Of a DNA stretch of 64,000 bases, positions 1 to 64,000 are shown in pieces. The stretch covers positions 2,046,001 to 2,110,000 of the forward strand of contig NZ_CP049303.1 in NCBI RefSeq assembly GCF_019443985.1, given 5' to 3'. A program made the position numbers and the translations under genes. This stretch comes from Liquorilactobacillus hordei DSM 19519. GTDB taxonomy: Bacteria > Bacillota > Bacilli > Lactobacillales > Lactobacillaceae. How positions within the stretch are numbered: the stretch's first letter is position 1; every line of letters begins with the position of its first letter. Under the pieces are notes generated by a model, which was given only the letters and a program-made list of their open reading frames with translations, made no database searches and was not told the origin of the DNA.

Positions 1-524
1 GCCAATTTCCACCTTATTTTGATGCTACAGCAAAAAATGTGGCCTACTTAAAATATCTGATAAAAGAACTTGCAGGTCTCCCACTTTCCTTTGAGTTTAG
101 AAATCGTAGTTGGTTTAATTCACAAATATTCAATTCACTCATTACTTTTTGTACTCAAAATAAGATAACTTTAGTCGCCGTTGATGAACCTTCTATTGGT
201 CGATTATCGGTTCCTTTCAAACCAGTTATCACCAACAAACAACTTTTATTGATTAGACTTCATGGCAGAAACAAAGCAGGATGGCAGCACATAGGGCCTG
301 ACTGGCGTAAGTACAGAACTCTTTATGATTATTCTGATGAAGAACTCAATCGTTTGAAAGATACCTTATTTTCTCTACAAAATTCAGTTCAAGAAATTTG
401 TATTATTTTCAATAATAATTCTGGTGGTCACGCGGCGCAAAATGCACTGTCATTAAAAAAAATGTTGAATGTCCAATTCCACAATCTCAACAAAAAGCCA
501 CCAGAACAATTGGACTTTTTTTAA
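1..524 (+). CDS. DUF72 (YecE-like) family protein, 5' partial
   Basis: The reading frame is open from the window edge (first whole codon at 3), so the start lies outside. The visible part opens with QFPPYFDATAKNVAYLKYL, characteristic of the middle of DUF72 proteins, and ends with FNNNSGGHAAQNAL and EQLDFF, the usual DUF72 C-terminus. About 174 residues are visible of a family that usually has 240-280. DUF72 proteins have a TIM-barrel-like fold and no firmly established biochemical role. The GTG at 39 is an internal valine codon, not a start. Confidence 0.85.
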   Translation, partial: QFPPYFDATAKNVAYLKYLIKELAGLPLSFEFRNRSWFNSQIFNSLITFCTQNKITLVAVDEPSIGRLSVPFKPVITNKQLLLIRLHGRNKAGWQHIGPDWRKYRTLYDYSDEELNRLKDTLFSLQNSVQEICIIFNNNSGGHAAQNALSLKKMLNVQFHNLNKKPPEQLDFF

Positions 525-574
525 TTTCAGTTATTAAGAAATGTAGCAGTAAGAAGTCAGAAAAACTTGATTAC

Positions 575-690
575 TAATTCAAAGTTAAGCGAAGAATTTT
601 AACCTATATAACATGTTTACTCGTGACAAATAAAGGAGCCGAATCAAATTAACTTTTGACTCAGTCCCTTCTTCTATTTTCAGTATACTA
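575..690. repeat. Dispersed intergenic repeat, copy at the 3' end of the DUF72 gene
   Basis: The stretch starts with AATTCAAAGTTAAGCGAAG and AATTTT and ends in an imperfect hairpin around ATCAAATTAACTTTTGACTC. It aligns by eye with the copy at 12105-12241. It lies between two convergent genes and may end transcription in both directions. This copy is diverged. Confidence 0.45.
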
Positions 691-708
691 ATATGATAAA
701 ATTATTTA

Positions 709-1119
709 TTAAATAATAATGCCATCACAATGATCTATCTCATGTTGAATAATTTGTGCAATAAATTCTGAAAAAACTTGTCTTTGTTGTACAAACTCCT
801 TATCCAGATATTCAACTGTGATACTTTTATATCGACTTATCTTTCTTTGACCAGCAAGGGATAAGCATCCCTCTGTTGCTTGATATGATTTACTTTTTTT
901 AGTAATCACTGGATTAATCATAGGTACTGCAAATGGTCCCATCTGACAAATAATTATCCGCTTATATTCATCAATCATATTTGCAGCCATTCCTACGCAT
1001 TCATCTTCGTGTGCCTTTAAAGTATCTATCAAATCAATAATTATCTGCTTATCAGCCTTAGTTGCTGGCTTAGATTTAAGTCTTAACTTGTCAATATCAC
1101 TGTTAATTCTGCGAATCAT
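709..1119 (-). CDS. def: Peptide deformylase, short form
   Basis: This 136-residue protein belongs to the peptide deformylase family, metalloenzymes that remove the formyl group from the N-terminal methionine of new proteins. The three family motifs are visible: GMAAN at 43-47 (motif 1, in the divergent form), EGCLSL at 83-88 with metal ligand Cys85, and QHEIDH at 125-130 with ligands His126 and His130 and catalytic Glu127. It is shorter than the main Gram-positive deformylase of about 185 residues and is probably a second, divergent copy. Its ATG overlaps the glyA stop in an ATGA, so the two are translationally coupled. Confidence 0.85.
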
Positions 1120-2369
1120 CTGACAGCCCCATCTGCATAAATTGGATGTGCATCGGTTAATACTTTTACTTCTTTTGCAACCTTTTTTAATGTTTCTGAA
1201 TTTTCAGGTGCTTCTAACACTTCTACAATCAATTTTGCTACTTTTGCAGCATCAGCTTCTTTAAATCCACGGCTAGTGATTGCAGCTGTCCCAACTCGAA
1301 TTCCACTAGTCTTGAATGGACTCAGCGTCTCAAATGGAATTGAGTTCTTATTAACAGTAATATTGACTGAATCTAATAACTTCTCGGCTTGTTTTCCATT
1401 TAATCCAAAGCCTAATACATCAACTAAGATTAAATGATTATCAGTTCCACCAGAAACTAACCGTGCTTTTTTGGACTTTGTAAACACATCAGCCATTGCT
1501 GCAGTATTCGCAATAACCTGCTTGCAATATTCCTTGAAACTAGGATCAAGAGCTTCCTTGAACGCTGCTGCCTTACCAGCAATCACATGTTCTAATGGTC
1601 CTCCTTGAATACCTGGAAAAATTGCACTATTTATTTTTTTTGCCAGTGTTTCATCATTTGTCAAAATCATACCACCACGAGGTCCACGTAGTGTCTTATG
1701 GGTCGTAGTAGTTGTAATGTCAGCATATGGAACTGGGCTTGGATGTACTCCTGCGGCGACGAGGCCAGCAATATGGGCCATGTCGACCATGAGTTTTGCT
1801 CCAACTTCATCCGCAATTTTTTTAAACTTTGCAAAGTCAATTATTCTTGAATAAGCACTTGCCCCCGCAACAATTAACTTTGGCCGATGTTTCTTGGCTA
1901 ATTCTAGAATTTCATCATAATCAAGCATTTCAGTATTCTTGTCCACACCATATCCGACAAAGTTGTATGTTTTACCGCTAAAATTAACTGGAGAACCATG
2001 GGTCAAATGTCCTCCTGCAGCTAAATCCATTCCCAAAACAGTATCGCCAGGTTGAATTAACGCCAAATATGCGGCTGCATTTGCCTGTGACCCTGAATGT
2101 GGCTGTACATTAGCAAATTTTGCTCCAAATATTTTCTTAGCCCGTTCAATTGCTAAACTCTCAACAACATCTATGTACTCGCATCCACCATAGTACCGCT
2201 TTCCGGGATAACCCTCAGCGTATTTATTAGTCAATACACTTCCTTGGGCAGCAAGTACCGCTTTTGACACAATATTTTCTGAAGCAATCAACTCCAAGTT
2301 ACCTTGTTGTCGCTTCTCTTCAGCAGCAATCGCCTGCCATAATTCTGAATCAAACTCTTTATAATCCAT
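1116..2369 (-). CDS. glyA: Serine hydroxymethyltransferase
   Basis: A 417-residue PLP enzyme of full family length that converts serine and tetrahydrofolate to glycine and 5,10-methylene-tetrahydrofolate in the cytoplasm, supplying one-carbon units. The PLP-lysine motif [15 protein letters not shown] is present with Lys225 as the Schiff-base lysine. The N-terminal LIASEN and YYGGCEYID motifs are also intact. It is followed by def with a 4-base overlap. Linking glyA with deformylase fits a one-carbon/formyl theme. Confidence 0.97.
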
Positions 2370-2414
2370 CTGCCAATCATCTCCATTCTTGCTTGTTATT
2401 GTACCATAGCCAAA

Positions 2415-2465
2415 ATCAGAGTGTGACTCAAGTTGGGAAAATTAGGTGGAGAATTTTGACCAAGT
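2415..2465 (+). repeat. Possible fragment of the dispersed intergenic repeat
   Basis: The stretch AAAATTAGGTGGAGAATTTT resembles the core of the repeat family seen best at 12105-12241. It lies between glyA and the acetyltransferase gene and carries no clear hairpin, so it may be a decayed copy or chance similarity. Confidence 0.3.
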
Positions 2466-2475
2466 CATATTTCTT

Positions 2476-3117
2476 CTATATGGTAATATTACCTTCATAC
2501 AAGTAATATATTTCTGGTTTTTTGTGTGGCTCTCCATCTTTATCTTTCCAAAAAAAGTTCTTCTGATTAACTCTAGTTAGACGTTTATGATCATAAAACT
2601 TAAAATTGGATGAATTATCGGTAAACAAGTAAAAGTTTTTTACCCCCAGGCCCTGAAGATAATCGTAAAAATGTTTATACAGCTTTCCTCCGATTCCCAG
2701 TCCTTGGTATCCTTCTTTAACAATTAATAAATTAAGAGCTCCGCCATATTTCTTTCCACTTAACGCCAATAGTTCTTCATCAATATTCATCGTTTCCATA
2801 TATTGTGCAAAGATATAATTTTTATCTTCGAATCCTGCCAACTGCAATAATGCTTTCAATTGACGCCTTTGCCAAACATACTGCAACCTTGACCACTGTT
2901 CATGACTTGTTGCCACTATTCCAGCCACCTTGTTAGCTATCACTGCCACAAAGACATCATCGGCTCCGACTAACAAGTCACATAGGAAAAACTCGGCCAT
3001 TGGTTTAACTAACGGTTTTTCTATCCATTCACGATAGTTCCATGTTTCTATGACCATTTCAAGAACTTCTTGGTAGTCAGCATCTACCATTTTTCTATAA
3101 ACAACTTCCTCTTTCAT
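2476..3117 (-). CDS. GNAT-family N-acetyltransferase
   Basis: A 213-residue protein with the GNAT acetyl-CoA binding motif A in the form GYQGLGIGGKLYKHF (about residues 135-149), which matches Q/RxxGxG/A. The rest fits a single GNAT domain. Substrate unknown. It is transcribed toward glyA but separated from it by about 100 bases, so co-transcription is uncertain. Confidence 0.8.
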   Translation of the reverse strand: MKEEVVYRKMVDADYQEVLEMVIETWNYREWIEKPLVKPMAEFFLCDLLVGADDVFVAVIANKVAGIVATSHEQWSRLQYVWQRRQLKALLQLAGFEDKNYIFAQYMETMNIDEELLALSGKKYGGALNLLIVKEGYQGLGIGGKLYKHFYDYLQGLGVKNFYLFTDNSSNFKFYDHKRLTRVNQKNFFWKDKDGEPHKKPEIYYLYEGNITI

Positions 3118-3235
3118 CTTCAGACTCTCCAGACATTTAAATCAATTCATTCTCTTCTATCGTACCGTAAAATTCATGAAAGGCAAAATGCTCAACATAA
3201 GATCTTTGCATATTTTTATTTTATGGTTTTTTGCC

Positions 3236-3264
3236 TTACCGCAATATATTATCTATGATATACT
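3236..3264 (+). promoter_or_regulatory. Candidate promoter of the efp leader and efp
   Basis: TTACCG at 3236-3241 and TATACT at 3259-3264 are separated by 17 bases. They lie about 39 bases upstream of the leader ORF and 129 bases upstream of efp. This is a sequence match only. Confidence 0.45.
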
Positions 3265-3302
3265 GAAGGTTAAATATAAAAAAATAATTGGTGGACTTAA
3301 CA

Positions 3303-3365
3303 ATGACGTATCGTGTTTTTGCATTATCTCTTGCACCGCCCCTCTTCTTAATTAACAATCCGTAA
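3303..3365 (+). CDS. Candidate leader peptide upstream of efp with Ala-Pro-Pro and C-terminal Pro
   Basis: A 20-codon ORF begins with ATG at 3303 behind a weak GGTGG ribosome binding site and ends 27 bases before efp. Its second half reads LAPPLFLINNP, so it holds a Pro-Pro pair and a proline directly before the stop. Both are contexts where ribosomes depend on EF-P. The bases CCCCT at 3339-3343, within the second Pro codon and the next Leu codon, are complementary to AGGGG at 3380-3384, which is the efp ribosome binding site. A ribosome stalled on Pro-Pro could keep that site free. Translation is not proven. The coding length, position and complementarity are what is seen; the regulatory role is inferred. 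Confidence 0.5.
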   Translation: MTYRVFALSLAPPLFLINNP

Positions 3366-3392
3366 CATAAAAAATAAAAAGGGGTCACACAA

Positions 3393-3950
3393 ATGATAGA
3401 AGCAATTGAATTAAAAGTAGGAATGATTTTTCAAAAAAATGGGAAACTCATAAAGGTACTTGAGACAAACCATCATAAACCTGGCAAGGGCAATACTGTT
3501 ATGCAAATGAAGCTAAACGACATTCGTTCTGGTTCTATTGTTCAGACAACTATGCGTCCCACAGAAAAAGTTGACTTAGCAATAGTTGATAAAAAGAAAG
3601 CTCAGTTTTTATATAAACAAGATGATATCGTCTTCTTTATGGACTTAGATACCTACGAGCAATACGAATTACCTGCTCAGCTAATTGAAGCTGAAAGTAA
3701 GTACTTGATCCCTGATTTACAAGTTCAATTGAACTTTTGTAATAATGAGTTAATTGGAGTCGATTTACCAACAATAGTTGAAATGACTGTCGTTGAAACT
3801 GAACCAACTATTAAGGGCGCAACTGCCGCTAGTGGTGGAAAGCCTGCAACAATGGATACAGGCCTTATTGTTGTTGTTCCTGATTTCATCAAAAATGGTG
3901 AAAAACTAGTTATCAACACTGGGAATGGAACATATAAACAACGAGCTTAA
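3393..3950 (+). CDS. efp: Translation elongation factor P
   Basis: A 185-residue protein of normal EF-P length. EF-P enters the ribosomal E site and restores peptide bond formation at stalled consecutive prolines. The loop HHKPGKGN places Lys32 at the tip position that is post-translationally modified in Bacilli. The C-terminus has the expected DTGLIVVVPDFI and GNGTYKQR. The ribosome binding site is AAGGGG, 8 bases before ATG. A candidate leader peptide lies directly upstream and a terminator follows at 4025. Confidence 0.97.
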   Translation: MIEAIELKVGMIFQKNGKLIKVLETNHHKPGKGNTVMQMKLNDIRSGSIVQTTMRPTEKVDLAIVDKKKAQFLYKQDDIVFFMDLDTYEQYELPAQLIEAESKYLIPDLQVQLNFCNNELIGVDLPTIVEMTVVETEPTIKGATAASGGKPATMDTGLIVVVPDFIKNGEKLVINTGNGTYKQRA

Positions 3951-4024
3951 AAATATTATCATCCTTTCTGATATTTCCTAATTAATAAATTACAATAACA
4001 AAATAAAGACTTAAATTAATATAA

Positions 4025-4076
4025 AGCGACCCCTGAAGGTTAGACAAAAGCCTAATTTTCAGAGGTCGCTATTTTT
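4025..4076. terminator. Terminator between convergent efp and nucleotidase genes
   Basis: A long stem pairs AGCGACC with GGTCGCT, with inner pairs CTGAA/TTCAG and TTAG/CTAA, followed by ATTTTT on the plus strand. It serves efp and may also serve the converging gene. Confidence 0.85.
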
Positions 4077-4089
4077 ATGCCAAAAAAAT

Positions 4090-5649
4090 TTATTTAATAA
4101 TCTGTAAATTATTAGGTTGGATTGCTTCTATCTTTTTATGTTTCTTTAGATATTTTGCTATTAACTTAGGCATATCATCTTCATAGGCTCGAATACTCTT
4201 TGTTATATTAAACATTGGGTACTCACCACCACCAACAGCACGGTATTGACTAATTGCAACATCAATCTTGTCAGTATCCTTAAGTACTTGATTATGATAC
4301 AAAATACTAAGAACACGTTTTCCAACTGGTTTAGTTAAATCAAAAACGTAATTTATACCTGAATAGTAATCATAATTATACAACTGAGCTTTAGGTATAC
4401 TAGAGCTGTTTGTCATACAGATTGATCCATCTGGCTGTAATTCAAAAAAGCTGGCACAACGTTCAAGTGCTGCCCTCAAGTCTGCCCCACTAATTCGCTC
4501 AACTACCAAAGTATTCGGATAGACATAGTTATTCAAAATATCACGTACTGTAATTTGCGCATCATATCCACTAACTTCATTGTTAAATAGCGCAGAACCT
4601 GCAACATCAGTTCCTGTAACATCCATCTGAATGCGATTGATTAAATCCAAATACGCGTGTCCATGCAGCCTTGCAGCTAGATGATCATGAATACGCATAT
4701 CACCATTGATCTTTGCTACCGGTATATCTAGCCAATTTTCAATATCGCGTTTCAAATCAGTTAAAAGTGATTCCAATTCTTGATTTACCACTCGTTTACT
4801 TGTATCAATTAGTTCAGCATGTGAATTGATTATTTTTTTATTATTATCTAATTCTATCGAAATCTGACCCACATTTTCAGCACGACATCCTGGTTGAGTT
4901 GTCGGTACTCCATATACTTTTTTTGCTATTTTTCTGTGCTGATGACCTGTCACCAATGCGTCAATTCCCGGTATTTCAGAAAGCAGTGCATATCCCTCAT
5001 TTTCACCTGTCAACCGTTCAGTTGGTTTACCATTATCCAGATCTTTTTCAAAACCGCCATGGTAAGCAACCACTACCACATCAGCCTTTTCTTTTAGAAT
5101 TGGTACATATTTTCTTGCAGTTTCAAGCACAGAATTAAAAGTAATTCCTTCAATGTTCTCAGCTTTTTCCCAGTGTGGCACATACTGTGTAGTTAATCCC
5201 AAAATAGCGATTTTAATTCCTGCTTTTTCAATTATTTGATATGGTTGGTCAATAATATCCTGTGCTTTTTCACCACCAATATTTGCACCTATAATTGGGT
5301 ATTTTTTATTTTTCAAAGTTTCTTTAATATATGCCAGTCCATAATCAAATTCGTGATTACCTAAAACCGCTGCATCTACATCCAAAAGACTTGTCATTTT
5401 ACAAAAAATCTGATTATATTCCTTTGTTTTCCTTGTTCGATAAATATAATCAGACAGTGGAGAGCCCTCTAAGAAATCACCATTTTCAATATATACGATA
5501 ACCTCATCATCTGCTGCATCTTCTTTAATAGACTTAATAACCTGTGCAGCTTTTAGGTAGCCGAAGGGTTGATAGTCTGCTTTACTGCTAAAATTGGTTG
5601 GAAAAATATACCCATGTACATCACTCGTCGAGAGAATTTTAACTTTCAT
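4090..5649 (-). CDS. Bifunctional metallophosphoesterase / 5'-nucleotidase family protein
   Basis: A 519-residue protein with an N-terminal calcineurin-like metallophosphatase domain and a C-terminal 5'-nucleotidase domain. Metal-binding motifs are visible in order: TSDVHG near residue 8, NGDF near 56, GNHEFDYG near 97, YHGG near 195 and GHQHR near 235. The C-terminal half carries the YDYYSGINYVFD stretch of the substrate-binding domain. There is no signal peptide or wall anchor, unlike secreted 5'-nucleotidases, so it probably acts in the cytoplasm on nucleotides or related phosphoesters. Exact substrate unknown. Confidence 0.85.
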   Translation of the reverse strand: MKVKILSTSDVHGYIFPTNFSSKADYQPFGYLKAAQVIKSIKEDAADDEVIVYIENGDFLEGSPLSDYIYRTRKTKEYNQIFCKMTSLLDVDAAVLGNHEFDYGLAYIKETLKNKKYPIIGANIGGEKAQDIIDQPYQIIEKAGIKIAILGLTTQYVPHWEKAENIEGITFNSVLETARKYVPILKEKADVVVVAYHGGFEKDLDNGKPTERLTGENEGYALLSEIPGIDALVTGHQHRKIAKKVYGVPTTQPGCRAENVGQISIELDNNKKIINSHAELIDTSKRVVNQELESLLTDLKRDIENWLDIPVAKINGDMRIHDHLAARLHGHAYLDLINRIQMDVTGTDVAGSALFNNEVSGYDAQITVRDILNNYVYPNTLVVERISGADLRAALERCASFFELQPDGSICMTNSSSIPKAQLYNYDYYSGINYVFDLTKPVGKRVLSILYHNQVLKDTDKIDVAISQYRAVGGGEYPMFNITKSIRAYEDDMPKLIAKYLKKHKKIEAIQPNNLQIIK

Positions 5650-5794
5650 ATGCTCAAACCATCTTCTTTCTCAGTCTTCTTGAAAAGTATGTTAATTAAA
5701 TCATAATAATTATTTTCAGTAGAATAATTCTAGCGAACTTTATAACTAAGCATTATTTTACTCAATTAAAAATATTTCTTGATTCCTTAACTAA

Positions 5795-5895
5795 CAACTG
5801 CCCCAAGAAAAAGGTCCGGCTCAAAATTTAATTTTGGTCCGACCCCTTCATCTATTTCAGATAATCATACTTCATAAATCAAAATTTTCTGCCTA
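5795..5895 (-). repeat. Dispersed intergenic repeat with terminator hairpin, copy downstream of rpiR
   Basis: On the minus strand this reads CTAGGCAGAAAATTTTGAT followed by a hairpin GGGGTCGGACC...GGTCCGGACC-like arms around AAAATTAAATTTTG. It aligns with the copy at 12105-12241. The stop codon of the RpiR gene lies inside the element, so the last codons of that gene may come from the repeat. Confidence 0.55.
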
Positions 5896-6732
5896 GACTT
5901 TTGTATCCGAAATGATAGTTTCATGATCCATAATCTTGCTTAATCTCTCTCGATCCTCCGCAATCAATAATAGGAAAATTGTTTCCACTGCCGTCATTGC
6001 AGCAACTCTAGAGAAATAGTACTCCGATTGCAATACTCTTTGTCTAACAGCTGTGCGCAAGTGATAATCTGCTTCTAGTGCAATCGGTGAATCATTACGG
6101 TTGGTAATTGCGATAATTCTCATACCTTGTTTTTTAGCCACTTCAATTTGTTTTAATAAGGACTTAGACTCTCCTGAATTAGAGATAACCATTAGTGTAT
6201 CTTTATCAGTCAAATTGAGAGTCTGACCTATTGAAGTCTGCCATGATTCTGAACAAATTGATAAAATTCCAATTTGATTAAATCGGTAGGCCGCATCTGC
6301 AACAACAGGGAATGTATTCCCCTCTGCTGCAATCTGTAAAATATGCGAATTCTGGATTAACTTCATAATCTTCTTGATTGTTGGAGTAGTCACATTATTT
6401 AGCGTATTAGTAATCTCCGCATTCTTATTATCTCTAATGTTGGCGATTGCCTGTTGAATATTATCGATATTAATAACTTTATAGTAATTAGACTCATCAT
6501 CAGATACTTTTGCTAATTCAATCTTCAATTGATGAAATCCCGACAGTTGTAGGTTTTTACAAAAACGAGAAACAGATGCCTCGCTAACGACTGCTTTAGC
6601 CGCGAGCTCTGAAATTGTATAGTTCACCGCATCTCCAGGATTCTTTAAAATAACCTGTGCAATTTTTTTGTCGGTCTGGGTCATAGTACTCAAGTTACTA
6701 TATATTATATCAACTACATTTTCGCCGCTCAT
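5893..6732 (-). CDS. RpiR/MurR-family transcriptional regulator
   Basis: A 279-residue regulator with an N-terminal helix-turn-helix of the HTH_6 type (SELAAKAVVSEASVSRFCK, about residues 42-60) and a C-terminal SIS sugar-phosphate-binding domain (VISNSGESKSLL, ITNRNDSPIA). Start chosen at ATG 6732 because GGAGGA lies 9 bases before it; the upstream in-frame TTG at 6751-6753 would overlap that ribosome binding site. The gene follows the fructose PTS gene by 54 bases and is probably co-transcribed with it. It is the likely sugar-phosphate-responsive regulator of the PTS and of the divergent isomerase operon. Confidence 0.9.
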   Translation of the reverse strand: MSGENVVDIIYSNLSTMTQTDKKIAQVILKNPGDAVNYTISELAAKAVVSEASVSRFCKNLQLSGFHQLKIELAKVSDDESNYYKVINIDNIQQAIANIRDNKNAEITNTLNNVTTPTIKKIMKLIQNSHILQIAAEGNTFPVVADAAYRFNQIGILSICSESWQTSIGQTLNLTDKDTLMVISNSGESKSLLKQIEVAKKQGMRIIAITNRNDSPIALEADYHLRTAVRQRVLQSEYYFSRVAAMTAVETIFLLLIAEDRERLSKIMDHETIISDTKV

Positions 6733-6786
6733 TAATTTCAGTCCTCCAAACAACTATATAAAATAAAATTAATTATATAGTATCAT

Positions 6787-8691
6787 TTATTCTTTGAAAA
6801 GCGCTATCTTTTTGGGCTTCCAAATACCATAAATTATTCCAGCTACAACAGCCCCAATTATTAAGGATAAAACAAAATACAAAGGATTGTGCATTAACAA
6901 AACAACCCATAATCCTCCATGAGGAGCTGGCACACTAACCTTCCAGAATTGAGCTAATCCCCCACCAATTACTGAACCAATAATACATGAACCAATTACC
7001 CTCAACGGATCTGCGATTGCAAAAGGAATTGCTCCTTCAGTAATAAATGAAATTCCTAAAACATAATTACTAATTCCAGCCTTACGCTCATCTTCTGTAA
7101 ATTTACTTTTCCAGATAGTTGTCGCGATTGCAATTGCCAATGGTGGAATCATTCCGCCAACCATTACTGAAGCCATCATACTTCCGTCACCCGTTGCCGA
7201 TAATACCCCAATTGCTGTTGTATAAGCTGCTTTATTCACTGGGCCACCTAGATCTACAGCCTGCATTCCACCAAGAATTGCTCCAAGCAAGATTGCATTT
7301 GCAGTTCCCATAGTTGTTAGAAAATGTACCAAAAATAAATTAACTACTGAAAAGATTGGATCAATTACGAAAAACATCAATGTTCCTACAAAAAACAATC
7401 CCAACACAGGAAATATTATCATTGGTTTTAAACCATCTAATGATTTTGGTAATTTAATAAATGCCTTTTTCAAAAATAAAATCAAATAACCTGCGATAAA
7501 ACCTGCAATGATTCCGCCAATGAAACCTGCACTACCACTTGATTTAACAATACTTGCACTTGCTTGGGTTGCCATATAGCCACCAACAAAACCTGGCATC
7601 ATGGCTGGACGATCACCAATTGAAAATGCAATAAATCCTGCTAAAATCGGAATTAAAAAACTAAATGCATTTGTCCCTAGAGAATTCAGAAAGATAAACG
7701 CCGTTGAAGTTTTCCCTAATGACTGTTCTAGCAAGAACGAAATCGCCATCAATATTCCACCACCGACAACAAATGGCAACATATTCGAAATTCCACTCAT
7801 CAAGTCTTGGTAGACATGATGCCAAATTCCACCTTGTTTATCCTCCGCACTTGAATTATTATTAGCCCCACCTTCAACTTCAAATGTTGCTAAATTTCCA
7901 TCTAATACACTTTGAATAAGTTCCTCAGGTTTCTTAATTCCATCAATTACCGCAGTCTGCATGACTTTCTTACCCGCAAAACGTTCTACTTCGACCTTCT
8001 TATCTGCTGCGATAATTACCCCTACAGCGTTAGAAATCTCTTCTGCACTTAGTCGATGCTTTACTCCCTCAGATCCATTCGTCTCGACTCTCATCTCGAC
8101 GTTCATTTTCTTACCCGCTTCAAGCAATGCCGCTTCAGCCATATATGTGTGTGCAATTCCCGTTGGACAGGCTGTTACTGCAACAATTAATGGTAAATCC
8201 TGATTTTCAGTCTGCTGACGTTCATCTGTTTTTTTCTTATCACTAGCTGCTTTAAACAATTGCTGAACTTCTTGTGGAGTTACTGCCTTTTTTAATTCTG
8301 TAATCAGATTAGCGTCTAAAAGTAATGCAGAAAGACTTGCCAAAGCCTGCAAATGAATATCATTGGCATTAGCTGGTGCAGCAATCATAAAAAACAGGTG
8401 AACTGGTTTGCCATCAATCGCATTATAGTCAATCCCTTGTTCACTTTTTGCAAATAAAACAGCTGCTTCTTTCACTGCCTTATTTCTAGCATGAGGCATT
8501 GCAATTCCATCCCCAATACCTGTTGTCGCTTCCGCTTCACGTTTGAAGATATCTTGTGTAAAAAGATCTCTATCATCTATTAAACCGTTTTCAAAAAAAG
8601 AATTAACCATCTCATGTAATGCATCTTCTTTGGTTTTTGCTTTTAAATCCATGATCATGATGTCACTTTTTAATATATTTAATATATCCAT
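6787..8691 (-). CDS. PTS fructose transporter subunit IIABC
   Basis: A 634-residue single-chain fructose-type PTS permease with EIIA, EIIB and EIIC fused. EIIA covers about residues 1-150 with phospho-His67 in GIAMPHARN. EIIB covers about 165-260 with phospho-Cys175 in VTACPTGIAHTYMAEAA. EIIC covers about 285-630 with many membrane segments. It takes up and phosphorylates fructose or a related sugar, giving the 1-phosphate in typical members. No 1-phosphofructokinase gene is next to it, which is unusual for a classic fru operon, and a RpiA-like isomerase and dehydrogenase lie divergently. The substrate may therefore be another ketose or sugar. The start has GAGG 8 bases upstream. Confidence 0.93.
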   Translation of the reverse strand: MDILNILKSDIMIMDLKAKTKEDALHEMVNSFFENGLIDDRDLFTQDIFKREAEATTGIGDGIAMPHARNKAVKEAAVLFAKSEQGIDYNAIDGKPVHLFFMIAAPANANDIHLQALASLSALLLDANLITELKKAVTPQEVQQLFKAASDKKKTDERQQTENQDLPLIVAVTACPTGIAHTYMAEAALLEAGKKMNVEMRVETNGSEGVKHRLSAEEISNAVGVIIAADKKVEVERFAGKKVMQTAVIDGIKKPEELIQSVLDGNLATFEVEGGANNNSSAEDKQGGIWHHVYQDLMSGISNMLPFVVGGGILMAISFLLEQSLGKTSTAFIFLNSLGTNAFSFLIPILAGFIAFSIGDRPAMMPGFVGGYMATQASASIVKSSGSAGFIGGIIAGFIAGYLILFLKKAFIKLPKSLDGLKPMIIFPVLGLFFVGTLMFFVIDPIFSVVNLFLVHFLTTMGTANAILLGAILGGMQAVDLGGPVNKAAYTTAIGVLSATGDGSMMASVMVGGMIPPLAIAIATTIWKSKFTEDERKAGISNYVLGISFITEGAIPFAIADPLRVIGSCIIGSVIGGGLAQFWKVSVPAPHGGLWVVLLMHNPLYFVLSLIIGAVVAGIIYGIWKPKKIALFKE

Positions 8692-8742
8692 AATGAAAAC
8701 CTCTTTCTTTTATTTTTATTTAGTGAAAATAATTACAATCAA

Positions 8743-8836
8743 AATGTAACCGCTTTTTAGAAAAATGTCAACATCTAATTTAAAGTGTTGACAAATAAAT
8801 TTTCACGTAATAACATGGTGTTGTAAATAAATTTCA
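8743..8836. promoter_or_regulatory. Divergent promoters with a shared inverted repeat and cre-like site
   Basis: TGTCAACA at 8766-8773 and TGTTGACA at 8786-8793 form a perfect inverted repeat that contains both -35 boxes. Rightward, TTGACA is followed 17 bases later by TAACAT. Leftward, TTGACA is followed 17 bases later by TACATT (8743-8748). TGTAACCGCTTTTT at 8745-8758 differs from the cre consensus at two positions and overlaps the leftward -10 region. GTTGNNAATAAATTT occurs twice, 33 bases apart (8787 and 8820). A regulator bound here, plausibly the nearby RpiR protein, could control both operons. Confidence 0.6.
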
Positions 8837-8882
8837 TTAATTTGCTATTTATGAAAATAAATAAAAAAGAGGTGATTACAAA

Positions 8883-9551
8883 TTGACACCGATTATTCAA
8901 AAGTCTCTCACTCTTATCAAGCCAAACATGACTATCAGTCTAGGCGGTGGAAGCAATGTTGCTAAACTTGCTTCTGCTCTAGCAGTAAAACCTGAATTAA
9001 ATCTAACCATCTGTACACCATCTGAACTTACAAAGAATTATTGTAATTCACTTGGAATCTCTGTTACCAACAGTGATGAGGTTAAGCATATTAACCTTGC
9101 TTTTGATGGATGTGATTCACTAGATACAAATCTAAATGCTCTAAAAAGTAATGGTGGAATTCATTTATTTGAGAAAATTAATGCTGAACTAGCGGATGAT
9201 TACATTATTCTGGCACTATTAGAAAGAGTAACAAAATCACTCAATCCTCAAATTCCGCTCACACTTGAAGTTGTCGATGTTACAAGTGCAGTTGTATTAC
9301 GACTCCTTAAATATTTGAATCTTAAGAGTAATATCAGATTAGCAAAAGATATAGCTGGTTACGCAAGAACTCCTTCTGGAAATCTCTTAATAGATTGTTA
9401 TGCACATGATTGGAACAATATTTCGCAGATTAATTCCATAGTCTCGCAACAAAATGGAGTTATTGCTACATCCTTTTTTGAAAACTTAATAACACTTGGT
9501 TTAACATTTGATGAAACTGGAAAAGTACATGAATTTAGAAAGGAAGATTAA
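8883..9551 (+). CDS. Divergent ribose-5-phosphate isomerase A-like protein
   Basis: A 222-residue RpiA-family protein. The sugar-phosphate loop SLGGGSNVAKLA (residues about 20-31) replaces the usual GxGTGST, FDGCDSLD replaces IDGADE, and KSNGGIHLFEKI replaces KGGGAALTREK, keeping the lysine and glutamate positions of the active site. It starts with TTG, supported by GAGGTG 8 bases upstream. The gene is 2 bases from the Gfo/Idh gene and divergent from the PTS. The replaced residues suggest it may act on a different sugar phosphate from ribose 5-phosphate. Confidence 0.75.
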   Translation: MTPIIQKSLTLIKPNMTISLGGGSNVAKLASALAVKPELNLTICTPSELTKNYCNSLGISVTNSDEVKHINLAFDGCDSLDTNLNALKSNGGIHLFEKINAELADDYIILALLERVTKSLNPQIPLTLEVVDVTSAVVLRLLKYLNLKSNIRLAKDIAGYARTPSGNLLIDCYAHDWNNISQINSIVSQQNGVIATSFFENLITLGLTFDETGKVHEFRKED

Positions 9552-9553
9552 TT

Positions 9554-10534
9554 ATGACAAAATATAACTGGGGCATGGTTGGTACAGGTTGGATTGCACA
9601 TGAGATGGCTGATGCATTAAATGATGTTAACGGCGAAGTATACGCTGTAGCTGATGTTAACAAAGAAATGTTAGAAAAATTTGCTGCAGAAAAGCATATT
9701 AAAAAAACATACACCGATGCAAACGAAATGATTGCGAATCCTGATATCGATGTAATTTATATCGCTACACCACACACATATCATTATCAATATATCAAAG
9801 CTGCTTTAGAAGCTGGTAAACATGTATTTTGTGAAAAAGCAATTACTGTTAATGCTAAACAATTTGATGAAGTTGAAGCTCTTGCTAAAGAAAAAGGATT
9901 AATTCTGACAGAAGGACTCACCTTGTACCATATGCCTGTTTTTGATCAAGTCAAAGAACTTATCGCTACAGGAAAGTTAGGTGATATCAAATTGGTGCAA
10001 GTCAACTTTGGAAGCCTAAAAGATTACGATCCTAAAAATAGATTCTTCAATAAAGATCTTGCAGGAGGAGCATTGTTAGATATCGGGGGATATGCAACAG
10101 CATTTGCAAGAACTTTCTTAGCAAGTCAACCCAATACGACATTAACAACTGTTAAGTTCTTTGAAACTGGTGTCGATGAACAATCAGGTATCATCTTGAA
10201 AAATAATCAAGAACAACTGGCTGTGATGGCATTGTCAATGCGTGCAAAGCAACCAAAACGTGGAGTTGTTTCTGGAACAAAGGGTTACGTCGAAATCAAT
10301 AATTACCCTCGTGCTACAAGTGCTGAAGTCACATATACTGCTGATGCACATGAACAGGCCAATGAAGTATTACAAGCCGGTGATGATACACAAGCATTGC
10401 GCTACGAAGTCCGCGATATGCAACGTTATATTGATAATGGGCACGACGATGGTCAACTTGCGATATCACGTGACGTTTCACATATCTTAGACAGCGTCCG
10501 TAATGCATGGGGTATGAAGTATCCTTTCGATTAA
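9554..10534 (+). CDS. Gfo/Idh/MocA-family oxidoreductase
   Basis: A 326-residue NAD(P)-dependent dehydrogenase. The N-terminal Rossmann motif is MVGTGWIAHEM near residue 8, and the family EKAITVNAKQ lysine motif (normally EKP) is near residue 95. The C-terminal domain has GGALLDIGGY near 172. Members oxidise or reduce sugars, inositols or related compounds; the substrate is unknown. It is the second gene of the operon with the RpiA-like isomerase, suggesting a pathway for an unusual sugar brought in by the divergent PTS. Confidence 0.9.
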   Translation: MTKYNWGMVGTGWIAHEMADALNDVNGEVYAVADVNKEMLEKFAAEKHIKKTYTDANEMIANPDIDVIYIATPHTYHYQYIKAALEAGKHVFCEKAITVNAKQFDEVEALAKEKGLILTEGLTLYHMPVFDQVKELIATGKLGDIKLVQVNFGSLKDYDPKNRFFNKDLAGGALLDIGGYATAFARTFLASQPNTTLTTVKFFETGVDEQSGIILKNNQEQLAVMALSMRAKQPKRGVVSGTKGYVEINNYPRATSAEVTYTADAHEQANEVLQAGDDTQALRYEVRDMQRYIDNGHDDGQLAISRDVSHILDSVRNAWGMKYPFD

Positions 10535-10553
10535 TCACAGTACAAACTAAGTA

Positions 10554-10593
10554 AAAACACTTACTATTAGTTACTTATAGTAAGTGTTTTTTA
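10554..10593 (+). terminator. Terminator of the isomerase-dehydrogenase operon
   Basis: AAAACACTTACTA pairs with TAGTAAGTGTTTT across a short loop and is followed by a T run. Confidence 0.9.
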
Positions 10594-10660
10594 TAAGCTT
10601 TTGGTTTGACATTAAAATATTACTATGTTAATTTATTCCCAGAAATTGGGGGGAATTAAC

Positions 10661-12040
10661 GTGAAGAAAAAAATTATTATTGTCGGTGCTTCTCATGGTG
10701 GTCATCAGTCTATTCTTGAACTGTTAAGCCGCTATGAAGACATCGACATTACTTTATTTGAAGCAAGCAATTTTGTTTCGTTTATGTCCTGTGGTATGGA
10801 ACTATACTTGGAAAATAGTGTAACTGATGTTAATGCTGTCCGTAATTTCAGACCTGAGAGTTTTCCACAAGAAAATGTTCATATTTTGAATAATCATCAA
10901 GTCACCAAAATAAATAGCGATAAACGAACCGTCTTTGTTACTGATCTAGAAAATGGTAAACAAACTGAAGAATCATATGATAAATTAATTCTGAGTTCAG
11001 GTGTAAATCCTAAATCATTACCAATCGCCGGGAACGAACTAGAAAATGTTTATCTAATGCGCGGTTATGATTGGGCTACAAAAATAAAAAGTAAACTAGA
11101 AAATCCAGAAGTTAAGAACATTACCGTTGTTGGTGCTGGTTACATTGGTATTGAAGCTGCTGAAGCTGCTGTTAAAGCAGGAAAACATGTCACACTTTTA
11201 GATGTTATTGACCGTCCATTAGGAACTTATCTTGATTCTGAGTTAACAGATATTATAAGTGCACATCTAGCAGACAAAGGTGTTGAAATTCATACTGGCG
11301 TTAAAATTTCAGCATTTAGTGGTCAAAATAATAAAGTTCAGTTTGTTAAAAGTAATCAAGGTGATTTTCCAAGTGACGTAGTTATTCAAGCAGCCGGTGT
11401 TCAGCCAAATACTGAGTGGTTAAAAGGGACTGTTGCTCTAGATGAACGCGGTTGGATTAAAAACGATGAATACCTTAGAACTAACCTTCCTGATGTTTAT
11501 GCCATTGGTGATGCCACTTTAGCATATTCAATTGCCGCAAGAAAAAAAGTTCCAGTAGCGCTTGCCACTGTTGCTCGGCGCGAGGCTCGTTACTTGGTAA
11601 AACATCTTTTTGAAAAAACTCCTGCGGTTCCCTTTGCAGGAATAGTCGGTTCATCAGCCTTAAGTGTCTTCGATTATCACTTCGCTCAGAGTGGTTTAAA
11701 CAGCTTCACTGCTGAGCGTGCCGGTGTAAAAATAGCTAGTTCCTTCTATGAAGATACCTTACGCCCAAGCTATGTACCAGAGGATAAAGGCAATCCGAAA
11801 GTCTATGTAAAACTTTTCTTTGATCCTGAAACTCATCGTCTTCTTGGAGGAGCAGTCTTATCAACATATGATATAACTGCCCAAGGAAATGTTTTAGCAC
11901 TTGCCATTTCTCATCAATTAAAAGTAGAAGACTTAGCTGAAGCTGACTTCTTCTTCCAACCAGGTTTTGATCGTCAATGGAGTTTGCTCAACTTAGCTGC
12001 TCAACATGCACTAGGTGAAGTCGAATTCACGAGAAAGTAA
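10661..12040 (+). CDS. nox: NADH oxidase, Nox/CoA-disulfide reductase family
   Basis: A 459-residue flavoprotein. The first dinucleotide-binding motif is IIIVGASHGGHQS at the N-terminus, the single redox cysteine is Cys44 in FVSFMSCGMELYL (equivalent to Cys42 of NADH oxidases), the second nucleotide motif is VVGAGYIGIEAA near 157 and the FAD motif YAIGDATLA is near 288. Such enzymes oxidise NADH with O2 to water and protect anaerobic metabolism. GTG at 10661 is chosen as start because GGGGGG lies 8 bases before it; an in-frame ATG at 10625 lacks a good site. It is a single-gene unit followed by a strong terminator. Confidence 0.9.
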   Translation: MKKKIIIVGASHGGHQSILELLSRYEDIDITLFEASNFVSFMSCGMELYLENSVTDVNAVRNFRPESFPQENVHILNNHQVTKINSDKRTVFVTDLENGKQTEESYDKLILSSGVNPKSLPIAGNELENVYLMRGYDWATKIKSKLENPEVKNITVVGAGYIGIEAAEAAVKAGKHVTLLDVIDRPLGTYLDSELTDIISAHLADKGVEIHTGVKISAFSGQNNKVQFVKSNQGDFPSDVVIQAAGVQPNTEWLKGTVALDERGWIKNDEYLRTNLPDVYAIGDATLAYSIAARKKVPVALATVARREARYLVKHLFEKTPAVPFAGIVGSSALSVFDYHFAQSGLNSFTAERAGVKIASSFYEDTLRPSYVPEDKGNPKVYVKLFFDPETHRLLGGAVLSTYDITAQGNVLALAISHQLKVEDLAEADFFFQPGFDRQWSLLNLAAQHALGEVEFTRK

Positions 12041-12104
12041 TTTATCCTTAATTAAAGAAGACGGAAGTCTGATATAAGTCGGGAAACTTTGAATACTGAC
12101 TCGA

Positions 12105-12241
12105 AATTACAGACATGGTAACTATTTTGCTATGAGTAATTCGAAGTTAGGCGGAGAATTTTGCCTTATGGAACACATTTATACAAAATAATTAGCGAGA
12201 CTAGACCCAAAATTAACTTTTGGTCTAGTCTCGCCTTTTTT
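12105..12241 (+). repeat. Dispersed intergenic repeat with terminator, best copy
   Basis: The element holds AATTCGAAGTTAGGCGGAG, then a segment with ACACATTTATACAAAATAA, then a hairpin GCGAGACTAGACC (12195-12207) / GGTCTAGTCTCGC (12222-12234) followed by T7. It ends nox transcripts. Related copies lie at about 575-690, 5795-5895, 30505-30560, 49362-49450 and 59755-59855. The rest of the 12041-12421 gap shows no gene that I can support. Confidence 0.7.
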
Positions 12242-12421
12242 GTTCTATATTTTGTATATTATCCAATACCCAAAGATACTTTTATATCATCTAAATTCTG
12301 TAATTATAAATTCTTACCATTTATATTAACTATATATCACGTTAGCGCTCGATTTATGAAATTCACCCAACATATACTTTTCCTCTAAACCATAATGATT
12401 ACTGTTCTTCACTTGACATTA

Positions 12422-13797
12422 TTACTTGAACTTTCTTAGATATGGGGCCATCATGCTGATCAATCCAATTGTTTGACTTGGAAATGCTAGAATTGCTTTA
12501 CTTAAATCCTCTTGTGTCAACTTCATCCCTATTATCATCGCCAAAACATTAATTAATTCTGGTGCTTCGTCTCCGTAAACACTTGCTCCGACTAGATATG
12601 AATTCTGATCAAATATCAACGTTGCTTCTGCATCAGGTTCATTCTTAGTCTGAAAACGTAAACGACTACCAAAAGGAATCTCCTTGATAACATAGCTTTC
12701 TTTTTTGTTCTCAATGTCTGCTGTGCTTAACCCAACTTGTGCAATTCTTGGAAGTGTAAATACAACACTTGCAATCGTTGGATACTTAATTGATTCCGGA
12801 TTTTCACCCAACAATCGGTTTGCCAAGTAATTAGATTCAAACGTTGCAGTAGGTGTTAGCTTAGGAATCTGTTTATCGATAACATCTCCACTAGCATAGA
12901 TATGTGATACAGATGTTTGTAAATGGTTATCAACAACTATCCCACGCTTATTATATTTCACTCCTGCAGCTTCTAGGTCGAGATCGTCTACATTAGGAAT
13001 TCTCCCAGTCGCATCAACAATATAGTCCGTTTCAACTTTTAAATCAGATGCGGTCGAAACAATTAATTGATTATTAGCCTTTTGAATTTTTTGTACTGAT
13101 TCATTAAAATAAACTTTTATTCCCAATTTTTTCATTTGCTGCAATACTTTTTCATTTGCTGCAATACTTTTTCTACATATTTTGCATTAAATTCTCTGAG
13201 CGCTCCTGAAGCAAATTCGATAATAGTGACATCTGTTCCGGCAGCTTTCACAAGCATTGCAAACTCCAATGAAACAATTCCAGCTCCGATAAACGTCATA
13301 TGCTTTGGTAATTTCGGTAAATCTAAGAATTCACGACTATCATGTAACCACTCATTTCCTTCAATTGGGAGATGGTTAGGTATTTGTCCAGTTCCAATTA
13401 TAAAATCTGTGGCACTTAGAATTTCTTCGCCGACTTTGATAGAACGATCGTCAAGAAATGTTGCTGTTCCCTTATATATTTTAATTCCTAGTGCTTTGAA
13501 TTGCTGTTCTAGCATTTTATGAAGCGGATTTATTGTCGCACGCTTATATGCCATTAGTTCTGGCCAATCAATATGCAAATCACCTTTTAATCCCATGCCC
13601 ACATATGAGCTCACCTGATGAATAAGATCAGCCGCCCCATCTAACAAAATCTTAGCATTGCAGCCATAGTTAGTACATGTACCCGCAATTAAATCTTTTT
13701 CAATTATCGCTACCTTTTTTCCTGCTTTTTGTAAATCAACTGCTGCATGCCAATTAGCATGTCCGCTACCAACAAAAATAACATCAAATTTTTCCAT
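12422..13797 (-). pseudogene. Glutathione reductase-like disulfide oxidoreductase, frameshifted
   Basis: Two overlapping reading frames together make one class I pyridine nucleotide-disulfide oxidoreductase of about 450 residues. The first part (13797 down to 13132) has the FAD motif FVGSGHANW and the redox pair Cys41/Cys46 in GTCTNYGCNAK. The second (to 12422) has NAD and FAD motifs (ASGDVID) and the dimerisation domain. A 20-bp tandem duplication at 13133-13172 shifts the frame; removing one copy restores it. Relatives reduce disulfides such as glutathione, bacillithiol or unknown thiols. It lies 14 bases after an OhrR-like MarR gene and is probably controlled by it. Confidence 0.88.
13133..13172. 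repeat. Two tandem 20-bp units that break the disulfide reductase gene
   Basis: CATTTGCTGCAATACTTTTT occurs twice in direct succession (13133-13152 and 13153-13172). Because 20 is not a multiple of three, the second copy shifts the reading frame. Such repeats arise and collapse by slipped-strand mispairing, so the change could be reversible. Confidence 0.92.
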
Positions 13798-13811
13798 ATT
13801 CTACCGCCTTT

Positions 13812-14270
13812 TTAATCTTCATTTGTTAAATCACTAATAATTTCTGCAACTTGCTCATTCAAGCCATGCATCTGCTTTAAGATTTTAGTAAACTTCTGCT
13901 GCTCATTGCCAACCAACTTTGCCTGGATCTTTGCAATTTTATTCTGAATAAACTCAAATCTTTGTTCAGCACTATCAGTAAGAAATAATTCAAAGCTTCG
14001 TTTATCGGCAATAGACCTCTCACGTCTTACCCACTGCTTCATCATCAATTTTTTGACAACTGGTGTTAAAGTGTTTGTATCTAAATCTAAGTTATGACAG
14101 ATTATTGCCAAGGTACATCTACCCTGCTTTTTTATATTCAGTAAAACCATATATTGCAGATACGTTAGTTCATACTCTCCTAAGACTACTTGATACAATT
14201 GATGAAAATAACGATTTGTTGTGTAGACAGATAAGCACAACTCATCATAAAAAATATCCTGTTTGCTCAT
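13812..14270 (-). CDS. MarR-family redox regulator, OhrR-like
   Basis: A 152-residue winged-helix regulator. The N-terminal segment ELCLSVYTTNR carries Cys12 at the place of the peroxide-sensing cysteine of OhrR (LCFLLYASSR in Bacillus), and TYLQYMVLL and DTNTLTPVVKKL match the OhrR dimer and recognition helices. The known OhrR mechanism is derepression on oxidation of this cysteine by organic hydroperoxide or HOCl. The gene is upstream of a disulfide reductase in one operon, and an 18-bp palindrome overlaps its promoter, so autorepression with redox release is likely. Confidence 0.85.
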   Translation of the reverse strand: MSKQDIFYDELCLSVYTTNRYFHQLYQVVLGEYELTYLQYMVLLNIKKQGRCTLAIICHNLDLDTNTLTPVVKKLMMKQWVRRERSIADKRSFELFLTDSAEQRFEFIQNKIAKIQAKLVGNEQQKFTKILKQMHGLNEQVAEIISDLTNED

Positions 14271-14283
14271 AGCCTCTCCTATT

Positions 14284-14329
14284 TATATCGTATACGATAT
14301 ATATTACAATTTGCTTTTATAATATGCAA
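14284..14329 (-). promoter_or_regulatory. MarR promoter with perfect 18-bp palindromic operator
   Basis: On the minus strand TTGCAT (14324-14329) and TAATAT (14301-14306) are 17 bases apart. TATATCGTATACGATATA at 14284-14301 is a perfect palindrome that abuts the -10 box and precedes the regulator ATG by 13 bases. Position and symmetry fit a MarR-family operator. Confidence 0.75.
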
Positions 14330-14414
14330 CTTTTTCAACTTTTCTTCTAACTAACCTTCCCACAAAAGCCAGAGGATACAACACTGAGCTGTATTTTATT
14401 TATTTCAAATAAAT

Positions 14415-14454
14415 AAGGAAACAAGGTCAAAAATTAATTTGTCCCTGTTTCCTT
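14415..14454. terminator. Hairpin between the MarR and DUF1003 genes
   Basis: AAGGAAACAAGG pairs with CCCTGTTTCCTT. It follows the DUF1003 gene on the minus strand with a T-rich stretch and probably terminates it. Confidence 0.6.
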
Positions 14455-14495
14455 GTTGGCTCTGAGTAACTCTACTACATAGAATTACACTAACA

Positions 14496-15248
14496 CTACT
14501 TTTTGTTTTCCTCTTCAAAATATTGCTGTAATCTTCTTAATTCACTTACTTGTGACTCAATAGAACCAAGCATCTCCGTTTGAATCTTCTGAATTTGTAA
14601 CAAATTAGGCTGATCTTGTTGTATCAAATGATCAATTTTCGAATGCAAAACCCTAATTTCTTCTTCTGATTTTTGATTCACCTGATAGTCATTACGCGAT
14701 TCCATTCGGTCATATTCAGATGAACGATTTTGGCTCATCATGATCAATGGTGCCTGAATAGCCGCAACCATACTTAAAAAAAGATTCAATAAAATAAACG
14801 GATATGGGTCAAAATGTACCCCAAACCAATGAAATATATTTAGAAGTATCCAGAAAATCATAATTCCTATAAAACTTAAAATAAATGCCCAACTACCACC
14901 AAAGTGTGCAACCCCATCAGCAATTTTTTGCCCAAATGTTAATGAATGTTCCAGTTGCTCACGGACATCTATTACCTGATAGGCATCATTTTCCATCACA
15001 CGCGTTAGTTTTCTTGTTAACTTATCATTTTGCCGATAGTCCTTTGCAATCATTTGGTCCATTTTTTTTACTCGATACTGTACAAGATGTTCACTGCAAA
15101 TAAATTGGTTATCTGCTGCCTTAGGATAGTCTCTTCTTATCAAGGCTCTTAGTGAACCATCCAAGTCTTTTAGAAAAGCACCATCCACTAAATCATATTC
15201 TTTTTGGTCTACAAGACATTTTAGGCCACGTTCCATATTTTTTTCCAT
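14496..15248 (-). CDS. DUF1003 membrane protein
   Basis: A 250-residue protein with two central membrane segments (about residues 120-143 and 150-172) and the DUF1003 signature FILLNLFLSMVAAIQAPLIM followed by the cytoplasmic stretch QNRSSEYDRMESRNDYQVN. The C-terminus is charged and predicted helical. Function unknown. The ATG is 9 bases after GAGAGG. A 32-codon ORF lies directly upstream on the same strand. Confidence 0.88.
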   Translation of the reverse strand: MEKNMERGLKCLVDQKEYDLVDGAFLKDLDGSLRALIRRDYPKAADNQFICSEHLVQYRVKKMDQMIAKDYRQNDKLTRKLTRVMENDAYQVIDVREQLEHSLTFGQKIADGVAHFGGSWAFILSFIGIMIFWILLNIFHWFGVHFDPYPFILLNLFLSMVAAIQAPLIMMSQNRSSEYDRMESRNDYQVNQKSEEEIRVLHSKIDHLIQQDQPNLLQIQKIQTEMLGSIESQVSELRRLQQYFEEENKK

Positions 15249-15270
15249 TGATAATTTCCTCTCAATCGAA

Positions 15271-15369
15271 TTATTTTAGGCGCCTATATTGCGAGGGAAC
15301 GTAATCATCAGCACCATTAACAGTTGCTTTGTCACTATTATTTATACTGCATCTATGACTATCTGCCAT
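15271..15369 (-). CDS. Possible small protein, 32 residues, upstream of the DUF1003 gene
   Basis: The ORF starts at ATG 15369 behind the purine-rich GGGGTGAGGGAA and ends at TAA 15271, 22 bases before the DUF1003 start. The predicted product is hydrophilic (it begins MADSHRCSINNSDK and ends SQYRRLK). I do not recognise it. Its spacing and ribosome binding site suggest a real small gene or a leader for DUF1003, but a chance ORF remains possible. Confidence 0.45.
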   Translation of the reverse strand: MADSHRCSINNSDKATVNGADDYVPSQYRRLK

Positions 15370-15544
15370 TTCCCTCACCCCGCTTTCTAAAATCCTTGTT
15401 AATTCACACTATACGCCTTAACCATAGCGACTTATTGCAGAAGTGTCAATCGTTTGCTTGAGATTTTTTAATTCTTAAAACTGAAAGTTATCCTCTAAAT
15501 AGTACCTCTAAAAATTAAATGACATACAAAACCGTAAAATATAA

Positions 15545-16189
15545 TTAATTATTTATAGTAAACATGTTTACGTTATTATCTTTCTAGTTGTTATTGTAGG
15601 ATTTTCCCAAACAGCTGCTTTATTAAGTAAAAAATATGAACAATGGACAACTAGTAGGCCGCCCCTTAAAAAGCTAAACACACTCGTTTTCAATTCTAAA
15701 AATGATAGCAAGATTCATGACTCATTTTATTCTACAGACCTCATTTCAATATTGAATCTAGTTCAGAAAAAAACGCCGGATTATTTGCCTAGTTATCACG
15801 GTAGCACTAACAAAAATTACAAATTGTATGGTCATTATATTATTTCTGACAATTCACGTTTCACAAAAAGCGTACATAATAATACCTTAGTTGTTACTTG
15901 GAATGGTAAGAAAAAAACGAGCGTTAATATCCCTATTATAAAATACTACAATACAAATCTTATTTTAAACAAACAACAAATAACTGGGAGAAAGCATCAA
16001 TACCATCTAACAAAGATTGGCACCCCTGTTGTAACTCAAAAGAAGGGAAAAAACACATTAGTTGTTAGCTATAATATTGGGAATTGGTTCTTGCACGTTA
16101 TGTATCTCGTCATAATCACATGGATTAGTTGTCTAACTTATGCCGCGTTGAAATTATTGAAAAAATTGAAAAATAAATTACAGATTTAA
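15545..16189 (+). pseudogene. Membrane protein gene of unknown function, 5' end damaged
   Basis: A frame of about 214 codons is open from 15545 to TAA 16189 without an ATG at its beginning. It starts with a membrane segment (HVYVIIFLVVIVGF), continues with an outside-facing stretch of about 150 residues rich in Asn, Lys and Tyr, and ends with a second membrane segment (LHVMYLVIITWISCLTYAAL) and a lysine-rich tail. An ATG at 15519 lies in another frame and stops after 9 codons, so a small indel near 15543 may have removed the start. TTG 15752 is the only usual in-frame start and would lose the first membrane segment. Function not recognised. Confidence 0.5.
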
Positions 16190-17840
16190 TAAAAACGGGG
16201 CTGTGCCATAAGTCCTTCAAAATAGAAGAGATTAGTGAAAATCGTTCTTTGATTTTCACTAATCTCTTCTTTTTGTTTATAAAACAGTTATAATTGGTGC
16301 CTTTCGCCACCAATTTTCTAATATTCATTGCCATCAAGGCAATTCCAGCTTCCCTTTTTACCTTCTCAAGACCTCTAACCGAAAATTTTTTAAAACCCAA
16401 ACAAGCCTTCAATCCACCAAAAACTGATTCAACATCTATTTTACGTTGTCCGTAAATTGAACCAGTTTGGTGATTTGAAAGCAACTTGCGTTCCTTAGCT
16501 TTGAAATACTCCCATGCGCTATTAATACTTATTTTACGAGGATTTCCGTTTTTAGTGAATGCTCGGTGATCAATTTTAAAATCGTTATCGTATTTGTTTG
16601 CCTGATACTCTTTAAATTCACGTACAAATCCGTACTTATCTTTGCGCTTACGGTAAGCATAAAAACTAAATCTAACTCCCTGCAGATCAATAAAATAATC
16701 GTCTTTAGGATGATACGCCCAATTCATGACCTTACGGTCATCACTTTTCCATTTGCGACTATTTTCTTTTAACATTGTCCCATATGGAATTAACGCTGTA
16801 TGTTCAGGTAATTCATCTTCGAGATATCGATAATTTGATTCTGAACCGTATCCTGCATCAGCCACAATATACTTACCTAAAGTTCCAGCTGCTTTTTGTT
16901 GCTGTAAAAAAGGAATTAATGTTTTGGTATCTCCTGGATTTTGAAAAATGCCGAAGGCAGTTACAAATTGTTTACTTGTGGCGATTTGTAGATTATAAGC
17001 CGGTTTTAGCTGTCCGTTGAGCATTGGATCTTCCTTAACACGCATGAAAGTTGCATCATGATCTGTTTTTGAATAACTATTTCTTTTACCATAAATTCTG
17101 GTTTGTATTTTATGAGCTAATAATTTAGTTTGCCGTAACTTAAGTTTTCGTTTTAAAGATTTTAGTTTTCGACGCCTTGACTTGTCTGGGTTTGGAGAGA
17201 TATGTTCTTTTTCAATCTTTTTATTCAAATCTTTCAAGTCATTTTCTAACCGCAAGGTAATTTCATCAAGCATTTCTAAAGTAAGATCTGTCTCTGCTGG
17301 GAGCTGACACTTAAACTTAGCGTCATTTAATTCTTCCAGAAGGGTTATAATCGCAGAGCGATTAAGCTTGTCAAAACGAATCGTATTCTTACGCCAAACA
17401 AAACTATATTTATTGGCATCAGCTAAAATTTTAGTCCCGTCAATAAAAGTAACTTCATCAATAAAATTGTTTTGTTTCAGATATTTGGTTAGTTTTAGAA
17501 TACATTGATTAATCAAGCTCTCAACTTCATCTGAAATTCTAAAACGACAAATTGTTCGGTAGGCTGGAACCTGTTCTTGTGTCAGCCAACGGGCTGCCAA
17601 ATTCTCTTCTGCCAACGTATTAATACGGCGACTACTAAAGATACCTTTTGTGTACGCAAACAAAATTAATTTTAAAAGTACACGCAGATCATACTTACGC
17701 GGTCGTCCAAAGATGTAAGGATCATTAATTTTAAGGTCTTCAACTATTTGATTAATCATCCGTGCAGGATGATTTTCTTTTGGCTCCCAGTCAGTTTTAA
17801 TACTAAGTACAGTCTGATTTATGTTATAATTATTGTACAT
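16125..17840 (-). CDS. IS1182-family transposase (copy 1), reading out of the element
   Basis: A DDE transposase with the IS1182-type N-terminus (ending in NIRKLVAKG-type region after FGRPRKYDLRVLLKLILFAY near residues 44-63) and VDGTKI/ADAGYGSE/VESVFGGLK catalytic-region motifs. The frame has no stop inside the element: after DLWHSP, encoded by the terminal inverted repeat, translation continues 22 codons into flanking DNA to a stop at 16125, antisense to the neighbouring membrane protein gene. Full length 571 residues here, 550 in copy 2. Confidence 0.9.
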   Translation of the reverse strand: MYNNYNINQTVLSIKTDWEPKENHPARMINQIVEDLKINDPYIFGRPRKYDLRVLLKLILFAYTKGIFSSRRINTLAEENLAARWLTQEQVPAYRTICRFRISDEVESLINQCILKLTKYLKQNNFIDEVTFIDGTKILADANKYSFVWRKNTIRFDKLNRSAIITLLEELNDAKFKCQLPAETDLTLEMLDEITLRLENDLKDLNKKIEKEHISPNPDKSRRRKLKSLKRKLKLRQTKLLAHKIQTRIYGKRNSYSKTDHDATFMRVKEDPMLNGQLKPAYNLQIATSKQFVTAFGIFQNPGDTKTLIPFLQQQKAAGTLGKYIVADAGYGSESNYRYLEDELPEHTALIPYGTMLKENSRKWKSDDRKVMNWAYHPKDDYFIDLQGVRFSFYAYRKRKDKYGFVREFKEYQANKYDNDFKIDHRAFTKNGNPRKISINSAWEYFKAKERKLLSNHQTGSIYGQRKIDVESVFGGLKACLGFKKFSVRGLEKVKREAGIALMAMNIRKLVAKGTNYNCFINKKKRLVKIKERFSLISSILKDLWHSPVFIKSVIYFSIFSIISTRHKLDN

Positions 17841-17992
17841 TTTGATTATCCTTTCTATAGGGGTATTGTTTTTGAAAGTACTGGCTCCAACCAGTGCTTT
17901 TTTATTTTTAATTATACCAAAAGAGCTTCACCAGAAAAATCATTACTTTCTCTGGTGAAGCTCTTTCACTTAGGGACTTATGGCACAGCCCC
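16197..17992 (-). mobile_element. IS1182-family insertion sequence, copy 1 (1796 bp)
   Basis: The ends are exact inverted repeats GGGGCTGTGCCATAAGTCC / GGACTTATGGCACAGCCCC. A second copy of the same length lies at 42388-44183, so transposition was recent. The flanks read AATAAAAAC on the left and GTTTTTATT on the right, so it sits in the centre of a palindrome and shows no direct target duplication. Strong hairpins lie just inside both ends (about 16224-16275 and 17931-17969) and may block transcription entering from outside. Confidence 0.93.
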
Positions 17993-18040
17993 GTTTTTAT
18001 TATTAAAAGTGAAAAATTTATTTTAAAGCTATTATTACAA

Positions 18041-19483
18041 TTACTTATTTCTATTGAGTTCACGTTTTCTCAAGTAAGGCAATAAAAATCCAACACCAAA
18101 CAAAATAAGAACTGTAATAAAATTCATCAAAAGTTGATGATCAAATGACTTAGTTCCAAAATTTGCATCCTGTGGAATGAATCCTAAGGTCGCACAAACA
18201 AATGTAAATAAGAAGCACCATCCACCCACGATCAAAGCTAATTTACGATTACGAATAAATACGTAATCTGAGTGAAAATCTTTTGCGCGCCATCTAATTG
18301 CTAAAAATGCAAAAAATACCCAACAAGTCTTATAAGGAGAAACAATTCCATTAATGTTTAATAACCAGTTGTAAATAGTATTGATATCTGGAAGTGTCCC
18401 CGTTAGAAGTAATAAAAATAAGCTTAAACCTGTAGTCATTAAATATGAATTAACGGGTAATCCTTTCTTATTCTTCTTAGTGAGCCAACTTGGCATGAAT
18501 TTATCAGCAACATCGCCTGCAAAAACTCGACTTGAAGCATCCAATAAAACTGCTAATTGAGCCATCATAAAAATTGCTTGTACAACTGCAAAGATATACA
18601 TCAAGAGTTTACCCACACCAAGTTCTGTTCCGAGTAGTGAAAAAGCATAATAAGGTCCATTCATCTTAAAGTCGTGTGGAATAGCATTTGCATTGAAGAA
18701 AATCGATAATGATAATGTTCCAAAGATGGTTAAAAATGCTGTCATTAAGGCTAATAACCACATTGCCTTGGGAAATTCATGCTTAGGATCCCTCATTTGT
18801 ACAATATAAGGCGCCGCTAACTCTGCTCCAGACATTGCAAAAATGAGTAGTCCAGTAGTCGAGAAGTATTTTAAACTAAAATGTGGAATAAATGATCCCC
18901 AGTTAAATGGCTGTGTTGCAATATGAACTCCATTCATCAATGCATATCCTGCGAGTAACACAAATAATAATGACATGATAAACATTGCTCCACCACCGAT
19001 TAGAGATAATACTTCGAGTGAATTTTTAATTAGATTTTCCAAAAGAATAAACGCTAATATTATAATAAATGTCAAAAGGCCAAACTCAAATGTCGACATT
19101 CTGTCACCCAAAGTGTTATTTCCAAGAACCATCCAACTAAAAGAAACAATTACTGAATTGGAAACGTCAACTATATAAGGAACGCTTTGAATCCAATACA
19201 TCCAAGAAGTCCAATATCCTAATGTATCATTGCCACCGTGTCTAACCCATGAAGCAAGACCACCACTTTGATTATCAAAAGTCAGGCTTAGCTGACTAAC
19301 AATCAATTCATAGGGAATCACATAAGCAAACAACAGGAAAATCCACGAAACGACAACTGATAGTCCTTGATTCTGAAAGGGATAAAAAATATTTTCAAAA
19401 CTAATAATTGTTACAAAATCTAAAAGTGCAATTACTGGCCAACTCATATAATGCTTGTTGGGACGTAAAAAATTATTAAACAT
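18041..19483 (-). CDS. APC-superfamily amino acid permease
   Basis: A 480-residue protein with about 12 membrane segments and APC-type features, similar in outline to the YjeM/glutamate-GABA antiporter branch. Start set at ATG 19483, 7 bases after GGAGG; an ATG at 19489 is too close to the ribosome binding site. Substrate unknown. It stands alone, with the IS copy 48 bases beyond its stop, and the 200-base gap upstream holds only AT-rich promoter-type DNA. Confidence 0.85.
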   Translation of the reverse strand: MFNNFLRPNKHYMSWPVIALLDFVTIISFENIFYPFQNQGLSVVVSWIFLLFAYVIPYELIVSQLSLTFDNQSGGLASWVRHGGNDTLGYWTSWMYWIQSVPYIVDVSNSVIVSFSWMVLGNNTLGDRMSTFEFGLLTFIIILAFILLENLIKNSLEVLSLIGGGAMFIMSLLFVLLAGYALMNGVHIATQPFNWGSFIPHFSLKYFSTTGLLIFAMSGAELAAPYIVQMRDPKHEFPKAMWLLALMTAFLTIFGTLSLSIFFNANAIPHDFKMNGPYYAFSLLGTELGVGKLLMYIFAVVQAIFMMAQLAVLLDASSRVFAGDVADKFMPSWLTKKNKKGLPVNSYLMTTGLSLFLLLLTGTLPDINTIYNWLLNINGIVSPYKTCWVFFAFLAIRWRAKDFHSDYVFIRNRKLALIVGGWCFLFTFVCATLGFIPQDANFGTKSFDHQLLMNFITVLILFGVGFLLPYLRKRELNRNK

Positions 19484-19685
19484 GTTCATTCCTCCAAATT
19501 ATAATTATTTATTTCAAAAAAATAACTATAATTTGGTGGTTTATGCATAGTTGTATCTATTTTTGAACGCACATGAAATCCATCCTAACTTAATTAAACT
19601 CGACTAGCTTTTCTAGCCACAATTTAGAATTTTAAAGCAAATCGGTCTAAAAAGAAAGGGTGTAAACATTAATATACATAATAAT

Positions 19686-21035
19686 CTAATCTATTTCTTG
19701 ATTATTGGTTTCAGGTCCAAAAAAATATACAATGATCGCTGCAACAACAGCAAAACTACTTATTACAACAAAAATCATCGTTGTATTTGAAATACTAAGA
19801 AGCCATGCAACTCCAATTGGCATCCCCACTGTTATTAACTTAGAGATTCCATTCGCAATTCCAGCACCCCGAAATCGATACTTAGTTGTAAATAATTCCG
19901 AAACATAGACACCCACAACTGAAGCCATTAATACATAAAAACATGTGGTCAGTAAGAATCCGAGTATCATTACCATAACAGGGCTACTATGCTTCGAATA
20001 AATAATTCCTAAGATTCCAGCTAAAATAAATGCTGTAACAATTGTCCGCTTTCTTCCAACTCTATCAATCAATTGTGAACCTAAAAATGCCCCCGTTGGT
20101 GCTCCTAACATCATCACTGTCGTAAATCCTAAAGAAGAAACGATATTGATTCCTTGTTTAACCAAGAGTGTTGGTACCCATGAAGTAAACGTATATTGGC
20201 ACACGATAGTTGCAGAAACTGCGAAAATTGCAACAAACAAATTGCGTGTAAAATGATTATTGACATCCTCTGAGGATATCCTATTATTCATTTTTGAATT
20301 AGCTTGAGCTTCACTTATTCCTTCATTCTTCATCTCAGTTTCAATTTCAGTAATAACTTCCTGTGCCTCTTGGATATGGCCGTGTGCAATACCCCAGCGA
20401 GGTGATTCAGGTAAGCTACGTCGGAAATACCACAAAATTAATGCTGAAGCTCCAGAAATAACAAACATTATTCTCCATGTGAAATGAGGAATTAATAAAG
20501 TACACATTAACATTGTAATAGGAGCTCCGCAGTTAGCGATAAATGAAGTCAAAGCACACCATTTACCACGACTCTTAACTGGTGCAAATTCATTAATCAT
20601 TGCAAATCCCGTAACTATCTCAGTTCCTAAACCAATACTTGCGATTAAACGACAAGCAATTAAGAAATACATATTAGGTGCAAATGAACCTATCAGCGTG
20701 AATGAACCAAAAATTATCAAATTAAGTTGATAGGCCTTCTTTCTCCCAAAAAAATCCCCCACAACACCAGCAAATACTGATCCTAAAAATAAGCCAAAAA
20801 AACCGACTGCTAAAAAAATTGAATTAAGTTTCAAGGTTGACCAATTTGTTTCTAACAAATAACTGCTTACTCCGCTTGCTAAATACACATCAATTGCATC
20901 TAGGAACATCCCAGCGGAAACTAAAATGAAAATCTTATAAAATGTTGTTGTTGGCTGAATCTGATTCATTCTTGTTCTTAATTGCACTGCTTTTTTCTCA
21001 TCTTGTACATCTCGTGAATTAATTGTTTCTTCCAT
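19686..21035 (-). CDS. MFS transporter of the leu operon
   Basis: A 449-residue major facilitator with about 12 membrane segments. The sugar-porter/aromatic acid-type signatures are visible: GDFFGRKKAYQ near residue 93 (loop 2-3), RLIASIGLGTEIVTGF near 128, PESPRWGIAHG near 208 and DRVGRKRT near 323. The gene starts 12 bases after leuD and is therefore most likely the last gene of leuBCD. A role in moving a leucine-pathway intermediate or branched-chain keto acid is a guess from position only. Confidence 0.85.
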   Translation of the reverse strand: MEETINSRDVQDEKKAVQLRTRMNQIQPTTTFYKIFILVSAGMFLDAIDVYLASGVSSYLLETNWSTLKLNSIFLAVGFFGLFLGSVFAGVVGDFFGRKKAYQLNLIIFGSFTLIGSFAPNMYFLIACRLIASIGLGTEIVTGFAMINEFAPVKSRGKWCALTSFIANCGAPITMLMCTLLIPHFTWRIMFVISGASALILWYFRRSLPESPRWGIAHGHIQEAQEVITEIETEMKNEGISEAQANSKMNNRISSEDVNNHFTRNLFVAIFAVSATIVCQYTFTSWVPTLLVKQGINIVSSLGFTTVMMLGAPTGAFLGSQLIDRVGRKRTIVTAFILAGILGIIYSKHSSPVMVMILGFLLTTCFYVLMASVVGVYVSELFTTKYRFRGAGIANGISKLITVGMPIGVAWLLSISNTTMIFVVISSFAVVAAIIVYFFGPETNNQEID

Positions 21036-21047
21036 ATATATCTCTCC

Positions 21048-21632
21048 TTACTCAAATGCTGGCATCTGCTCTTCGAAATTTCTTATCTTCTCTTCTTGTT
21101 TTAGTGTTAGTTCAATATCATCTATTCCATCGATAAGTTTCTGCTTCCAAGTCGCATCGATTTCAAAGGAGTATGTTTTATCTTGCCACATTACCTTTTG
21201 CTGAGGTAAGTCAACTGTTATTTCGTCATCAGATGCCATTTGAGCCAAGGTATTTCTAATAGCTTGCGGTAATATAATTGGTAAAATCCCGTTTTTAGTA
21301 CAATTCATGAAAAAGATATCACTATATCCACCAGCAATTATAATTTTAAATCCCCAATCTTTAAGAGCCCACGCAGCATGTTCACGTGAGGACCCACAGC
21401 CAAAGTTATCTCCACTAATTAAAATAGTTGCCCCTTGATGCTCTGGCTTATTCAAAATAAAATCTGGATTAGGCTGCCCGTTATCCAAAAAGCGCCAGTC
21501 ATGAAAAAGATGCTGCCCATACCCTACCTTTAAGATATTCTTCAAAAACTGTTTTGGAATAATTTGATCTGTGTCAATATTATTATTCATCAAAGAGATT
21601 GTTTTTCCCGTGTGTACTGTAATTGCTTCCAT
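21048..21632 (-). CDS. leuD: 3-isopropylmalate dehydratase small subunit
   Basis: A 194-residue protein of normal LeuD length beginning [20 protein letters not shown] with [12 protein letters not shown] and the swivel-domain motif [14 protein letters not shown]. With LeuC it isomerises 2-isopropylmalate to 3-isopropylmalate. Start set at ATG 21632, one base after the leuC stop, with AGGAGG inside the leuC end; the longer in-frame extension overlaps leuC and is not used. Confidence 0.97.
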
Positions 21633-21633
21633 C

Positions 21634-23010
21634 TTAAATTGCCTCCTTTTGGCGAATATCAACAAAATGTCCATGAATTCCTGCAGCTGCGACCATTGCT
21701 GGACTTGCAAGATGTGTCCTTGCATCCTTTCCCTGACGCCCTTCGAAATTACGATTAGTTGTTGACGCACAATGAATTCCTGCAGGAATCTTATCTGGAT
21801 TCATCGCTAAACATGCTGAACATCCTGGTTCACGCCACTCGCATCCCGCATCTTTAAATATTTGATCCAACCCTAATTTTTCAGCTTCATTTTTAACTGT
21901 TCTTGAACCTGGAACAATCCAAGCAGTTACATTCTCAGCAACATGGTGACCTTTCATGATTCGTGCTGCTTCTTGAATATCAGCTAGGCGCCCATTTGTA
22001 CATGAGCCAATAAAAATCCATTGGATTGGGATATCTGTTGCATTAATTGCAGGTTTTAAATTCATGTAATCGTACGCCCGTTGAACATTCATGTCTGTAA
22101 TTTTTGGTAACTTTGCATCTACTGGAATTGCCATTGAAGGATTAGTTCCCCACGAAACATAGGGTGCTAATGTACTAACATCAAATTCAATGACAGTATC
22201 ATAATCATCAACATCGTCTGTGTAAAATTGTTTCCAATATTCAATTGCTTTATCCATATTTTTAGGTGCATACTTGCGACCTTTCAGATATTCAAAAGTC
22301 GTTTGATCTGGACGCATCATTCCCATTTTCGCCCCACCTTCAATTGCCATATTGCAGATAGTCATTCGATTTTCCATGGATAACTCTTGCAATGTTTCGC
22401 CAAAGAATTCAACTGCATATCCGGTCCCAAAATCTACACCATTTTGCGCAATCAACGCCATAATAATATCCTTAGCAGCGACTCCTTCTTGCAGTTCACC
22501 ATGTAAATGAATTCCCATTGTCTTGGGCTTAAGCTGCCAAATTGTCTGTGTAGCAAGTACATGTTCAACTTCAGATGTACCTATTCCAAAAGCAATTGAG
22601 CCAAATGCTCCATGGGTTGCGGTATGCGAATCACCACAAACAACAATTTGTCCGGGTTGTGTAAGTCCAAGCTGTGGTCCAATTACATGAACTATTCCTT
22701 GATCTTCATTGCCCATATCTGCTAAACGAAGCCCAAATTCTTTACAGTTTGTTCGCAGCGTTTCAATCTGTTTACGTGAAATTTGATCTTTAATATTAAA
22801 AATATCTTTCGTTGGCACATTATGATCCATTGTTGCAAAAGTTCGATTTGGGCGTCTCACTGTCCGTTTGTTCATTCTTAATCCCTCAAAGGCTTGCGGT
22901 GAGGTAACTTCGTGCACTAGATGCAAGTCCACGTACATTAATTGCGGTTTGCCTTCTTCACCACTAACTACATGTTTTTCCCAAAGTTTATCAAATAATG
23001 TTTTTCCCAT
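21634..23010 (-). CDS. leuC: 3-isopropylmalate dehydratase large subunit
   Basis: A 458-residue aconitase-family subunit. The iron-sulfur cysteines are in FIGSCTNGR and CSACLAMN, and [14 protein letters not shown] is the active-site region. Start at ATG 23010, 9 bases after AGAGG; the ATG at 23019 that overlaps the leuB stop has its ribosome binding site directly against it. Works with LeuD. Confidence 0.97.
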
Positions 23011-23015
23011 TTTTT

Positions 23016-24065
23016 TCATCCTCTCAAATTTTCAATTATTTGTGTTGTAACTTCTTTAGTTGTTGCTGTTCCTCCAAGATCAGGTGTTACGATTCCCTTT
23101 GTAATAGCCTGTTCAACTGCATTCGTAATCCTATCAGCGAGCTCGTATTCACCGAATGATTCCCGTAGCATCATCTCAATACTTTGAATCATCGAGATTG
23201 GATCAGCAATTCCTCTGCCAGCAATGTCAGGTGCAGAACCATGAATAGGTTCATATAGACTTGGGCCAGTAACACCTGTGCTCATAGAGGGGATTGTTCC
23301 AAGTGAACCAGTTAGAACTGATGCCTCATCACTCAAAATATCTCCGAACAGATTTGCTGTGATTACTACATCAAAGAAACTTGGTTGAGTAATAATTTTC
23401 ATTGCTGCAGCATCTACATAACAGTAATCCACGACAACTTCTGGATAATCATTGTTCATTTTCTGCGCTACTTTCCGCCATAATTTTGAAGTAGCTAAGA
23501 CATTGGCTTTATCGACAATCGTTACATGTTTCTTGCGGTGCATACTCATTTCAAAGCCTATATGCATGATTCTTTCGATTTCTTCCACCGTATATCTTGA
23601 AGTATCAATTGCCTCATACTTTTCTTGCTTTCTGGGAGTTCCAAAATATATTCCACTCGTCAATTCCCTTACAATTACAAAATCAGTATCCTGAATCACC
23701 TCTGGTTTGACTGGGGACTTCCTAGCTAAGATTGGATTGACCTTCGTTGGACGGATATTGGCAAACAATCCAAGTTCATTTCTAATTGCTAACAAACCTG
23801 CTTCTGGTCTAATCTTTGCCTTATCCCACTTAGGTCCTCCAATCGCACTCAATAAGACCGCATCTGATTTTTTGCATCCCTCTATGGTACTTTGGGGCAA
23901 AGGTTCACCACAGCAATCGATTGCCTCACCGCCAAAGGGATATTTATGTATTTGATATTCAAAATTAGTTTCTTGGCTAACAGCTTCCAATACCTCAAGA
24001 CCTGAATTCATTATTTCTGGTCCAATATAATCACCTTGTAAAACTGCAATCTTTTTTATTTGCAT
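23016..24065 (-). CDS. leuB: 3-isopropylmalate dehydrogenase
   Basis: A 349-residue NAD-dependent decarboxylating dehydrogenase giving 2-ketoisocaproate. Family motifs are [23 protein letters not shown] and [18 protein letters not shown]. First structural gene of the leu unit; the usual leuA is not next to it in this window. An attenuator lies directly upstream. Confidence 0.97.
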
Positions 24066-24108
24066 TCAATACTCCTCCTACTTATTTTTTATTTGGTTTC
24101 ACTCAGAC

Positions 24109-24145
24109 AAAAAAAGGCGCCTCATTCAATTTAGAATGAGACGCC
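24109..24145 (-). terminator. Leucine attenuator terminator
   Basis: On the minus strand GGCGTCTCATTC pairs with GAATGAGGCGCC (one mismatch) and is followed by T7, 43 bases before leuB. An upstream stem CAGGACTC/GAGTCCTG (24176-24206) lies between it and the leader peptide and can act as pause or alternative hairpin. Confidence 0.85.
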
Positions 24146-24208
24146 TTCCGCTCGAGCCCCATTCCTATAACGCAAACAGGACTCGACTAATAATGTCAGA
24201 GTCCTGGG

Positions 24209-24262
24209 TCATAGTAGTAGGGCAAATTCAATTGTGAAACTATTACGCATACTATTATTCAT
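24209..24262 (-). CDS. leuL: leu operon leader peptide
   Basis: A 17-codon ORF with AAGGAGT 6-7 bases before its ATG ends in three successive CTA leucine codons and TGA. The position ahead of a pause-type hairpin and a terminator is the classic arrangement of ribosome-mediated leucine attenuation, as known for the Lactococcus leu operon. Scarce Leu-tRNA would stall the ribosome at CTA and allow read-through. Confidence 0.85.
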   Translation of the reverse strand: MNNSMRNSFTIEFALLL

Positions 24263-24416
24263 GATTAGGACTCCTTTCGTTTAATTTAAAAATAATTTAA
24301 CGCCATTTACGTTAATTGTCAATGGAAAAATGAAATAAATTCTAATAAATATTAATTTGGAATATTTAAAATGTAGAAATAAATTGTTAATTGCATAACA
24401 TTCTAGTCTTACTGAA

Positions 24417-25619
24417 CTACAATTCAATTCCTAAAAAATTAGCAACTTGCTCAACATCTTTATCCCCACGTCCAGAAATATTAATGATCACTATTTGATC
24501 CTTGTTCATTTTAGGCACAATTTTTACAGCTTCTGCAACTGCATGTGAACTTTCCAATGCTGGAATTATTCCTTCAGTTTTAGATAGTAAAACAAACGCA
24601 TCAATCGCTTCTTGATCTGTAATTGCATCATATTGTGCTCTTTTCGTATCCTTGAGATATGCATGTTCAGGTCCAACCCCTGGATAATCAAGTCCTGCAG
24701 AAATCGAGTAAGCTGGCAATACATTTCCTTTTTCATCCTGTAAGACATATGTCTTCATACCATCCGAAACCCCGACTGTTCCATTTGTCATCGTAGCCGC
24801 ATTATCTGGTGTATTAACACCTTTGCCAGCTGCTTCAGCACCAAAAAGCTTAACTTCTGGATCATTAATAAACTCGGCAAATGCTCCAATCGCATTTGAC
24901 CCACCACCGACACAAGCAATTATTGCATCTGGTAATCGATTTTCCTTCTCTAGAATCTGTTTCCGCGCTTCTTTACTAATAACGCTTTGAAAATCCTTAA
25001 CAATTGTTGGATAGGGATGTGGTCCCACGGCAGAACCAAGTACATAGAACGTATCGTCTAAATGTTGCGCAAAATAGCCAAAAGCCGCATCAACAGCATT
25101 CTTTAAAGTTCCATTACCTTCACTCACAGAATGGACCTTAGCACCTAATAAATTAATTCTAAAAACATTCAGTTTTTGGCGTCGTACATCCTCTGCACCC
25201 ATAAATATTTCACATTCCATCCCAAACTTTGCGGCTGCGGCTGCTGTTGCAACTCCATGTTGACCTGCACCTGTTTCTGCAATTACTTTTGTTTTCCCCA
25301 TTCTTTTTGCTAGAAGTATCTGACCAAGGACATTATTTAATTTATGTGCTCCTAAGTGATTCAGATCTTCTCGCTTTAAATATATTTTTGCTCCATCCAA
25401 TTTTTTGGTTAACGACTCGGCAAAATAAAGTGGTGTTTCACGCCCAGAATAATCCTTTAAATAATAAGCAAGCTCCGCTCTAAAATCTGCATCATTCTTG
25501 TATTTTAGATATGCATTTTCGAGTTGCTGTAACGCATTGGCAACGTCTTCTGGAACATATTGTCCACCAAAAATCCCGTAGTATCCTTTTTTTGCTTGTA
25601 CTGCATTTTTTTCTGTCAT
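24417..25619 (-). CDS. trpB: Tryptophan synthase beta chain
   Basis: A 400-residue PLP enzyme that makes tryptophan from serine and indole. The PLP lysine is in [15 protein letters not shown] near residue 89, the phosphate-binding loop is [10 protein letters not shown] and the C-terminal ISGRGDKDV is normal. Start at ATG 25619 after AAAAGGAG; a longer in-frame extension runs into the attenuator. No trpA or other trp gene is adjacent, so the lone TrpB may salvage indole or work with distant genes. Confidence 0.95.
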
Positions 25620-25664
25620 AATAAAAAACTCCTTTTTATTTTTTATAAAAGGAGAGTCTAGTCC

Positions 25665-25710
25665 AAATAAAAAAGACTGACAGCACACAACTATGCACCA
25701 TCAGTCTTTG
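25665..25710 (-). terminator. Tryptophan attenuator terminator
   Basis: On the minus strand CAAAGACTGA pairs with TCAGTCTTTT (inner GCA/TGC) and is followed by a T-rich run. Upstream, CATAGACT (25763-25771 region) and AGTCTATG (25727-25735 region) can pair as an alternative hairpin. No T-box motif is present. Confidence 0.8.
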
Positions 25711-25794
25711 AATAAACTGTATCTGGCATAGACTCTCTCAAAACTACAAAAGTAATTAAGCAAGTCTATGTCCATAAAAAACATCCGACTCGCC

Positions 25795-25836
25795 CTAGCT
25801 ACGCCAAAGTTGCCATTTTTGAATGTTTAAAATCAT
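25795..25836 (-). CDS. trpL: trpB leader peptide with two Trp codons
   Basis: A 13-codon ORF, MILNIQKWQLWRS, lies about 180 bases upstream of trpB, behind AAAGGA. Two tryptophan codons in 13 is far above chance, and hairpins including a terminator follow. This is a ribosome-mediated attenuator of E. coli type rather than the T-box or TRAP systems more often found in Firmicutes trp genes. Confidence 0.75.
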   Translation of the reverse strand: MILNIQKWQLWRS

Positions 25837-25914
25837 AATACAGTCATCCTTTCCGTCATTAATTGTTGCTTATTATCACTTTATTTTAATCAAAAGTCAA
25901 GTGTTTTATTATTT

Positions 25915-27601
25915 TTATCCATCGTCTCTTTTAAACATATTGACACTTTTCTTCTGATACATTGAAACACAAAGAGCAACCATAATTGGAAGTGTATATA
26001 CCACGGGATACAGATATCTTCTTCCTTCAAACACAATGGAAACAGGTGATAGCCAACACCCTAAAACTAGCGATAAGATCAGCGGAACCATAGCAAGCCA
26101 ATAATATTTTAATTCAGTTGAATACCATTTTTTACATAACGTTGAGATGACAAACACTGGGATTAATGTTGCATAAAATGCATAATAAGAAAATAGTAAA
26201 TAGCGGATTAGAATACAGATCATTAAAAAATTGTTGCGTAGTATCTGAACTATATTTGAAAAATCCCCTTCTATCTGGAACAGTACTTGGAATTAAACTT
26301 GGATTTAATTGCGAATGCCATGACATTTCCATTAAGGGGTTGTACTCTGAAAAAGAAAACCAGCCCGATAACATTGCAACTCCAGCGTCAAAGTAAACCC
26401 TAGGATGCTTGATTCCTTCTGCAAACCATACTTTTAAATAATTAATATATTGTTGAGTACTACCACGATCATTGTATCCCTTGACCGGATCAGCTAAAGT
26501 TGGATTATACCTCTTGTCAATATTTTTCATATCTACAACTTCATTAAGTGTTCTATACTCTTTTTTTGTTACTTCATTTTTATAATATTTGTAATACCTT
26601 GCAGTTTGTTGAAATGGTAAAGAAAACATTTCTTGTTTTCCCCCAGGAACAACCTTAAGATTACTTTTTATCATTCCAGACAATCCAACAGATATAAATA
26701 GAGTTACTATTAATACACCAAATGATTTGATACGATTTTTAGGTATCAAAAAAATCAATGCTAACAAAGAAAATAAAATTACATACAATCCCACTTTTTT
26801 TGTTAATATGCTAAGGGATGCAACCACAATCATCCAAATATCATATTTAATATTATTAAAGCATTGGCATTTTGTTCTAATCGCCTCTATGTATAAAATG
26901 ATAAATATCACATATATCCAAGAAAATAATGCATCTTTAGATACCGTTTGGACACTTGCAGGGAAAACTGGACAAAGTGCATAGAATGCAACCATAAATA
27001 CCAAAAAAATATTCTTCAACATCAGTTTTGCATGCGCATATTTAACAGTTAGTGAAAAACTCAGTGCACTAAAAAAAGCCTGAATTATAACATACACAAA
27101 TATCCCTAACTGCCAATTATGAAAAAGTTTTCCAAAAGGTGTAATTATGCTTCCCATTATTAAAGTGTCTACAAATGGATGATGGTCAGAAAGAACTCCC
27201 TTGTGAATAACACCTCCCTTTGAGAAATTTATAAATTCACCTAATTGTCCCCAAGTATCATTGATTAATGTTCCCGGATAAAGTGATATTATCACTGGTA
27301 GCCAACAACTAAAGATTATTAGAGTAATATATAAAACACTGTATTTACTGTTAAAGATGTTTTTAATCCACTTATTGCTATCAAAAAAGGCGTCTTTGTT
27401 GATAGAATTATTTAAGAGCTTACTTCTTAATCCCCAACTAATGACTGTCAGTGCCATAAATACCCAAAGTACTGTAAGAAAATACCCCAGATTAAATTTG
27501 CAATAGCCCATCTGAATATATTTAGGCGCAGCCGCAAGCATCAATGATACCATCAAATTTAATGTATATTCAAATTTACTATTTAATTTTACTATGTTCA
27601 T
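25915..27601 (-). pseudogene. DUF6020-like polytopic membrane protein, frameshifted
   Basis: A large membrane protein of about 560 residues with many hydrophobic segments and the motif NDTWGQLG...DHHPFVDTLIMG, which I associate with DUF6020-type glycosyltransferase-like membrane proteins. Start at ATG 27601 after GGAGAG. Near 26225-26230 a run of six A (T on the coding strand) puts the last ~100 codons, which hold three more membrane segments, in another frame. Five bases instead of six would restore it. Function unknown. Cause may be mutation, phase variation or sequencing error. Confidence 0.65.
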
Positions 27602-28151
27602 TTTTTCTCTCCAAACTACTAACTTGATTAGATCAGCCATAATAATACAATTTAACATCTGTTTTTTAGCATTATTCATCTAATTTACTGATATAACATG
27701 TAAACAAAAAATTCTTCGTTAAATGTAAAATTACTGAAAACGAGGTACAGACAAGAGCATTTCAAATATTTACTTTACAGCGCAGACACTTTTTATTCAA
27801 TAAAAATATTCAGGTTTTTGGCTTGTAGTAATTCTTTTAACACAAAATATCTGCACTAATCTTAAAGATTCTATGTGTTTAAGAAAAATGATACAATCTA
27901 CAATGTTTATTTTGCTATTTTGACTAACATAATTTGGATTGCATGTGCGCATATTTTTTCTCACAATTTCTATAATTATGTTAACCTATATTCGATATTT
28001 TTCTACGTTTTCAAAGAAAATTTTTGTGCTTTTTTTAATTTATTAAATAAATAATCTTACTAAACTAATTATAATTAATTGATGAGATAATTTTTAATCA
28101 CACCTATGTGATATAATTGGCATATAGTATCAAAAGATAGGAGAAAATTAA
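27602..28151. promoter_or_regulatory. AT-rich gap with promoter and operator-like palindrome upstream of the glutamine transporter
   Basis: No gene is visible in this 550-base gap. Near its right end TATAAT lies at 28112-28117, and the inverted repeat ATCACA-CCTA-TGTGAT at 28097-28112 abuts it, an operator-like position. The -35 region is poor. AGGAG precedes the downstream ATG. Confidence 0.5.
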
Positions 28152-29594
28152 ATGAAAATCAGATTAAAACTTTTTTTTGCATTATTTTTTGCAACTTTAG
28201 GGATGTTTGCTTGGCAAGCTCCTCAAGTCCATGCTGCTACGACTTATACAATTGGTACAGATGTTACTTTCCCACCATTTGTTTATGCAAATTCTAATAA
28301 TAAATACGTAGGAATTGATATGGAATTAATCCGCTCCATCGCTAAAGAGGAAGGCTTTAAGGTTGATATAAAACCACTTGGTTTCAACGCTGCAGTTCAG
28401 TCACTTAGCTCTGGACAGATTGATGGTGTAATTGCCGGAATGACAATTACGGACGAACGTAAACAAACATTAGACTTTTCAACTCCTTATTATGAATCTG
28501 GAATTGTAATGGCGGTTGCTCCTAACAGTAAGATTACCAATCTTAAGGGATTAAAGGGAAAAACAGTTGCCGTTAAAACTGGTACACAAGGTGCTACATA
28601 TGCAAATTCAATTAAGGACAAATATGGATTCAAAGTTGTAACATTTGATGATTCCGATAATGTGTACAATGATGTTAAAACTGGCAATTCTGTAGCTTGT
28701 TTCGATGATAGTGCCGTACTTAACTATGGAGTTAAAACAGGTTTAGGTCTTAAGGTTGTTACTAAGCCTGCAGATATTGGTCAATACGGTTTTGCTGTTA
28801 AAAAAGGGCAAAATCAAAAATTACTTAAAATGTTCAACGAGGGACTTGCTAAACTAAAGAAAAATGGTAAATATGATCAAATTATCAAGAAATATACTGG
28901 TAAGGCGGCTACAAGCAAGTCTAACAAAGCAAACTCCGAAGATAAAACTTTCTTAGGTCTCTTGCGTCAAAATCAACAAGCCATCCTAAATGGTATTTTA
29001 GAAACAATTAAGTTAACAATCGTTTCTATCGTTTGTGCAACCATCTTTGGAATTCTCATTGGATTACTTGGTGTTTTGCCTAACAAGTTTGCACGCGGTA
29101 CCTCTACTACAATTGTCTACATTTTTAGAGGATTGCCTTTGCTAGTTTTAGCCTTGTTTATTTATAATGGTATTCCAAGTTTGACTGGTACCAAAATACC
29201 GGCTTTCGTCGCTGGTATTATAACCTTGACCCTAAACGAAGGGGCATATACCGCTGCATTCGTTAAAGGTGGAATTGAAGCTGTTGACAGTGGACAAATG
29301 GAAGCTGCAAGAAGCTTGGGACTGCCTTTTGGTAAAGCAATGCGTAAAGTTATCTTGCCACAAGGTATCAAAATTATGATTCCTTCATTCATTAATCAAT
29401 TTATTATCACTTTGAAGGATACTTCAATTCTATCAATTATCGGAATTCTAGAATTAACACAAACAGGTAAAATTATCATTGCTCGTAACCTTGAAGGCTT
29501 CAAAGTTTGGGCAATCATTGCTGTAATTTACCTCTTAATTATCACATTGTTGACACTACTATCTAAATGGGTTGAACGGAGGATTAATGACTAA
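28152..29594 (+). CDS. Glutamine-type ABC transporter, fused substrate-binding and permease protein
   Basis: A 480-residue fusion. Residues 1-28 form a signal peptide ending AHA-like (VHAATTY), 29-255 a single periplasmic-type amino acid binding domain ([33 protein letters not shown]), and 270-480 an ABC permease with the EAA loop [21 protein letters not shown]. The arrangement resembles GlnP of lactic acid bacteria, which has two binding domains in Lactococcus; here there is one. It overlaps the ATPase gene by one base (TAATG). Probable substrate glutamine or a related polar amino acid. Confidence 0.92.
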
Positions 29595-30334
29595 TGGCTA
29601 ATTTAAAAGTAGATGTATCAGATTTAAATAAGAGTTTTGGTGATAATCATGTTCTAAAAGGCATTGATTTCAAAGTCGCCAATAATGAAGTTGTCGTATT
29701 AATCGGACCTTCTGGTTCGGGGAAAAGTACACTTTTACGTTGCTTGAATAGATTAGAGGATCCCACTTCTGGAAAAGTCTCAATTGACGGGGAAGATATT
29801 AGTAACACCAAAACTAATATTGACCATGCTCGTGAAAATATTGGAATGGTTTTCCAGCATTTTAATCTCTTTAACAATTTAACAGTTGGAGAAAATATTG
29901 AGCTTGCACCTGTTGAATTAGGTAAACTCTCCAAAGAAGATGCTGCTTCACAAGCAAAAAAACTGCTTGAAACTGTTGGATTAGAGGATAAGTATGATGC
30001 AAAACCTCAATCTCTCTCAGGTGGTCAAAAACAACGTGTGGCAATTGCACGTGCTCTTGCAATGAACCCTGATATCATGCTATTCGATGAACCAACATCA
30101 GCACTCGATCCTGAAATGGTCGGTGATGTTTTAGAGGTAATGAAGAAGTTGGCAAAAGAAGGTATGACCATGGTTGTTGTTACCCACGAAATGGGCTTTG
30201 CAAAAGAAATGGCTGATCGTGTGGTCTTTATGGCAGACGGTGTCGTTGTTGAAGAAGGCAAGCCTGAAGATGTGTTTGATCATCCGCAAAACGAACGAAC
30301 AAAGTCTTTCTTGGATAAGGTTATCAATGTTTAG
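29594..30334 (+). CDS. glnQ: Glutamine-type ABC transporter ATP-binding protein
   Basis: A 246-residue ATPase with Walker [10 protein letters not shown], the Q-loop in MVFQHFNLF, signature LSGGQKQR, Walker [13 protein letters not shown] and H-loop VVTHE. It powers the upstream fused binding-permease protein. Length and motifs are normal for polar amino acid transporters. Confidence 0.95.
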
Positions 30335-30428
30335 ATTGAACTAGCAAAAACATCGATGTAAAGCATTTGGAAATGTCGGATAAACAAGCATATCCAGGTT
30401 TAACTCAATAAAAAAATTAGGTTATTTT

Positions 30429-30488
30429 GAGGAATACTTCTAGCATTAAATCTTCTATTTTAATGCTAGGAATATTCCTCATTTTTTT
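30429..30488 (+). terminator. Terminator of the glutamine transporter operon
   Basis: GAGGAATACTTCTAGCATTAAA pairs almost fully with its partner ending in GGAATATTCCTC and is followed by a run of T. Confidence 0.9.
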
Positions 30489-30504
30489 CATTTATTTATT
30501 ATGA

Positions 30505-30560
30505 ATAACTGTACTTTATAAATCAAAATTCTCTGCTAATATCAAATTTTATTACCTGCT
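30505..30560 (-). repeat. Dispersed intergenic repeat, partial copy
   Basis: On the minus strand TTAGCAGAGAATTTTGATTT matches the core of the copy at 5795-5895. The neighbouring hairpin is the glutamine transporter terminator. The rest of the gap to 30699 is AT-rich without a gene. Confidence 0.5.
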
Positions 30561-30699
30561 GCTATTCACTACTTTGTTCTCTAAATGTTCATGTTTTATT
30601 TGAAAAACAAACAAATATCGTTTCAAAAAAAATCTTATGTTTCTTCTAAAATAATGTATAACTTATACTTCAATATATTTATTTAGAAAGAGGTTTATT

Positions 30700-31892
30700 T
30701 TGACTAATACTACTACAAAGAAAAGACAACATTTGTATGAAATTGATTTTATGCGTATCTTTTTTACGCTAGGGGTATTATTCAATCATACAGTTAACCA
30801 ATTTACTTCAGTAATGACAGATGGTAATGCTTATTACACTATCCGTAGTACCCGTGTTATGTTTCACTATACTAGGATGGGATTTATTTTCATTAGCGGA
30901 ATTGTTCTAACAATGACATATTTTAAAAAGCATGATTGGCCGAAATTTCTCAAAAAAAGATTTGGTGGCAGTATCTGGCCCTACCTCTCATGGAATGCTC
31001 TTTTAATGTTTTTAATGATATTAATTGGTAACCCGAATTATTCACTTAATTCATTTGGCAATAAATACTTTACAATTGTTCTACATGGAAGTAGCTTTTA
31101 TCTTTATTACATGTTGCTGGTAATGCAATTATATCTGCTATTTCCCGTAATTGTTTATCTTTTTCAACATTTTACAAACCATCATTCACTGATTCTCTCA
31201 ATCAGTTTTACTATCCAATTATTACTAGATTTCTGGATTAAATATGGAATGAGTCAAGCTGATACTAGTTCTTGGCCTTATTGGATTAAAGCTGTCAGTA
31301 TCAATATCTTTGCATATCAATTCTATATATTCTTCGGCGTTTACACTTGGTTATATCACAAAAAAGTGTATGATTTTCTTGATAAACATATTAAAAAAAT
31401 TGCAGCACTAGCTATATTAATGGCTTTTGGCATGATTATTTATTATCGTATTTGGAACCAACAATATTTACACTTAGACAGCGATCACGCATTGTCCCTC
31501 CATCAACCTTATATCGTTTGCTATGATATTATAATGCTCAGTCTAATCTTTTGGATCGGTAAAAAGTATGCCAAACGGCAAGCTCAGGGCCTACCAATCT
31601 GGTTAGAATCTTTGATGGATCGAGCTGTTAAAGTTAGTTTTGGTATGTACTTGATCAGACAATTGGGTTGCTAATTATAAGTACAATTTTAAATACACTC
31701 TCGTTGCCCAATTGGCTGCTAATCGTGCTCATCCCTGTTGGCTGGATTACTGTTATTTTTATCTCATTCGAGCTTGCTTGGATATGCTACAAAGTAACAC
31801 CTCTTGGTTTTCTAGTTGGGCGTCCCAACTGGCACCCCTTAAAAAAACAAAATATTTCACCCATTAAAAACATTTCGACTTATAAAGATTAG
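30700..31892 (+). pseudogene. Acyltransferase 3 family membrane protein, frameshifted near the 3' end
   Basis: A polytopic membrane protein with the acyltransferase-3 N-terminus EIDFMRIFFTLGVLFNHTVN (Arg and His at the family positions) and about ten membrane segments. Such proteins O-acetylate wall polymers or exopolysaccharide. It starts with TTG after GAGG. The first frame stops at 31674; the last membrane segments and the tail continue in another frame to 31892. Adding one C after GATC near 31655 would restore YLIQTIGLL, so a single-base deletion is likely. Confidence 0.75.
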
Positions 31893-31959
31893 ACATGGCA
31901 CTCCTGATTATAACTTCTTACTACTGCTAATCTTAACTATGGTCTAGTGATAAAGTTTA

Positions 31960-32668
31960 TTCAAAAGTAATCATCCACCAGCATAGCTGGTGGCTTTTTT
32001 TAGCCCTAGAAGGGCTTGACCCGACACAAAAAGCCCCTTAAAGGGGCCCAGCAAACCACTACCAACTGCTACAGCATTATTCTTATTTTTATTTTGACTG
32101 TTTAAATGGATCGATATATTCCCGTTTGCTCATACTATCACTCAATCGATCCTCAGATTCTTGTTCTCGAATGTATTTTTGAATGGTCTTCTGATTCAAA
32201 CCAACCGTGCTAACGTAATATCCGCGTGCCCAGGAACTTCGATTGCCATAGTTATATTTCAAATTGGCATGTCTCTCATGGATAATAACGGCACTTCGTC
32301 CTTTTAAATAACCCATGAATCTCGAAACACTCATTTTAGGCGGAATTTTAACTAACATATGAATACGATCAGGCATGGCATTCTCGATAATTTCAACCTC
32401 TTTCAATTCACACAGACGTCGTAAAATCCTACCAATATCTTGCTTTAATTCACCATAAATATTCTTGCGCCGATACTTGGGTGTAAATATAATGTGGTAC
32501 TTACAATTCCATCTTGTGTGTGCTAAGCTATTATCGTCTTTAGACAAGGCAAAAACTCCCTTTCGAATGTAGTTTTGGTTGGTAGCCGAAACTAATTATA
32601 TCGAAAGGGAGTTTTTCACGCTAAAGCTTTTTTCACCCCCACAAGTAAAACTTGTGGTTTATTCGCGG
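31960..32668 (-). mobile_element. IS200-like element (IS200/IS605 family, tnpA only)
   Basis: Around the transposase gene lie the expected end hairpins: CCACAAG/CTTGTGG at 32638-32656 (left end) and CCACCAG/CTGGTGG at 31976-31993 (right end). A long hairpin, AAAACTCCCTTTCG with its complement (about 32545-32615), precedes tnpA and is typical of IS200 as a block to outside transcription. GCCCCTTAAAGGGGC at 32032-32047 is a terminator behind tnpA. Exact ends are uncertain by several bases. Confidence 0.8.
32089..32547 (-). CDS. tnpA: IS200-like transposase TnpA with damaged HUH motif
   Basis: A 152-residue Y1 transposase close to IS200 TnpA (HTRWNCKYHIIFTPKYRR, IPPKMSVSRFMGYLKG, GYYVSTVG). The nucleophile Tyr125 and the metal ligand Gln129 are present in KYIREQ. 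The first His of the HUH metal site is Arg61: the usual DHIHMLV reads DRIHMLV (CGT for CAT). This copy is therefore probably inactive. Confidence 0.93.
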   Translation of the reverse strand: MSKDDNSLAHTRWNCKYHIIFTPKYRRKNIYGELKQDIGRILRRLCELKEVEIIENAMPDRIHMLVKIPPKMSVSRFMGYLKGRSAVIIHERHANLKYNYGNRSSWARGYYVSTVGLNQKTIQKYIREQESEDRLSDSMSKREYIDPFKQSK

Positions 32669-32697
32669 GTATTAAACTAAATTTTTTGTTCTGTAAC

Positions 32698-33009
32698 AAA
32701 AAAAGCCCCCTGCTCAAAAGTTATCTTTAAGCAAGGGACGAAATTATTCGCGTTACCACCCTTTTTCGCACTAAAAGTGCCTCAACAGTACAAAAATACC
32801 AGGGAAATTAACGGTTCCTACCGAATATTTGGCGTAAAACCAAATATCATTTGTTCAAAGTTCATCTTCACCCAGTTAAACTAATGCCTATTTTCAGCAA
32901 TTTAGGCTCTCTTAATAATTAGCATACATGGTTACTCTTCTTCTCATAAATTTGTCATTTTTAATAAAAAACTTAATGTGATCTTAACGCTTGAAAATCA
33001 CTATGTCAA
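32698..33009 (-). promoter_or_regulatory. Orphan T-box leader, probably methionine-specific
   Basis: On the minus strand a promoter TTGACA (33004-33009), 17 bases, TAAGAT (32981-32986) is followed by stem I (AGAAGAAGAGTAACC near 32931-32945), a candidate specifier ATG at 32863-32865 in GTGAAGATGAAC, the T-box motif AAGGGTGGTAACGCG (32749-32763) and a terminator (stem 32705-32738, T run 32698-32704). The specifier context is the same as in the Met T-box at 53066. No amino acid gene follows: the IS200-like element begins about 30 bases downstream. Confidence 0.9.
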
Positions 33010-33099
33010 TCTTTTTTTAATATTTTTATTTTAATGAATTTTATAATTCAGGTTCCTTAACTGTTCCTTATCAAAACTTAATCAGTTAAATTCTATACA

Positions 33100-34377
33100 T
33101 CATTTTTTAGTTATTAACTCAATTAAATAATCCGCAAAATCACTTGTTGAAAGTTCAACTGCATTGGATAATTCAGCTGCAAAATCAATCGTAACATGTT
33201 GTTTTTCAATTGCGGTTGCAATTGCCGTCTTAATTTCCAAGGCAACTTTGCCCCAACCAATATATTCAAATAGCATTACACCTGAAAGAATAAGTGAAGT
33301 TGGATTCAACTTATTTTGTCCTGCAAATTGAGGAGCAGTTCCATGAGTTGCTTCGAAAATCGCCCGCTTAGTCTGATAATTAATATTTGCACCAGGTGCG
33401 ATTCCAATCCCGCCAACTTGAGCAGCCAATGCATCTGATATATAATCTCCATTTAAATTTAGAGTTACAACTACATCGAAGTTTTCTGGATGTAACAACG
33501 ATTGTTGAAAAAAATTATCAGCAATGATGTCATTGACAATTACCTTACCATCTTTTTTTGCTTGTAGTTGGGCTTGAACAGCAGCTGACTGACCTTGTTG
33601 TTGTTTAATCTGAGTATATTCAAGGTTTGTAAATACCTGATTTTTAAACTCGGTTGCAGCGACTTCATACCCCCATTTTTTAAAACTACCTTCTGTTTTT
33701 TTCATGATATTACCCTTATGTACAAGAGTAACACTGCTTTTTTTGTGTGCAATCGCATAGTCAAGTGCTGCTCTTACAATTCTTTTAGAGCCCTCACTTG
33801 AGACAGGTTTGATTGCAAAGGATGAGGTTTCAGGAAAACGCACCTTATTAGATTGCTGATTTTTCTTAAGTAAATTCAATAATTCTTCTGCTTCTGTTGA
33901 ACCACTTTCAAAGTCAATCCCAGCATAGATATCTTCTGTATTTTCTCTAAAGACTGTAATATCAACATTTTCCGGATGTTTCACGGGCGAAGGTGTCCCA
34001 ATATAATATTGTACAGGTCGAACACACGCAAATAAATCTAGTTCCTGTCTTAGTGTCACATTGATTGAACGGTGTCCTTCTCCAATTGGAGTCGTTAACG
34101 GTCCCTTTATTGCAACGAAATACTCTCTGAAAGCTTTCAATGTCTCATCTGGCAGCCAATTTCCACTATTCTGATAAGCTGTTTCACCAGCAAAAAGTTG
34201 TTTCCAATGTACTTTTCGATAATCACCATAAACCTTACAAACAGCTCTATCAAAAACACGTTGCGCAGCTTGCCATATTTCTGGTCCAATTCCATCTCCA
34301 GCGATATATGGAATTATCGGATTATCAGGAACAATCAATTGTTCATCCATAATCTTTATTTTTTCTGGTTGTTTCAT
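33100..34377 (-). CDS. icd: Isocitrate dehydrogenase (NADP)
   Basis: A 425-residue enzyme converting isocitrate to 2-oxoglutarate. Family signatures are RSINVTLRQELDLFACVRP, FRENTEDIYAG, VTLVHKGNIMK and NLNGDYISDALAAQVGG. Its ATG overlaps the citrate synthase stop by 4 bases. Last gene of acn-citZ-icd, which makes 2-oxoglutarate for glutamate without a full TCA cycle. Confidence 0.96.
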   Translation of the reverse strand: MKQPEKIKIMDEQLIVPDNPIIPYIAGDGIGPEIWQAAQRVFDRAVCKVYGDYRKVHWKQLFAGETAYQNSGNWLPDETLKAFREYFVAIKGPLTTPIGEGHRSINVTLRQELDLFACVRPVQYYIGTPSPVKHPENVDITVFRENTEDIYAGIDFESGSTEAEELLNLLKKNQQSNKVRFPETSSFAIKPVSSEGSKRIVRAALDYAIAHKKSSVTLVHKGNIMKKTEGSFKKWGYEVAATEFKNQVFTNLEYTQIKQQQGQSAAVQAQLQAKKDGKVIVNDIIADNFFQQSLLHPENFDVVVTLNLNGDYISDALAAQVGGIGIAPGANINYQTKRAIFEATHGTAPQFAGQNKLNPTSLILSGVMLFEYIGWGKVALEIKTAIATAIEKQHVTIDFAAELSNAVELSTSDFADYLIELITKK

Positions 34378-35483
34378 TTATAATCCTCCTCTGACTCCTT
34401 CCGTAAATAATGTTGATTAGTCGGCCCAACATACTCTGAATTGGGACGAATTAGACAATTTTCTCGGCGTTGTTCCATGATGTGTGCTAGCCAACCTGCT
34501 GTCCGACAAGTTGCAAAAATCATAGTAAACACTGACTTATCAAGTCCAAGGCAGTGATATATCAGTGCTGTATAATAATCAACATTCGGATGGAGTCCAA
34601 ATCGCTCTAACATATATTTAGCAAGTGCTTGTTGAATCTTAAGATACTGCTTATTTCCAGTTTCAGGAGCCAATTCAGCTGCAATCTCTTCCAAAATAAA
34701 AGCTCTCGGATCTCCATTCTTATAAATTCGGTGACCAAAGCCCATGATTTTACGCTTCTTTTTTAATTGAAGTTCAACAAAATCTTTGGGATCAATTTGT
34801 TCTTTTTCGATTTCTTCAATCATCTCAAAAACACGTTCATTGGCACCACCATGCAAAGGTCCTTTTAATGCAGAAACAGCCGCTGTTAAACATGAATAAT
34901 AATCCGCAAAAGTCGAAGCAACCACCCGTGCTGTAAATGTTGAAGCATTAAATTCATGATCAGCTTGTAAAATCATTACGCTTGAAAACATCTTAGTCAA
35001 CTTTCGATCCGGTCGTTTTCCTTTAATCATATATAAAAAATTTTCAACAACGTTCAAATTAGGATCAACAGCAATTAACGGTTCATTGTCTCTGATTCGT
35101 AAAATGGCAGCAATTGCTGTCAACATTTTTGCCAAAATCTTTGGTGGTTCATCATGTTCAACATCATTTGTTGTCCCTAAAAGTGAAGTGGTTGTCCTAA
35201 GAATACTCATTGGATGTTGCGGTTCTTTAGCAATATACAGCAATAAGCGAATTGTTTCAGCTGGTAAAACCATTTTGCTAACTAAATCAGCGCGAAAATC
35301 ATAAAGTTCTTGTTCGTTGGGGAGCCTTGTATTCCATAATAAAAAGACAACTTCTTCAAATGAAGCTTCACTTAACTCTTCAATCGGATAACCAGCATAA
35401 GTTAAGTGAGCTCCGGCTGTAGAACTTATTTTAGTTTGATCAACCACCACACCTGCTAAGCCTCTTGGGTAATCCATCCTCAT
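34374..35483 (-). CDS. citZ: Citrate synthase
   Basis: A 369-residue enzyme condensing acetyl-CoA and oxaloacetate. Motifs are LHGGANERVFEMI with a catalytic His, GFGHRIYKNGDPRA with the second His, and the C-terminal ATCRTAGWLAHIMEQRREN. Length is that of the short Gram-positive type. Middle gene of the operon. Confidence 0.96.
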   Translation of the reverse strand: MRMDYPRGLAGVVVDQTKISSTAGAHLTYAGYPIEELSEASFEEVVFLLWNTRLPNEQELYDFRADLVSKMVLPAETIRLLLYIAKEPQHPMSILRTTTSLLGTTNDVEHDEPPKILAKMLTAIAAILRIRDNEPLIAVDPNLNVVENFLYMIKGKRPDRKLTKMFSSVMILQADHEFNASTFTARVVASTFADYYSCLTAAVSALKGPLHGGANERVFEMIEEIEKEQIDPKDFVELQLKKKRKIMGFGHRIYKNGDPRAFILEEIAAELAPETGNKQYLKIQQALAKYMLERFGLHPNVDYYTALIYHCLGLDKSVFTMIFATCRTAGWLAHIMEQRRENCLIRPNSEYVGPTNQHYLRKESEEDYK

Positions 35484-35505
35484 TTTCCTCCTTCATACTA
35501 ACTCA

Positions 35506-38115
35506 TTAATTTCCAGAAATCTTTTTTTCTAATACATAGGGTAAAATTCCGTTTGCTTGGTAATATTTAATATCAATCGGTGCATCAAAGCGCGAAATTA
35601 CATCAAACTTAGTGATTTTATTTGTAGATTTGGCTATTACATGGGCATATTTTCTATCTAATGTAATTGAAAAACTTTCTGTTCCGTCTAACTTAAGTGA
35701 CTGTGCATCCTCGCCTGGTAAATATTGCAATGGTAAAACTCCCATCATTACTAGATTAGAGCGATGAATTCGTTCAAAACTCTCAGCAATCACCACCTTA
35801 ACTCCTAATAACTGAACGCCCTTAGCTGCCCAGTCACGAGATGAGCCCATTCCATAATCTTTCCCCGCTAAAATTATCGATCCTATTTTTTGCGTACGAT
35901 AATTCATTGCAGCTTCATAAATTGTAGTTTCTTCGCCAGTTAACCAATCCTTGGTAAAACCACCTTGTTTATCTGGAGTTAACTGATTTTGAAGACGGAT
36001 ATTTGCAAGTGTCCCTCGAATCATAACTTCATGATTTCCTCGTCGTGAACCATAGGAATTAAAATCTTTCGGATTTACTTCATGTGCTAGTAGATACTTT
36101 CCAGCGGGTGTTCTTTGACCGATAAAACCAGCTGGTGAAATGTGATCGGTTGTTATTGAATCACCTAACTTGGCTAAGACCCGCAAATCTGTTAACTTTT
36201 TTTCATTATTTTCAAATAATGGAGGTGAAGCAAGATATGTTGACTTTTTATCCCACTTATAATTAATAGATTTAGTGCTTGGTAAGGCATTCCAGCTTGC
36301 ATTTTGCTTAAAAATATTACTATAATTGTTGGAGAAAAGCTTTGGTTTTACATATTTGTGAATTGCCTCACTTACTTCCTTTGAGGTTGGCCAAAGATCA
36401 GTTAAATATACCGGTTTATTCATTTTATTGTATCCAATAGCATCTTTACTCAAATCAATATCAAGTGTTCCAGCCAGTGCATACGCAACAACTAGTGGCG
36501 GTGAAGCTAAATAAGTATCTTTAATAAGTGGATTTACCCTACCTTCAAAATTACGATTGCCACTTTCAATTGCAGCGATTGGATAACTCGTTTTTTCTAT
36601 TACATCTTGTACTCCGTCCTTCAGTTTTCCTGAATTTCCAATACATGTTGTACAACCATAACCAACTATGTTAAATCCTAAATTATCAAGATATTTTTGT
36701 AACTTTGCCGTGACCAGATATTCCGTAACGACACGTGAGCCAGGTGCAAAAGAGGTTTTTACATACTCTGGAACCTTCAATCCATTTTCAACAGCCTTCT
36801 TAGCCAATAAGCCCGCTGTAATTAAAATCTCTGGATTCGATGTATTTGTACAACTCGTAATTGCTGCAATTCCCAATGCCCCTGGGCGAAGTTGAAATTC
36901 TTTTTCTTCGATACTAACACCACAATTCTCCAATTCGTCGTACTTTCTGAATTGTTGCGATAACTGGGATAATTTAACCAAATCTTGTGGTCGCTTTGGT
37001 CCAGCAACACTACTTTCAACTTCATTTAAATCTAATTCAACATATTCTGAATATTTTCTTTGGTTATCCTCATCTTCTTGATACATCAAAGAATTTTCTC
37101 TAGCATATGTTTCAACAATTTCAATTTGTTCTTTAGTCCGATCTGTTAACCTCAAATAGTCTATTGTTTGTTGATCAATTGGGAAAAATCCACAAGTTGC
37201 TCCATATTCAGGAGCCATATTTGAAATTGTCGCTCGGTTAGCTAGCGGAAGATCTTTTAAACCTGGACCGTAAAACTCAACAAATTTTCCAACAACATTG
37301 AATTCTCTTAATAAATGCGTTAAGGTCAAGGCCAAATCAGTTGCTGTGGCTGTCACCGGTAATTTGCCAGTCAGCCGTACTCCTACAACCTGAGGCATCG
37401 GAAAATAAGATTCTTGTCCAAGCATGCTGGCTTCTGCTTCAATCCCACCAACTCCCCAACCAAGAACTCCCAATGCGTTAATCATTGTAGTATGAGAATC
37501 GGTTCCAACTAACGTATCTGGAAACAAAACAGGGACGGCATCATCAGATTGTCTGATAACTGCTGAAAGGTATTCAAGATTAACTTGATGAATAATTCCA
37601 GTATCTGGCGGTATTACAGAAAGATTATCAAAACTTTCTTGAGCCCACTTCAAAAATAAATACCTTTCTTTGTTACGCTTGAATTCTTGTGCAATATTAT
37701 ATTCAAATGCGTCTTCATTACCCGCCATATCAACTTGAACAGAGTGATCAATTACAAGATGAACTGGCACATCTGGATTTATTTCATTTGGATCTTCTCC
37801 TTGAGCTTCATATTCTTCGCGCATTGCCGCTAAATCAACTAATGCAGGGACTCCCGTAAAATCTTGTAATATAACGCGTTCAGGTTTATAAGGAATATCA
37901 TGTTCATGTTTTTGATCCCAATCTAGATAATTAGGAAGAAATTGTTTCATCTCAGAATATTTATCACTTCTACGCAATGTTAACTCTAATAATATTCTAA
38001 TCGAATAAGGAAGCTCTTGAACTTTTTTTCCATTATCCATCATAAATTTATCGATATTATAAAATTGGTATTCCTTATCACCAATTCGGATATTATTGCT
38101 ATAATCATCTGCCAT
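35506..38115 (-). CDS. acnA: Aconitate hydratase
   Basis: An 869-residue iron-sulfur enzyme of AcnA type that isomerises citrate to isocitrate. Cluster cysteines lie in ITSCTNTSNPEIL and GCTTCIGNSG. TLVGTDSHTTMINALG and the C-terminal DYGMGSSRDWAAKG are intact. First gene of the operon, 22 bases before citZ. Confidence 0.96.
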   Translation of the reverse strand: MADDYSNNIRIGDKEYQFYNIDKFMMDNGKKVQELPYSIRILLELTLRRSDKYSEMKQFLPNYLDWDQKHEHDIPYKPERVILQDFTGVPALVDLAAMREEYEAQGEDPNEINPDVPVHLVIDHSVQVDMAGNEDAFEYNIAQEFKRNKERYLFLKWAQESFDNLSVIPPDTGIIHQVNLEYLSAVIRQSDDAVPVLFPDTLVGTDSHTTMINALGVLGWGVGGIEAEASMLGQESYFPMPQVVGVRLTGKLPVTATATDLALTLTHLLREFNVVGKFVEFYGPGLKDLPLANRATISNMAPEYGATCGFFPIDQQTIDYLRLTDRTKEQIEIVETYARENSLMYQEDEDNQRKYSEYVELDLNEVESSVAGPKRPQDLVKLSQLSQQFRKYDELENCGVSIEEKEFQLRPGALGIAAITSCTNTSNPEILITAGLLAKKAVENGLKVPEYVKTSFAPGSRVVTEYLVTAKLQKYLDNLGFNIVGYGCTTCIGNSGKLKDGVQDVIEKTSYPIAAIESGNRNFEGRVNPLIKDTYLASPPLVVAYALAGTLDIDLSKDAIGYNKMNKPVYLTDLWPTSKEVSEAIHKYVKPKLFSNNYSNIFKQNASWNALPSTKSINYKWDKKSTYLASPPLFENNEKKLTDLRVLAKLGDSITTDHISPAGFIGQRTPAGKYLLAHEVNPKDFNSYGSRRGNHEVMIRGTLANIRLQNQLTPDKQGGFTKDWLTGEETTIYEAAMNYRTQKIGSIILAGKDYGMGSSRDWAAKGVQLLGVKVVIAESFERIHRSNLVMMGVLPLQYLPGEDAQSLKLDGTESFSITLDRKYAHVIAKSTNKITKFDVISRFDAPIDIKYYQANGILPYVLEKKISGN

Positions 38116-38440
38116 AATTAAACCTCCATCCTCTTTTTAAAACCTTATAATTTTTGCTAATTCTAACATAGTTTTAATAATGGACAACTTACAAGCAGTG
38201 TTAATTTCTCCTTTTTATTTACTATTTGTGCATTTTATTACTTTTCCATTTAGCTAAACAATTATATAAGCACCATTTCATTTACAAAATAAACTGTTTT
38301 TGCTATTATTCTTATTTTTGTTAGTATCTTTATTTTTTTCATAAAAAAAATAAAGTGGATTGAAATTTAAATCTCAATTCACTTCATTTCTTTTTTTTTG
38401 AATTTAGTTCACTATCAAATTCATAGTGTTTTCAAAATAC
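38116..38440. other. AT-rich gap with terminator
   Basis: This 325-base gap separates acnA from the iron/heme transporter. No gene is visible. On the minus strand AAGTGAATTGAGATTT pairs with AAATTTCAATCCACTT, followed by A/T and T8 (about 38344-38392); this ends the transporter operon. The acnA promoter should lie to its left but I see no convincing boxes. Confidence 0.65.
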
Positions 38441-39115
38441 TTAATCACTGTCATCAAAAAAATAATTTTTAACTCCTAAGTATTTACGAATGGCCCTTTG
38501 TGTCAAAATTTGCTCTTTTGTTCCTGAAACTAATTGATTAGCAGTCAAGAACCAAATGTTATCACTACATTTACGCGTAAATACAATATCATGTAAACTA
38601 ATAAGAAAAGTTCGTCCTTTTTTCTTTTCTTCCATTACCATGTCATAAAAAACTTGTTGATATTTTACATCCAAGTACGTCAATGGTTCATCGAGCAGTA
38701 AAATATTGGTATCTTGTAGAAACGCATAAGCCAACCACGCTCTTTGCTGCTGTCCACCCGACAAATTATTAACATCACTGGTTAACAACTTCTTCAATCC
38801 TAGACTTTTTATTATATCTTCTGTATTTGTAATATTATTTTTTCTACCATGTAGTTGAGCAATTTCAAGTAATTGTCCTACAGTGACATAATCAAAAACC
38901 TGATTTTTTTGTGGCAAGTAAAAAAATGTTTCTGCATTCCTTATTATGCTTCCCCTACTAGGGGAGATAAGCTGTGCCATTGCCATCATTAATGTTGTTT
39001 TACCACTGCCATTTGGACCTAAGAGAACTGTTATTTGTTGATCTTGCAAAGCTCCGCTGATTTCTTGAAAAACTGGTTTCTTGTTATATTCAATTGTTAA
39101 TTCTTCAAACTGCAC
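38441..39115 (-). CDS. Iron/heme ABC transporter ATP-binding protein
   Basis: A 224-residue FecE-like ATPase with Walker A GPNGSGKTT, signature LSGGQQQR and Walker B ILLLDEPLTYLD. It overlaps the permease gene by 11 bases. Last gene of the NEAT-binding protein-permease-ATPase series, so it most likely powers heme or heme-iron import. Confidence 0.88.
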   Translation of the reverse strand: MQFEELTIEYNKKPVFQEISGALQDQQITVLLGPNGSGKTTLMMAMAQLISPSRGSIIRNAETFFYLPQKNQVFDYVTVGQLLEIAQLHGRKNNITNTEDIIKSLGLKKLLTSDVNNLSGGQQQRAWLAYAFLQDTNILLLDEPLTYLDVKYQQVFYDMVMEEKKKGRTFLISLHDIVFTRKCSDNIWFLTANQLVSGTKEQILTQRAIRKYLGVKNYFFDDSD

Positions 39116-40031
39116 GCGACCACCTCATTAATAGCAATAAGAATGCAGGTGCTAATAATACCAATAAAACTGCGTTCGTGGGTAATTCAGTTGGATAAAA
39201 AATAAAATGCGCAACTGTATCTGCCAAAAGCACATCTAAAATACTAAAAGTAATAACAAATGGTATTCTTGCGATTATTCCAAGATGAGTATATTCACGA
39301 ACCAACTGATTAATTATCACTCCTGCAAAAAAAACAGTTCCTAAAACAGCTGTTACTGCACCTAATAAAGCTGCTGCAATTAACTGTAAATTCATGGCAA
39401 TTTTTGCTTCATCGATTCCAAGTTGTTTGGTCTGCAGCTCAGGTAAAGCAAAGTATTGTAAATATCTGCTATTTTTTCTCCAAGAAGCAATTACAAGCGA
39501 AACAATCAGAAACAGCCAGCTGACATCAAGCCATGTAACATTGGCCAAACTTTTACCAGTCCATCCACTGCTTTCAGTCAAGATAGTTGTAAGTGCGTTG
39601 AAAAACATTGCGAGACAAAATCCACCTATAACTAAGAACAAAACATGATTATGATATTTGAAGATACTGCCGCGCAATAATAATAAACACAGTATTCCCG
39701 CAACAGTCCCAATTAAGACACGATATGTTAATGAACTTGGGAATAAAACCGTTATTAATGCAATCATTAATTCTGAACCACTTGCAATCCCTATCATAGA
39801 GCCATCAAGGTAGGGCTGTCTCAATGTTGCTGCAAGCAACAACGCACTTAATCCTATAGCAAACCCTGTTCCAAGTTCAAATATTAACCTTGGCAACCTT
39901 AATTGAATAATAATTAATTGCCAGCTGCTTTGATTTCCTATTCTGAATATTAACTGAAAAAGAACTATAAGAATACATCCTAAAAGCATTAAAACAAAAC
40001 ATTTTTTTTGCTTATTTGTCAATCTGATCAA
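39105..40031 (-). CDS. Iron/heme ABC transporter permease, FecCD family
   Basis: A 308-residue polytopic membrane protein of FecCD/BtuC type (RLPRLIFELGTGFAIGLSALLLAATLRQP near residue 45, a family hallmark). Comparable to IsdF in position and type. It overlaps the binding-protein gene by 20 bases. Confidence 0.88.
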   Translation of the reverse strand: MIRLTNKQKKCFVLMLLGCILIVLFQLIFRIGNQSSWQLIIIQLRLPRLIFELGTGFAIGLSALLLAATLRQPYLDGSMIGIASGSELMIALITVLFPSSLTYRVLIGTVAGILCLLLLRGSIFKYHNHVLFLVIGGFCLAMFFNALTTILTESSGWTGKSLANVTWLDVSWLFLIVSLVIASWRKNSRYLQYFALPELQTKQLGIDEAKIAMNLQLIAAALLGAVTAVLGTVFFAGVIINQLVREYTHLGIIARIPFVITFSILDVLLADTVAHFIFYPTELPTNAVLLVLLAPAFLLLLMRWSRAV

Positions 40032-40884
40032 GCCACCTCTTTACCTGATTGTATGCTTGTTTAACTTTCAAGTTAGCCGTTGGTGAAAATTTTGGTGCTA
40101 CTACATCGTAGACATGTTTCTCCTTAACTGCTTTCAAATTATTATAAGGACTTTGTTTGAAAGTTGTTATAAAAGCTGCTTTTACCTGTTTAGGCATTGC
40201 ATGTGCTAACCGAATAACAATATCCGGATCAGCTTGGACAATCGCTTCACTACTCGCTGTAGTATAAAGCGAAGACGGGCTGGCTCCAACTACCTCACCA
40301 CCAGCTCTTTTAACCAAATCACCTAAGTAAGTTTTTGAGTTCATTACCAAGAAACTTCCGCCAGGCATTCCCATTAAGATCAATACTTTAGGTTTTTGAA
40401 CCCGACTAATTTTTTTTATTTTTATTTGAGAAAGAAGTTTCTGCGCCTCTTTTTGTTTATCATACTTCCTACCCAAATATTTAATGCTCTTTACTAAGCT
40501 TCCATAATTTTGAAAATTTAAGGATTTCATACCTATCTTTTGTTCTTTTAACTTGCCTTGATACTCATCCGTCAGTTCAGAGTCTACATAGACTATATCG
40601 GGTTTAGCCGTCAACAAGTTATCCCAATTAATACTCACATGATTGCCCACACGTGTAACATTATGGTATTTATTAGGTACTTTTTGAAGGCTACTATCAC
40701 TCGGAACACCAACTAATTTCATATTTAAGTGGGCAAAAACTTCTGTAATAGCTACTGTCGTTGCTACTATTCTGGGCTGTTTTTCAGATGTTTGACTACT
40801 TTGTTTTTGCTGACTCAAATACACTAATCCAAGCACTGCCACTAAGATAATAATGCTTGAAATTATTTTTTTAGATCTTATAAT
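40012..40884 (-). CDS. Iron/heme ABC transporter substrate-binding protein, IsdE-like
   Basis: A binding protein of the FecB/IsdE type (domains around PRIVATTVAITEVFAHL, GNHVSINWDNLLTAKPDIVYV and PDIVIRLAHAMP). From GTG 40842 the N-terminus would be only MAVLGLVYLSQQ. Reading upstream in frame to ATT 40884 adds the basic stretch RSKK and a full hydrophobic segment, giving a credible membrane anchor of 290 residues, with GGGGGT suitably placed before ATT. No lipobox cysteine is seen. I prefer the ATT start, at moderate confidence. Confidence 0.8.
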   Translation of the reverse strand: MIRSKKIISSIIILVAVLGLVYLSQQKQSSQTSEKQPRIVATTVAITEVFAHLNMKLVGVPSDSSLQKVPNKYHNVTRVGNHVSINWDNLLTAKPDIVYVDSELTDEYQGKLKEQKIGMKSLNFQNYGSLVKSIKYLGRKYDKQKEAQKLLSQIKIKKISRVQKPKVLILMGMPGGSFLVMNSKTYLGDLVKRAGGEVVGASPSSLYTTASSEAIVQADPDIVIRLAHAMPKQVKAAFITTFKQSPYNNLKAVKEKHVYDVVAPKFSPTANLKVKQAYNQVKRWLDQIDK

Positions 40885-41733
40885 GGCGAATCAACCCCCA
40901 CGCTCCAACACAGCCACCAATTACTATTGCTGTTATTGAAAATCCGAGCACGCTCTTATTAGTGCTTTTGCTCTTATTATTCTTGTTCTCTCTTTTTTTA
41001 TTTTTTTTGTCCCATCTTCTTTATACTTAGTCTTTTTACTGCTATATTTCTTTTTACCGCTGTTTTCCTTTTCACTAGCTGACTTTGTCTCACTTGTACT
41101 TGAACTGGCTATGTTTGAAGTAGTGGCAGAAGACTCTATTGAGACAGAACTAGATGAGCTCGTTGCTGCAGTTGAACTAGTATTACTTGAAGATGCAGTT
41201 TTATTAGCCGTACTGCTACTAGATATTGAACTGTTGGTTTGCTTCGAACTTGCCGTAGTACTTTGTTGACTGGCCGAAGATGAACTACTAGAAAGTTCGG
41301 GAACACTTCCGCTATTCATTAATAAATTAAAACCATATGTGTGATGATAATCCATGCTATCAATATCAACTTTCATATTTCCTGATATTGACTGCTTCAC
41401 TGACTTGGTAGTAAAGGAAAAGGTGTAATAATCTTCATTTCCAGAGGTACTTTTACTGACTTGTGGTCCCTGACCGTTAATATTTAAAATTTGTACAGGA
41501 AATGAACCTAAATCATGACTTGTTTTGACTGTGATACTAACATTATATTGTTCTTGCCCAACTGAAACTGTTGCTGGTTTTACAAAATATGCATCTGCAA
41601 TAGATGTCTGCGATGTACCATATTTTTCAATCGTATAATTAACCTGATATGAAGAAGCAGAAACTTCTATCGTTTTCATGAAGAAAACCAATAAGAAAGT
41701 TCCTGCGACTACTAATAAATATTTAATTCTCAT
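40871..41733 (-). pseudogene. NEAT-domain surface protein with frameshifted C-terminus
   Basis: The protein has a signal peptide (KYLLVVAGTFLLVFFMKTIEVSA), one NEAT domain (VNYTIEKYGTSQTSIADAYF ... YHHTYGFNL, with the heme-type YxxxY motif), then a long Ser/Thr-rich wall-spanning region and a Lys-rich stretch. The frame ends with an unlikely tail at 40933. In another frame the DNA encodes SVLGFSITAIVIGGCVGAWG and RHYKI to a stop at 40871, an expected membrane anchor. One extra base in the T8 run at 41001-41008 would join them. NEAT domains bind heme; this would pass it to the transporter. Confidence 0.75.
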
Positions 41734-42387
41734 TTGCCAGATCTCCTAATGCTTAAAAGTGTTCCTCCTAATCCAACCGCAGTAATAAGTGCTAAGACAC
41801 CTAAGATTGAAGCATAGGAATAATTAGACTCGCCTGTTTGTGGAAGGGTCATTTCACTTGATTTTACAGAACTATCAGCACTTAAACTTATAGAACTATC
41901 GCTGCTTGATGAACTGTTGTGCGGATCTGTAGAAACTGCCTGTGCTGGTGCAACTACATCTGTAATCTTCTTATCAGCCGTTGTGGTTCCGTTACTACCA
42001 GACTCCTTTCCGGATCCGACTTCGTTGATACTTTTTATGACTGCCAACGCTTGAACATTATGGGTAAACATATTTGGAACTGTATATGTCATATCAAGCA
42101 AAATCTTGTTTCCTACTGTTAAATTAGCAACTTTTTCTTTACTCAAAACAGCCGTCCATGTGCCACTAACCGCATCTGCTGAAGCAACATTTTTAGTCAT
42201 TTCTACACCATCAAATTTAACTGTTGTCATATAATTCATCATTTTGCCCTGCGTAATTGTAACGGTCGCTGTTCCATCAGTATTTTTTTGGATCTTAATT
42301 GCTGTATTCCAGATACCATCTTCTTGAATCATTGATAAAACATTTAGATCATTGCCGTTACCATCAACCTGATGATATTCAACTGTT
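41730..42387 (-). pseudogene. NEAT-domain LPxTG protein, 3' part (cut by IS1182 copy 2)
   Basis: From the IS junction the frame runs TVEYHQVDGNGNDLNVL and through a NEAT-like domain (TATVTITQGKMMNYMTTVKFDG, DMTYTVPNMFTHNVQALAVI), a Ser-rich linker and a sortase signal LPQTGESNYSY, a hydrophobic segment and RRSGK. It is thus a wall-anchored surface protein lacking its N-terminus. The NEAT segment lacks a clear YxxxY motif. The stop overlaps the next NEAT gene by 4 bases. Confidence 0.8.
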
Positions 42388-44031
42388 GGGGCTGTGCCAT
42401 AAGTCCTTCAAAATAGAAGAGATTAGTGAAAATCGTTCTTTGATTTTCACTAATCTCTTCTTTTTGTTTATAAAACAGTTATAATTGGTGCCTTTCGCCA
42501 CCAATTTTCTAATATTCATTGCCATCAAGGCAATTCCAGCTTCCCTTTTTACCTTCTCAAGACCTCTAACCGAAAATTTTTTAAAACCCAAACAAGCCTT
42601 CAATCCACCAAAAACTGATTCAACATCTATTTTACGTTGTCCGTAAATTGAACCAGTTTGGTGATTTGAAAGCAACTTGCGTTCCTTAGCTTTGAAATAC
42701 TCCCATGCGCTATTAATACTTATTTTACGAGGATTTCCGTTTTTAGTGAATGCTCGGTGATCAATTTTAAAATCGTTATCGTATTTGTTTGCCTGATACT
42801 CTTTAAATTCACGTACAAATCCGTACTTATCTTTGCGCTTACGGTAAGCATAAAAACTAAATCTAACTCCCTGCAGATCAATAAAATAATCGTCTTTAGG
42901 ATGATACGCCCAATTCATGACCTTACGGTCATCACTTTTCCATTTGCGACTATTTTCTTTTAACATTGTCCCATATGGAATTAACGCTGTATGTTCAGGT
43001 AATTCATCTTCGAGATATCGATAATTTGATTCTGAACCGTATCCTGCATCAGCCACAATATACTTACCTAAAGTTCCAGCTGCTTTTTGTTGCTGTAAAA
43101 AAGGAATTAATGTTTTGGTATCTCCTGGATTTTGAAAAATGCCGAAGGCAGTTACAAATTGTTTACTTGTGGCGATTTGTAGATTATAAGCCGGTTTTAG
43201 CTGTCCGTTGAGCATTGGATCTTCCTTAACACGCATGAAAGTTGCATCATGATCTGTTTTTGAATAACTATTTCTTTTACCATAAATTCTGGTTTGTATT
43301 TTATGAGCTAATAATTTAGTTTGCCGTAACTTAAGTTTTCGTTTTAAAGATTTTAGTTTTCGACGCCTTGACTTGTCTGGGTTTGGAGAGATATGTTCTT
43401 TTTCAATCTTTTTATTCAAATCTTTCAAGTCATTTTCTAACCGCAAGGTAATTTCATCAAGCATTTCTAAAGTAAGATCTGTCTCTGCTGGGAGCTGACA
43501 CTTAAACTTAGCGTCATTTAATTCTTCCAGAAGGGTTATAATCGCAGAGCGATTAAGCTTGTCAAAACGAATCGTATTCTTACGCCAAACAAAACTATAT
43601 TTATTGGCATCAGCTAAAATTTTAGTCCCGTCAATAAAAGTAACTTCATCAATAAAATTGTTTTGTTTCAGATATTTGGTTAGTTTTAGAATACATTGAT
43701 TAATCAAGCTCTCAACTTCATCTGAAATTCTAAAACGACAAATTGTTCGGTAGGCTGGAACCTGTTCTTGTGTCAGCCAACGGGCTGCCAAATTCTCTTC
43801 TGCCAACGTATTAATACGGCGACTACTAAAGATACCTTTTGTGTACGCAAACAAAATTAATTTTAAAAGTACACGCAGATCATACTTACGCGGTCGTCCA
43901 AAGATGTAAGGATCATTAATTTTAAGGTCTTCAACTATTTGATTAATCATCCGTGCAGGATGATTTTCTTTTGGCTCCCAGTCAGTTTTAATACTAAGTA
44001 CAGTCTGATTTATGTTATAATTATTGTACAT
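42379..44031 (-). CDS. IS1182-family transposase (copy 2)
   Basis: The protein is the same as copy 1 up to DLWHSP at the terminal repeat, then gains only Asn-Ser before a TGA supplied by the flanking DNA (550 residues). It is intact apart from the borrowed stop. Confidence 0.9.
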   Translation of the reverse strand: MYNNYNINQTVLSIKTDWEPKENHPARMINQIVEDLKINDPYIFGRPRKYDLRVLLKLILFAYTKGIFSSRRINTLAEENLAARWLTQEQVPAYRTICRFRISDEVESLINQCILKLTKYLKQNNFIDEVTFIDGTKILADANKYSFVWRKNTIRFDKLNRSAIITLLEELNDAKFKCQLPAETDLTLEMLDEITLRLENDLKDLNKKIEKEHISPNPDKSRRRKLKSLKRKLKLRQTKLLAHKIQTRIYGKRNSYSKTDHDATFMRVKEDPMLNGQLKPAYNLQIATSKQFVTAFGIFQNPGDTKTLIPFLQQQKAAGTLGKYIVADAGYGSESNYRYLEDELPEHTALIPYGTMLKENSRKWKSDDRKVMNWAYHPKDDYFIDLQGVRFSFYAYRKRKDKYGFVREFKEYQANKYDNDFKIDHRAFTKNGNPRKISINSAWEYFKAKERKLLSNHQTGSIYGQRKIDVESVFGGLKACLGFKKFSVRGLEKVKREAGIALMAMNIRKLVAKGTNYNCFINKKKRLVKIKERFSLISSILKDLWHSPNS

Positions 44032-44183
44032 TTTGATTATCCTTTCTATAGGGGTATTGTTTTTGAAAGTACTGGCTCCAACCAGTGCTTTTTTATTTTT
44101 AATTATACCAAAAGAGCTTCACCAGAAAAATCATTACTTTCTCTGGTGAAGCTCTTTCACTTAGGGACTTATGGCACAGCCCC
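42388..44183 (-). mobile_element. IS1182-family insertion sequence, copy 2 (1796 bp)
   Basis: It has the same length, terminal inverted repeats and encoded transposase as copy 1 at 16197-17992. Flanks are TTCAACTGTT on the left and ACTTGAAC on the right, with no direct duplication. It interrupts the NEAT-gene region. Confidence 0.93.
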
Positions 44184-44854
44184 ACTTGAACTTATTGAAC
44201 TTGCATTAGAGCTTGATACATTGCTTGAACTTGTTGAAGTTGCGTTAGAACTTGGTGTGCTACTTGAACTTGCTGCACTTGAACTTGTTGAAGTTGCATT
44301 AGAGCTTGATGTGCTACTTGAACTTGCCGAACTCGATGATGAACTTGCTGAGCTGGAGCTTGACGAATCTGCATCAGAAGTTGTCTTAGTAATTGCATCA
44401 GGTACACCACTATTAATTTTTACATAAAAACTAGGATTTCCATTATATCCACCAGAACTATAACTTACATCTGCTAAATACACACCGCTATTAACTAAAG
44501 TCAACGCTTCTTGAGACGATAAGCTAGCCGTCCATGTACCAGTATTTCCTTCACTTTTTTCAACTAATGAGTGTCCATCGAAATTAGCAGCGGTCATTAT
44601 CGACATACCTGACACTTGAGAAAAAATTAATTTTGCCGCATTGCTTGAATCAACAACAAGTTGTACAGATGTACCCCACATGTTATCCATTGACGAAGCA
44701 GAGGTTGTAGCTTCATCTTTATAATACCCAACATTCAATGTATATGTACCCGTTGGTAAGACTTTTACACTATCTGCATTGATACGTGCCGTCTTAAAAG
44801 CCAACGTAAAAAAGGCAAATGTAAGCATTAACAGAAAAATAAACTTTTTTTCAT
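44184..44854 (-). pseudogene. NEAT-like surface protein, 5' part (cut by IS1182 copy 2)
   Basis: A secreted protein beginning with signal-peptide-like MLTFAFFTLAFKTARINA, followed by a NEAT-like domain (GTYTLNVGYYKDEATTSASS, SGMSIMTAANFDGHSL, FYVKIN) and a long Ser-rich tract that ends at the IS. The ATG with the best ribosome binding site (GGGAGGA, 44854) is in another frame and stops after eight codons; one more A in the A7 run (44845-44851) would join it to the signal peptide as MKKKFIFLLMLTF. So the gene is broken at both ends. Its frame does not continue directly into the fragment left of the IS. Confidence 0.75.
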
Positions 44855-44875
44855 AAATATTCCTCCCTTTTTAAT

Positions 44876-44932
44876 TGAGAATCACTATCAATTAAGTTGA
44901 ACTAATTTTAGCACATCCAAAAAAATATTCAA
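44876..44932 (-). promoter_or_regulatory. Promoter with Fur-box-like operator for the NEAT/heme uptake operon
   Basis: On the minus strand TTGAAT (44927-44932) and TAAAAT (44905-44910) are 16 bases apart. Downstream, TGAGAAT-C-ACTATCA (44876-44890 as read on plus) matches the Fur 7-1-7 pattern TGATAAT-N-ATTATCA at 12 of 14 arm positions. Iron-dependent repression is the expected result. Confidence 0.65.
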
Positions 44933-45061
44933 TAACTAATCAAAAATAATTTATATAGATAAGAAACTTTCTTAGTGCACAATATTTATTACATTAGATT
45001 CTTTAAAAAAAGCGTAAATTAATTCTGCATCTTTAACGTTTCTTATTATTTTAAGATATAC

Positions 45062-45116
45062 TTGTGTTTTTTTTAAAATGAACTATAATGACACATTGTC
45101 ACATGACAGGTCGTCA
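45062..45116 (+). promoter_or_regulatory. tetR promoter with two tandem palindromes
   Basis: TTGTGT (45062-45067), 16 bases, TATAAT (45084-45089), then TGACA-CAT-TGTCA (45089-45101) and TGAC-AGGTC-GTCA (45104-45116). Two neighbouring palindromes on top of the start site suggest cooperative self-repression by the TetR protein. Confidence 0.7.
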
Positions 45117-45133
45117 TAAAGGAGGATAGAATA

Positions 45134-45748
45134 ATGCCCAAGGATACTTTTTTTAATCTTATCCCAGAAAAAAAAGCAAGGCTCTTCGCCGCAATTAGCC
45201 ATGAATTTTCTAGGAAAAGCTTTGATGATTCTGCAATCAGTGAAATTATTGAATTTGCTGGTATTCCCCGCGGAAGTTTCTATCAATATTTCAATGATAA
45301 ATTAGATTGCTACCTCTATTTTGTCGGACAAATTCAAAATGAGCAAAATGAACTTTATCTGGCTCTTTTAGAAAAGAATGAAGGAGATTTATTTGAAGCG
45401 TCTAAGCAATTCTTCAAAGAAACCATTAAGGATGTTTTAGAGGGGGATCATTCTGATTTTTATCGAACAATGATTGAAGCCCATGACTTTCGTCTTCAAA
45501 AAGTGCTAGGTCACGGGAGTATGCATCAATTAATTCAAACATTATATGCACAGACTGATCTAACTCACTTACACATTGAATCATTTGAAGAATTTCGTGA
45601 TTTAGTTAGTTTAATGTTGAATATTTTCTTTAAGTCTGTTGGTGGCTACTTTCACCATCATCAAGGAAAAGATCCGCTTTCTGTCACCGCAGTTCAAAAA
45701 AGCTGTCTTAAAATGCTGTCTTGGCTTCAATATGGAGTTACAAAATAA
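45134..45748 (+). CDS. TetR-family transcriptional regulator
   Basis: A 204-residue regulator with an N-terminal helix-turn-helix (FDDSAISEIIEFAGIPRGSFYQYFNDKLDC, about residues 30-60) and a C-terminal ligand domain. It precedes two ABC exporter genes by 28 bases and is probably their repressor. The ligand is unknown; drugs, heme or toxic lipids are possible. Confidence 0.88.
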   Translation: MPKDTFFNLIPEKKARLFAAISHEFSRKSFDDSAISEIIEFAGIPRGSFYQYFNDKLDCYLYFVGQIQNEQNELYLALLEKNEGDLFEASKQFFKETIKDVLEGDHSDFYRTMIEAHDFRLQKVLGHGSMHQLIQTLYAQTDLTHLHIESFEEFRDLVSLMLNIFFKSVGGYFHHHQGKDPLSVTAVQKSCLKMLSWLQYGVTK

Positions 45749-45776
45749 ATTGATTTAGATGTTATGGAGGTCGATT

Positions 45777-47504
45777 ATGTATAAAATTGTTCGCACTCGT
45801 TTAGAAAAGTGGCCCGTTCTAGCTGCTGCATTCTTTATGATTATTCAGGTTTTTTGCAATCTTACTTTGCCAACACTCACTTCCGATATGATTAATAAAG
45901 GTGTAGCCGCTGGAAACACAAACTACATCTGGCAGGTAGGCGCGAAAATGTTAGGAATCACCCTGATTGGAATTCTGGCTGCCGCTGGAAATGTTTTTTT
46001 CGCATCAACGCAAGCTCAAAAGCTTGGTACTAAATTGCGCAATGCATTATTTGAAAAAGTTCTTAAATTTGGAAGTCACGAAGTTGATAAGTTTGGTGCT
46101 TCTTCACTTACTACAAGAACAACCAATGATGTTTTACAAATTCAAAATGTGACAGTCATGATTTTACGGATGATGCTACAGGCACCTGCAATGTTAATTG
46201 GTGGTATCATAATGGCTTATCTTAGTGAAAAAAAATTAACAATTGTTTTTCTCGTATCACTTCCGCTATTGGCAATTGCAATTGGAATTGTTATGTCTTT
46301 AGCTGGACCGCTATTCAGTAGTCTACAAAATAAGATTGACCGCATTAATCTTGTTTTCCGTGAAGGATTGACTGGTGTTCGTGTTGTACGCGCCTTTCGA
46401 CAAGATAATTTCGAACAGACTCGCTTTGAAGATGCCAATAAATCTTACACAAATACTGCTATTAAGGCTTTCAGCTTGGTATCCTTGATGTTTCCAGTTA
46501 TGACATTGATTTTAAATGGAACTAATATCGGAATTATTTGGATTGGGGCTAACCTAATTGCCAAGCAGTCAATGGAAGTCGGGAATCTAGTTTCTTTTAT
46601 GACATACGCTGCAATGATTTTGTTTAGTTTTATGATGCTCTCCATGGTTTTTGTTTTTATCCCCAGAGCACAGGCTGCCGCTGTTCGTATTCAAGAAGTT
46701 TTAGATACTGAATATTCAATTAAAGAGGATCCACAACCAACTGTTTTAAATAACTCTGAGATCTCACTTGAATTTAAAAATGTTAATTTTCGTTATGCTC
46801 ATGCTGAACGTCGTGCACTTGAATCAATTAATCTCAACCTGCATTCCGGACAAACACTTGCAATCATAGGTGGAACTGGAGCAGGTAAGTCGACCTTGAT
46901 AAATTTGATTCCACGATTATACGATATTGAATCAGGTAAGATTAGGCTTAATGGTATTGATATTTCCAAGTTACCGCAAAGTCAACTTCATGAACAAGTT
47001 TCCTTCGTGCAACAAAAAGCTTTCTTATTCAAAGGAACGATCCGCAGTAACTTGCAAGTCGGGAAGCCAGATGCAACTGAAAAAGAAATGTGGCATGCAC
47101 TTGAAGTCGCTCAGGCAACTGAATTCGTCAAGGAACTTGACAGTGGGTTAGATTCTGTTGTTGAACATAATGGAGCTAATTTTTCTGGGGGACAACGTCA
47201 ACGTCTAGCAATTGCCCGTGCACTTATAAAGCCAGCTGCTATCTATATCTTTGATGATTCATTTTCTGCACTTGACTTTAAGACAGATGCAAAACTACGA
47301 AAAGCTCTCGCCAATGATAATAAAATCAGTCATAGTATTGTCATTATCGTTGCTCAAAGAATTGCAACAGTCACAACCGCAAATCAAATTATTGTTCTTG
47401 ATGGAGGTAAAGATGTTGGACATGGAACACACAATGAACTAAAAAAATCTAACCCTACTTACCAAGAAATTATCAAATCACAATTGAAAGGAGAGGATAT
47501 TTAA
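45777..47504 (+). CDS. ABC exporter half, subunit A
   Basis: A 575-residue type IV ABC exporter subunit with six membrane segments followed by an ATPase domain (Walker A GGTGAGKST, signature FSGGQRQR, Walker B IYIFDDSFSALD, with Asp in place of the catalytic Glu, and QRIAT instead of the H-loop His). This marks the degenerate site of a heterodimeric exporter. Start at ATG 45777, 6 bases after GGAGG. Confidence 0.9.
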   Translation: MYKIVRTRLEKWPVLAAAFFMIIQVFCNLTLPTLTSDMINKGVAAGNTNYIWQVGAKMLGITLIGILAAAGNVFFASTQAQKLGTKLRNALFEKVLKFGSHEVDKFGASSLTTRTTNDVLQIQNVTVMILRMMLQAPAMLIGGIIMAYLSEKKLTIVFLVSLPLLAIAIGIVMSLAGPLFSSLQNKIDRINLVFREGLTGVRVVRAFRQDNFEQTRFEDANKSYTNTAIKAFSLVSLMFPVMTLILNGTNIGIIWIGANLIAKQSMEVGNLVSFMTYAAMILFSFMMLSMVFVFIPRAQAAAVRIQEVLDTEYSIKEDPQPTVLNNSEISLEFKNVNFRYAHAERRALESINLNLHSGQTLAIIGGTGAGKSTLINLIPRLYDIESGKIRLNGIDISKLPQSQLHEQVSFVQQKAFLFKGTIRSNLQVGKPDATEKEMWHALEVAQATEFVKELDSGLDSVVEHNGANFSGGQRQRLAIARALIKPAAIYIFDDSFSALDFKTDAKLRKALANDNKISHSIVIIVAQRIATVTTANQIIVLDGGKDVGHGTHNELKKSNPTYQEIIKSQLKGEDI

Positions 47505-49348
47505 TGGCTAGTCGTGGACCCGCAAGTAATATTGGCAAAGCAACAGAAAAACCAAAGAATTTTTGGCAAACAACTTGGCGTTTATGTAAATACATGGCAC
47601 CTTGGAAATGGTTCCTTTTTATTGTTATTTTGTTTGCAATTGGATCTGTAGTTTTCCAGATTATCTCCCCTAAAATTTTGGGAGAAGCTACTACTACTAT
47701 TTTTAATGGTTTTCTCAAAGGTTATAAAGAAATCAAGGCTGGACAACATATCAGTTCTCTTCCTATTGATTTTACAAAAATTAAAACAATTTTATTGACC
47801 GTTGGCATCATGTACATTTTCTCAGCCGCTCTATCCTTCTTTCAACAATTGATTATGGCTAATATCTCACAAAAAATCGTTTTCCGCTTACGGCAGGATC
47901 TTAAATCGAAGCTACAAAGGCTTCCGATTGTATACTATGACACCCACTCCAATGGAGATATCATGTCTCGTGCAATTAACGATATGGATAATATTGCTGG
48001 AACACTCCAACAGAGTCTTGCACAAATTGTCACTAGTGCCGTTACCTTCGTAGGTGTTTTATTCATGATGCTTTCAATTAGTTGGGAAATGACCTTGATA
48101 GCTTGTATCACAGTTCCGCTTGGTGTACTTGTGATTTCATTGGTAGCACCTCGATCGCAAAAATACTTTGCAGCCCAGCAAAAAAGCTTGGGGTTGCTTA
48201 ACGATCAAATCGAAGAGAGTTTTTCTGGACATACTGTGGTTAAAACTTTCAACAAGGAAAAATCAAGCATCAAAACATTTAAAAATCAAAATAATAACTA
48301 CTACCGTTCTTCCTGGAAAGCACAATTTATTTCTGGATTAATTATGCCGCTTATGAACTTCGTTTCTAACATTGGATACGTTTTTGTAGCTATTGTTGGT
48401 GGTTTAAAGGTGGCGAATGGTCAAATTACACTTGGTAATATTCAAGCCTTTCTACAATATGTTAACCAGTTCACCCAGCCGATTACGCAACTCGCTAATT
48501 TAGCTAATACTATTCAAGCAACTGTTGCATCTGCTGAACGTATTTTCCAAGTATTGGATGAAGATGAGATGGAAGAGACAAGTGTTGACATTGCTGATGA
48601 AACACATAACACTGCTAAAGTAAAATTTGAACATGTTGATTTTGGCTACAACAACAGTGAAATTCTAATTAAAGATATGAATCTTTCAGTCAAATCTGGT
48701 GAAAAAGTTGCTATTGTCGGTCCTACTGGAGCGGGGAAAACAACTTTAATTAACCTACTTGAACGGTTCTATGATATCAAGAGTGGTTCACTTAAGCTTG
48801 ATGGTCATGATACAAGAAATCTCTCACGTGAAGAAGTCCGCTCACATTTTGCAATGGTCTTGCAAGACACTTGGCTCTTTACCGGTTCGATTTACGATAA
48901 CATCAAATATGGACGTGAAGATGCTTCAGAAGAAGAGGTCTACAAAGCTGCTAAAGCTGCACATGCTGATACATTCATTCGCCAATTACCAGAAGGCTAT
49001 CAAACGATTCTAAATGAAGAAGCATCGAATATCTCTCAAGGTCAACGTCAGCTTTTGACAATTGCACGCGCCTTTTTGGCTAATCCAGACATCTTAATTT
49101 TGGATGAGGCAACTAGTTCAGTTGATACAAGAACAGAAATTCTTATTCAAAAAGCCATGGAACGATTACTTAATAATCGTACGAGTTTTGTAGTCGCTCA
49201 CCGTCTCTCTACGATTCGTGATGCAGATAATATACTAGTAATGAATCACGGATCCATTGTCGAGACTGGAGATCATAACTCATTAATGAAACAAAATGGA
49301 TTTTATGCTGATTTATACAATAGTCAATTTACTATTCCAGTTGAATAG
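47504..49348 (+). CDS. ABC exporter half, subunit B
   Basis: A 614-residue exporter subunit with a membrane domain and an ATPase domain (Walker A GPTGAGKTT, Walker B ILILDEATSSVD with the catalytic Glu, H-loop AHRLST; signature ISQGQRQ). It overlaps the partner gene by one base (TAATG). Together they form a BmrCD/LmrCD-like heterodimer. It exports drugs or other hydrophobic compounds. Confidence 0.9.
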   Translation: MASRGPASNIGKATEKPKNFWQTTWRLCKYMAPWKWFLFIVILFAIGSVVFQIISPKILGEATTTIFNGFLKGYKEIKAGQHISSLPIDFTKIKTILLTVGIMYIFSAALSFFQQLIMANISQKIVFRLRQDLKSKLQRLPIVYYDTHSNGDIMSRAINDMDNIAGTLQQSLAQIVTSAVTFVGVLFMMLSISWEMTLIACITVPLGVLVISLVAPRSQKYFAAQQKSLGLLNDQIEESFSGHTVVKTFNKEKSSIKTFKNQNNNYYRSSWKAQFISGLIMPLMNFVSNIGYVFVAIVGGLKVANGQITLGNIQAFLQYVNQFTQPITQLANLANTIQATVASAERIFQVLDEDEMEETSVDIADETHNTAKVKFEHVDFGYNNSEILIKDMNLSVKSGEKVAIVGPTGAGKTTLINLLERFYDIKSGSLKLDGHDTRNLSREEVRSHFAMVLQDTWLFTGSIYDNIKYGREDASEEEVYKAAKAAHADTFIRQLPEGYQTILNEEASNISQGQRQLLTIARAFLANPDILILDEATSSVDTRTEILIQKAMERLLNNRTSFVVAHRLSTIRDADNILVMNHGSIVETGDHNSLMKQNGFYADLYNSQFTIPVE

Positions 49349-49361
49349 TTATGAAAATAGA

Positions 49362-49450
49362 AGAAGAGGCTGAGCCCAATTTAAATTTGGCCCAGCCTCT
49401 TCTTCTATTCTTTTGTAAATAAACGTATTTTATAAGTCACATTCACACTC
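49362..49450. terminator. Bidirectional terminator within a dispersed repeat copy
   Basis: AGAAGAGGCTGAGCC pairs with GGCCCAGCCTCTTCT around an AATTTAAATTT loop and T-rich DNA follows on both sides. The adjacent TTTTGTAAATAAACGTATTT matches the repeat copy at 59755-59855. It lies between the convergent exporter and azlD genes. Confidence 0.75.
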
Positions 49451-49477
49451 TTTTTTGTTTCCTCATTAATCCATCAA

Positions 49478-49807
49478 CTATACTCCAAAAAATCTGATAA
49501 GTGCTAAGGAAATCGCACCAACTACAACCACAACCAAAAGACTCTTAGTTAAAATTGCACTTAAAACCGTTGGAACTGAAGCTACCAAGTTTTCAAAGTT
49601 TAAACTTGGTAGATGACCTAAATGTTGAACAAATAAACTCTCAAACCACAGTGCAGACATGATCGTAATTGGAACAAAACTTAAAAAGTTAATTATTTTT
49701 TCATTCAAACGATACTTTTTCAGAATCACAAGAGGAAAGATTTTAGACAACCAAACCACAAATCCAGAGCATATAATAATTTTTAATACATAATCAAAAG
49801 AATACAT
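49478..49807 (-). CDS. azlD: AzlD-family transport subunit
   Basis: A 109-residue membrane protein with about four membrane segments, of the AzlD/YgaH/BrnE family that pairs with AzlC. It overlaps azlC by 14 bases and lies in the methionine operon. Confidence 0.85.
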   Translation of the reverse strand: MYSFDYVLKIIICSGFVVWLSKIFPLVILKKYRLNEKIINFLSFVPITIMSALWFESLFVQHLGHLPSLNFENLVASVPTVLSAILTKSLLVVVVVGAISLALIRFFGV

Positions 49808-50501
49808 TTTTCATTATCACTCCAAATAAACAACCCAAGATTGTTACCAATAAAACCAGTATGTTTGCAGAAACAAAAATTAATCCAAAATACATTATAA
49901 ATAGTGTGAACATAATAACCAGTACTTGTAATCCAATTTTGATTTCTTTTTCACTGATAATTTGTAGATACAATAGCCCAATGAACATTGCAATTAAGGC
50001 AAAGTCTAAGCCAAATTTCTGTGGTGTCTCTACGTAATTACCTACCAAGGCCCCAGTAAATGAAGCAATTGCCCACGTGAAATATGCTATCAAGTTACTG
50101 ATATTAAGCCATTCGAAATTTAGTCTCTTCTTTGTATAATTAATTTTATTCATGCTTAACACGTATGTTTCATCTGTTAATAACGAGCCTAACAATATAT
50201 TTTTAAAAACTGATTCTTGTTCTAAATAAGGTGCAACTGACATACTGATTAGAATCATTCTTGCATTAACTAAGAATGTTGCCAAAAGAATTGGCAGTAA
50301 CTCACTATGGTTGATAATCATACCAATAATCACAAATTGGACAGATCCTCCGTACGTAATCATTGACATCAATACTACTTCTAACACGTTTAGCCCAGCA
50401 GCGCGTCCAACAATTCCAACAGTGATCCCAATTCCAATATAACCAAGGACGGTAGGCAATGTTTCAATAATTGCCCGTTTTCTTGTTAACTGATTATTCA
50501 A
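49794..50501 (-). CDS. azlC: AzlC-family branched-chain amino acid exporter
   Basis: A 235-residue polytopic membrane protein with the AzlC hallmarks ETLPTVLGYIGIGITVGI, MSMITYGGSVQFVIIG and TDETYVLS. Relatives export branched-chain amino acids, and BrnFE of Corynebacterium also exports methionine. It starts 31 bases after the MetY-like gene with no terminator seen between. Confidence 0.9.
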   Translation of the reverse strand: MNNQLTRKRAIIETLPTVLGYIGIGITVGIVGRAAGLNVLEVVLMSMITYGGSVQFVIIGMIINHSELLPILLATFLVNARMILISMSVAPYLEQESVFKNILLGSLLTDETYVLSMNKINYTKKRLNFEWLNISNLIAYFTWAIASFTGALVGNYVETPQKFGLDFALIAMFIGLLYLQIISEKEIKIGLQVLVIMFTLFIMYFGLIFVSANILVLLVTILGCLFGVIMKNVFF

Positions 50502-50532
50502 CTTTACCGCCTTTCATTCTCTCTCATAACTA

Positions 50533-51813
50533 TTACTCAATATTGTCTAATGCTTGTTGGAGGTCCGCAATCAAGTCTTCAGCATTTTCAATTCCAACTG
50601 AAATTCTGATTAAATCTGGTGTAATTCCAGCCTTTTCCAGCTCTTCTTCGTTCAACTGTGCATGTGTTGTTGACGCTGGATGAATAATTAATGATTTAGC
50701 ATCTCCGACATTAGCCAATAATGAAAAAATTTCAAGCTTTTCAATCAATTCTTTTCCTGCTTTTTCTCCGCCAGTTAGTCCTAATGTAAAGATAGAACCC
50801 ACTCCATTTGGAAAATCTCTTTTTGCTAATTCATTATATTTATTATCTGTTAATTCAGGATATTTAATCCATGATACCTTTGGATGTTTTTGTAAGAATG
50901 CAATAATTTTTCTAGTATTTTCAACATGTCGCTCTAATCTAAGTGATAACGTTTCTAGTCCTTGAAGTAACAAGAAAGAATTAAATGGACTTATAGCTGC
51001 CCCAGTATCACGCAAGCCTTCAGCACGGACCTTTGTGGTAAATGCGCCACCCGCTAAATCAGCAAAAACTAGCCCGTTATATTGTGGGTCTGGTGTTGTA
51101 AATTCAGGATATCTACCACTCTTTTGATAATTAAATTTACCATTTTCTACAATTACTCCGCCCATTGCTGTTCCATGTCCACCAATAAATTTAGTTGCAG
51201 ATTCTACTACAATATCTGCCCCATGATCAAGTGGTCGATACAAGTATGGTGAAGCAAATGTATTATCAGAGATAACTAAAATTCCATGTTCATGCGCAAT
51301 CTTTGCAATTTCTTCAAGATCAATCAAGTTAATATCTGGATTACCAATTGTTTCAACATAAATTACTTTCGTATGTTCATTTATATTTTTTGCGAAATTA
51401 TTAGGGTCGTCTGGATTCACAAAATGGGTTTTAATTCCCAGTTTTGGAAGTGTTACATTAAACAGATTATAAGTCCCACCATAAATTGTACCTGCAGAAA
51501 TAATTTCATCGCCTTGTCCTGCAACATTAGTAATTGCCGCTGTAATAGCTGCTGCCCCAGTTGCTAGAGTCACGCCACTGGTTCCGTGCTCTAATTCTGC
51601 AACACGTTCGTCAACAACTGCAGTTGTCGGATTAGTCAGACGATTATAGATATTACCAGGATCTTTAAGTGCAAAGCGCGCCGCTGCCTGAGCAGCATCT
51701 TTAAATACATACGAGGTTGTTTGATAAATAGGTACAGCACGTGCCCCTGTTTCGTCAACTTTTTGTCCAGCATGTACCTGTAATGTTTCAAAATGTAAGT
51801 TTTGTTTTGTCAT
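50533..51813 (-). CDS. O-acetylhomoserine sulfhydrylase-type PLP enzyme (MetY-like)
   Basis: A 426-residue enzyme of the Cys/Met metabolism family. Motifs are [10 protein letters not shown] near residue 31, [16 protein letters not shown], and [16 protein letters not shown] with the PLP lysine. It forms homocysteine from an O-acylhomoserine and sulfide. Start at ATG 51813 after GGAGG, 7-8 bases upstream. It follows the MetE-like gene by 71 bases under the same T-box. Confidence 0.93.
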
Positions 51814-51884
51814 AATAAATCCTCCAATTTCATTTATATTTGCTTCTATTTTCAAAATTACACATTTTTATTTTTTTAAATCTC

Positions 51885-53012
51885 TTATTTCCAAATTTGC
51901 TTTGCTGTATCAACTACCAATTTTATTTTGGCCCACTGCTGCTCTGGTGTTAACTTGTTTCCTTCTTCCGTTGAAGCAAAACCGCATTGTGTACTCAACT
52001 TAAGATGTTCTAGCGGTACATATTGTGTAGCTTCCTTTACTCTGGCAATTAAAGACTCTGCTGATTCAAGCTCTGGGTGTTTACTTGTTACCAATCCCAA
52101 AACAACATCCTTTCCCTCTGGAACCTTAGCTAGTGGTGCAAAGTCTCCTGAACGATCATCATCAAATTCAAGATAAAAAGCAGAAACATCTTCTTTTGCA
52201 AACAAGTAATCGGCAACTGGAGCATAACCACCTGAAGCTGCCCACGTTGAATGATAATTTCCTCGACAGACGTGAGTACTAATTCTTAAATCATCTGGGA
52301 GATCAATCAATGCCGCATTATTAGCCGCCAAATACTTTTTTTGAATCTCTTGTCGATCTAGTCCTTTGCCTGCACGAGTAGCCCAGTAATTATTATCAAC
52401 CACCATTCCCCAAGTACAATCGTCTAGCTTTACATCTCGACAACCTGCTTCATATAATGCAAGAATTAATTCACGATATGCTTTTCCAATATCAGCGATT
52501 AACCCATCTTCATCCGGATAAACTTTTCTCAAAGCTTTAATATTTTCCTCGTCTCTTACAAGTTCCGAATAAAATTGTGCAGGTGCTGGAATACTTTGAC
52601 GTGCAGTTATCTCATCATTTTTTTCAACCAATTCTTCTAAAAATTTATAAGCTAACAAATCTGGATGATCTGGTTTAAATTCAATTTTACCAATAACTCT
52701 TGCAGAATCGGCTCTAGTTTCTTCATCATGAAATAAATATCCATGACTAGGAATGACATGCTCAATCCCTGCAAAACCCCAAAATGTATCTAGATGCCAA
52801 TAACTTCTTCTAAATTCTCCATCTGTTACAATTTTCAAACCACTTTCTATTTCTTTTTCCACTAATTCTCGAATTAAGTCATTCTCAACTTCTTGTAATT
52901 CTTCTGCAGTAATTTTCTTATTAAAAAATTCTTCACGAGCTTTTTTTAATTCAGTAGGTCTCAAAAAGCTTCCCACAATATCGTAATGTAACTTTGTAGC
53001 TGTTTTAACCAT
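51885..53012 (-). CDS. MetE C-terminal-type methionine synthase (YxjG/YxjH-like)
   Basis: A 375-residue protein equal to the catalytic C-terminal half of cobalamin-independent methionine synthase. Zinc ligands are seen in STHVCRGNYHSTW (His, Cys) and LSTQCGFAS (Cys), with the LEFDDDRSGDF strand between. It lacks the N-terminal MetE domain, as do YxjG/YxjH of Bacillus. It probably methylates homocysteine. First gene after the Met T-box. Confidence 0.9.
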   Translation of the reverse strand: MVKTATKLHYDIVGSFLRPTELKKAREEFFNKKITAEELQEVENDLIRELVEKEIESGLKIVTDGEFRRSYWHLDTFWGFAGIEHVIPSHGYLFHDEETRADSARVIGKIEFKPDHPDLLAYKFLEELVEKNDEITARQSIPAPAQFYSELVRDEENIKALRKVYPDEDGLIADIGKAYRELILALYEAGCRDVKLDDCTWGMVVDNNYWATRAGKGLDRQEIQKKYLAANNAALIDLPDDLRISTHVCRGNYHSTWAASGGYAPVADYLFAKEDVSAFYLEFDDDRSGDFAPLAKVPEGKDVVLGLVTSKHPELESAESLIARVKEATQYVPLEHLKLSTQCGFASTEEGNKLTPEQQWAKIKLVVDTAKQIWK

Positions 53013-53065
53013 AATTAAAATCCACCTTCCATTAATTCATAATCAACTTTAGCCTATTAAAACAA

Positions 53066-53386
53066 CAAAAAAGCCCCCTATCTGCTTATAAAAAACAGAT
53101 AAGGGGCGAATTAGCGCTATACCACCCTTGTTCACACTTAAAAAAGTGTCTCATCAGCACATAATGGATACTATGCTTGGGAAGCTAACGGTTCCTACCG
53201 AATATTCAGCGATCTACCAAATATCTCTATCTCAAAGTTCATCTTCACTAACTTAACTAATATCTGCTCTCAGCAATGTCAGACTTTCTGTAAAAAATTA
53301 ACATTAGCTACTCTTCTTCTCATAAGATTATTAATATCGTTCTAATAGCTTAATGAGATTCTAATACTTAAAAAACTACTTGTCAA
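53066..53386 (-). promoter_or_regulatory. Methionine T-box leader with promoter
   Basis: On the minus strand TTGACA (53381-53386), 17 bases, TAGAAT (53358-53363), then stem I (AGAAGAAGAGTAGC near 53307-53320), candidate specifier ATG at 53240-53242, T-box motif AGGGTGGTATAGCGC (53114-53128) and a terminator (stem 53073-53106, T run 53067-53072). Uncharged tRNA-Met would prevent termination. Downstream genes are methionine genes, which supports the specifier. Confidence 0.93.
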
Positions 53387-53398
53387 CTAAAAAAAAGA

Positions 53399-54895
53399 TT
53401 ATTTTTCAACTTTTTTTGTACGTTTCTCATACAATATAAACAACCAATAGCCAATAATTCCAAAAAGAACTGGCCCAATCAATTCTAAAAAAAGATTCAA
53501 ATAATTCTGAGTTGTAATTGCATCAACCATTGTCGATCCAACTCCTAGTAAAAGAACAAAATTAACAATCACTACTATCGTCACATATTTCCATTTAACT
53601 TTAAAAATCTCATAGGGTTTCGCAATTTTTTGATTGTGCTTAAAAAAGATAAAAGCACTCACCAAAAATAAATAAGGCAAAGTAGACGAGACATTGTCCA
53701 TTAAAGTTAAAATTTCATAAAAAGCTTTTGCAGAATTATTCCCAAATGATGTTAATGCGATTAACACACAGACAATCAATGCCTGCCACCACATAGCATT
53801 ACTAGGCATTCCGAAACGATTAAGTGCTGGAAGTGACTTTGGCCATAATTTTTTGGGAGTACCAAGAATAAATGATTTTATTGGCATATAAACAATCACA
53901 AAAAATGATCCTAAATAACTTAGCAACATTGTAAAAGAACCAAAGCGAGCGAAAAAGAAACTGAGTTTTTCGGATTGATTGGCCGATAAACCAACCGTAT
54001 TCCCAATACTATATCCCAAATTACTCATCAAAACATAGGTTGTATTACCTAAATTCACACCTTTTCTCTGAAACACTTCATGCCAATTCGCAGATGTGCT
54101 CCATAGAAAAATGATAAGCGCATAAGCTGATGCAATCAATAATGCACTTATACCTAATGCAATTGGAAAATTTCTTTTTGAATTTTTCATTTTATCCGAA
54201 ATACCACCTAGTGCTTCAATTCCAGCATATGCATAGACAGCATATATCAAAAAAGAAATCATTTGGCTAGTTGACTGATAGCTTGGTCGAGGCGATTCAA
54301 TGAAACTTTTAGGAAAGTTAATTGGTTCTGCGAGCTTGAAACCATTCAGAACAAGAAAAAAAAGACTTGCCGATATAAAAAACAATACCAAAACAATTGC
54401 TGCTATTCCCCCAATTGCAGCCAATCCAGATACCTTATCTAATCCTCTTGAGGAGATAGCTGTGACAACAATAATAAATATTATGCTGATTAAACCAATT
54501 GTCTCAGTTGAATTCAGACCCAAAACATGCCATTGTCCTGTTTTATCCGCCCCACTAATTGTTGTAGATAGCATTATCCAAATCTTAGAAACAGTTGAAA
54601 CTGTTAAAATTATCCAAGATGCAATCCATATGAAGCCTCCGATGAATGCCCATTTTAGTCCTAAAGACTTTTCTAACCACGAGAAAACTCCACCAGGTTC
54701 ATCACGCATTGCGACCCCAAATTCTGAAAACATTAGTGTTGATGGTACAAAAAAGAAAAGAGCAGCCAAGATGTACCAGATAATCCCAGCATCCCCCATA
54801 GTGTAATACGCAATCGATGTGTTATCGAATGAAAAAGTCGAAGTAAATATCATGAGCATGACGCTCATTAATGTAAGCTGCCTTTTATCTGTCAT
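53399..54895 (-). CDS. YjeM-like APC amino acid permease
   Basis: A 498-residue protein with about 12 membrane segments. Its start, TDKRQLTLMSVMLMIFTSTF, and MFSEFGVAMRDEPGGVFSWL closely follow E. coli YjeM, an APC carrier of the glutamate/GABA antiporter group with unproven substrate. It reads toward the methionine T-box; no terminator is obvious in the 13 bases between its stop and that promoter. Confidence 0.85.
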   Translation of the reverse strand: MTDKRQLTLMSVMLMIFTSTFSFDNTSIAYYTMGDAGIIWYILAALFFFVPSTLMFSEFGVAMRDEPGGVFSWLEKSLGLKWAFIGGFIWIASWIILTVSTVSKIWIMLSTTISGADKTGQWHVLGLNSTETIGLISIIFIIVVTAISSRGLDKVSGLAAIGGIAAIVLVLFFISASLFFLVLNGFKLAEPINFPKSFIESPRPSYQSTSQMISFLIYAVYAYAGIEALGGISDKMKNSKRNFPIALGISALLIASAYALIIFLWSTSANWHEVFQRKGVNLGNTTYVLMSNLGYSIGNTVGLSANQSEKLSFFFARFGSFTMLLSYLGSFFVIVYMPIKSFILGTPKKLWPKSLPALNRFGMPSNAMWWQALIVCVLIALTSFGNNSAKAFYEILTLMDNVSSTLPYLFLVSAFIFFKHNQKIAKPYEIFKVKWKYVTIVVIVNFVLLLGVGSTMVDAITTQNYLNLFLELIGPVLFGIIGYWLFILYEKRTKKVEK

Positions 54896-55254
54896 CTTTA
54901 TTCTCCATAAATCCTAATTAATCTTATTAAAATACTATTCAAAAGTAACATTTTGAAACTACTTGTCAAGTGGTATAAGTATCTATTGCTATTCAATTTA
55001 CTTTATAAAAAGTGCCTTCCATATAGCAAACAATTAAGGAAGCAAAGTTTTCTATAGCATTGTATTTTCATAGTAAATAAGTTAAAATTAGTTTATTAAT
55101 TTATTATGAGAAAGATATATTTTTAATTTTCTTAATCGTGATTAAAAGTAATTTCCAGCTATAAATTATTTTGTTTTACAATCGTTTAACATCATCAAGA
55201 TTTAATTAGTCACACATGGTTAATTGATAATACGCATTTATTGCGTAAATTAGC
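54896..55254. other. Divergent promoter region of two permeases
   Basis: No gene in this stretch. It must hold promoters for both flanking permease genes. TAATACGCA-TTTAT-TGCGTAAATTA (about 55229-55252) forms a hairpin just before the leader terminator at 55255. I see no known riboswitch. Confidence 0.4.
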
Positions 55255-55296
55255 AGAAAAAAGCCGTGGCAAAATTTTTTGTCGTGGCTTTTTTCT
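55255..55296 (+). terminator. Leader terminator (probable attenuator) of the amino acid permease gene
   Basis: AGAAAAAAGCCGTGGC pairs along 16 bases (three G-T wobbles) with GTCGTGGCTTTTTTCT, giving an intrinsic terminator with a U tract. It ends 18 bases before the GTG start and overlaps nothing else, and the upstream gene is divergent, so it stands in the 5' leader of the permease gene. Confidence 0.75.
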
Positions 55297-55314
55297 GTAA
55301 GAGGAGTGTACATA

Positions 55315-56685
55315 GTGAAAAGAAACAACAAAGAATTAAATCGTGCTTTATCTTCGCGTCAAATGCAGATGATCGCACTAGGAGGAACGATTGGAGTTGG
55401 GCTGTTTATGGGATCTTCCGCTACAATCAAGTGGACTGGTCCATCTGTCTTATTAGCGTATGGATTAGCCGGATTAGTGCTATACATAGTAATGCGTGCA
55501 CTAGGAGAAATGCTTTATGTTGACCCTTCAACGGGTTCTTTTGCAAATTATGCTTCGGAATATATTCATCCTCTTGCAGGTTACCTTACTGCTTGGAGTA
55601 ACGTCTTTCAATACCTAGTAGTTGGTATCAGTGAAGTGATCGCTGTTGGCCAATATTTAAATTATTGGTGGCCCAATCTTCCAGACTGGATCTCAGGAAC
55701 AATTGTAATTGTTACACTATGTATTGCAAATCTTGTTTCTGTAAAAGCATATGGAGAACTAGAATTTTGGTTTGCACTGATTAAGGTCTTAACAATTATC
55801 TTTATGCTAATTTTGGGAGCCCTCGTAATCCTATTAGGTTTAGGAAATAACTGGCATCCACTTGGCTTTTCTAATTTATGGTCTCACGGTGGCTTTTTTA
55901 CAGGTGGATTTAAAGGATTTATCTTCGCGCTTTCAATAGTAATTGCCTCCTATCAAGGGGTTGAAGTCATTGGAATTACTGCAGGTGAAGCTAAGAATCC
56001 CCAAGTCACAGTTATTAAGTCAATTAAGTCGATTGTTGCCCGCATCTTATTATTTTATATTGGTTCAATTTTTATCATTGTCACAATCTATCCATGGAAT
56101 CAGCTTGCTAATGTTGGTTCACCATTTGTCGAAACTTTCTCACGCGTAGGAATTTCAGCCGCTGCAGCCATCATCAATTTTGTGCTTGTAACTGCCGCAA
56201 TGTCTGGTTGCAATTCTGGAATATTCAGCTCAAGTCGAATGCTTTATACCCTTGGTCTAAAAAAAGAAATTAATGATAAGTTCACAAGATTATCTTCCAA
56301 AGGTGTTCCAGTTTTACCAGTTCTCACAATTTCTACAGGGATTTTACTTGGATTATTATTAAATGAAATTTTGCCTTATTTTGTTAAAAGTAGTTCTAAC
56401 ATTTTCGTTTTGGTCTATAGTTCCAGTGTCTTACCTGGAATGGTACCTTGGTTTGTAATCTTATTTAGTCAATTGAAATTCCGTAAAATAAAAAAAAATG
56501 AGTTAACGGATCACCCCTTCAAATTACCGTTATATCCTTTCAGTAGCTACTTCGCAATTTTAGCATTATCTCTAACTTTATTATTTATGTTCTTCAATCC
56601 TGAAACTAGAGTTTCTGTAATTGTTGGTGCAATTTTCTTGATTATTATGTCTTTAATATTTTGGAGGACGCATCGCAATAACTAA
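55315..56685 (+). CDS. AAT/APC-family amino acid permease
   Basis: A 456-residue permease with 12 membrane segments. The AAT-family start RALSSRQMQMIALGGTIGVGLFMGSS is clear, as is EMLYVDPSTGSFANYASEY. Members carry proline, alanine, serine, GABA or aromatic amino acids; specificity not assigned. Start at GTG 55315, 8 bases after GAGGAG; an upstream in-frame ATG (55279) lies in the terminator hairpin. Confidence 0.9.
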   Translation: MKRNNKELNRALSSRQMQMIALGGTIGVGLFMGSSATIKWTGPSVLLAYGLAGLVLYIVMRALGEMLYVDPSTGSFANYASEYIHPLAGYLTAWSNVFQYLVVGISEVIAVGQYLNYWWPNLPDWISGTIVIVTLCIANLVSVKAYGELEFWFALIKVLTIIFMLILGALVILLGLGNNWHPLGFSNLWSHGGFFTGGFKGFIFALSIVIASYQGVEVIGITAGEAKNPQVTVIKSIKSIVARILLFYIGSIFIIVTIYPWNQLANVGSPFVETFSRVGISAAAAIINFVLVTAAMSGCNSGIFSSSRMLYTLGLKKEINDKFTRLSSKGVPVLPVLTISTGILLGLLLNEILPYFVKSSSNIFVLVYSSSVLPGMVPWFVILFSQLKFRKIKKNELTDHPFKLPLYPFSSYFAILALSLTLLFMFFNPETRVSVIVGAIFLIIMSLIFWRTHRNN

Positions 56686-56708
56686 GCCAACTCAAAATCA
56701 GTATAATA

Positions 56709-56746
56709 TTAAAAAAGGGCTGTAGAAAATTCTACAGTCTTTTTAA
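56709..56746. terminator. Terminator between convergent permease and alarmone synthetase genes
   Basis: AAAAAGGGCTGTAGAA pairs with TTCTACAGTCTTTTT. It has T runs on both strands and probably works both ways. Confidence 0.85.
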
Positions 56747-57621
56747 TATAGAAATATAAATTGGCTCTTCCACAAAAAGCCTTGTTGCATTTTAACGCCT
56801 GCTTGATGAACCATTGTTCTCATTTTTTCAGAATCAATTCCTTCAATTACAAGTTCTACCTTTGCTTCATTAGCAACTAACTTCCAAAATTTAATTAATA
56901 ATACCAATGATTCCATACTCAGTGTCTTAAAGGGCACTATTGATAATTTTAATCTTTTTATGTGATTAGTATTTGCTAATACAAATGCCAGTGTATTCAT
57001 CCCCATTCCTACATCATCAAGCGCTATTTCGTATCCCATTTCTTTTATCTTGGATATTCGTTTTATTGTTTCTCCTGTTTCATTAGAAGCGCTTTCAGGA
57101 ATTTGCTCTGGATTCTTAATATTATGTTTATACTTCAATTCATGTTCTAAACTAGCCCAGGAGTCCATGGCAATCGTTCTCAACTGAATCTCTGCATAAT
57201 AATCACCTGGAACATGCCCATTAATATCTGGATATGAAGTATTAAATTTTATAATTAAGTGATAACTTCTATAGCCATTGGGTTTTGACTTTGACACGTA
57301 ATCCTTTTCCTTAATTACATCACACCAGTCTTGTTCCTTTAAAAGACCAACTAATTTGTAAATGTCATCAATAAAGTTGCATACAACTCTAATCCCAATT
57401 GCATCCTTACAATCATTAAGTGCACTTCTAGGGGTCAGATCCAAACCTTTTCGCTGACATTTCTCAATCATACTTTCTTCTTGTTTAACTCTGCCACTTA
57501 GATGTTCGTATAGTTTCTCTTCATCTCGTTTTTCAATTTGATGACTAAGCTCGCTGATTTTGTGCATAATTTCGTTTTTTATTTCTGGAAGATACTTGCC
57601 ATAAGCACCATATATTTCCAT
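56743..57621 (-). CDS. Small (p)ppGpp synthetase fused to a partial EAL domain
   Basis: The N-terminal ~175 residues (numbered from ATG 57621) form a RelQ-like RelA/SpoT synthetase: GRVKQEESMIEKCQRKG at 43-59, Asp73 before IGIRVV, KPNGYRSYHLI at 113-123 and AEIQLRTIAMDSWASLEHE at 143-161, all catalytic motifs kept. Residues ~181-285 match the second half of an EAL (c-di-GMP phosphodiesterase) domain: MGYEIALDDVGMG, ELVIEGIDSEK and MQQGFLWK. The EAL motif itself and the first half are missing, and the K-x-D motif reads KLS, so the EAL part cannot be catalytic. ATG 57621 has AAGGA upstream; an in-frame TTG at 57666 is less likely. The synthetase half is secure; the EAL assignment is by motif reading. 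Confidence 0.8.
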   Translation of the reverse strand: MEIYGAYGKYLPEIKNEIMHKISELSHQIEKRDEEKLYEHLSGRVKQEESMIEKCQRKGLDLTPRSALNDCKDAIGIRVVCNFIDDIYKLVGLLKEQDWCDVIKEKDYVSKSKPNGYRSYHLIIKFNTSYPDINGHVPGDYYAEIQLRTIAMDSWASLEHELKYKHNIKNPEQIPESASNETGETIKRISKIKEMGYEIALDDVGMGMNTLAFVLANTNHIKRLKLSIVPFKTLSMESLVLLIKFWKLVANEAKVELVIEGIDSEKMRTMVHQAGVKMQQGFLWKSQFIFLY

Positions 57622-57797
57622 ATTGTTCATTCCTTCAACTGCTAATTTGATATTTTCACTTCGCAAAATTAAGAATTGATTTTTCCATACTGTCTTATAT
57701 TCTTAAAATAACACACAAATATTAAGTAAATATGGATAAAATTTGAAAAAGATCTTTAATTATTATTTTTCTTACTTCTTTATTGATATTAAAATTA

Positions 57798-58694
57798 TTA
57801 TTTCATACTAGCCGCCATCTTGATAGCCGTTGTAATATCATGTGCGTTTAACTGATATATCACATTGTTTTGCTGCCACATAATTAATTGATTACGACTA
57901 CCATATGAACTATTCACATCCGCTTTAATTACCCCATATTGCGAAGGTGCTGGTAATCTGTAGGACTCTAGCATATTCACTATTTGAACGGCCAAAGTCT
58001 TAGGATCTTGTTGATTGACAGCCGTTGCATGGACTGTTAACGACCAATTTCCTTCATACCACGAAAGATATCTCTGCCCTGCGCCTGCATCTTTATACCC
58101 TGTTATGTTGTGCCCTAAATCTATGGTAGGCAAACCATTTAAATCATTTTGTTTAATATAATCAATTTGCGCACTCGCTTCACTTGAAGTTCCATATGAT
58201 GTTTTTTTAAACTGAACATAAGGAATTTCTTTTGATACTGCTTCATCATTTAATTGATACGCGGTATTCCCCACACTATAACTGATTGTATAATTAGCTT
58301 GATTTCCTTCATAGCGCACATTTAATTTATTGCTCCCATTTTCTAACCCATCAGTAGTTGGTAAGATAACATTTCCTAGAGCATTACGTAGTTGCTGATT
58401 AAAAACACTCAACCTAGTTACCGTAGATGAATTGTTGCTATTAGATGCAGTTGAATTTGATGTTGTCGTACTCGAGCTAGTCAGTCCTTGACTAGAAGAT
58501 GTTGATGTTGACTCAACAGCAGAACTTTTTTCACTGCTGCTCTTTTGTGAAGATTTAGAGTGCTTTTTTACTGAAGTCTGCTCTGAAGTTGCTTTTTTAC
58601 TAGAATTTGCTGCTTGCTTTTGACCTCCACATGCAGTTAGTAAGCCTGCCATCAATATTGTTAATAATAAAGCTGTCTTTTTCCCCTTTTTCAT
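57798..58694 (-). CDS. Lipoprotein of unknown function
   Basis: A 298-residue protein with a lipoprotein signal (KKTALLLTILMAGLLTACGG, lipidated Cys22), a Ser/Thr/Lys-rich linker of about 75 residues, and a C-terminal domain of about 200 residues repeating short segments such as VRYEGNQANYTISYSVGN. Not recognised beyond that. Single gene. Confidence 0.85.
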   Translation of the reverse strand: MKKGKKTALLLTILMAGLLTACGGQKQAANSSKKATSEQTSVKKHSKSSQKSSSEKSSAVESTSTSSSQGLTSSSTTTSNSTASNSNNSSTVTRLSVFNQQLRNALGNVILPTTDGLENGSNKLNVRYEGNQANYTISYSVGNTAYQLNDEAVSKEIPYVQFKKTSYGTSSEASAQIDYIKQNDLNGLPTIDLGHNITGYKDAGAGQRYLSWYEGNWSLTVHATAVNQQDPKTLAVQIVNMLESYRLPAPSQYGVIKADVNSSYGSRNQLIMWQQNNVIYQLNAHDITTAIKMAASMK

Positions 58695-58741
58695 GATGAT
58701 TCCCCCAATTTTAAATTGTTAGTTCTCGCAGACAATCTCCC

Positions 58742-59473
58742 TTAATTATTTGCTGAAACTTCAATCATCTTTCGAAATATCTTGTTTACACTTTTAACAC
58801 TGTCAATTAACATTTCTGGATGAAATTGAACTCCTAAAAAAAACTCCAAGCTGGGGTCTTCGAGGACTTCTACAACACCGTCAGAAGTGGTTCCTGTAAT
58901 CTTTAGACTCTGTGGCACAGATTTAACCAACTGATGGTGAAACGAATTAACAACCAAGCTGTCTTTTTGAATAACCCTATCCAACAATGAATTCTCTGCA
59001 ATTTCAATCTTGTGCGTTGAAATTGGCGGATCTTGAAGTTGGAAATGTCGCAATGTATGCTCAGCACGGTAAGAAATATCCTGGTATAATTTTCCTCCAC
59101 GATAAACATTAATTATTTGTGCACCACGACAAATACCCAATATCGGAATTTTTTTTGTTTCAGCTGCTTCCAGCAACGCAAATTCAAAATCGTCTCTCTC
59201 AGGAAAAATTGCACCACATTTTTGCTGAATCTCTTCGCCATAATTAAAAGGATTCACATCCTGCCCACCTGAAAGAATCAAACCATCCACCGAGGCAATA
59301 ATTTGCTTAGCCGTTTCAGCTGGACTTGTTGGTAAAATCAGTGCAACTCCCCCATTATTATTTACAGCTCTAATATAATCATTATTTACGTAAGCACGCT
59401 GGTAGCCTGGAAATATTCCTCCCTGATCTTTGATGATGCTTCCTGAAATACCAATAATTGGTTTTTTAGTCAT
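58742..59473 (-). CDS. Gamma-glutamyl-gamma-aminobutyrate hydrolase family protein (C26)
   Basis: A 243-residue class I glutamine amidotransferase-like hydrolase with nucleophile Cys114 in LGICRGAQ, the oxyanion segment LSGGQDVNP and the catalytic His-Glu in GVQFHPE. Relatives such as PuuD cleave gamma-glutamyl amides. The exact substrate is unknown. AGGAG precedes the start. Confidence 0.9.
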   Translation of the reverse strand: MTKKPIIGISGSIIKDQGGIFPGYQRAYVNNDYIRAVNNNGGVALILPTSPAETAKQIIASVDGLILSGGQDVNPFNYGEEIQQKCGAIFPERDDFEFALLEAAETKKIPILGICRGAQIINVYRGGKLYQDISYRAEHTLRHFQLQDPPISTHKIEIAENSLLDRVIQKDSLVVNSFHHQLVKSVPQSLKITGTTSDGVVEVLEDPSLEFFLGVQFHPEMLIDSVKSVNKIFRKMIEVSANN

Positions 59474-59630
59474 ATTTCTCCTCCAATCAAATTCGATAAA
59501 CCGCTCTTTTTATTATCGGATTCAAAGGTTCTAATTTCTATCATTATAACAAAAAAAGGGGAGACTGAGTCAAAAGTTAAATTTGTTCTATTCTCACTAT
59601 CGATTGCAAATACAAATATTTTGCAAAAAA

Positions 59631-59680
59631 AAGGAAGAGATTGGTCAAAATGATTTTTTGATAGTCTCTTCCTTTTTTTC
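59631..59680. terminator. Bidirectional hairpin in the gap upstream of the C26 hydrolase
   Basis: AAGGAAGAGATTGGTCAAAA pairs with its partner TTTTGATAGTCTCTTCC, flanked by A8 and T7. It lies in the 391-base gap 59474-59864, which has no gene but includes this hairpin, a weaker hairpin at about 59555-59600 and a dispersed repeat copy. Confidence 0.75.
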
Positions 59681-59754
59681 AGTTAAGTAAGGTTACTTTT
59701 TTGTTACTCAATTCAATAATAATTATCTACAAAAATTAGCAATCATTTAATTTA

Positions 59755-59855
59755 TTTTCTAGTAGGGGATGTGCCAAACGTTAAATTTTGTCCCAGTTTC
59801 GCTAATTATTTTGTATAAACGTGTTTCATAAGTTTAAATTCTACCAACTTATGAA
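59755..59855 (-). repeat. Dispersed intergenic repeat, copy downstream of the RmlC-like gene
   Basis: On the minus strand this holds CTTATGAAACACGTTTATAC then AAAATAATTAGCGA and a weak hairpin, matching 12105-12241 over about 60 bases. Orientation follows the upstream gene. Confidence 0.6.
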
Positions 59856-59864
59856 ACACTCCCA

Positions 59865-60452
59865 TTAACTATTTTTCTTTGAGGATTGAAGTGCAAGCAC
59901 TTCGCTCAAGCTCGGTGCTTTCGAATCTTTTTCAGATATCTGCTCACGATTATTTGGATCTATACTGATTGGCCATTCAATACCTAATTCAGCATCTAGC
60001 GGAGTCAATGCAACCCCAGACATTCCTGGAGCCCACTCGTTGTCAAAGAAATACAAATATTCCGTGTTCTCATCAAGTGCCTGAAATCCGTTGCAGACCC
60101 CTTGTGGAACAAATACTTGGACTCCTGGAGTTAGTTTAACTGTTACAACTGCCCCAATTGTCTTACTATTTACTCTCGTATCCACATAAACACCATAAGC
60201 AGATCCATAGGCTACTGTTACCAACTTTGACATTGCCTCACCATGAAGTCCGCGAACTGCACCGCGTTGAGTCCGTGTTAAATTCACTTGACTCCATGCA
60301 GAAACAGTATTTGGAAGAAAACTTGAATAGCTGCTTTGACGATAAAGTTCACGAACAGTACCGCGACCTTCAGTTACCATTTTAGCATTAATAATTTGTA
60401 ACCCTTCAATTTTTGAATCTGTGACAGATAATTTATCAATATGTAAACTCAA
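59865..60452 (-). CDS. RmlC-like dTDP-sugar epimerase
   Basis: A 195-residue cupin of the dTDP-4-dehydrorhamnose 3,5-epimerase family. RGAVRGLHGEAMSKLVTVAYG holds the catalytic-type His, followed by VYVDTR and FVPQGVCNGFQAL (the usual His in this last motif is Asn). Other rml genes are not nearby. The changes suggest a specialised or non-rhamnose epimerase. Confidence 0.8.
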   Translation of the reverse strand: MSLHIDKLSVTDSKIEGLQIINAKMVTEGRGTVRELYRQSSYSSFLPNTVSAWSQVNLTRTQRGAVRGLHGEAMSKLVTVAYGSAYGVYVDTRVNSKTIGAVVTVKLTPGVQVFVPQGVCNGFQALDENTEYLYFFDNEWAPGMSGVALTPLDAELGIEWPISIDPNNREQISEKDSKAPSLSEVLALQSSKKNS

Positions 60453-60722
60453 CTTAATCCCTCCATTGGCTTTTTATAGCATTATCAATAAAGATTTCAA
60501 AAAGACAAATACTTCACCAAGTATTACTGTCTAAATCAATTTCAATATTTAAGTCATACCACTTAAACAAAATTGATTCAAGTTCTTAAAAATTACGTTC
60601 TTCATTTAAATGATTACTTTTTAAAAACTCATTGCAAGACATTATTTCTATCCTAATATTTGGTATATAAATACTTAGACATTTATGACCTAATTAAATA
60701 ACTAACATAGGAGTTTTTATAT

Positions 60723-61130
60723 ATGAAACGATATACCAGCGTTTTTAAAGCGAGTGTTATGTTATTAAGATGCAAAATACGGAAAAAAATCAGTTCGTTT
60801 CGTTCTCTTTCAGAAGAATTATGAATTACCTCCTGCATCAAGATTAAAGATGCAAAATTGCTGAAATTATAATGGAACTGAAGTTATTCCTAAAGAATTT
60901 AAAAAATTAAAAATAGGGAACCACACCCCAATCTGATTAAAAACAAACCAAAAACTAGTGCTTGGCGGGCTGATATCACTTATCTTAAGCTTCAATATGA
61001 AACTTGGGTATATCTTAGTTCAGTACATAAACCAAAGATTCATAGGATGCTCGCATATAAATAGGAGGATAGCTGATTAGTAGCTACAGTTAACCAAGCA
61101 CTTGAATATCATAAAAAACCAGCAGCTTTC
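60723..61130 (+). pseudogene. Decayed IS3-family (IS150-like) transposase remnant
   Basis: Fragments in several frames with stops match an IS3 pair: MKRYTSVFKASVM at the start (orfA), then TSAWRADITYLKLQYETWVYL and SSVHKPKIHRMLAYK (orfB core) and, one frame over, LVATVNQALEYHKKPAAF. Most of orfA and the catalytic end of orfB are gone. The remnant stops 12 bases before the CRISPR array. Confidence 0.8.
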
Positions 61131-61139
61131 ACTAGCTGC
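61112..61139 (-). terminator. Candidate terminator after the CRISPR array
   Basis: On the minus strand GCAGCT-AGTGAA-AGCTGC is followed by TGGTTTTTT, just behind the last repeat. It may end the pre-crRNA, or be a relic of the IS3 sequence. Confidence 0.45.
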
Positions 61140-61141
61140 CT

Positions 61142-61309
61142 AGATCTAACATTATTGGTTTAACGTCTTTCTAAAACTAACTTCGCCTTTAATCTCTCCG
61201 TTTCTAAGGATCTAACATTATTGGTTTAACGTCTTTCTAAAACCAGCCGAATGCAGCTCCTGGCACATCGCTTGGATCTAACATTATTGGTTTAACGTCT
61301 TTCTAAAAC
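61142..61309 (-). CRISPR. Type II-A CRISPR array, three repeats and two spacers
   Basis: Three 36-bp repeats lie at 61142-61177, 61208-61243 and 61274-61309 with two 30-bp spacers. On the minus strand the repeat reads GTTTTAGAAAGACG then TTAAACCAATAATG and TTAGATCC. The repeat farthest from csn2 ends in T, not C, as expected for the trailer end. The 49-base leader lies between csn2 and the first repeat. No match to either spacer was noticed in this window. Confidence 0.95.
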
Positions 61310-61358
61310 CGTTATTTTCTAATCACGATCTCACAAAGAAAGTATCAACACAATAATA

Positions 61359-62030
61359 TTATTCATACCAATCGACATAATCCTTGTCAATATAGTAAAA
61401 ATTGCAATTTTTATAAAATTCATTTGCTTTATTATCTGTGAATTCAATGAGAGCAAGTGGCAACATCACGTCTTGTAGGAATGCTGCTAAATCTTCCATT
61501 TGTTCAATTGTTATGTAATGAGCTACATTACAAATAGTTAAACATGATTTCATTTCACATATTTGATGAATTTTAAGAACTGTTTTTATTATATCATATG
61601 GTTGTTTCAAAATATCATCATCAAAATGTGTATGCGCAAATTTTAACGATTTTCTCAAATCAAAATCATAAGTAACCTTAATTGGAAAGTCTGCTAAATA
61701 CAGACCCTCTTGAATAGCGTTATCCAGATTTTGAGTTGCCAGATGAATTCTACCTCTTTGTTCATCTGGCATATCTGCGAACATCTTTTTAAAAATAGCC
61801 GGCAAATACTTCTTGTCAAGATTCTGCGTTATCATCAAGTCTCCCAACCAATCAATCGCCCCGGTTACTTCCACTGCATTAAATTCATCATCATAAGCTT
61901 TTACTAGGTCACTTTGATCTCTGCATCCTAGAATAAAATCTCGGTAAACTATCGGATTATCAGTAGCAATCACATTGATCTTCCCCCGCTCAATATTGAA
62001 CAATTTATGCGTGGCGTATGATATCTTCAT
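61359..62030 (-). CDS. csn2: CRISPR-associated protein Csn2
   Basis: A 223-residue protein at the usual place of csn2, between cas2 and the array, with typical Csn2 sequence (KINVIATDNPIVYRDFILG, GAIDWLGDLM). Csn2 forms a ring on DNA ends and is needed for spacer acquisition in type II-A. Start overlaps the cas2 stop in ATGA. Confidence 0.93.
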   Translation of the reverse strand: MKISYATHKLFNIERGKINVIATDNPIVYRDFILGCRDQSDLVKAYDDEFNAVEVTGAIDWLGDLMITQNLDKKYLPAIFKKMFADMPDEQRGRIHLATQNLDNAIQEGLYLADFPIKVTYDFDLRKSLKFAHTHFDDDILKQPYDIIKTVLKIHQICEMKSCLTICNVAHYITIEQMEDLAAFLQDVMLPLALIEFTDNKANEFYKNCNFYYIDKDYVDWYE

Positions 62031-62332
62031 AAAATCACCGTCCGATCTGAAGAATTACGCACATCCTCAACAGGGGCCCCCACCAGAAAGTGCATATCAT
62101 TATATTGTTTCTCTGTTAATACCAATGATTGAACCAGTCCACTCTCAGGTAAAAATGTTTCAATTCTATGTTCCATGAACAAAGCAGATTTTTTATTCAC
62201 ACAAACTCTAACATATACGGAATACTGCACCATAATAAAGCCCTCATTTATTAATGACTTTCTAAACTTCCGATAGTCCTTTCGCTGCTTACTTGTTTCT
62301 ACAGGTAAATCAAACATTATCATTAACCGCAT
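62027..62332 (-). CDS. cas2: CRISPR-associated endonuclease Cas2
   Basis: A 101-residue protein, MRLMIMFDLPVET with the ferredoxin-like fold and Asp8 of the first strand, followed by YSVYVRVC. Cas2 is the scaffold of the Cas1-Cas2 integrase. ATG 62332 follows GAGG by 9 bases; it overlaps the end of cas1 by 23 bases. Confidence 0.95.
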   Translation of the reverse strand: MRLMIMFDLPVETSKQRKDYRKFRKSLINEGFIMVQYSVYVRVCVNKKSALFMEHRIETFLPESGLVQSLVLTEKQYNDMHFLVGAPVEDVRNSSDRTVIL

Positions 62333-63215
62333 TATTTGGTACCTCATTTGTTAACTCCACCTCAATTTCGACATGATCTTTCTCACCATTCAAAAACTTT
62401 AAAGAATTTCTGACATGCTCAATAATGGCATTTTTAAAAAGCATTTTTCTGCCATTGAATTTAATCTCTAGACTTAACAATTCTACTAGTCCATACTTAA
62501 TATCTGGTGTAAATTCAACAAATCTTTGGCCAGCAACCCAATAATCAATTACTGGTCTAAACGGCTCCATCAAATCTGAGCTTAGATTAAAAGAATTATT
62601 TTCACTATGATGGTGGATACCAATATAAGTTAAATACCCATTGGTCACCACTTCTTGATTAACCGTCGATAATAAAATAGAATACCCATAGTTAAGGGCT
62701 GCATTAATTGGTGAATTATTACGCCTTACAAATTTTGTATCAAAAAGCAGTGGAAAATATTTTCTGGCAACTGTTGCTTCTCGATTAGTAAAGTCATTAA
62801 TTTCAATTTTCTCTAATTCTGTACCAATATCAGTAATATCTCTTTTATATAAAGATAAAACATTCAGTTGATTTTTAATTTTGCTAAAAATTATTTTTGT
62901 CCATAATATTTCTTGTGTTTGGACAGACCAGTTAATCTGCGTTGTCAATAGATCGATATCGCGATTATTAGGATAGTAACTAACTGTTTCACAAATCGGT
63001 TCATGCATACTATCTGAAAATATGACTTTCACTTCATGTGCCGCCAAATGACTGATCAATGCCGAAGTTATTACTGCTTGAGTCGTTGCAATCAACAATA
63101 GGCTAATATCATCCAGAGGAATTTGATTAATTCCATCCCTAGTCTGAACAGTCATCATGCGAGAAGCATATGAAAGTTTTGCGTGTTGTGTAATGATAAC
63201 AGATCTCCATCCCAT
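62310..63215 (-). CDS. cas1: CRISPR-associated integrase Cas1
   Basis: A 301-residue type II Cas1, starting MGWRSVIITQHAKLSY. Metal-binding residues fit Glu146 (NREATVARKYF), a His in GIHHHSENNSF near 202 and Glu217 in DLMEPFRPVID. ATG 63215 is chosen because AGGAG lies 10 bases upstream; an in-frame TTG at 63236 would include that site. Confidence 0.96.
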   Translation of the reverse strand: MGWRSVIITQHAKLSYASRMMTVQTRDGINQIPLDDISLLLIATTQAVITSALISHLAAHEVKVIFSDSMHEPICETVSYYPNNRDIDLLTTQINWSVQTQEILWTKIIFSKIKNQLNVLSLYKRDITDIGTELEKIEINDFTNREATVARKYFPLLFDTKFVRRNNSPINAALNYGYSILLSTVNQEVVTNGYLTYIGIHHHSENNSFNLSSDLMEPFRPVIDYWVAGQRFVEFTPDIKYGLVELLSLEIKFNGRKMLFKNAIIEHVRNSLKFLNGEKDHVEIEVELTNEVPNNAVNDNV

Positions 63216-63229
63216 CTTAAAACCACTCC

Positions 63230-63258
63230 TTGTCAAAATAATAATAGTGTTATATAAT
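63230..63258 (+). promoter_or_regulatory. tracrRNA promoter
   Basis: TTGTCA (63230-63235), 17 bases, TATAAT (63253-63258) on the plus strand. The -35 box overlaps the cas1 ribosome binding site region on the other strand. Confidence 0.85.
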
Positions 63259-63263
63259 TACGG

Positions 63264-63422
63264 CGCTGGGTAGCTCCCAGCGGATTAACATTATTGGTTT
63301 AACGTCTTGTTTTAAAATCAAACAAAACACTTTAGTGTTGAGTTTTAACTTTTGACCCACTTTATTAGTGGGCAGTACATAAAAAAGGAATCACTCTTAT
63401 AATGAGGAGTGATTCCTTTTTT
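63264..63422 (+). ncRNA. tracrRNA, encoded against the cas operon between cas9 and cas1
   Basis: The anti-repeat at 63282-63318 pairs with the crRNA repeat: 23 perfect pairs (63286-63308), a bulge (GTTT against GA), then TAAAAT against GTTTTA, the same architecture as the S. pyogenes duplex. Hairpins AACAC/GUGUU (63326-63339) and CCCAC/GUGGG (63356-63372) follow, then a terminator AAGGAATCACTC/GAGTGATTCCTT (63385-63418) with T run. A 7-bp hairpin CGCTGGG/CCCAGCG (63264-63282) caps the 5' end. The terminator also serves cas9 on the other strand. Confidence 0.9.
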
Positions 63423-63432
63423 ATTAATACAT

Positions 63433-64000
63433 CTACAAATCTTTAAGTGTCACTCTTCGCTCAAAAATTCCTGTTGGAGATTGATAACATAGAATTGCGT
63501 TTTCCGAAAGTATAATCCCACTTGGATACTGTATCATTCCAAGTGGTGTAGAAAATTTAAGGCTTTTTAAATCTTTCTTAGTTGCATTTGCATGCAATCC
63601 TTCCAATATTTCATTCAACGTCTCACGTTTGCCGCTTTTTAATAATTTTGTTCCTGAGAATAAATTATTTATTGGTAATTCAGTAAAAATCTTTCTACTT
63701 TCATGTAATTTCTGGCGAAATTTATTTTTGTCATATAAAGAAAAATATTTGTCTACCTGTGCAAGAATTTCATCGTAAACATTATCTAAATCAACAGTTG
63801 TGTATTCTTTTTTTTCAAAAATACTTCTATCTAAAACTTCCAATGCATACTCAGATAAGACCAGTTGCTTAGCATTATATTTATACGCTGAACTTCCCAA
63901 CATATATTTCTGATCACCATCAATAATCAGCTGTCGATATAGAGTTTTGGAAACCACGATTTCAAAATTCTCTAACTTTTGTGTAATTTTACCGGTTTTT
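63433..64000 (-). CDS. cas9: Cas9 endonuclease, C-terminal part (runs off the window)
   Basis: The frame is open at the window edge and encodes the C-terminal PAM-interacting region: KTGKITQKLENFEI, KTLYRQLI, GDQKYMLGSSAYKYNAKQL and a typical end. About 188 residues are visible of roughly 1,350. The nuclease domains lie outside. The GTG at 63957 is internal. Confidence 0.95.
   Translation of the reverse strand, partial: KTGKITQKLENFEIVVSKTLYRQLIIDGDQKYMLGSSAYKYNAKQLVLSEYALEVLDRSIFEKKEYTTVDLDNVYDEILAQVDKYFSLYDKNKFRQKLHESRKIFTELPINNLFSGTKLLKSGKRETLNEILEGLHANATKKDLKSLKFSTPLGMIQYPSGIILSENAILCYQSPTGIFERRVTLKDL

Follow-up and report, generated by a model that had tools for sequence, protein, structure and literature searches.

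The relPRS operon of Streptococcus mutans, in the account given in PMC4963387, carries relP together with response-regulator and kinase genes. In solved chains, helices alpha5 and alpha6 are described as forming the lateral tetramer interface (PMC5794853). A small alarmone synthetase can also share a chain with another enzyme: RelZ of Mycobacterium smegmatis, as presented in PMC7591505, consists of RNase HII and a synthetase, both working domains. Here, a locus of Liquorilactobacillus hordei DSM 19519 is described in which the catalytic core of relP is followed, in one frame, by the second half of an EAL-domain gene. This frame is very probably a natural deletion chimera of relPRS and the EAL gene, likely impaired and best regarded as a decaying remnant.

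Results

The window (the whole stretch of 64,000 nucleotides that was analysed) contains a single unbroken frame on the minus strand that runs from an ATG at 57621 to a stop codon at 56745-56743 and comprises 292 codons, as the first-pass annotation had stated. The relP'-'EAL frame itself was confirmed. An alternative TTG start at 57666 would add 15 residues, to give 307 codons in total; given that the L. mali RelP (P0003) and the alleles P0001 and P0125 (see below) all begin at MEIYG, the ATG is the likelier start. The features of the locus are as follows.

57798..58694, minus strand: upstream flank, lipoprotein-like gene, syntenic with L. mali and UCMA15818
56743..57621, minus strand: chimeric frame relP'-'EAL, 292 codons plus stop (ORF reading)
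57100..57621, minus strand: relP part, residues 1-174, catalytic core (PF04607; identity to the RelP of relatives; conserved columns)
57100..57110, minus strand: junction repeat CAGAGCAAAT(T), 10-11 bp (sequence comparison with relatives)
56746..57108, minus strand: EAL part, residues 172-292 (PF00563; identity with P0007 residues 119-239)
56720..56737, minus strand: terminator-like hairpin directly 3' of the stop codon (pattern scan)
55279..56685, plus strand: downstream flank, amino-acid permease gene, syntenic with L. mali

Both domains proposed at first pass exceeded their Pfam cut-offs in a profile check of the fusion. PF04607 (RelA_SpoT) gave an E value of 1.1e-30 and 106.6 bits against a cut-off of 27, and PF00563 (EAL) gave 1.8e-11 and 44.3 bits against 31.3. 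The relP part retains DAIGIRVVC, KDYVSKSKPNGYRSYH and EIQLRT, and the EAL motifs named earlier, DDVGMG, IEGID and MQQGF, were located at residues 202, 259 and 278, respectively. The EAL half had been placed at residues 176-292; it is indeed found there, with its true start at residue 172 (EQIPES), ahead of DDVGMG. A pattern scan of 56600-57900 returned two terminator-like hairpins compared with a mean of 0.6 in shuffled sequence, of which the second, at 56781-56763, falls within the chimeric frame.

The synthetase part had been called RelQ-like, and this assignment was replaced. The solved structures nearest to the fusion were those of YwaC (6fgk, E = 4.8e-33; 6ewz, 9.9e-31), compared with 1.8e-25 for the best YjbM/RelQ chain. 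A profile search of the whole genome gave three RelA_SpoT matches: the chimeric frame, a RelQ-like ORF of 211 aa that is separate from the chimera and precedes an NAD-kinase-like ORF, and, elsewhere in the genome, a long Rel of 747 aa. Given that the nearest structures are RelP/YwaC and that a separate RelQ-like ORF is present, the chimeric frame is the relP locus and not relQ. The relP part is 81-83% identical to the RelP proteins of L. mali and UCMA15818.

Conservation was assessed against 162 RelP homologues of 198-240 aa, taken from 176 non-EAL proteins. Of the columns conserved at ≥95%, the core encoded in the window keeps all 52, and of the 63 conserved at 90% it keeps 62; P0002 and P0003 likewise keep all 52 of the former. 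Amino acid identity over the core was 83-86% between the window and L. mali/UCMA15818 and 84% between those two; for the relP dN/dS ratio, dS was saturated between the window and its relatives. This undiverged core would fit a recent deletion or remaining use, two cases that the data do not separate.

By contrast with the core, the RelP tail is lost. Its 29 columns had a mean majority of 0.80 in the same homologues, against 0.70 for the part that is kept. In alignment, the tail of intact L. mali RelP corresponds to the C-terminal ends of solved RelP and RelQ chains; by sequence, helices alpha5/alpha6 of the homotetramer are missing from the fusion, in which the tail is replaced after residue 174. 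Given that the lost tail corresponds to the tetramer-forming helices, a normal RelP tetramer is unlikely for the fusion; its active-site motifs are present.

Residues 172-292 of the fusion match residues 119-239 of P0007 at 121 of 121 positions; P0007 is an uncut EAL protein of 239 aa that its source names Liquorilactobacillus hordei. On the strength of P0007, the species of the window would be L. hordei or one very close to it. The genome gave no GH70 match, in agreement with the L. hordei type strain, in which a dextransucrase gene is lacking according to PMC7555045, although this does not prove the strain. The first half of the domain had been reported missing at first pass, and in agreement the PF00563 match was confined to profile positions 122-233 of 236 and residues 1-118 of P0007 are absent. 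The loss of both K-x-D catalytic residues was upheld in part: the lysine is present (KLS, residue 225), and the aspartate is replaced by serine, so that the motif reads K-x-S. The serine occurs in all five aligned EAL proteins, P0007 included; thus, this change is not due to truncation. The DD, K, E and Q positions of the second half are kept. Residues E36, N88 and E116 of P0007, the metal ligands of the EAL/EVL, N and E-x-T-E motifs, lie inside the deleted part, and three of the four EAL metal-ligand motifs are absent from the fusion. Given the position of the EVL, N and E metal-site motifs in the deleted half, together with K-x-S for K-x-D, phosphodiesterase activity of the fusion is not expected.

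For the EAL half, comparison of the window with L. mali gave dN/dS ratios of 0.28-0.29 and comparison with UCMA15818 gave 0.19; between L. mali and UCMA15818 the ratio was 0.15-0.17. On these figures, constraint seems weaker in the lineage of the window. They say nothing on the fusion; given that the half is identical to uncut P0007, its protein changes predate the deletion. Outside the window, the same genome contains two GGDEF genes and a complete EAL gene within 16 kb (G000:C3:1216622-1232336), so the strain keeps c-di-GMP-type genes apart from the fused half.

The locus was compared with its counterparts in L. mali KCTC 3596 (L021) and Lactobacillus sp. UCMA15818 (L023). In both, a lipoprotein-like gene is followed by relP, genes for a response regulator and a histidine kinase, a resolvase gene in reverse orientation and, last, the EAL gene. 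The next gene in L021 encodes an amino-acid permease and is also reversed; in L023, two further genes lie between the EAL and permease genes. The latter ORFs (L023 1264-2897), which we take to resemble a DUF916/WxL-type surface-protein pair, indicate that the locus is variable beyond the deletion. The reversed gene between relS and the EAL gene (L021 5206-5853; L023 3952-4638) was recognized by eye as resolvase/invertase-like. It is a possible mobile remnant and may have brought the EAL gene beside relPRS.

Aligned by blastn, the window and L021 are 78% identical over the part that ends with the relP core and 80% identical from a point within the EAL gene onward. Positions 3159-6613 of L021 had no blastn match in the window, and only their last ~50 bases answer to an unaligned stretch at the window's junction. 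The missing stretch, its two ends and the genes lost with it were observed. L. mali ATCC 27304 (L022) was compared by alignment and motif only. Among the DNA compared, there was no uncut locus from the same species.

Orthologues of relP were found in 10 of 14 genus genomes besides the window's genome, at 59-83% identity. Three of these (G008, G009 and G013) showed stop codons inside the match. The stops were taken to lie upstream of the relP genes, given that the query carried 15 extra residues, that the matches begin before MEIYG and that the open frames are of 209 aa. Orthologues of relR (69-100% identity, the query's own genome included) were present in the same 10 genomes, no more than ~100 bases from the relP match. 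The search of the whole genome of the window's strain gave no orthologue of either relR or relS, with best matches of 40 and 30%, respectively. Neither relP nor relR was detected in G001, G005 or G011, the last a poor assembly of 400 contigs, so relPRS was lost more than once, or never gained, in these lineages. A full P0007-like EAL gene near relP was observed in three of the 14 genomes (G006, 61%; G007, 62%; G012, 50%).

Sequence comparison placed the crossover inside CAGAGCAAAT(T), at window positions 57110-57100, where relP codons 172-174 are joined to the middle of the EAL gene. The junction reads AATATTAAGAATCCAGAGCAAATTCCTGAAAGC in the window, with AATATTAAGAATCCAGAGCAAATCGGC in relP of UCMA15818 and AAATAACAGAGCAGATTCCTGAT in the EAL gene of L. 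mali. The first 10 bases of the repeat occur in relP of UCMA15818, and L. mali has the same or close versions in both its relP and EAL genes, with the copies 3412 bp apart in L021 and 3409 bp apart in L022. From this arrangement, we infer that the deletion arose by slippage or recombination at the repeat. Both copies encode EQI, and the phase is the same in relP as in the EAL gene, which puts the join in frame with no need for selection. The number of 10-base words common to relP and a 700-base stretch of the EAL gene was 1, 2 and 3 in three relatives, compared with 1.4-1.7 in base-composition shuffles; a repeat of this length is thus what chance supplies.

Two shortened proteins related to the fusion were observed. 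P0001 (289 aa) has the same junction as the window, three substitutions (residues 96, 178 and 214) and lacks TLS. In P0125 (136 aa), RelP residue 103 is joined to EGIDSEK of the EAL tail, which leaves 156 residues fewer than in the window's frame; the difference amounts to the in-frame loss of 468 bases between two TGTAATT copies. P0125 lacks the KDY...YRSYH and EIQLRT synthetase motifs and shares the residue-96 change with P0001. It may derive from the fusion or from an uncut locus. The allele set (uncut EAL protein, fusion, loss of three residues and loss of 156 residues) suggests ongoing stepwise decay of a small alarmone synthetase. That all three alleles are in frame was considered as a sign of selection and set aside, given the identical phase of the repeats and the fact that protein searches largely miss frameshifted alleles.

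The search for the same fusion in other Lactobacillaceae that had been proposed at first pass covered 397 family genomes, drawn evenly from a larger group and scored for up to five candidates each. A match at an E value of 1e-35 or better was obtained in 53 of the 397, and one match spanning both parts was found in the window's genome only. In a large protein collection, searches of which rely on a length window and shared words and could miss distant fusions, the fusion as query returned 6118 proteins; among the best 120 of these, P0001 alone has both domains. With P0007 as query, seven proteins were returned, itself included, two of which were fusion alleles. The 99 proteins returned with P0125 included no further allele of the lineage and no intact RelP closer than 79%. 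A separate cluster of intact L. hordei RelP was not found in the searches with the fusion (best 120 of 6118), P0007 or P0125, and such proteins may hide in the P0001 cluster. A plasmid search gave no match. Among the titles listed by literature searches, none named Liquorilactobacillus in combination with c-di-GMP and, judged by title, none was related to fusion of an alarmone synthetase with an EAL domain.

Discussion

The data are best explained by an ancestral locus that would have had the order relP, relR, relS, reversed resolvase, EAL gene, as is still the case in L. mali. Two 10-11 bp repeat copies, one close to the relP 3' terminus and the other halfway along the EAL gene, would then have been the sites of recombination or slippage that removed ~3.4 kb. 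The segment lost comprises the relP 3' end, the EAL gene up to its middle and, between them, relR, relS and the resolvase gene. The product keeps the RelP catalytic core and has lost the C-terminal helices of the tetramer, the RelRS pair and a complete EAL domain. Such a remnant would most likely make little alarmone, if any, and turn over no c-di-GMP, with Rel and RelQ carrying on alarmone synthesis in the cell. On these grounds we infer a loss of function. A relic of gene fusion was among the options offered in the first-pass annotation, beside nucleotide binding and oligomer contacts, and it is the one supported here: the relatives keep separate relP and EAL genes, and ~3.4 kb is gone from the window. 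Separate genes in relatives with a deletion in this strain alone had also been envisaged; the former was largely borne out, and the deletion is not confined to this strain, fused-type alleles being known in P0001 and P0125.

Several features run against an impaired remnant, namely the lack of erosion in the core, the in-frame state of all three known alleles and the presence of the fusion in more than one allele, which implies that it escaped immediate purging. With its synthetase core intact, the chimera may retain residual activity. That the chimera is a working (p)ppGpp synthetase of altered assembly, freed from RelRS control and engaged in deregulated alarmone synthesis, is nonetheless improbable. 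The complete catalytic core, the terminator-like hairpin after the stop codon and the persistence of the fusion in more than one allele would suit such an enzyme; against it stand the high conservation of the lost tail, which is the counterpart of the tetramer-forming helices, and P0125, whose lack of active-site motifs indicates that at least one strain manages without activity of the locus. A little less probable again is the specific case in which the translated chimera still makes (p)ppGpp in an oligomeric state changed by the half EAL barrel and free of RelRS control. If true, natural strains would differ in their basal alarmone level.

An EAL half that serves as a functional c-di-GMP sensor and controls the synthetase, in a true alarmone/c-di-GMP hub, is very improbable. 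A PF00563 score above cut-off, the retained DD, K, E and Q positions and the two GGDEF genes and further EAL gene of the genome could be read in its favour. Half of the domain is gone, however, together with the EVL, N and first-E motifs; no such fusion occurs in the other 396 family genomes searched; the frame would have originated by deletion at a repeat of chance-supplied length; and the other alleles lose more of the EAL half. A designed c-di-GMP-controlled synthetase was rejected on the half domain and on the lack of a counterpart in those 396 genomes, and nothing in the analysis supports the link between the two nucleotide systems that had been suggested at first pass. An assembly artefact, for which it could be said that only one genome has the fusion read as DNA, is scarcely credible and was rejected on the second allele, P0001, which carries the same junction with its own differences, the more so as the whole genome yielded no orthologue of relR or relS.

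With the natural deletion chimera as the preferred reading, the tempting notion of a protein of two second messengers is corrected to a natural deletion of the relPRS operon. The need for the RelP tail can be put to a natural test with the allele set, and the locus illustrates that listings of domain architecture can present deletion scars as new fusions.

In comparison with known systems, the genus relatives resemble S. mutans in that a response-regulator gene comes after relP (in 10 of 14 genomes), and the kinase gene is also present at the L. mali and UCMA15818 loci, the two for which ORFs were listed. The window differs in having no relR or relS orthologue; adjacent relRS genes are not a feature of all RelP. 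With RelP (SAS2, YwaC), the window's frame shares the synthetase core, with its RelA_SpoT domain and catalytic motifs, and lacks the last 29 residues. With EAL-domain phosphodiesterases (PF00563), it shares a second half that is letter for letter that of intact P0007; it lacks the first 118 residues and thus a complete EAL domain, and it has K-x-S instead of K-x-D, as do the intact relatives. Like RelZ, the chimera joins a small alarmone synthetase to part of a second enzyme within a single chain. RelZ, by contrast, has two working domains, whereas in the chimera both domains are cut, and two complete enzyme domains are not present.
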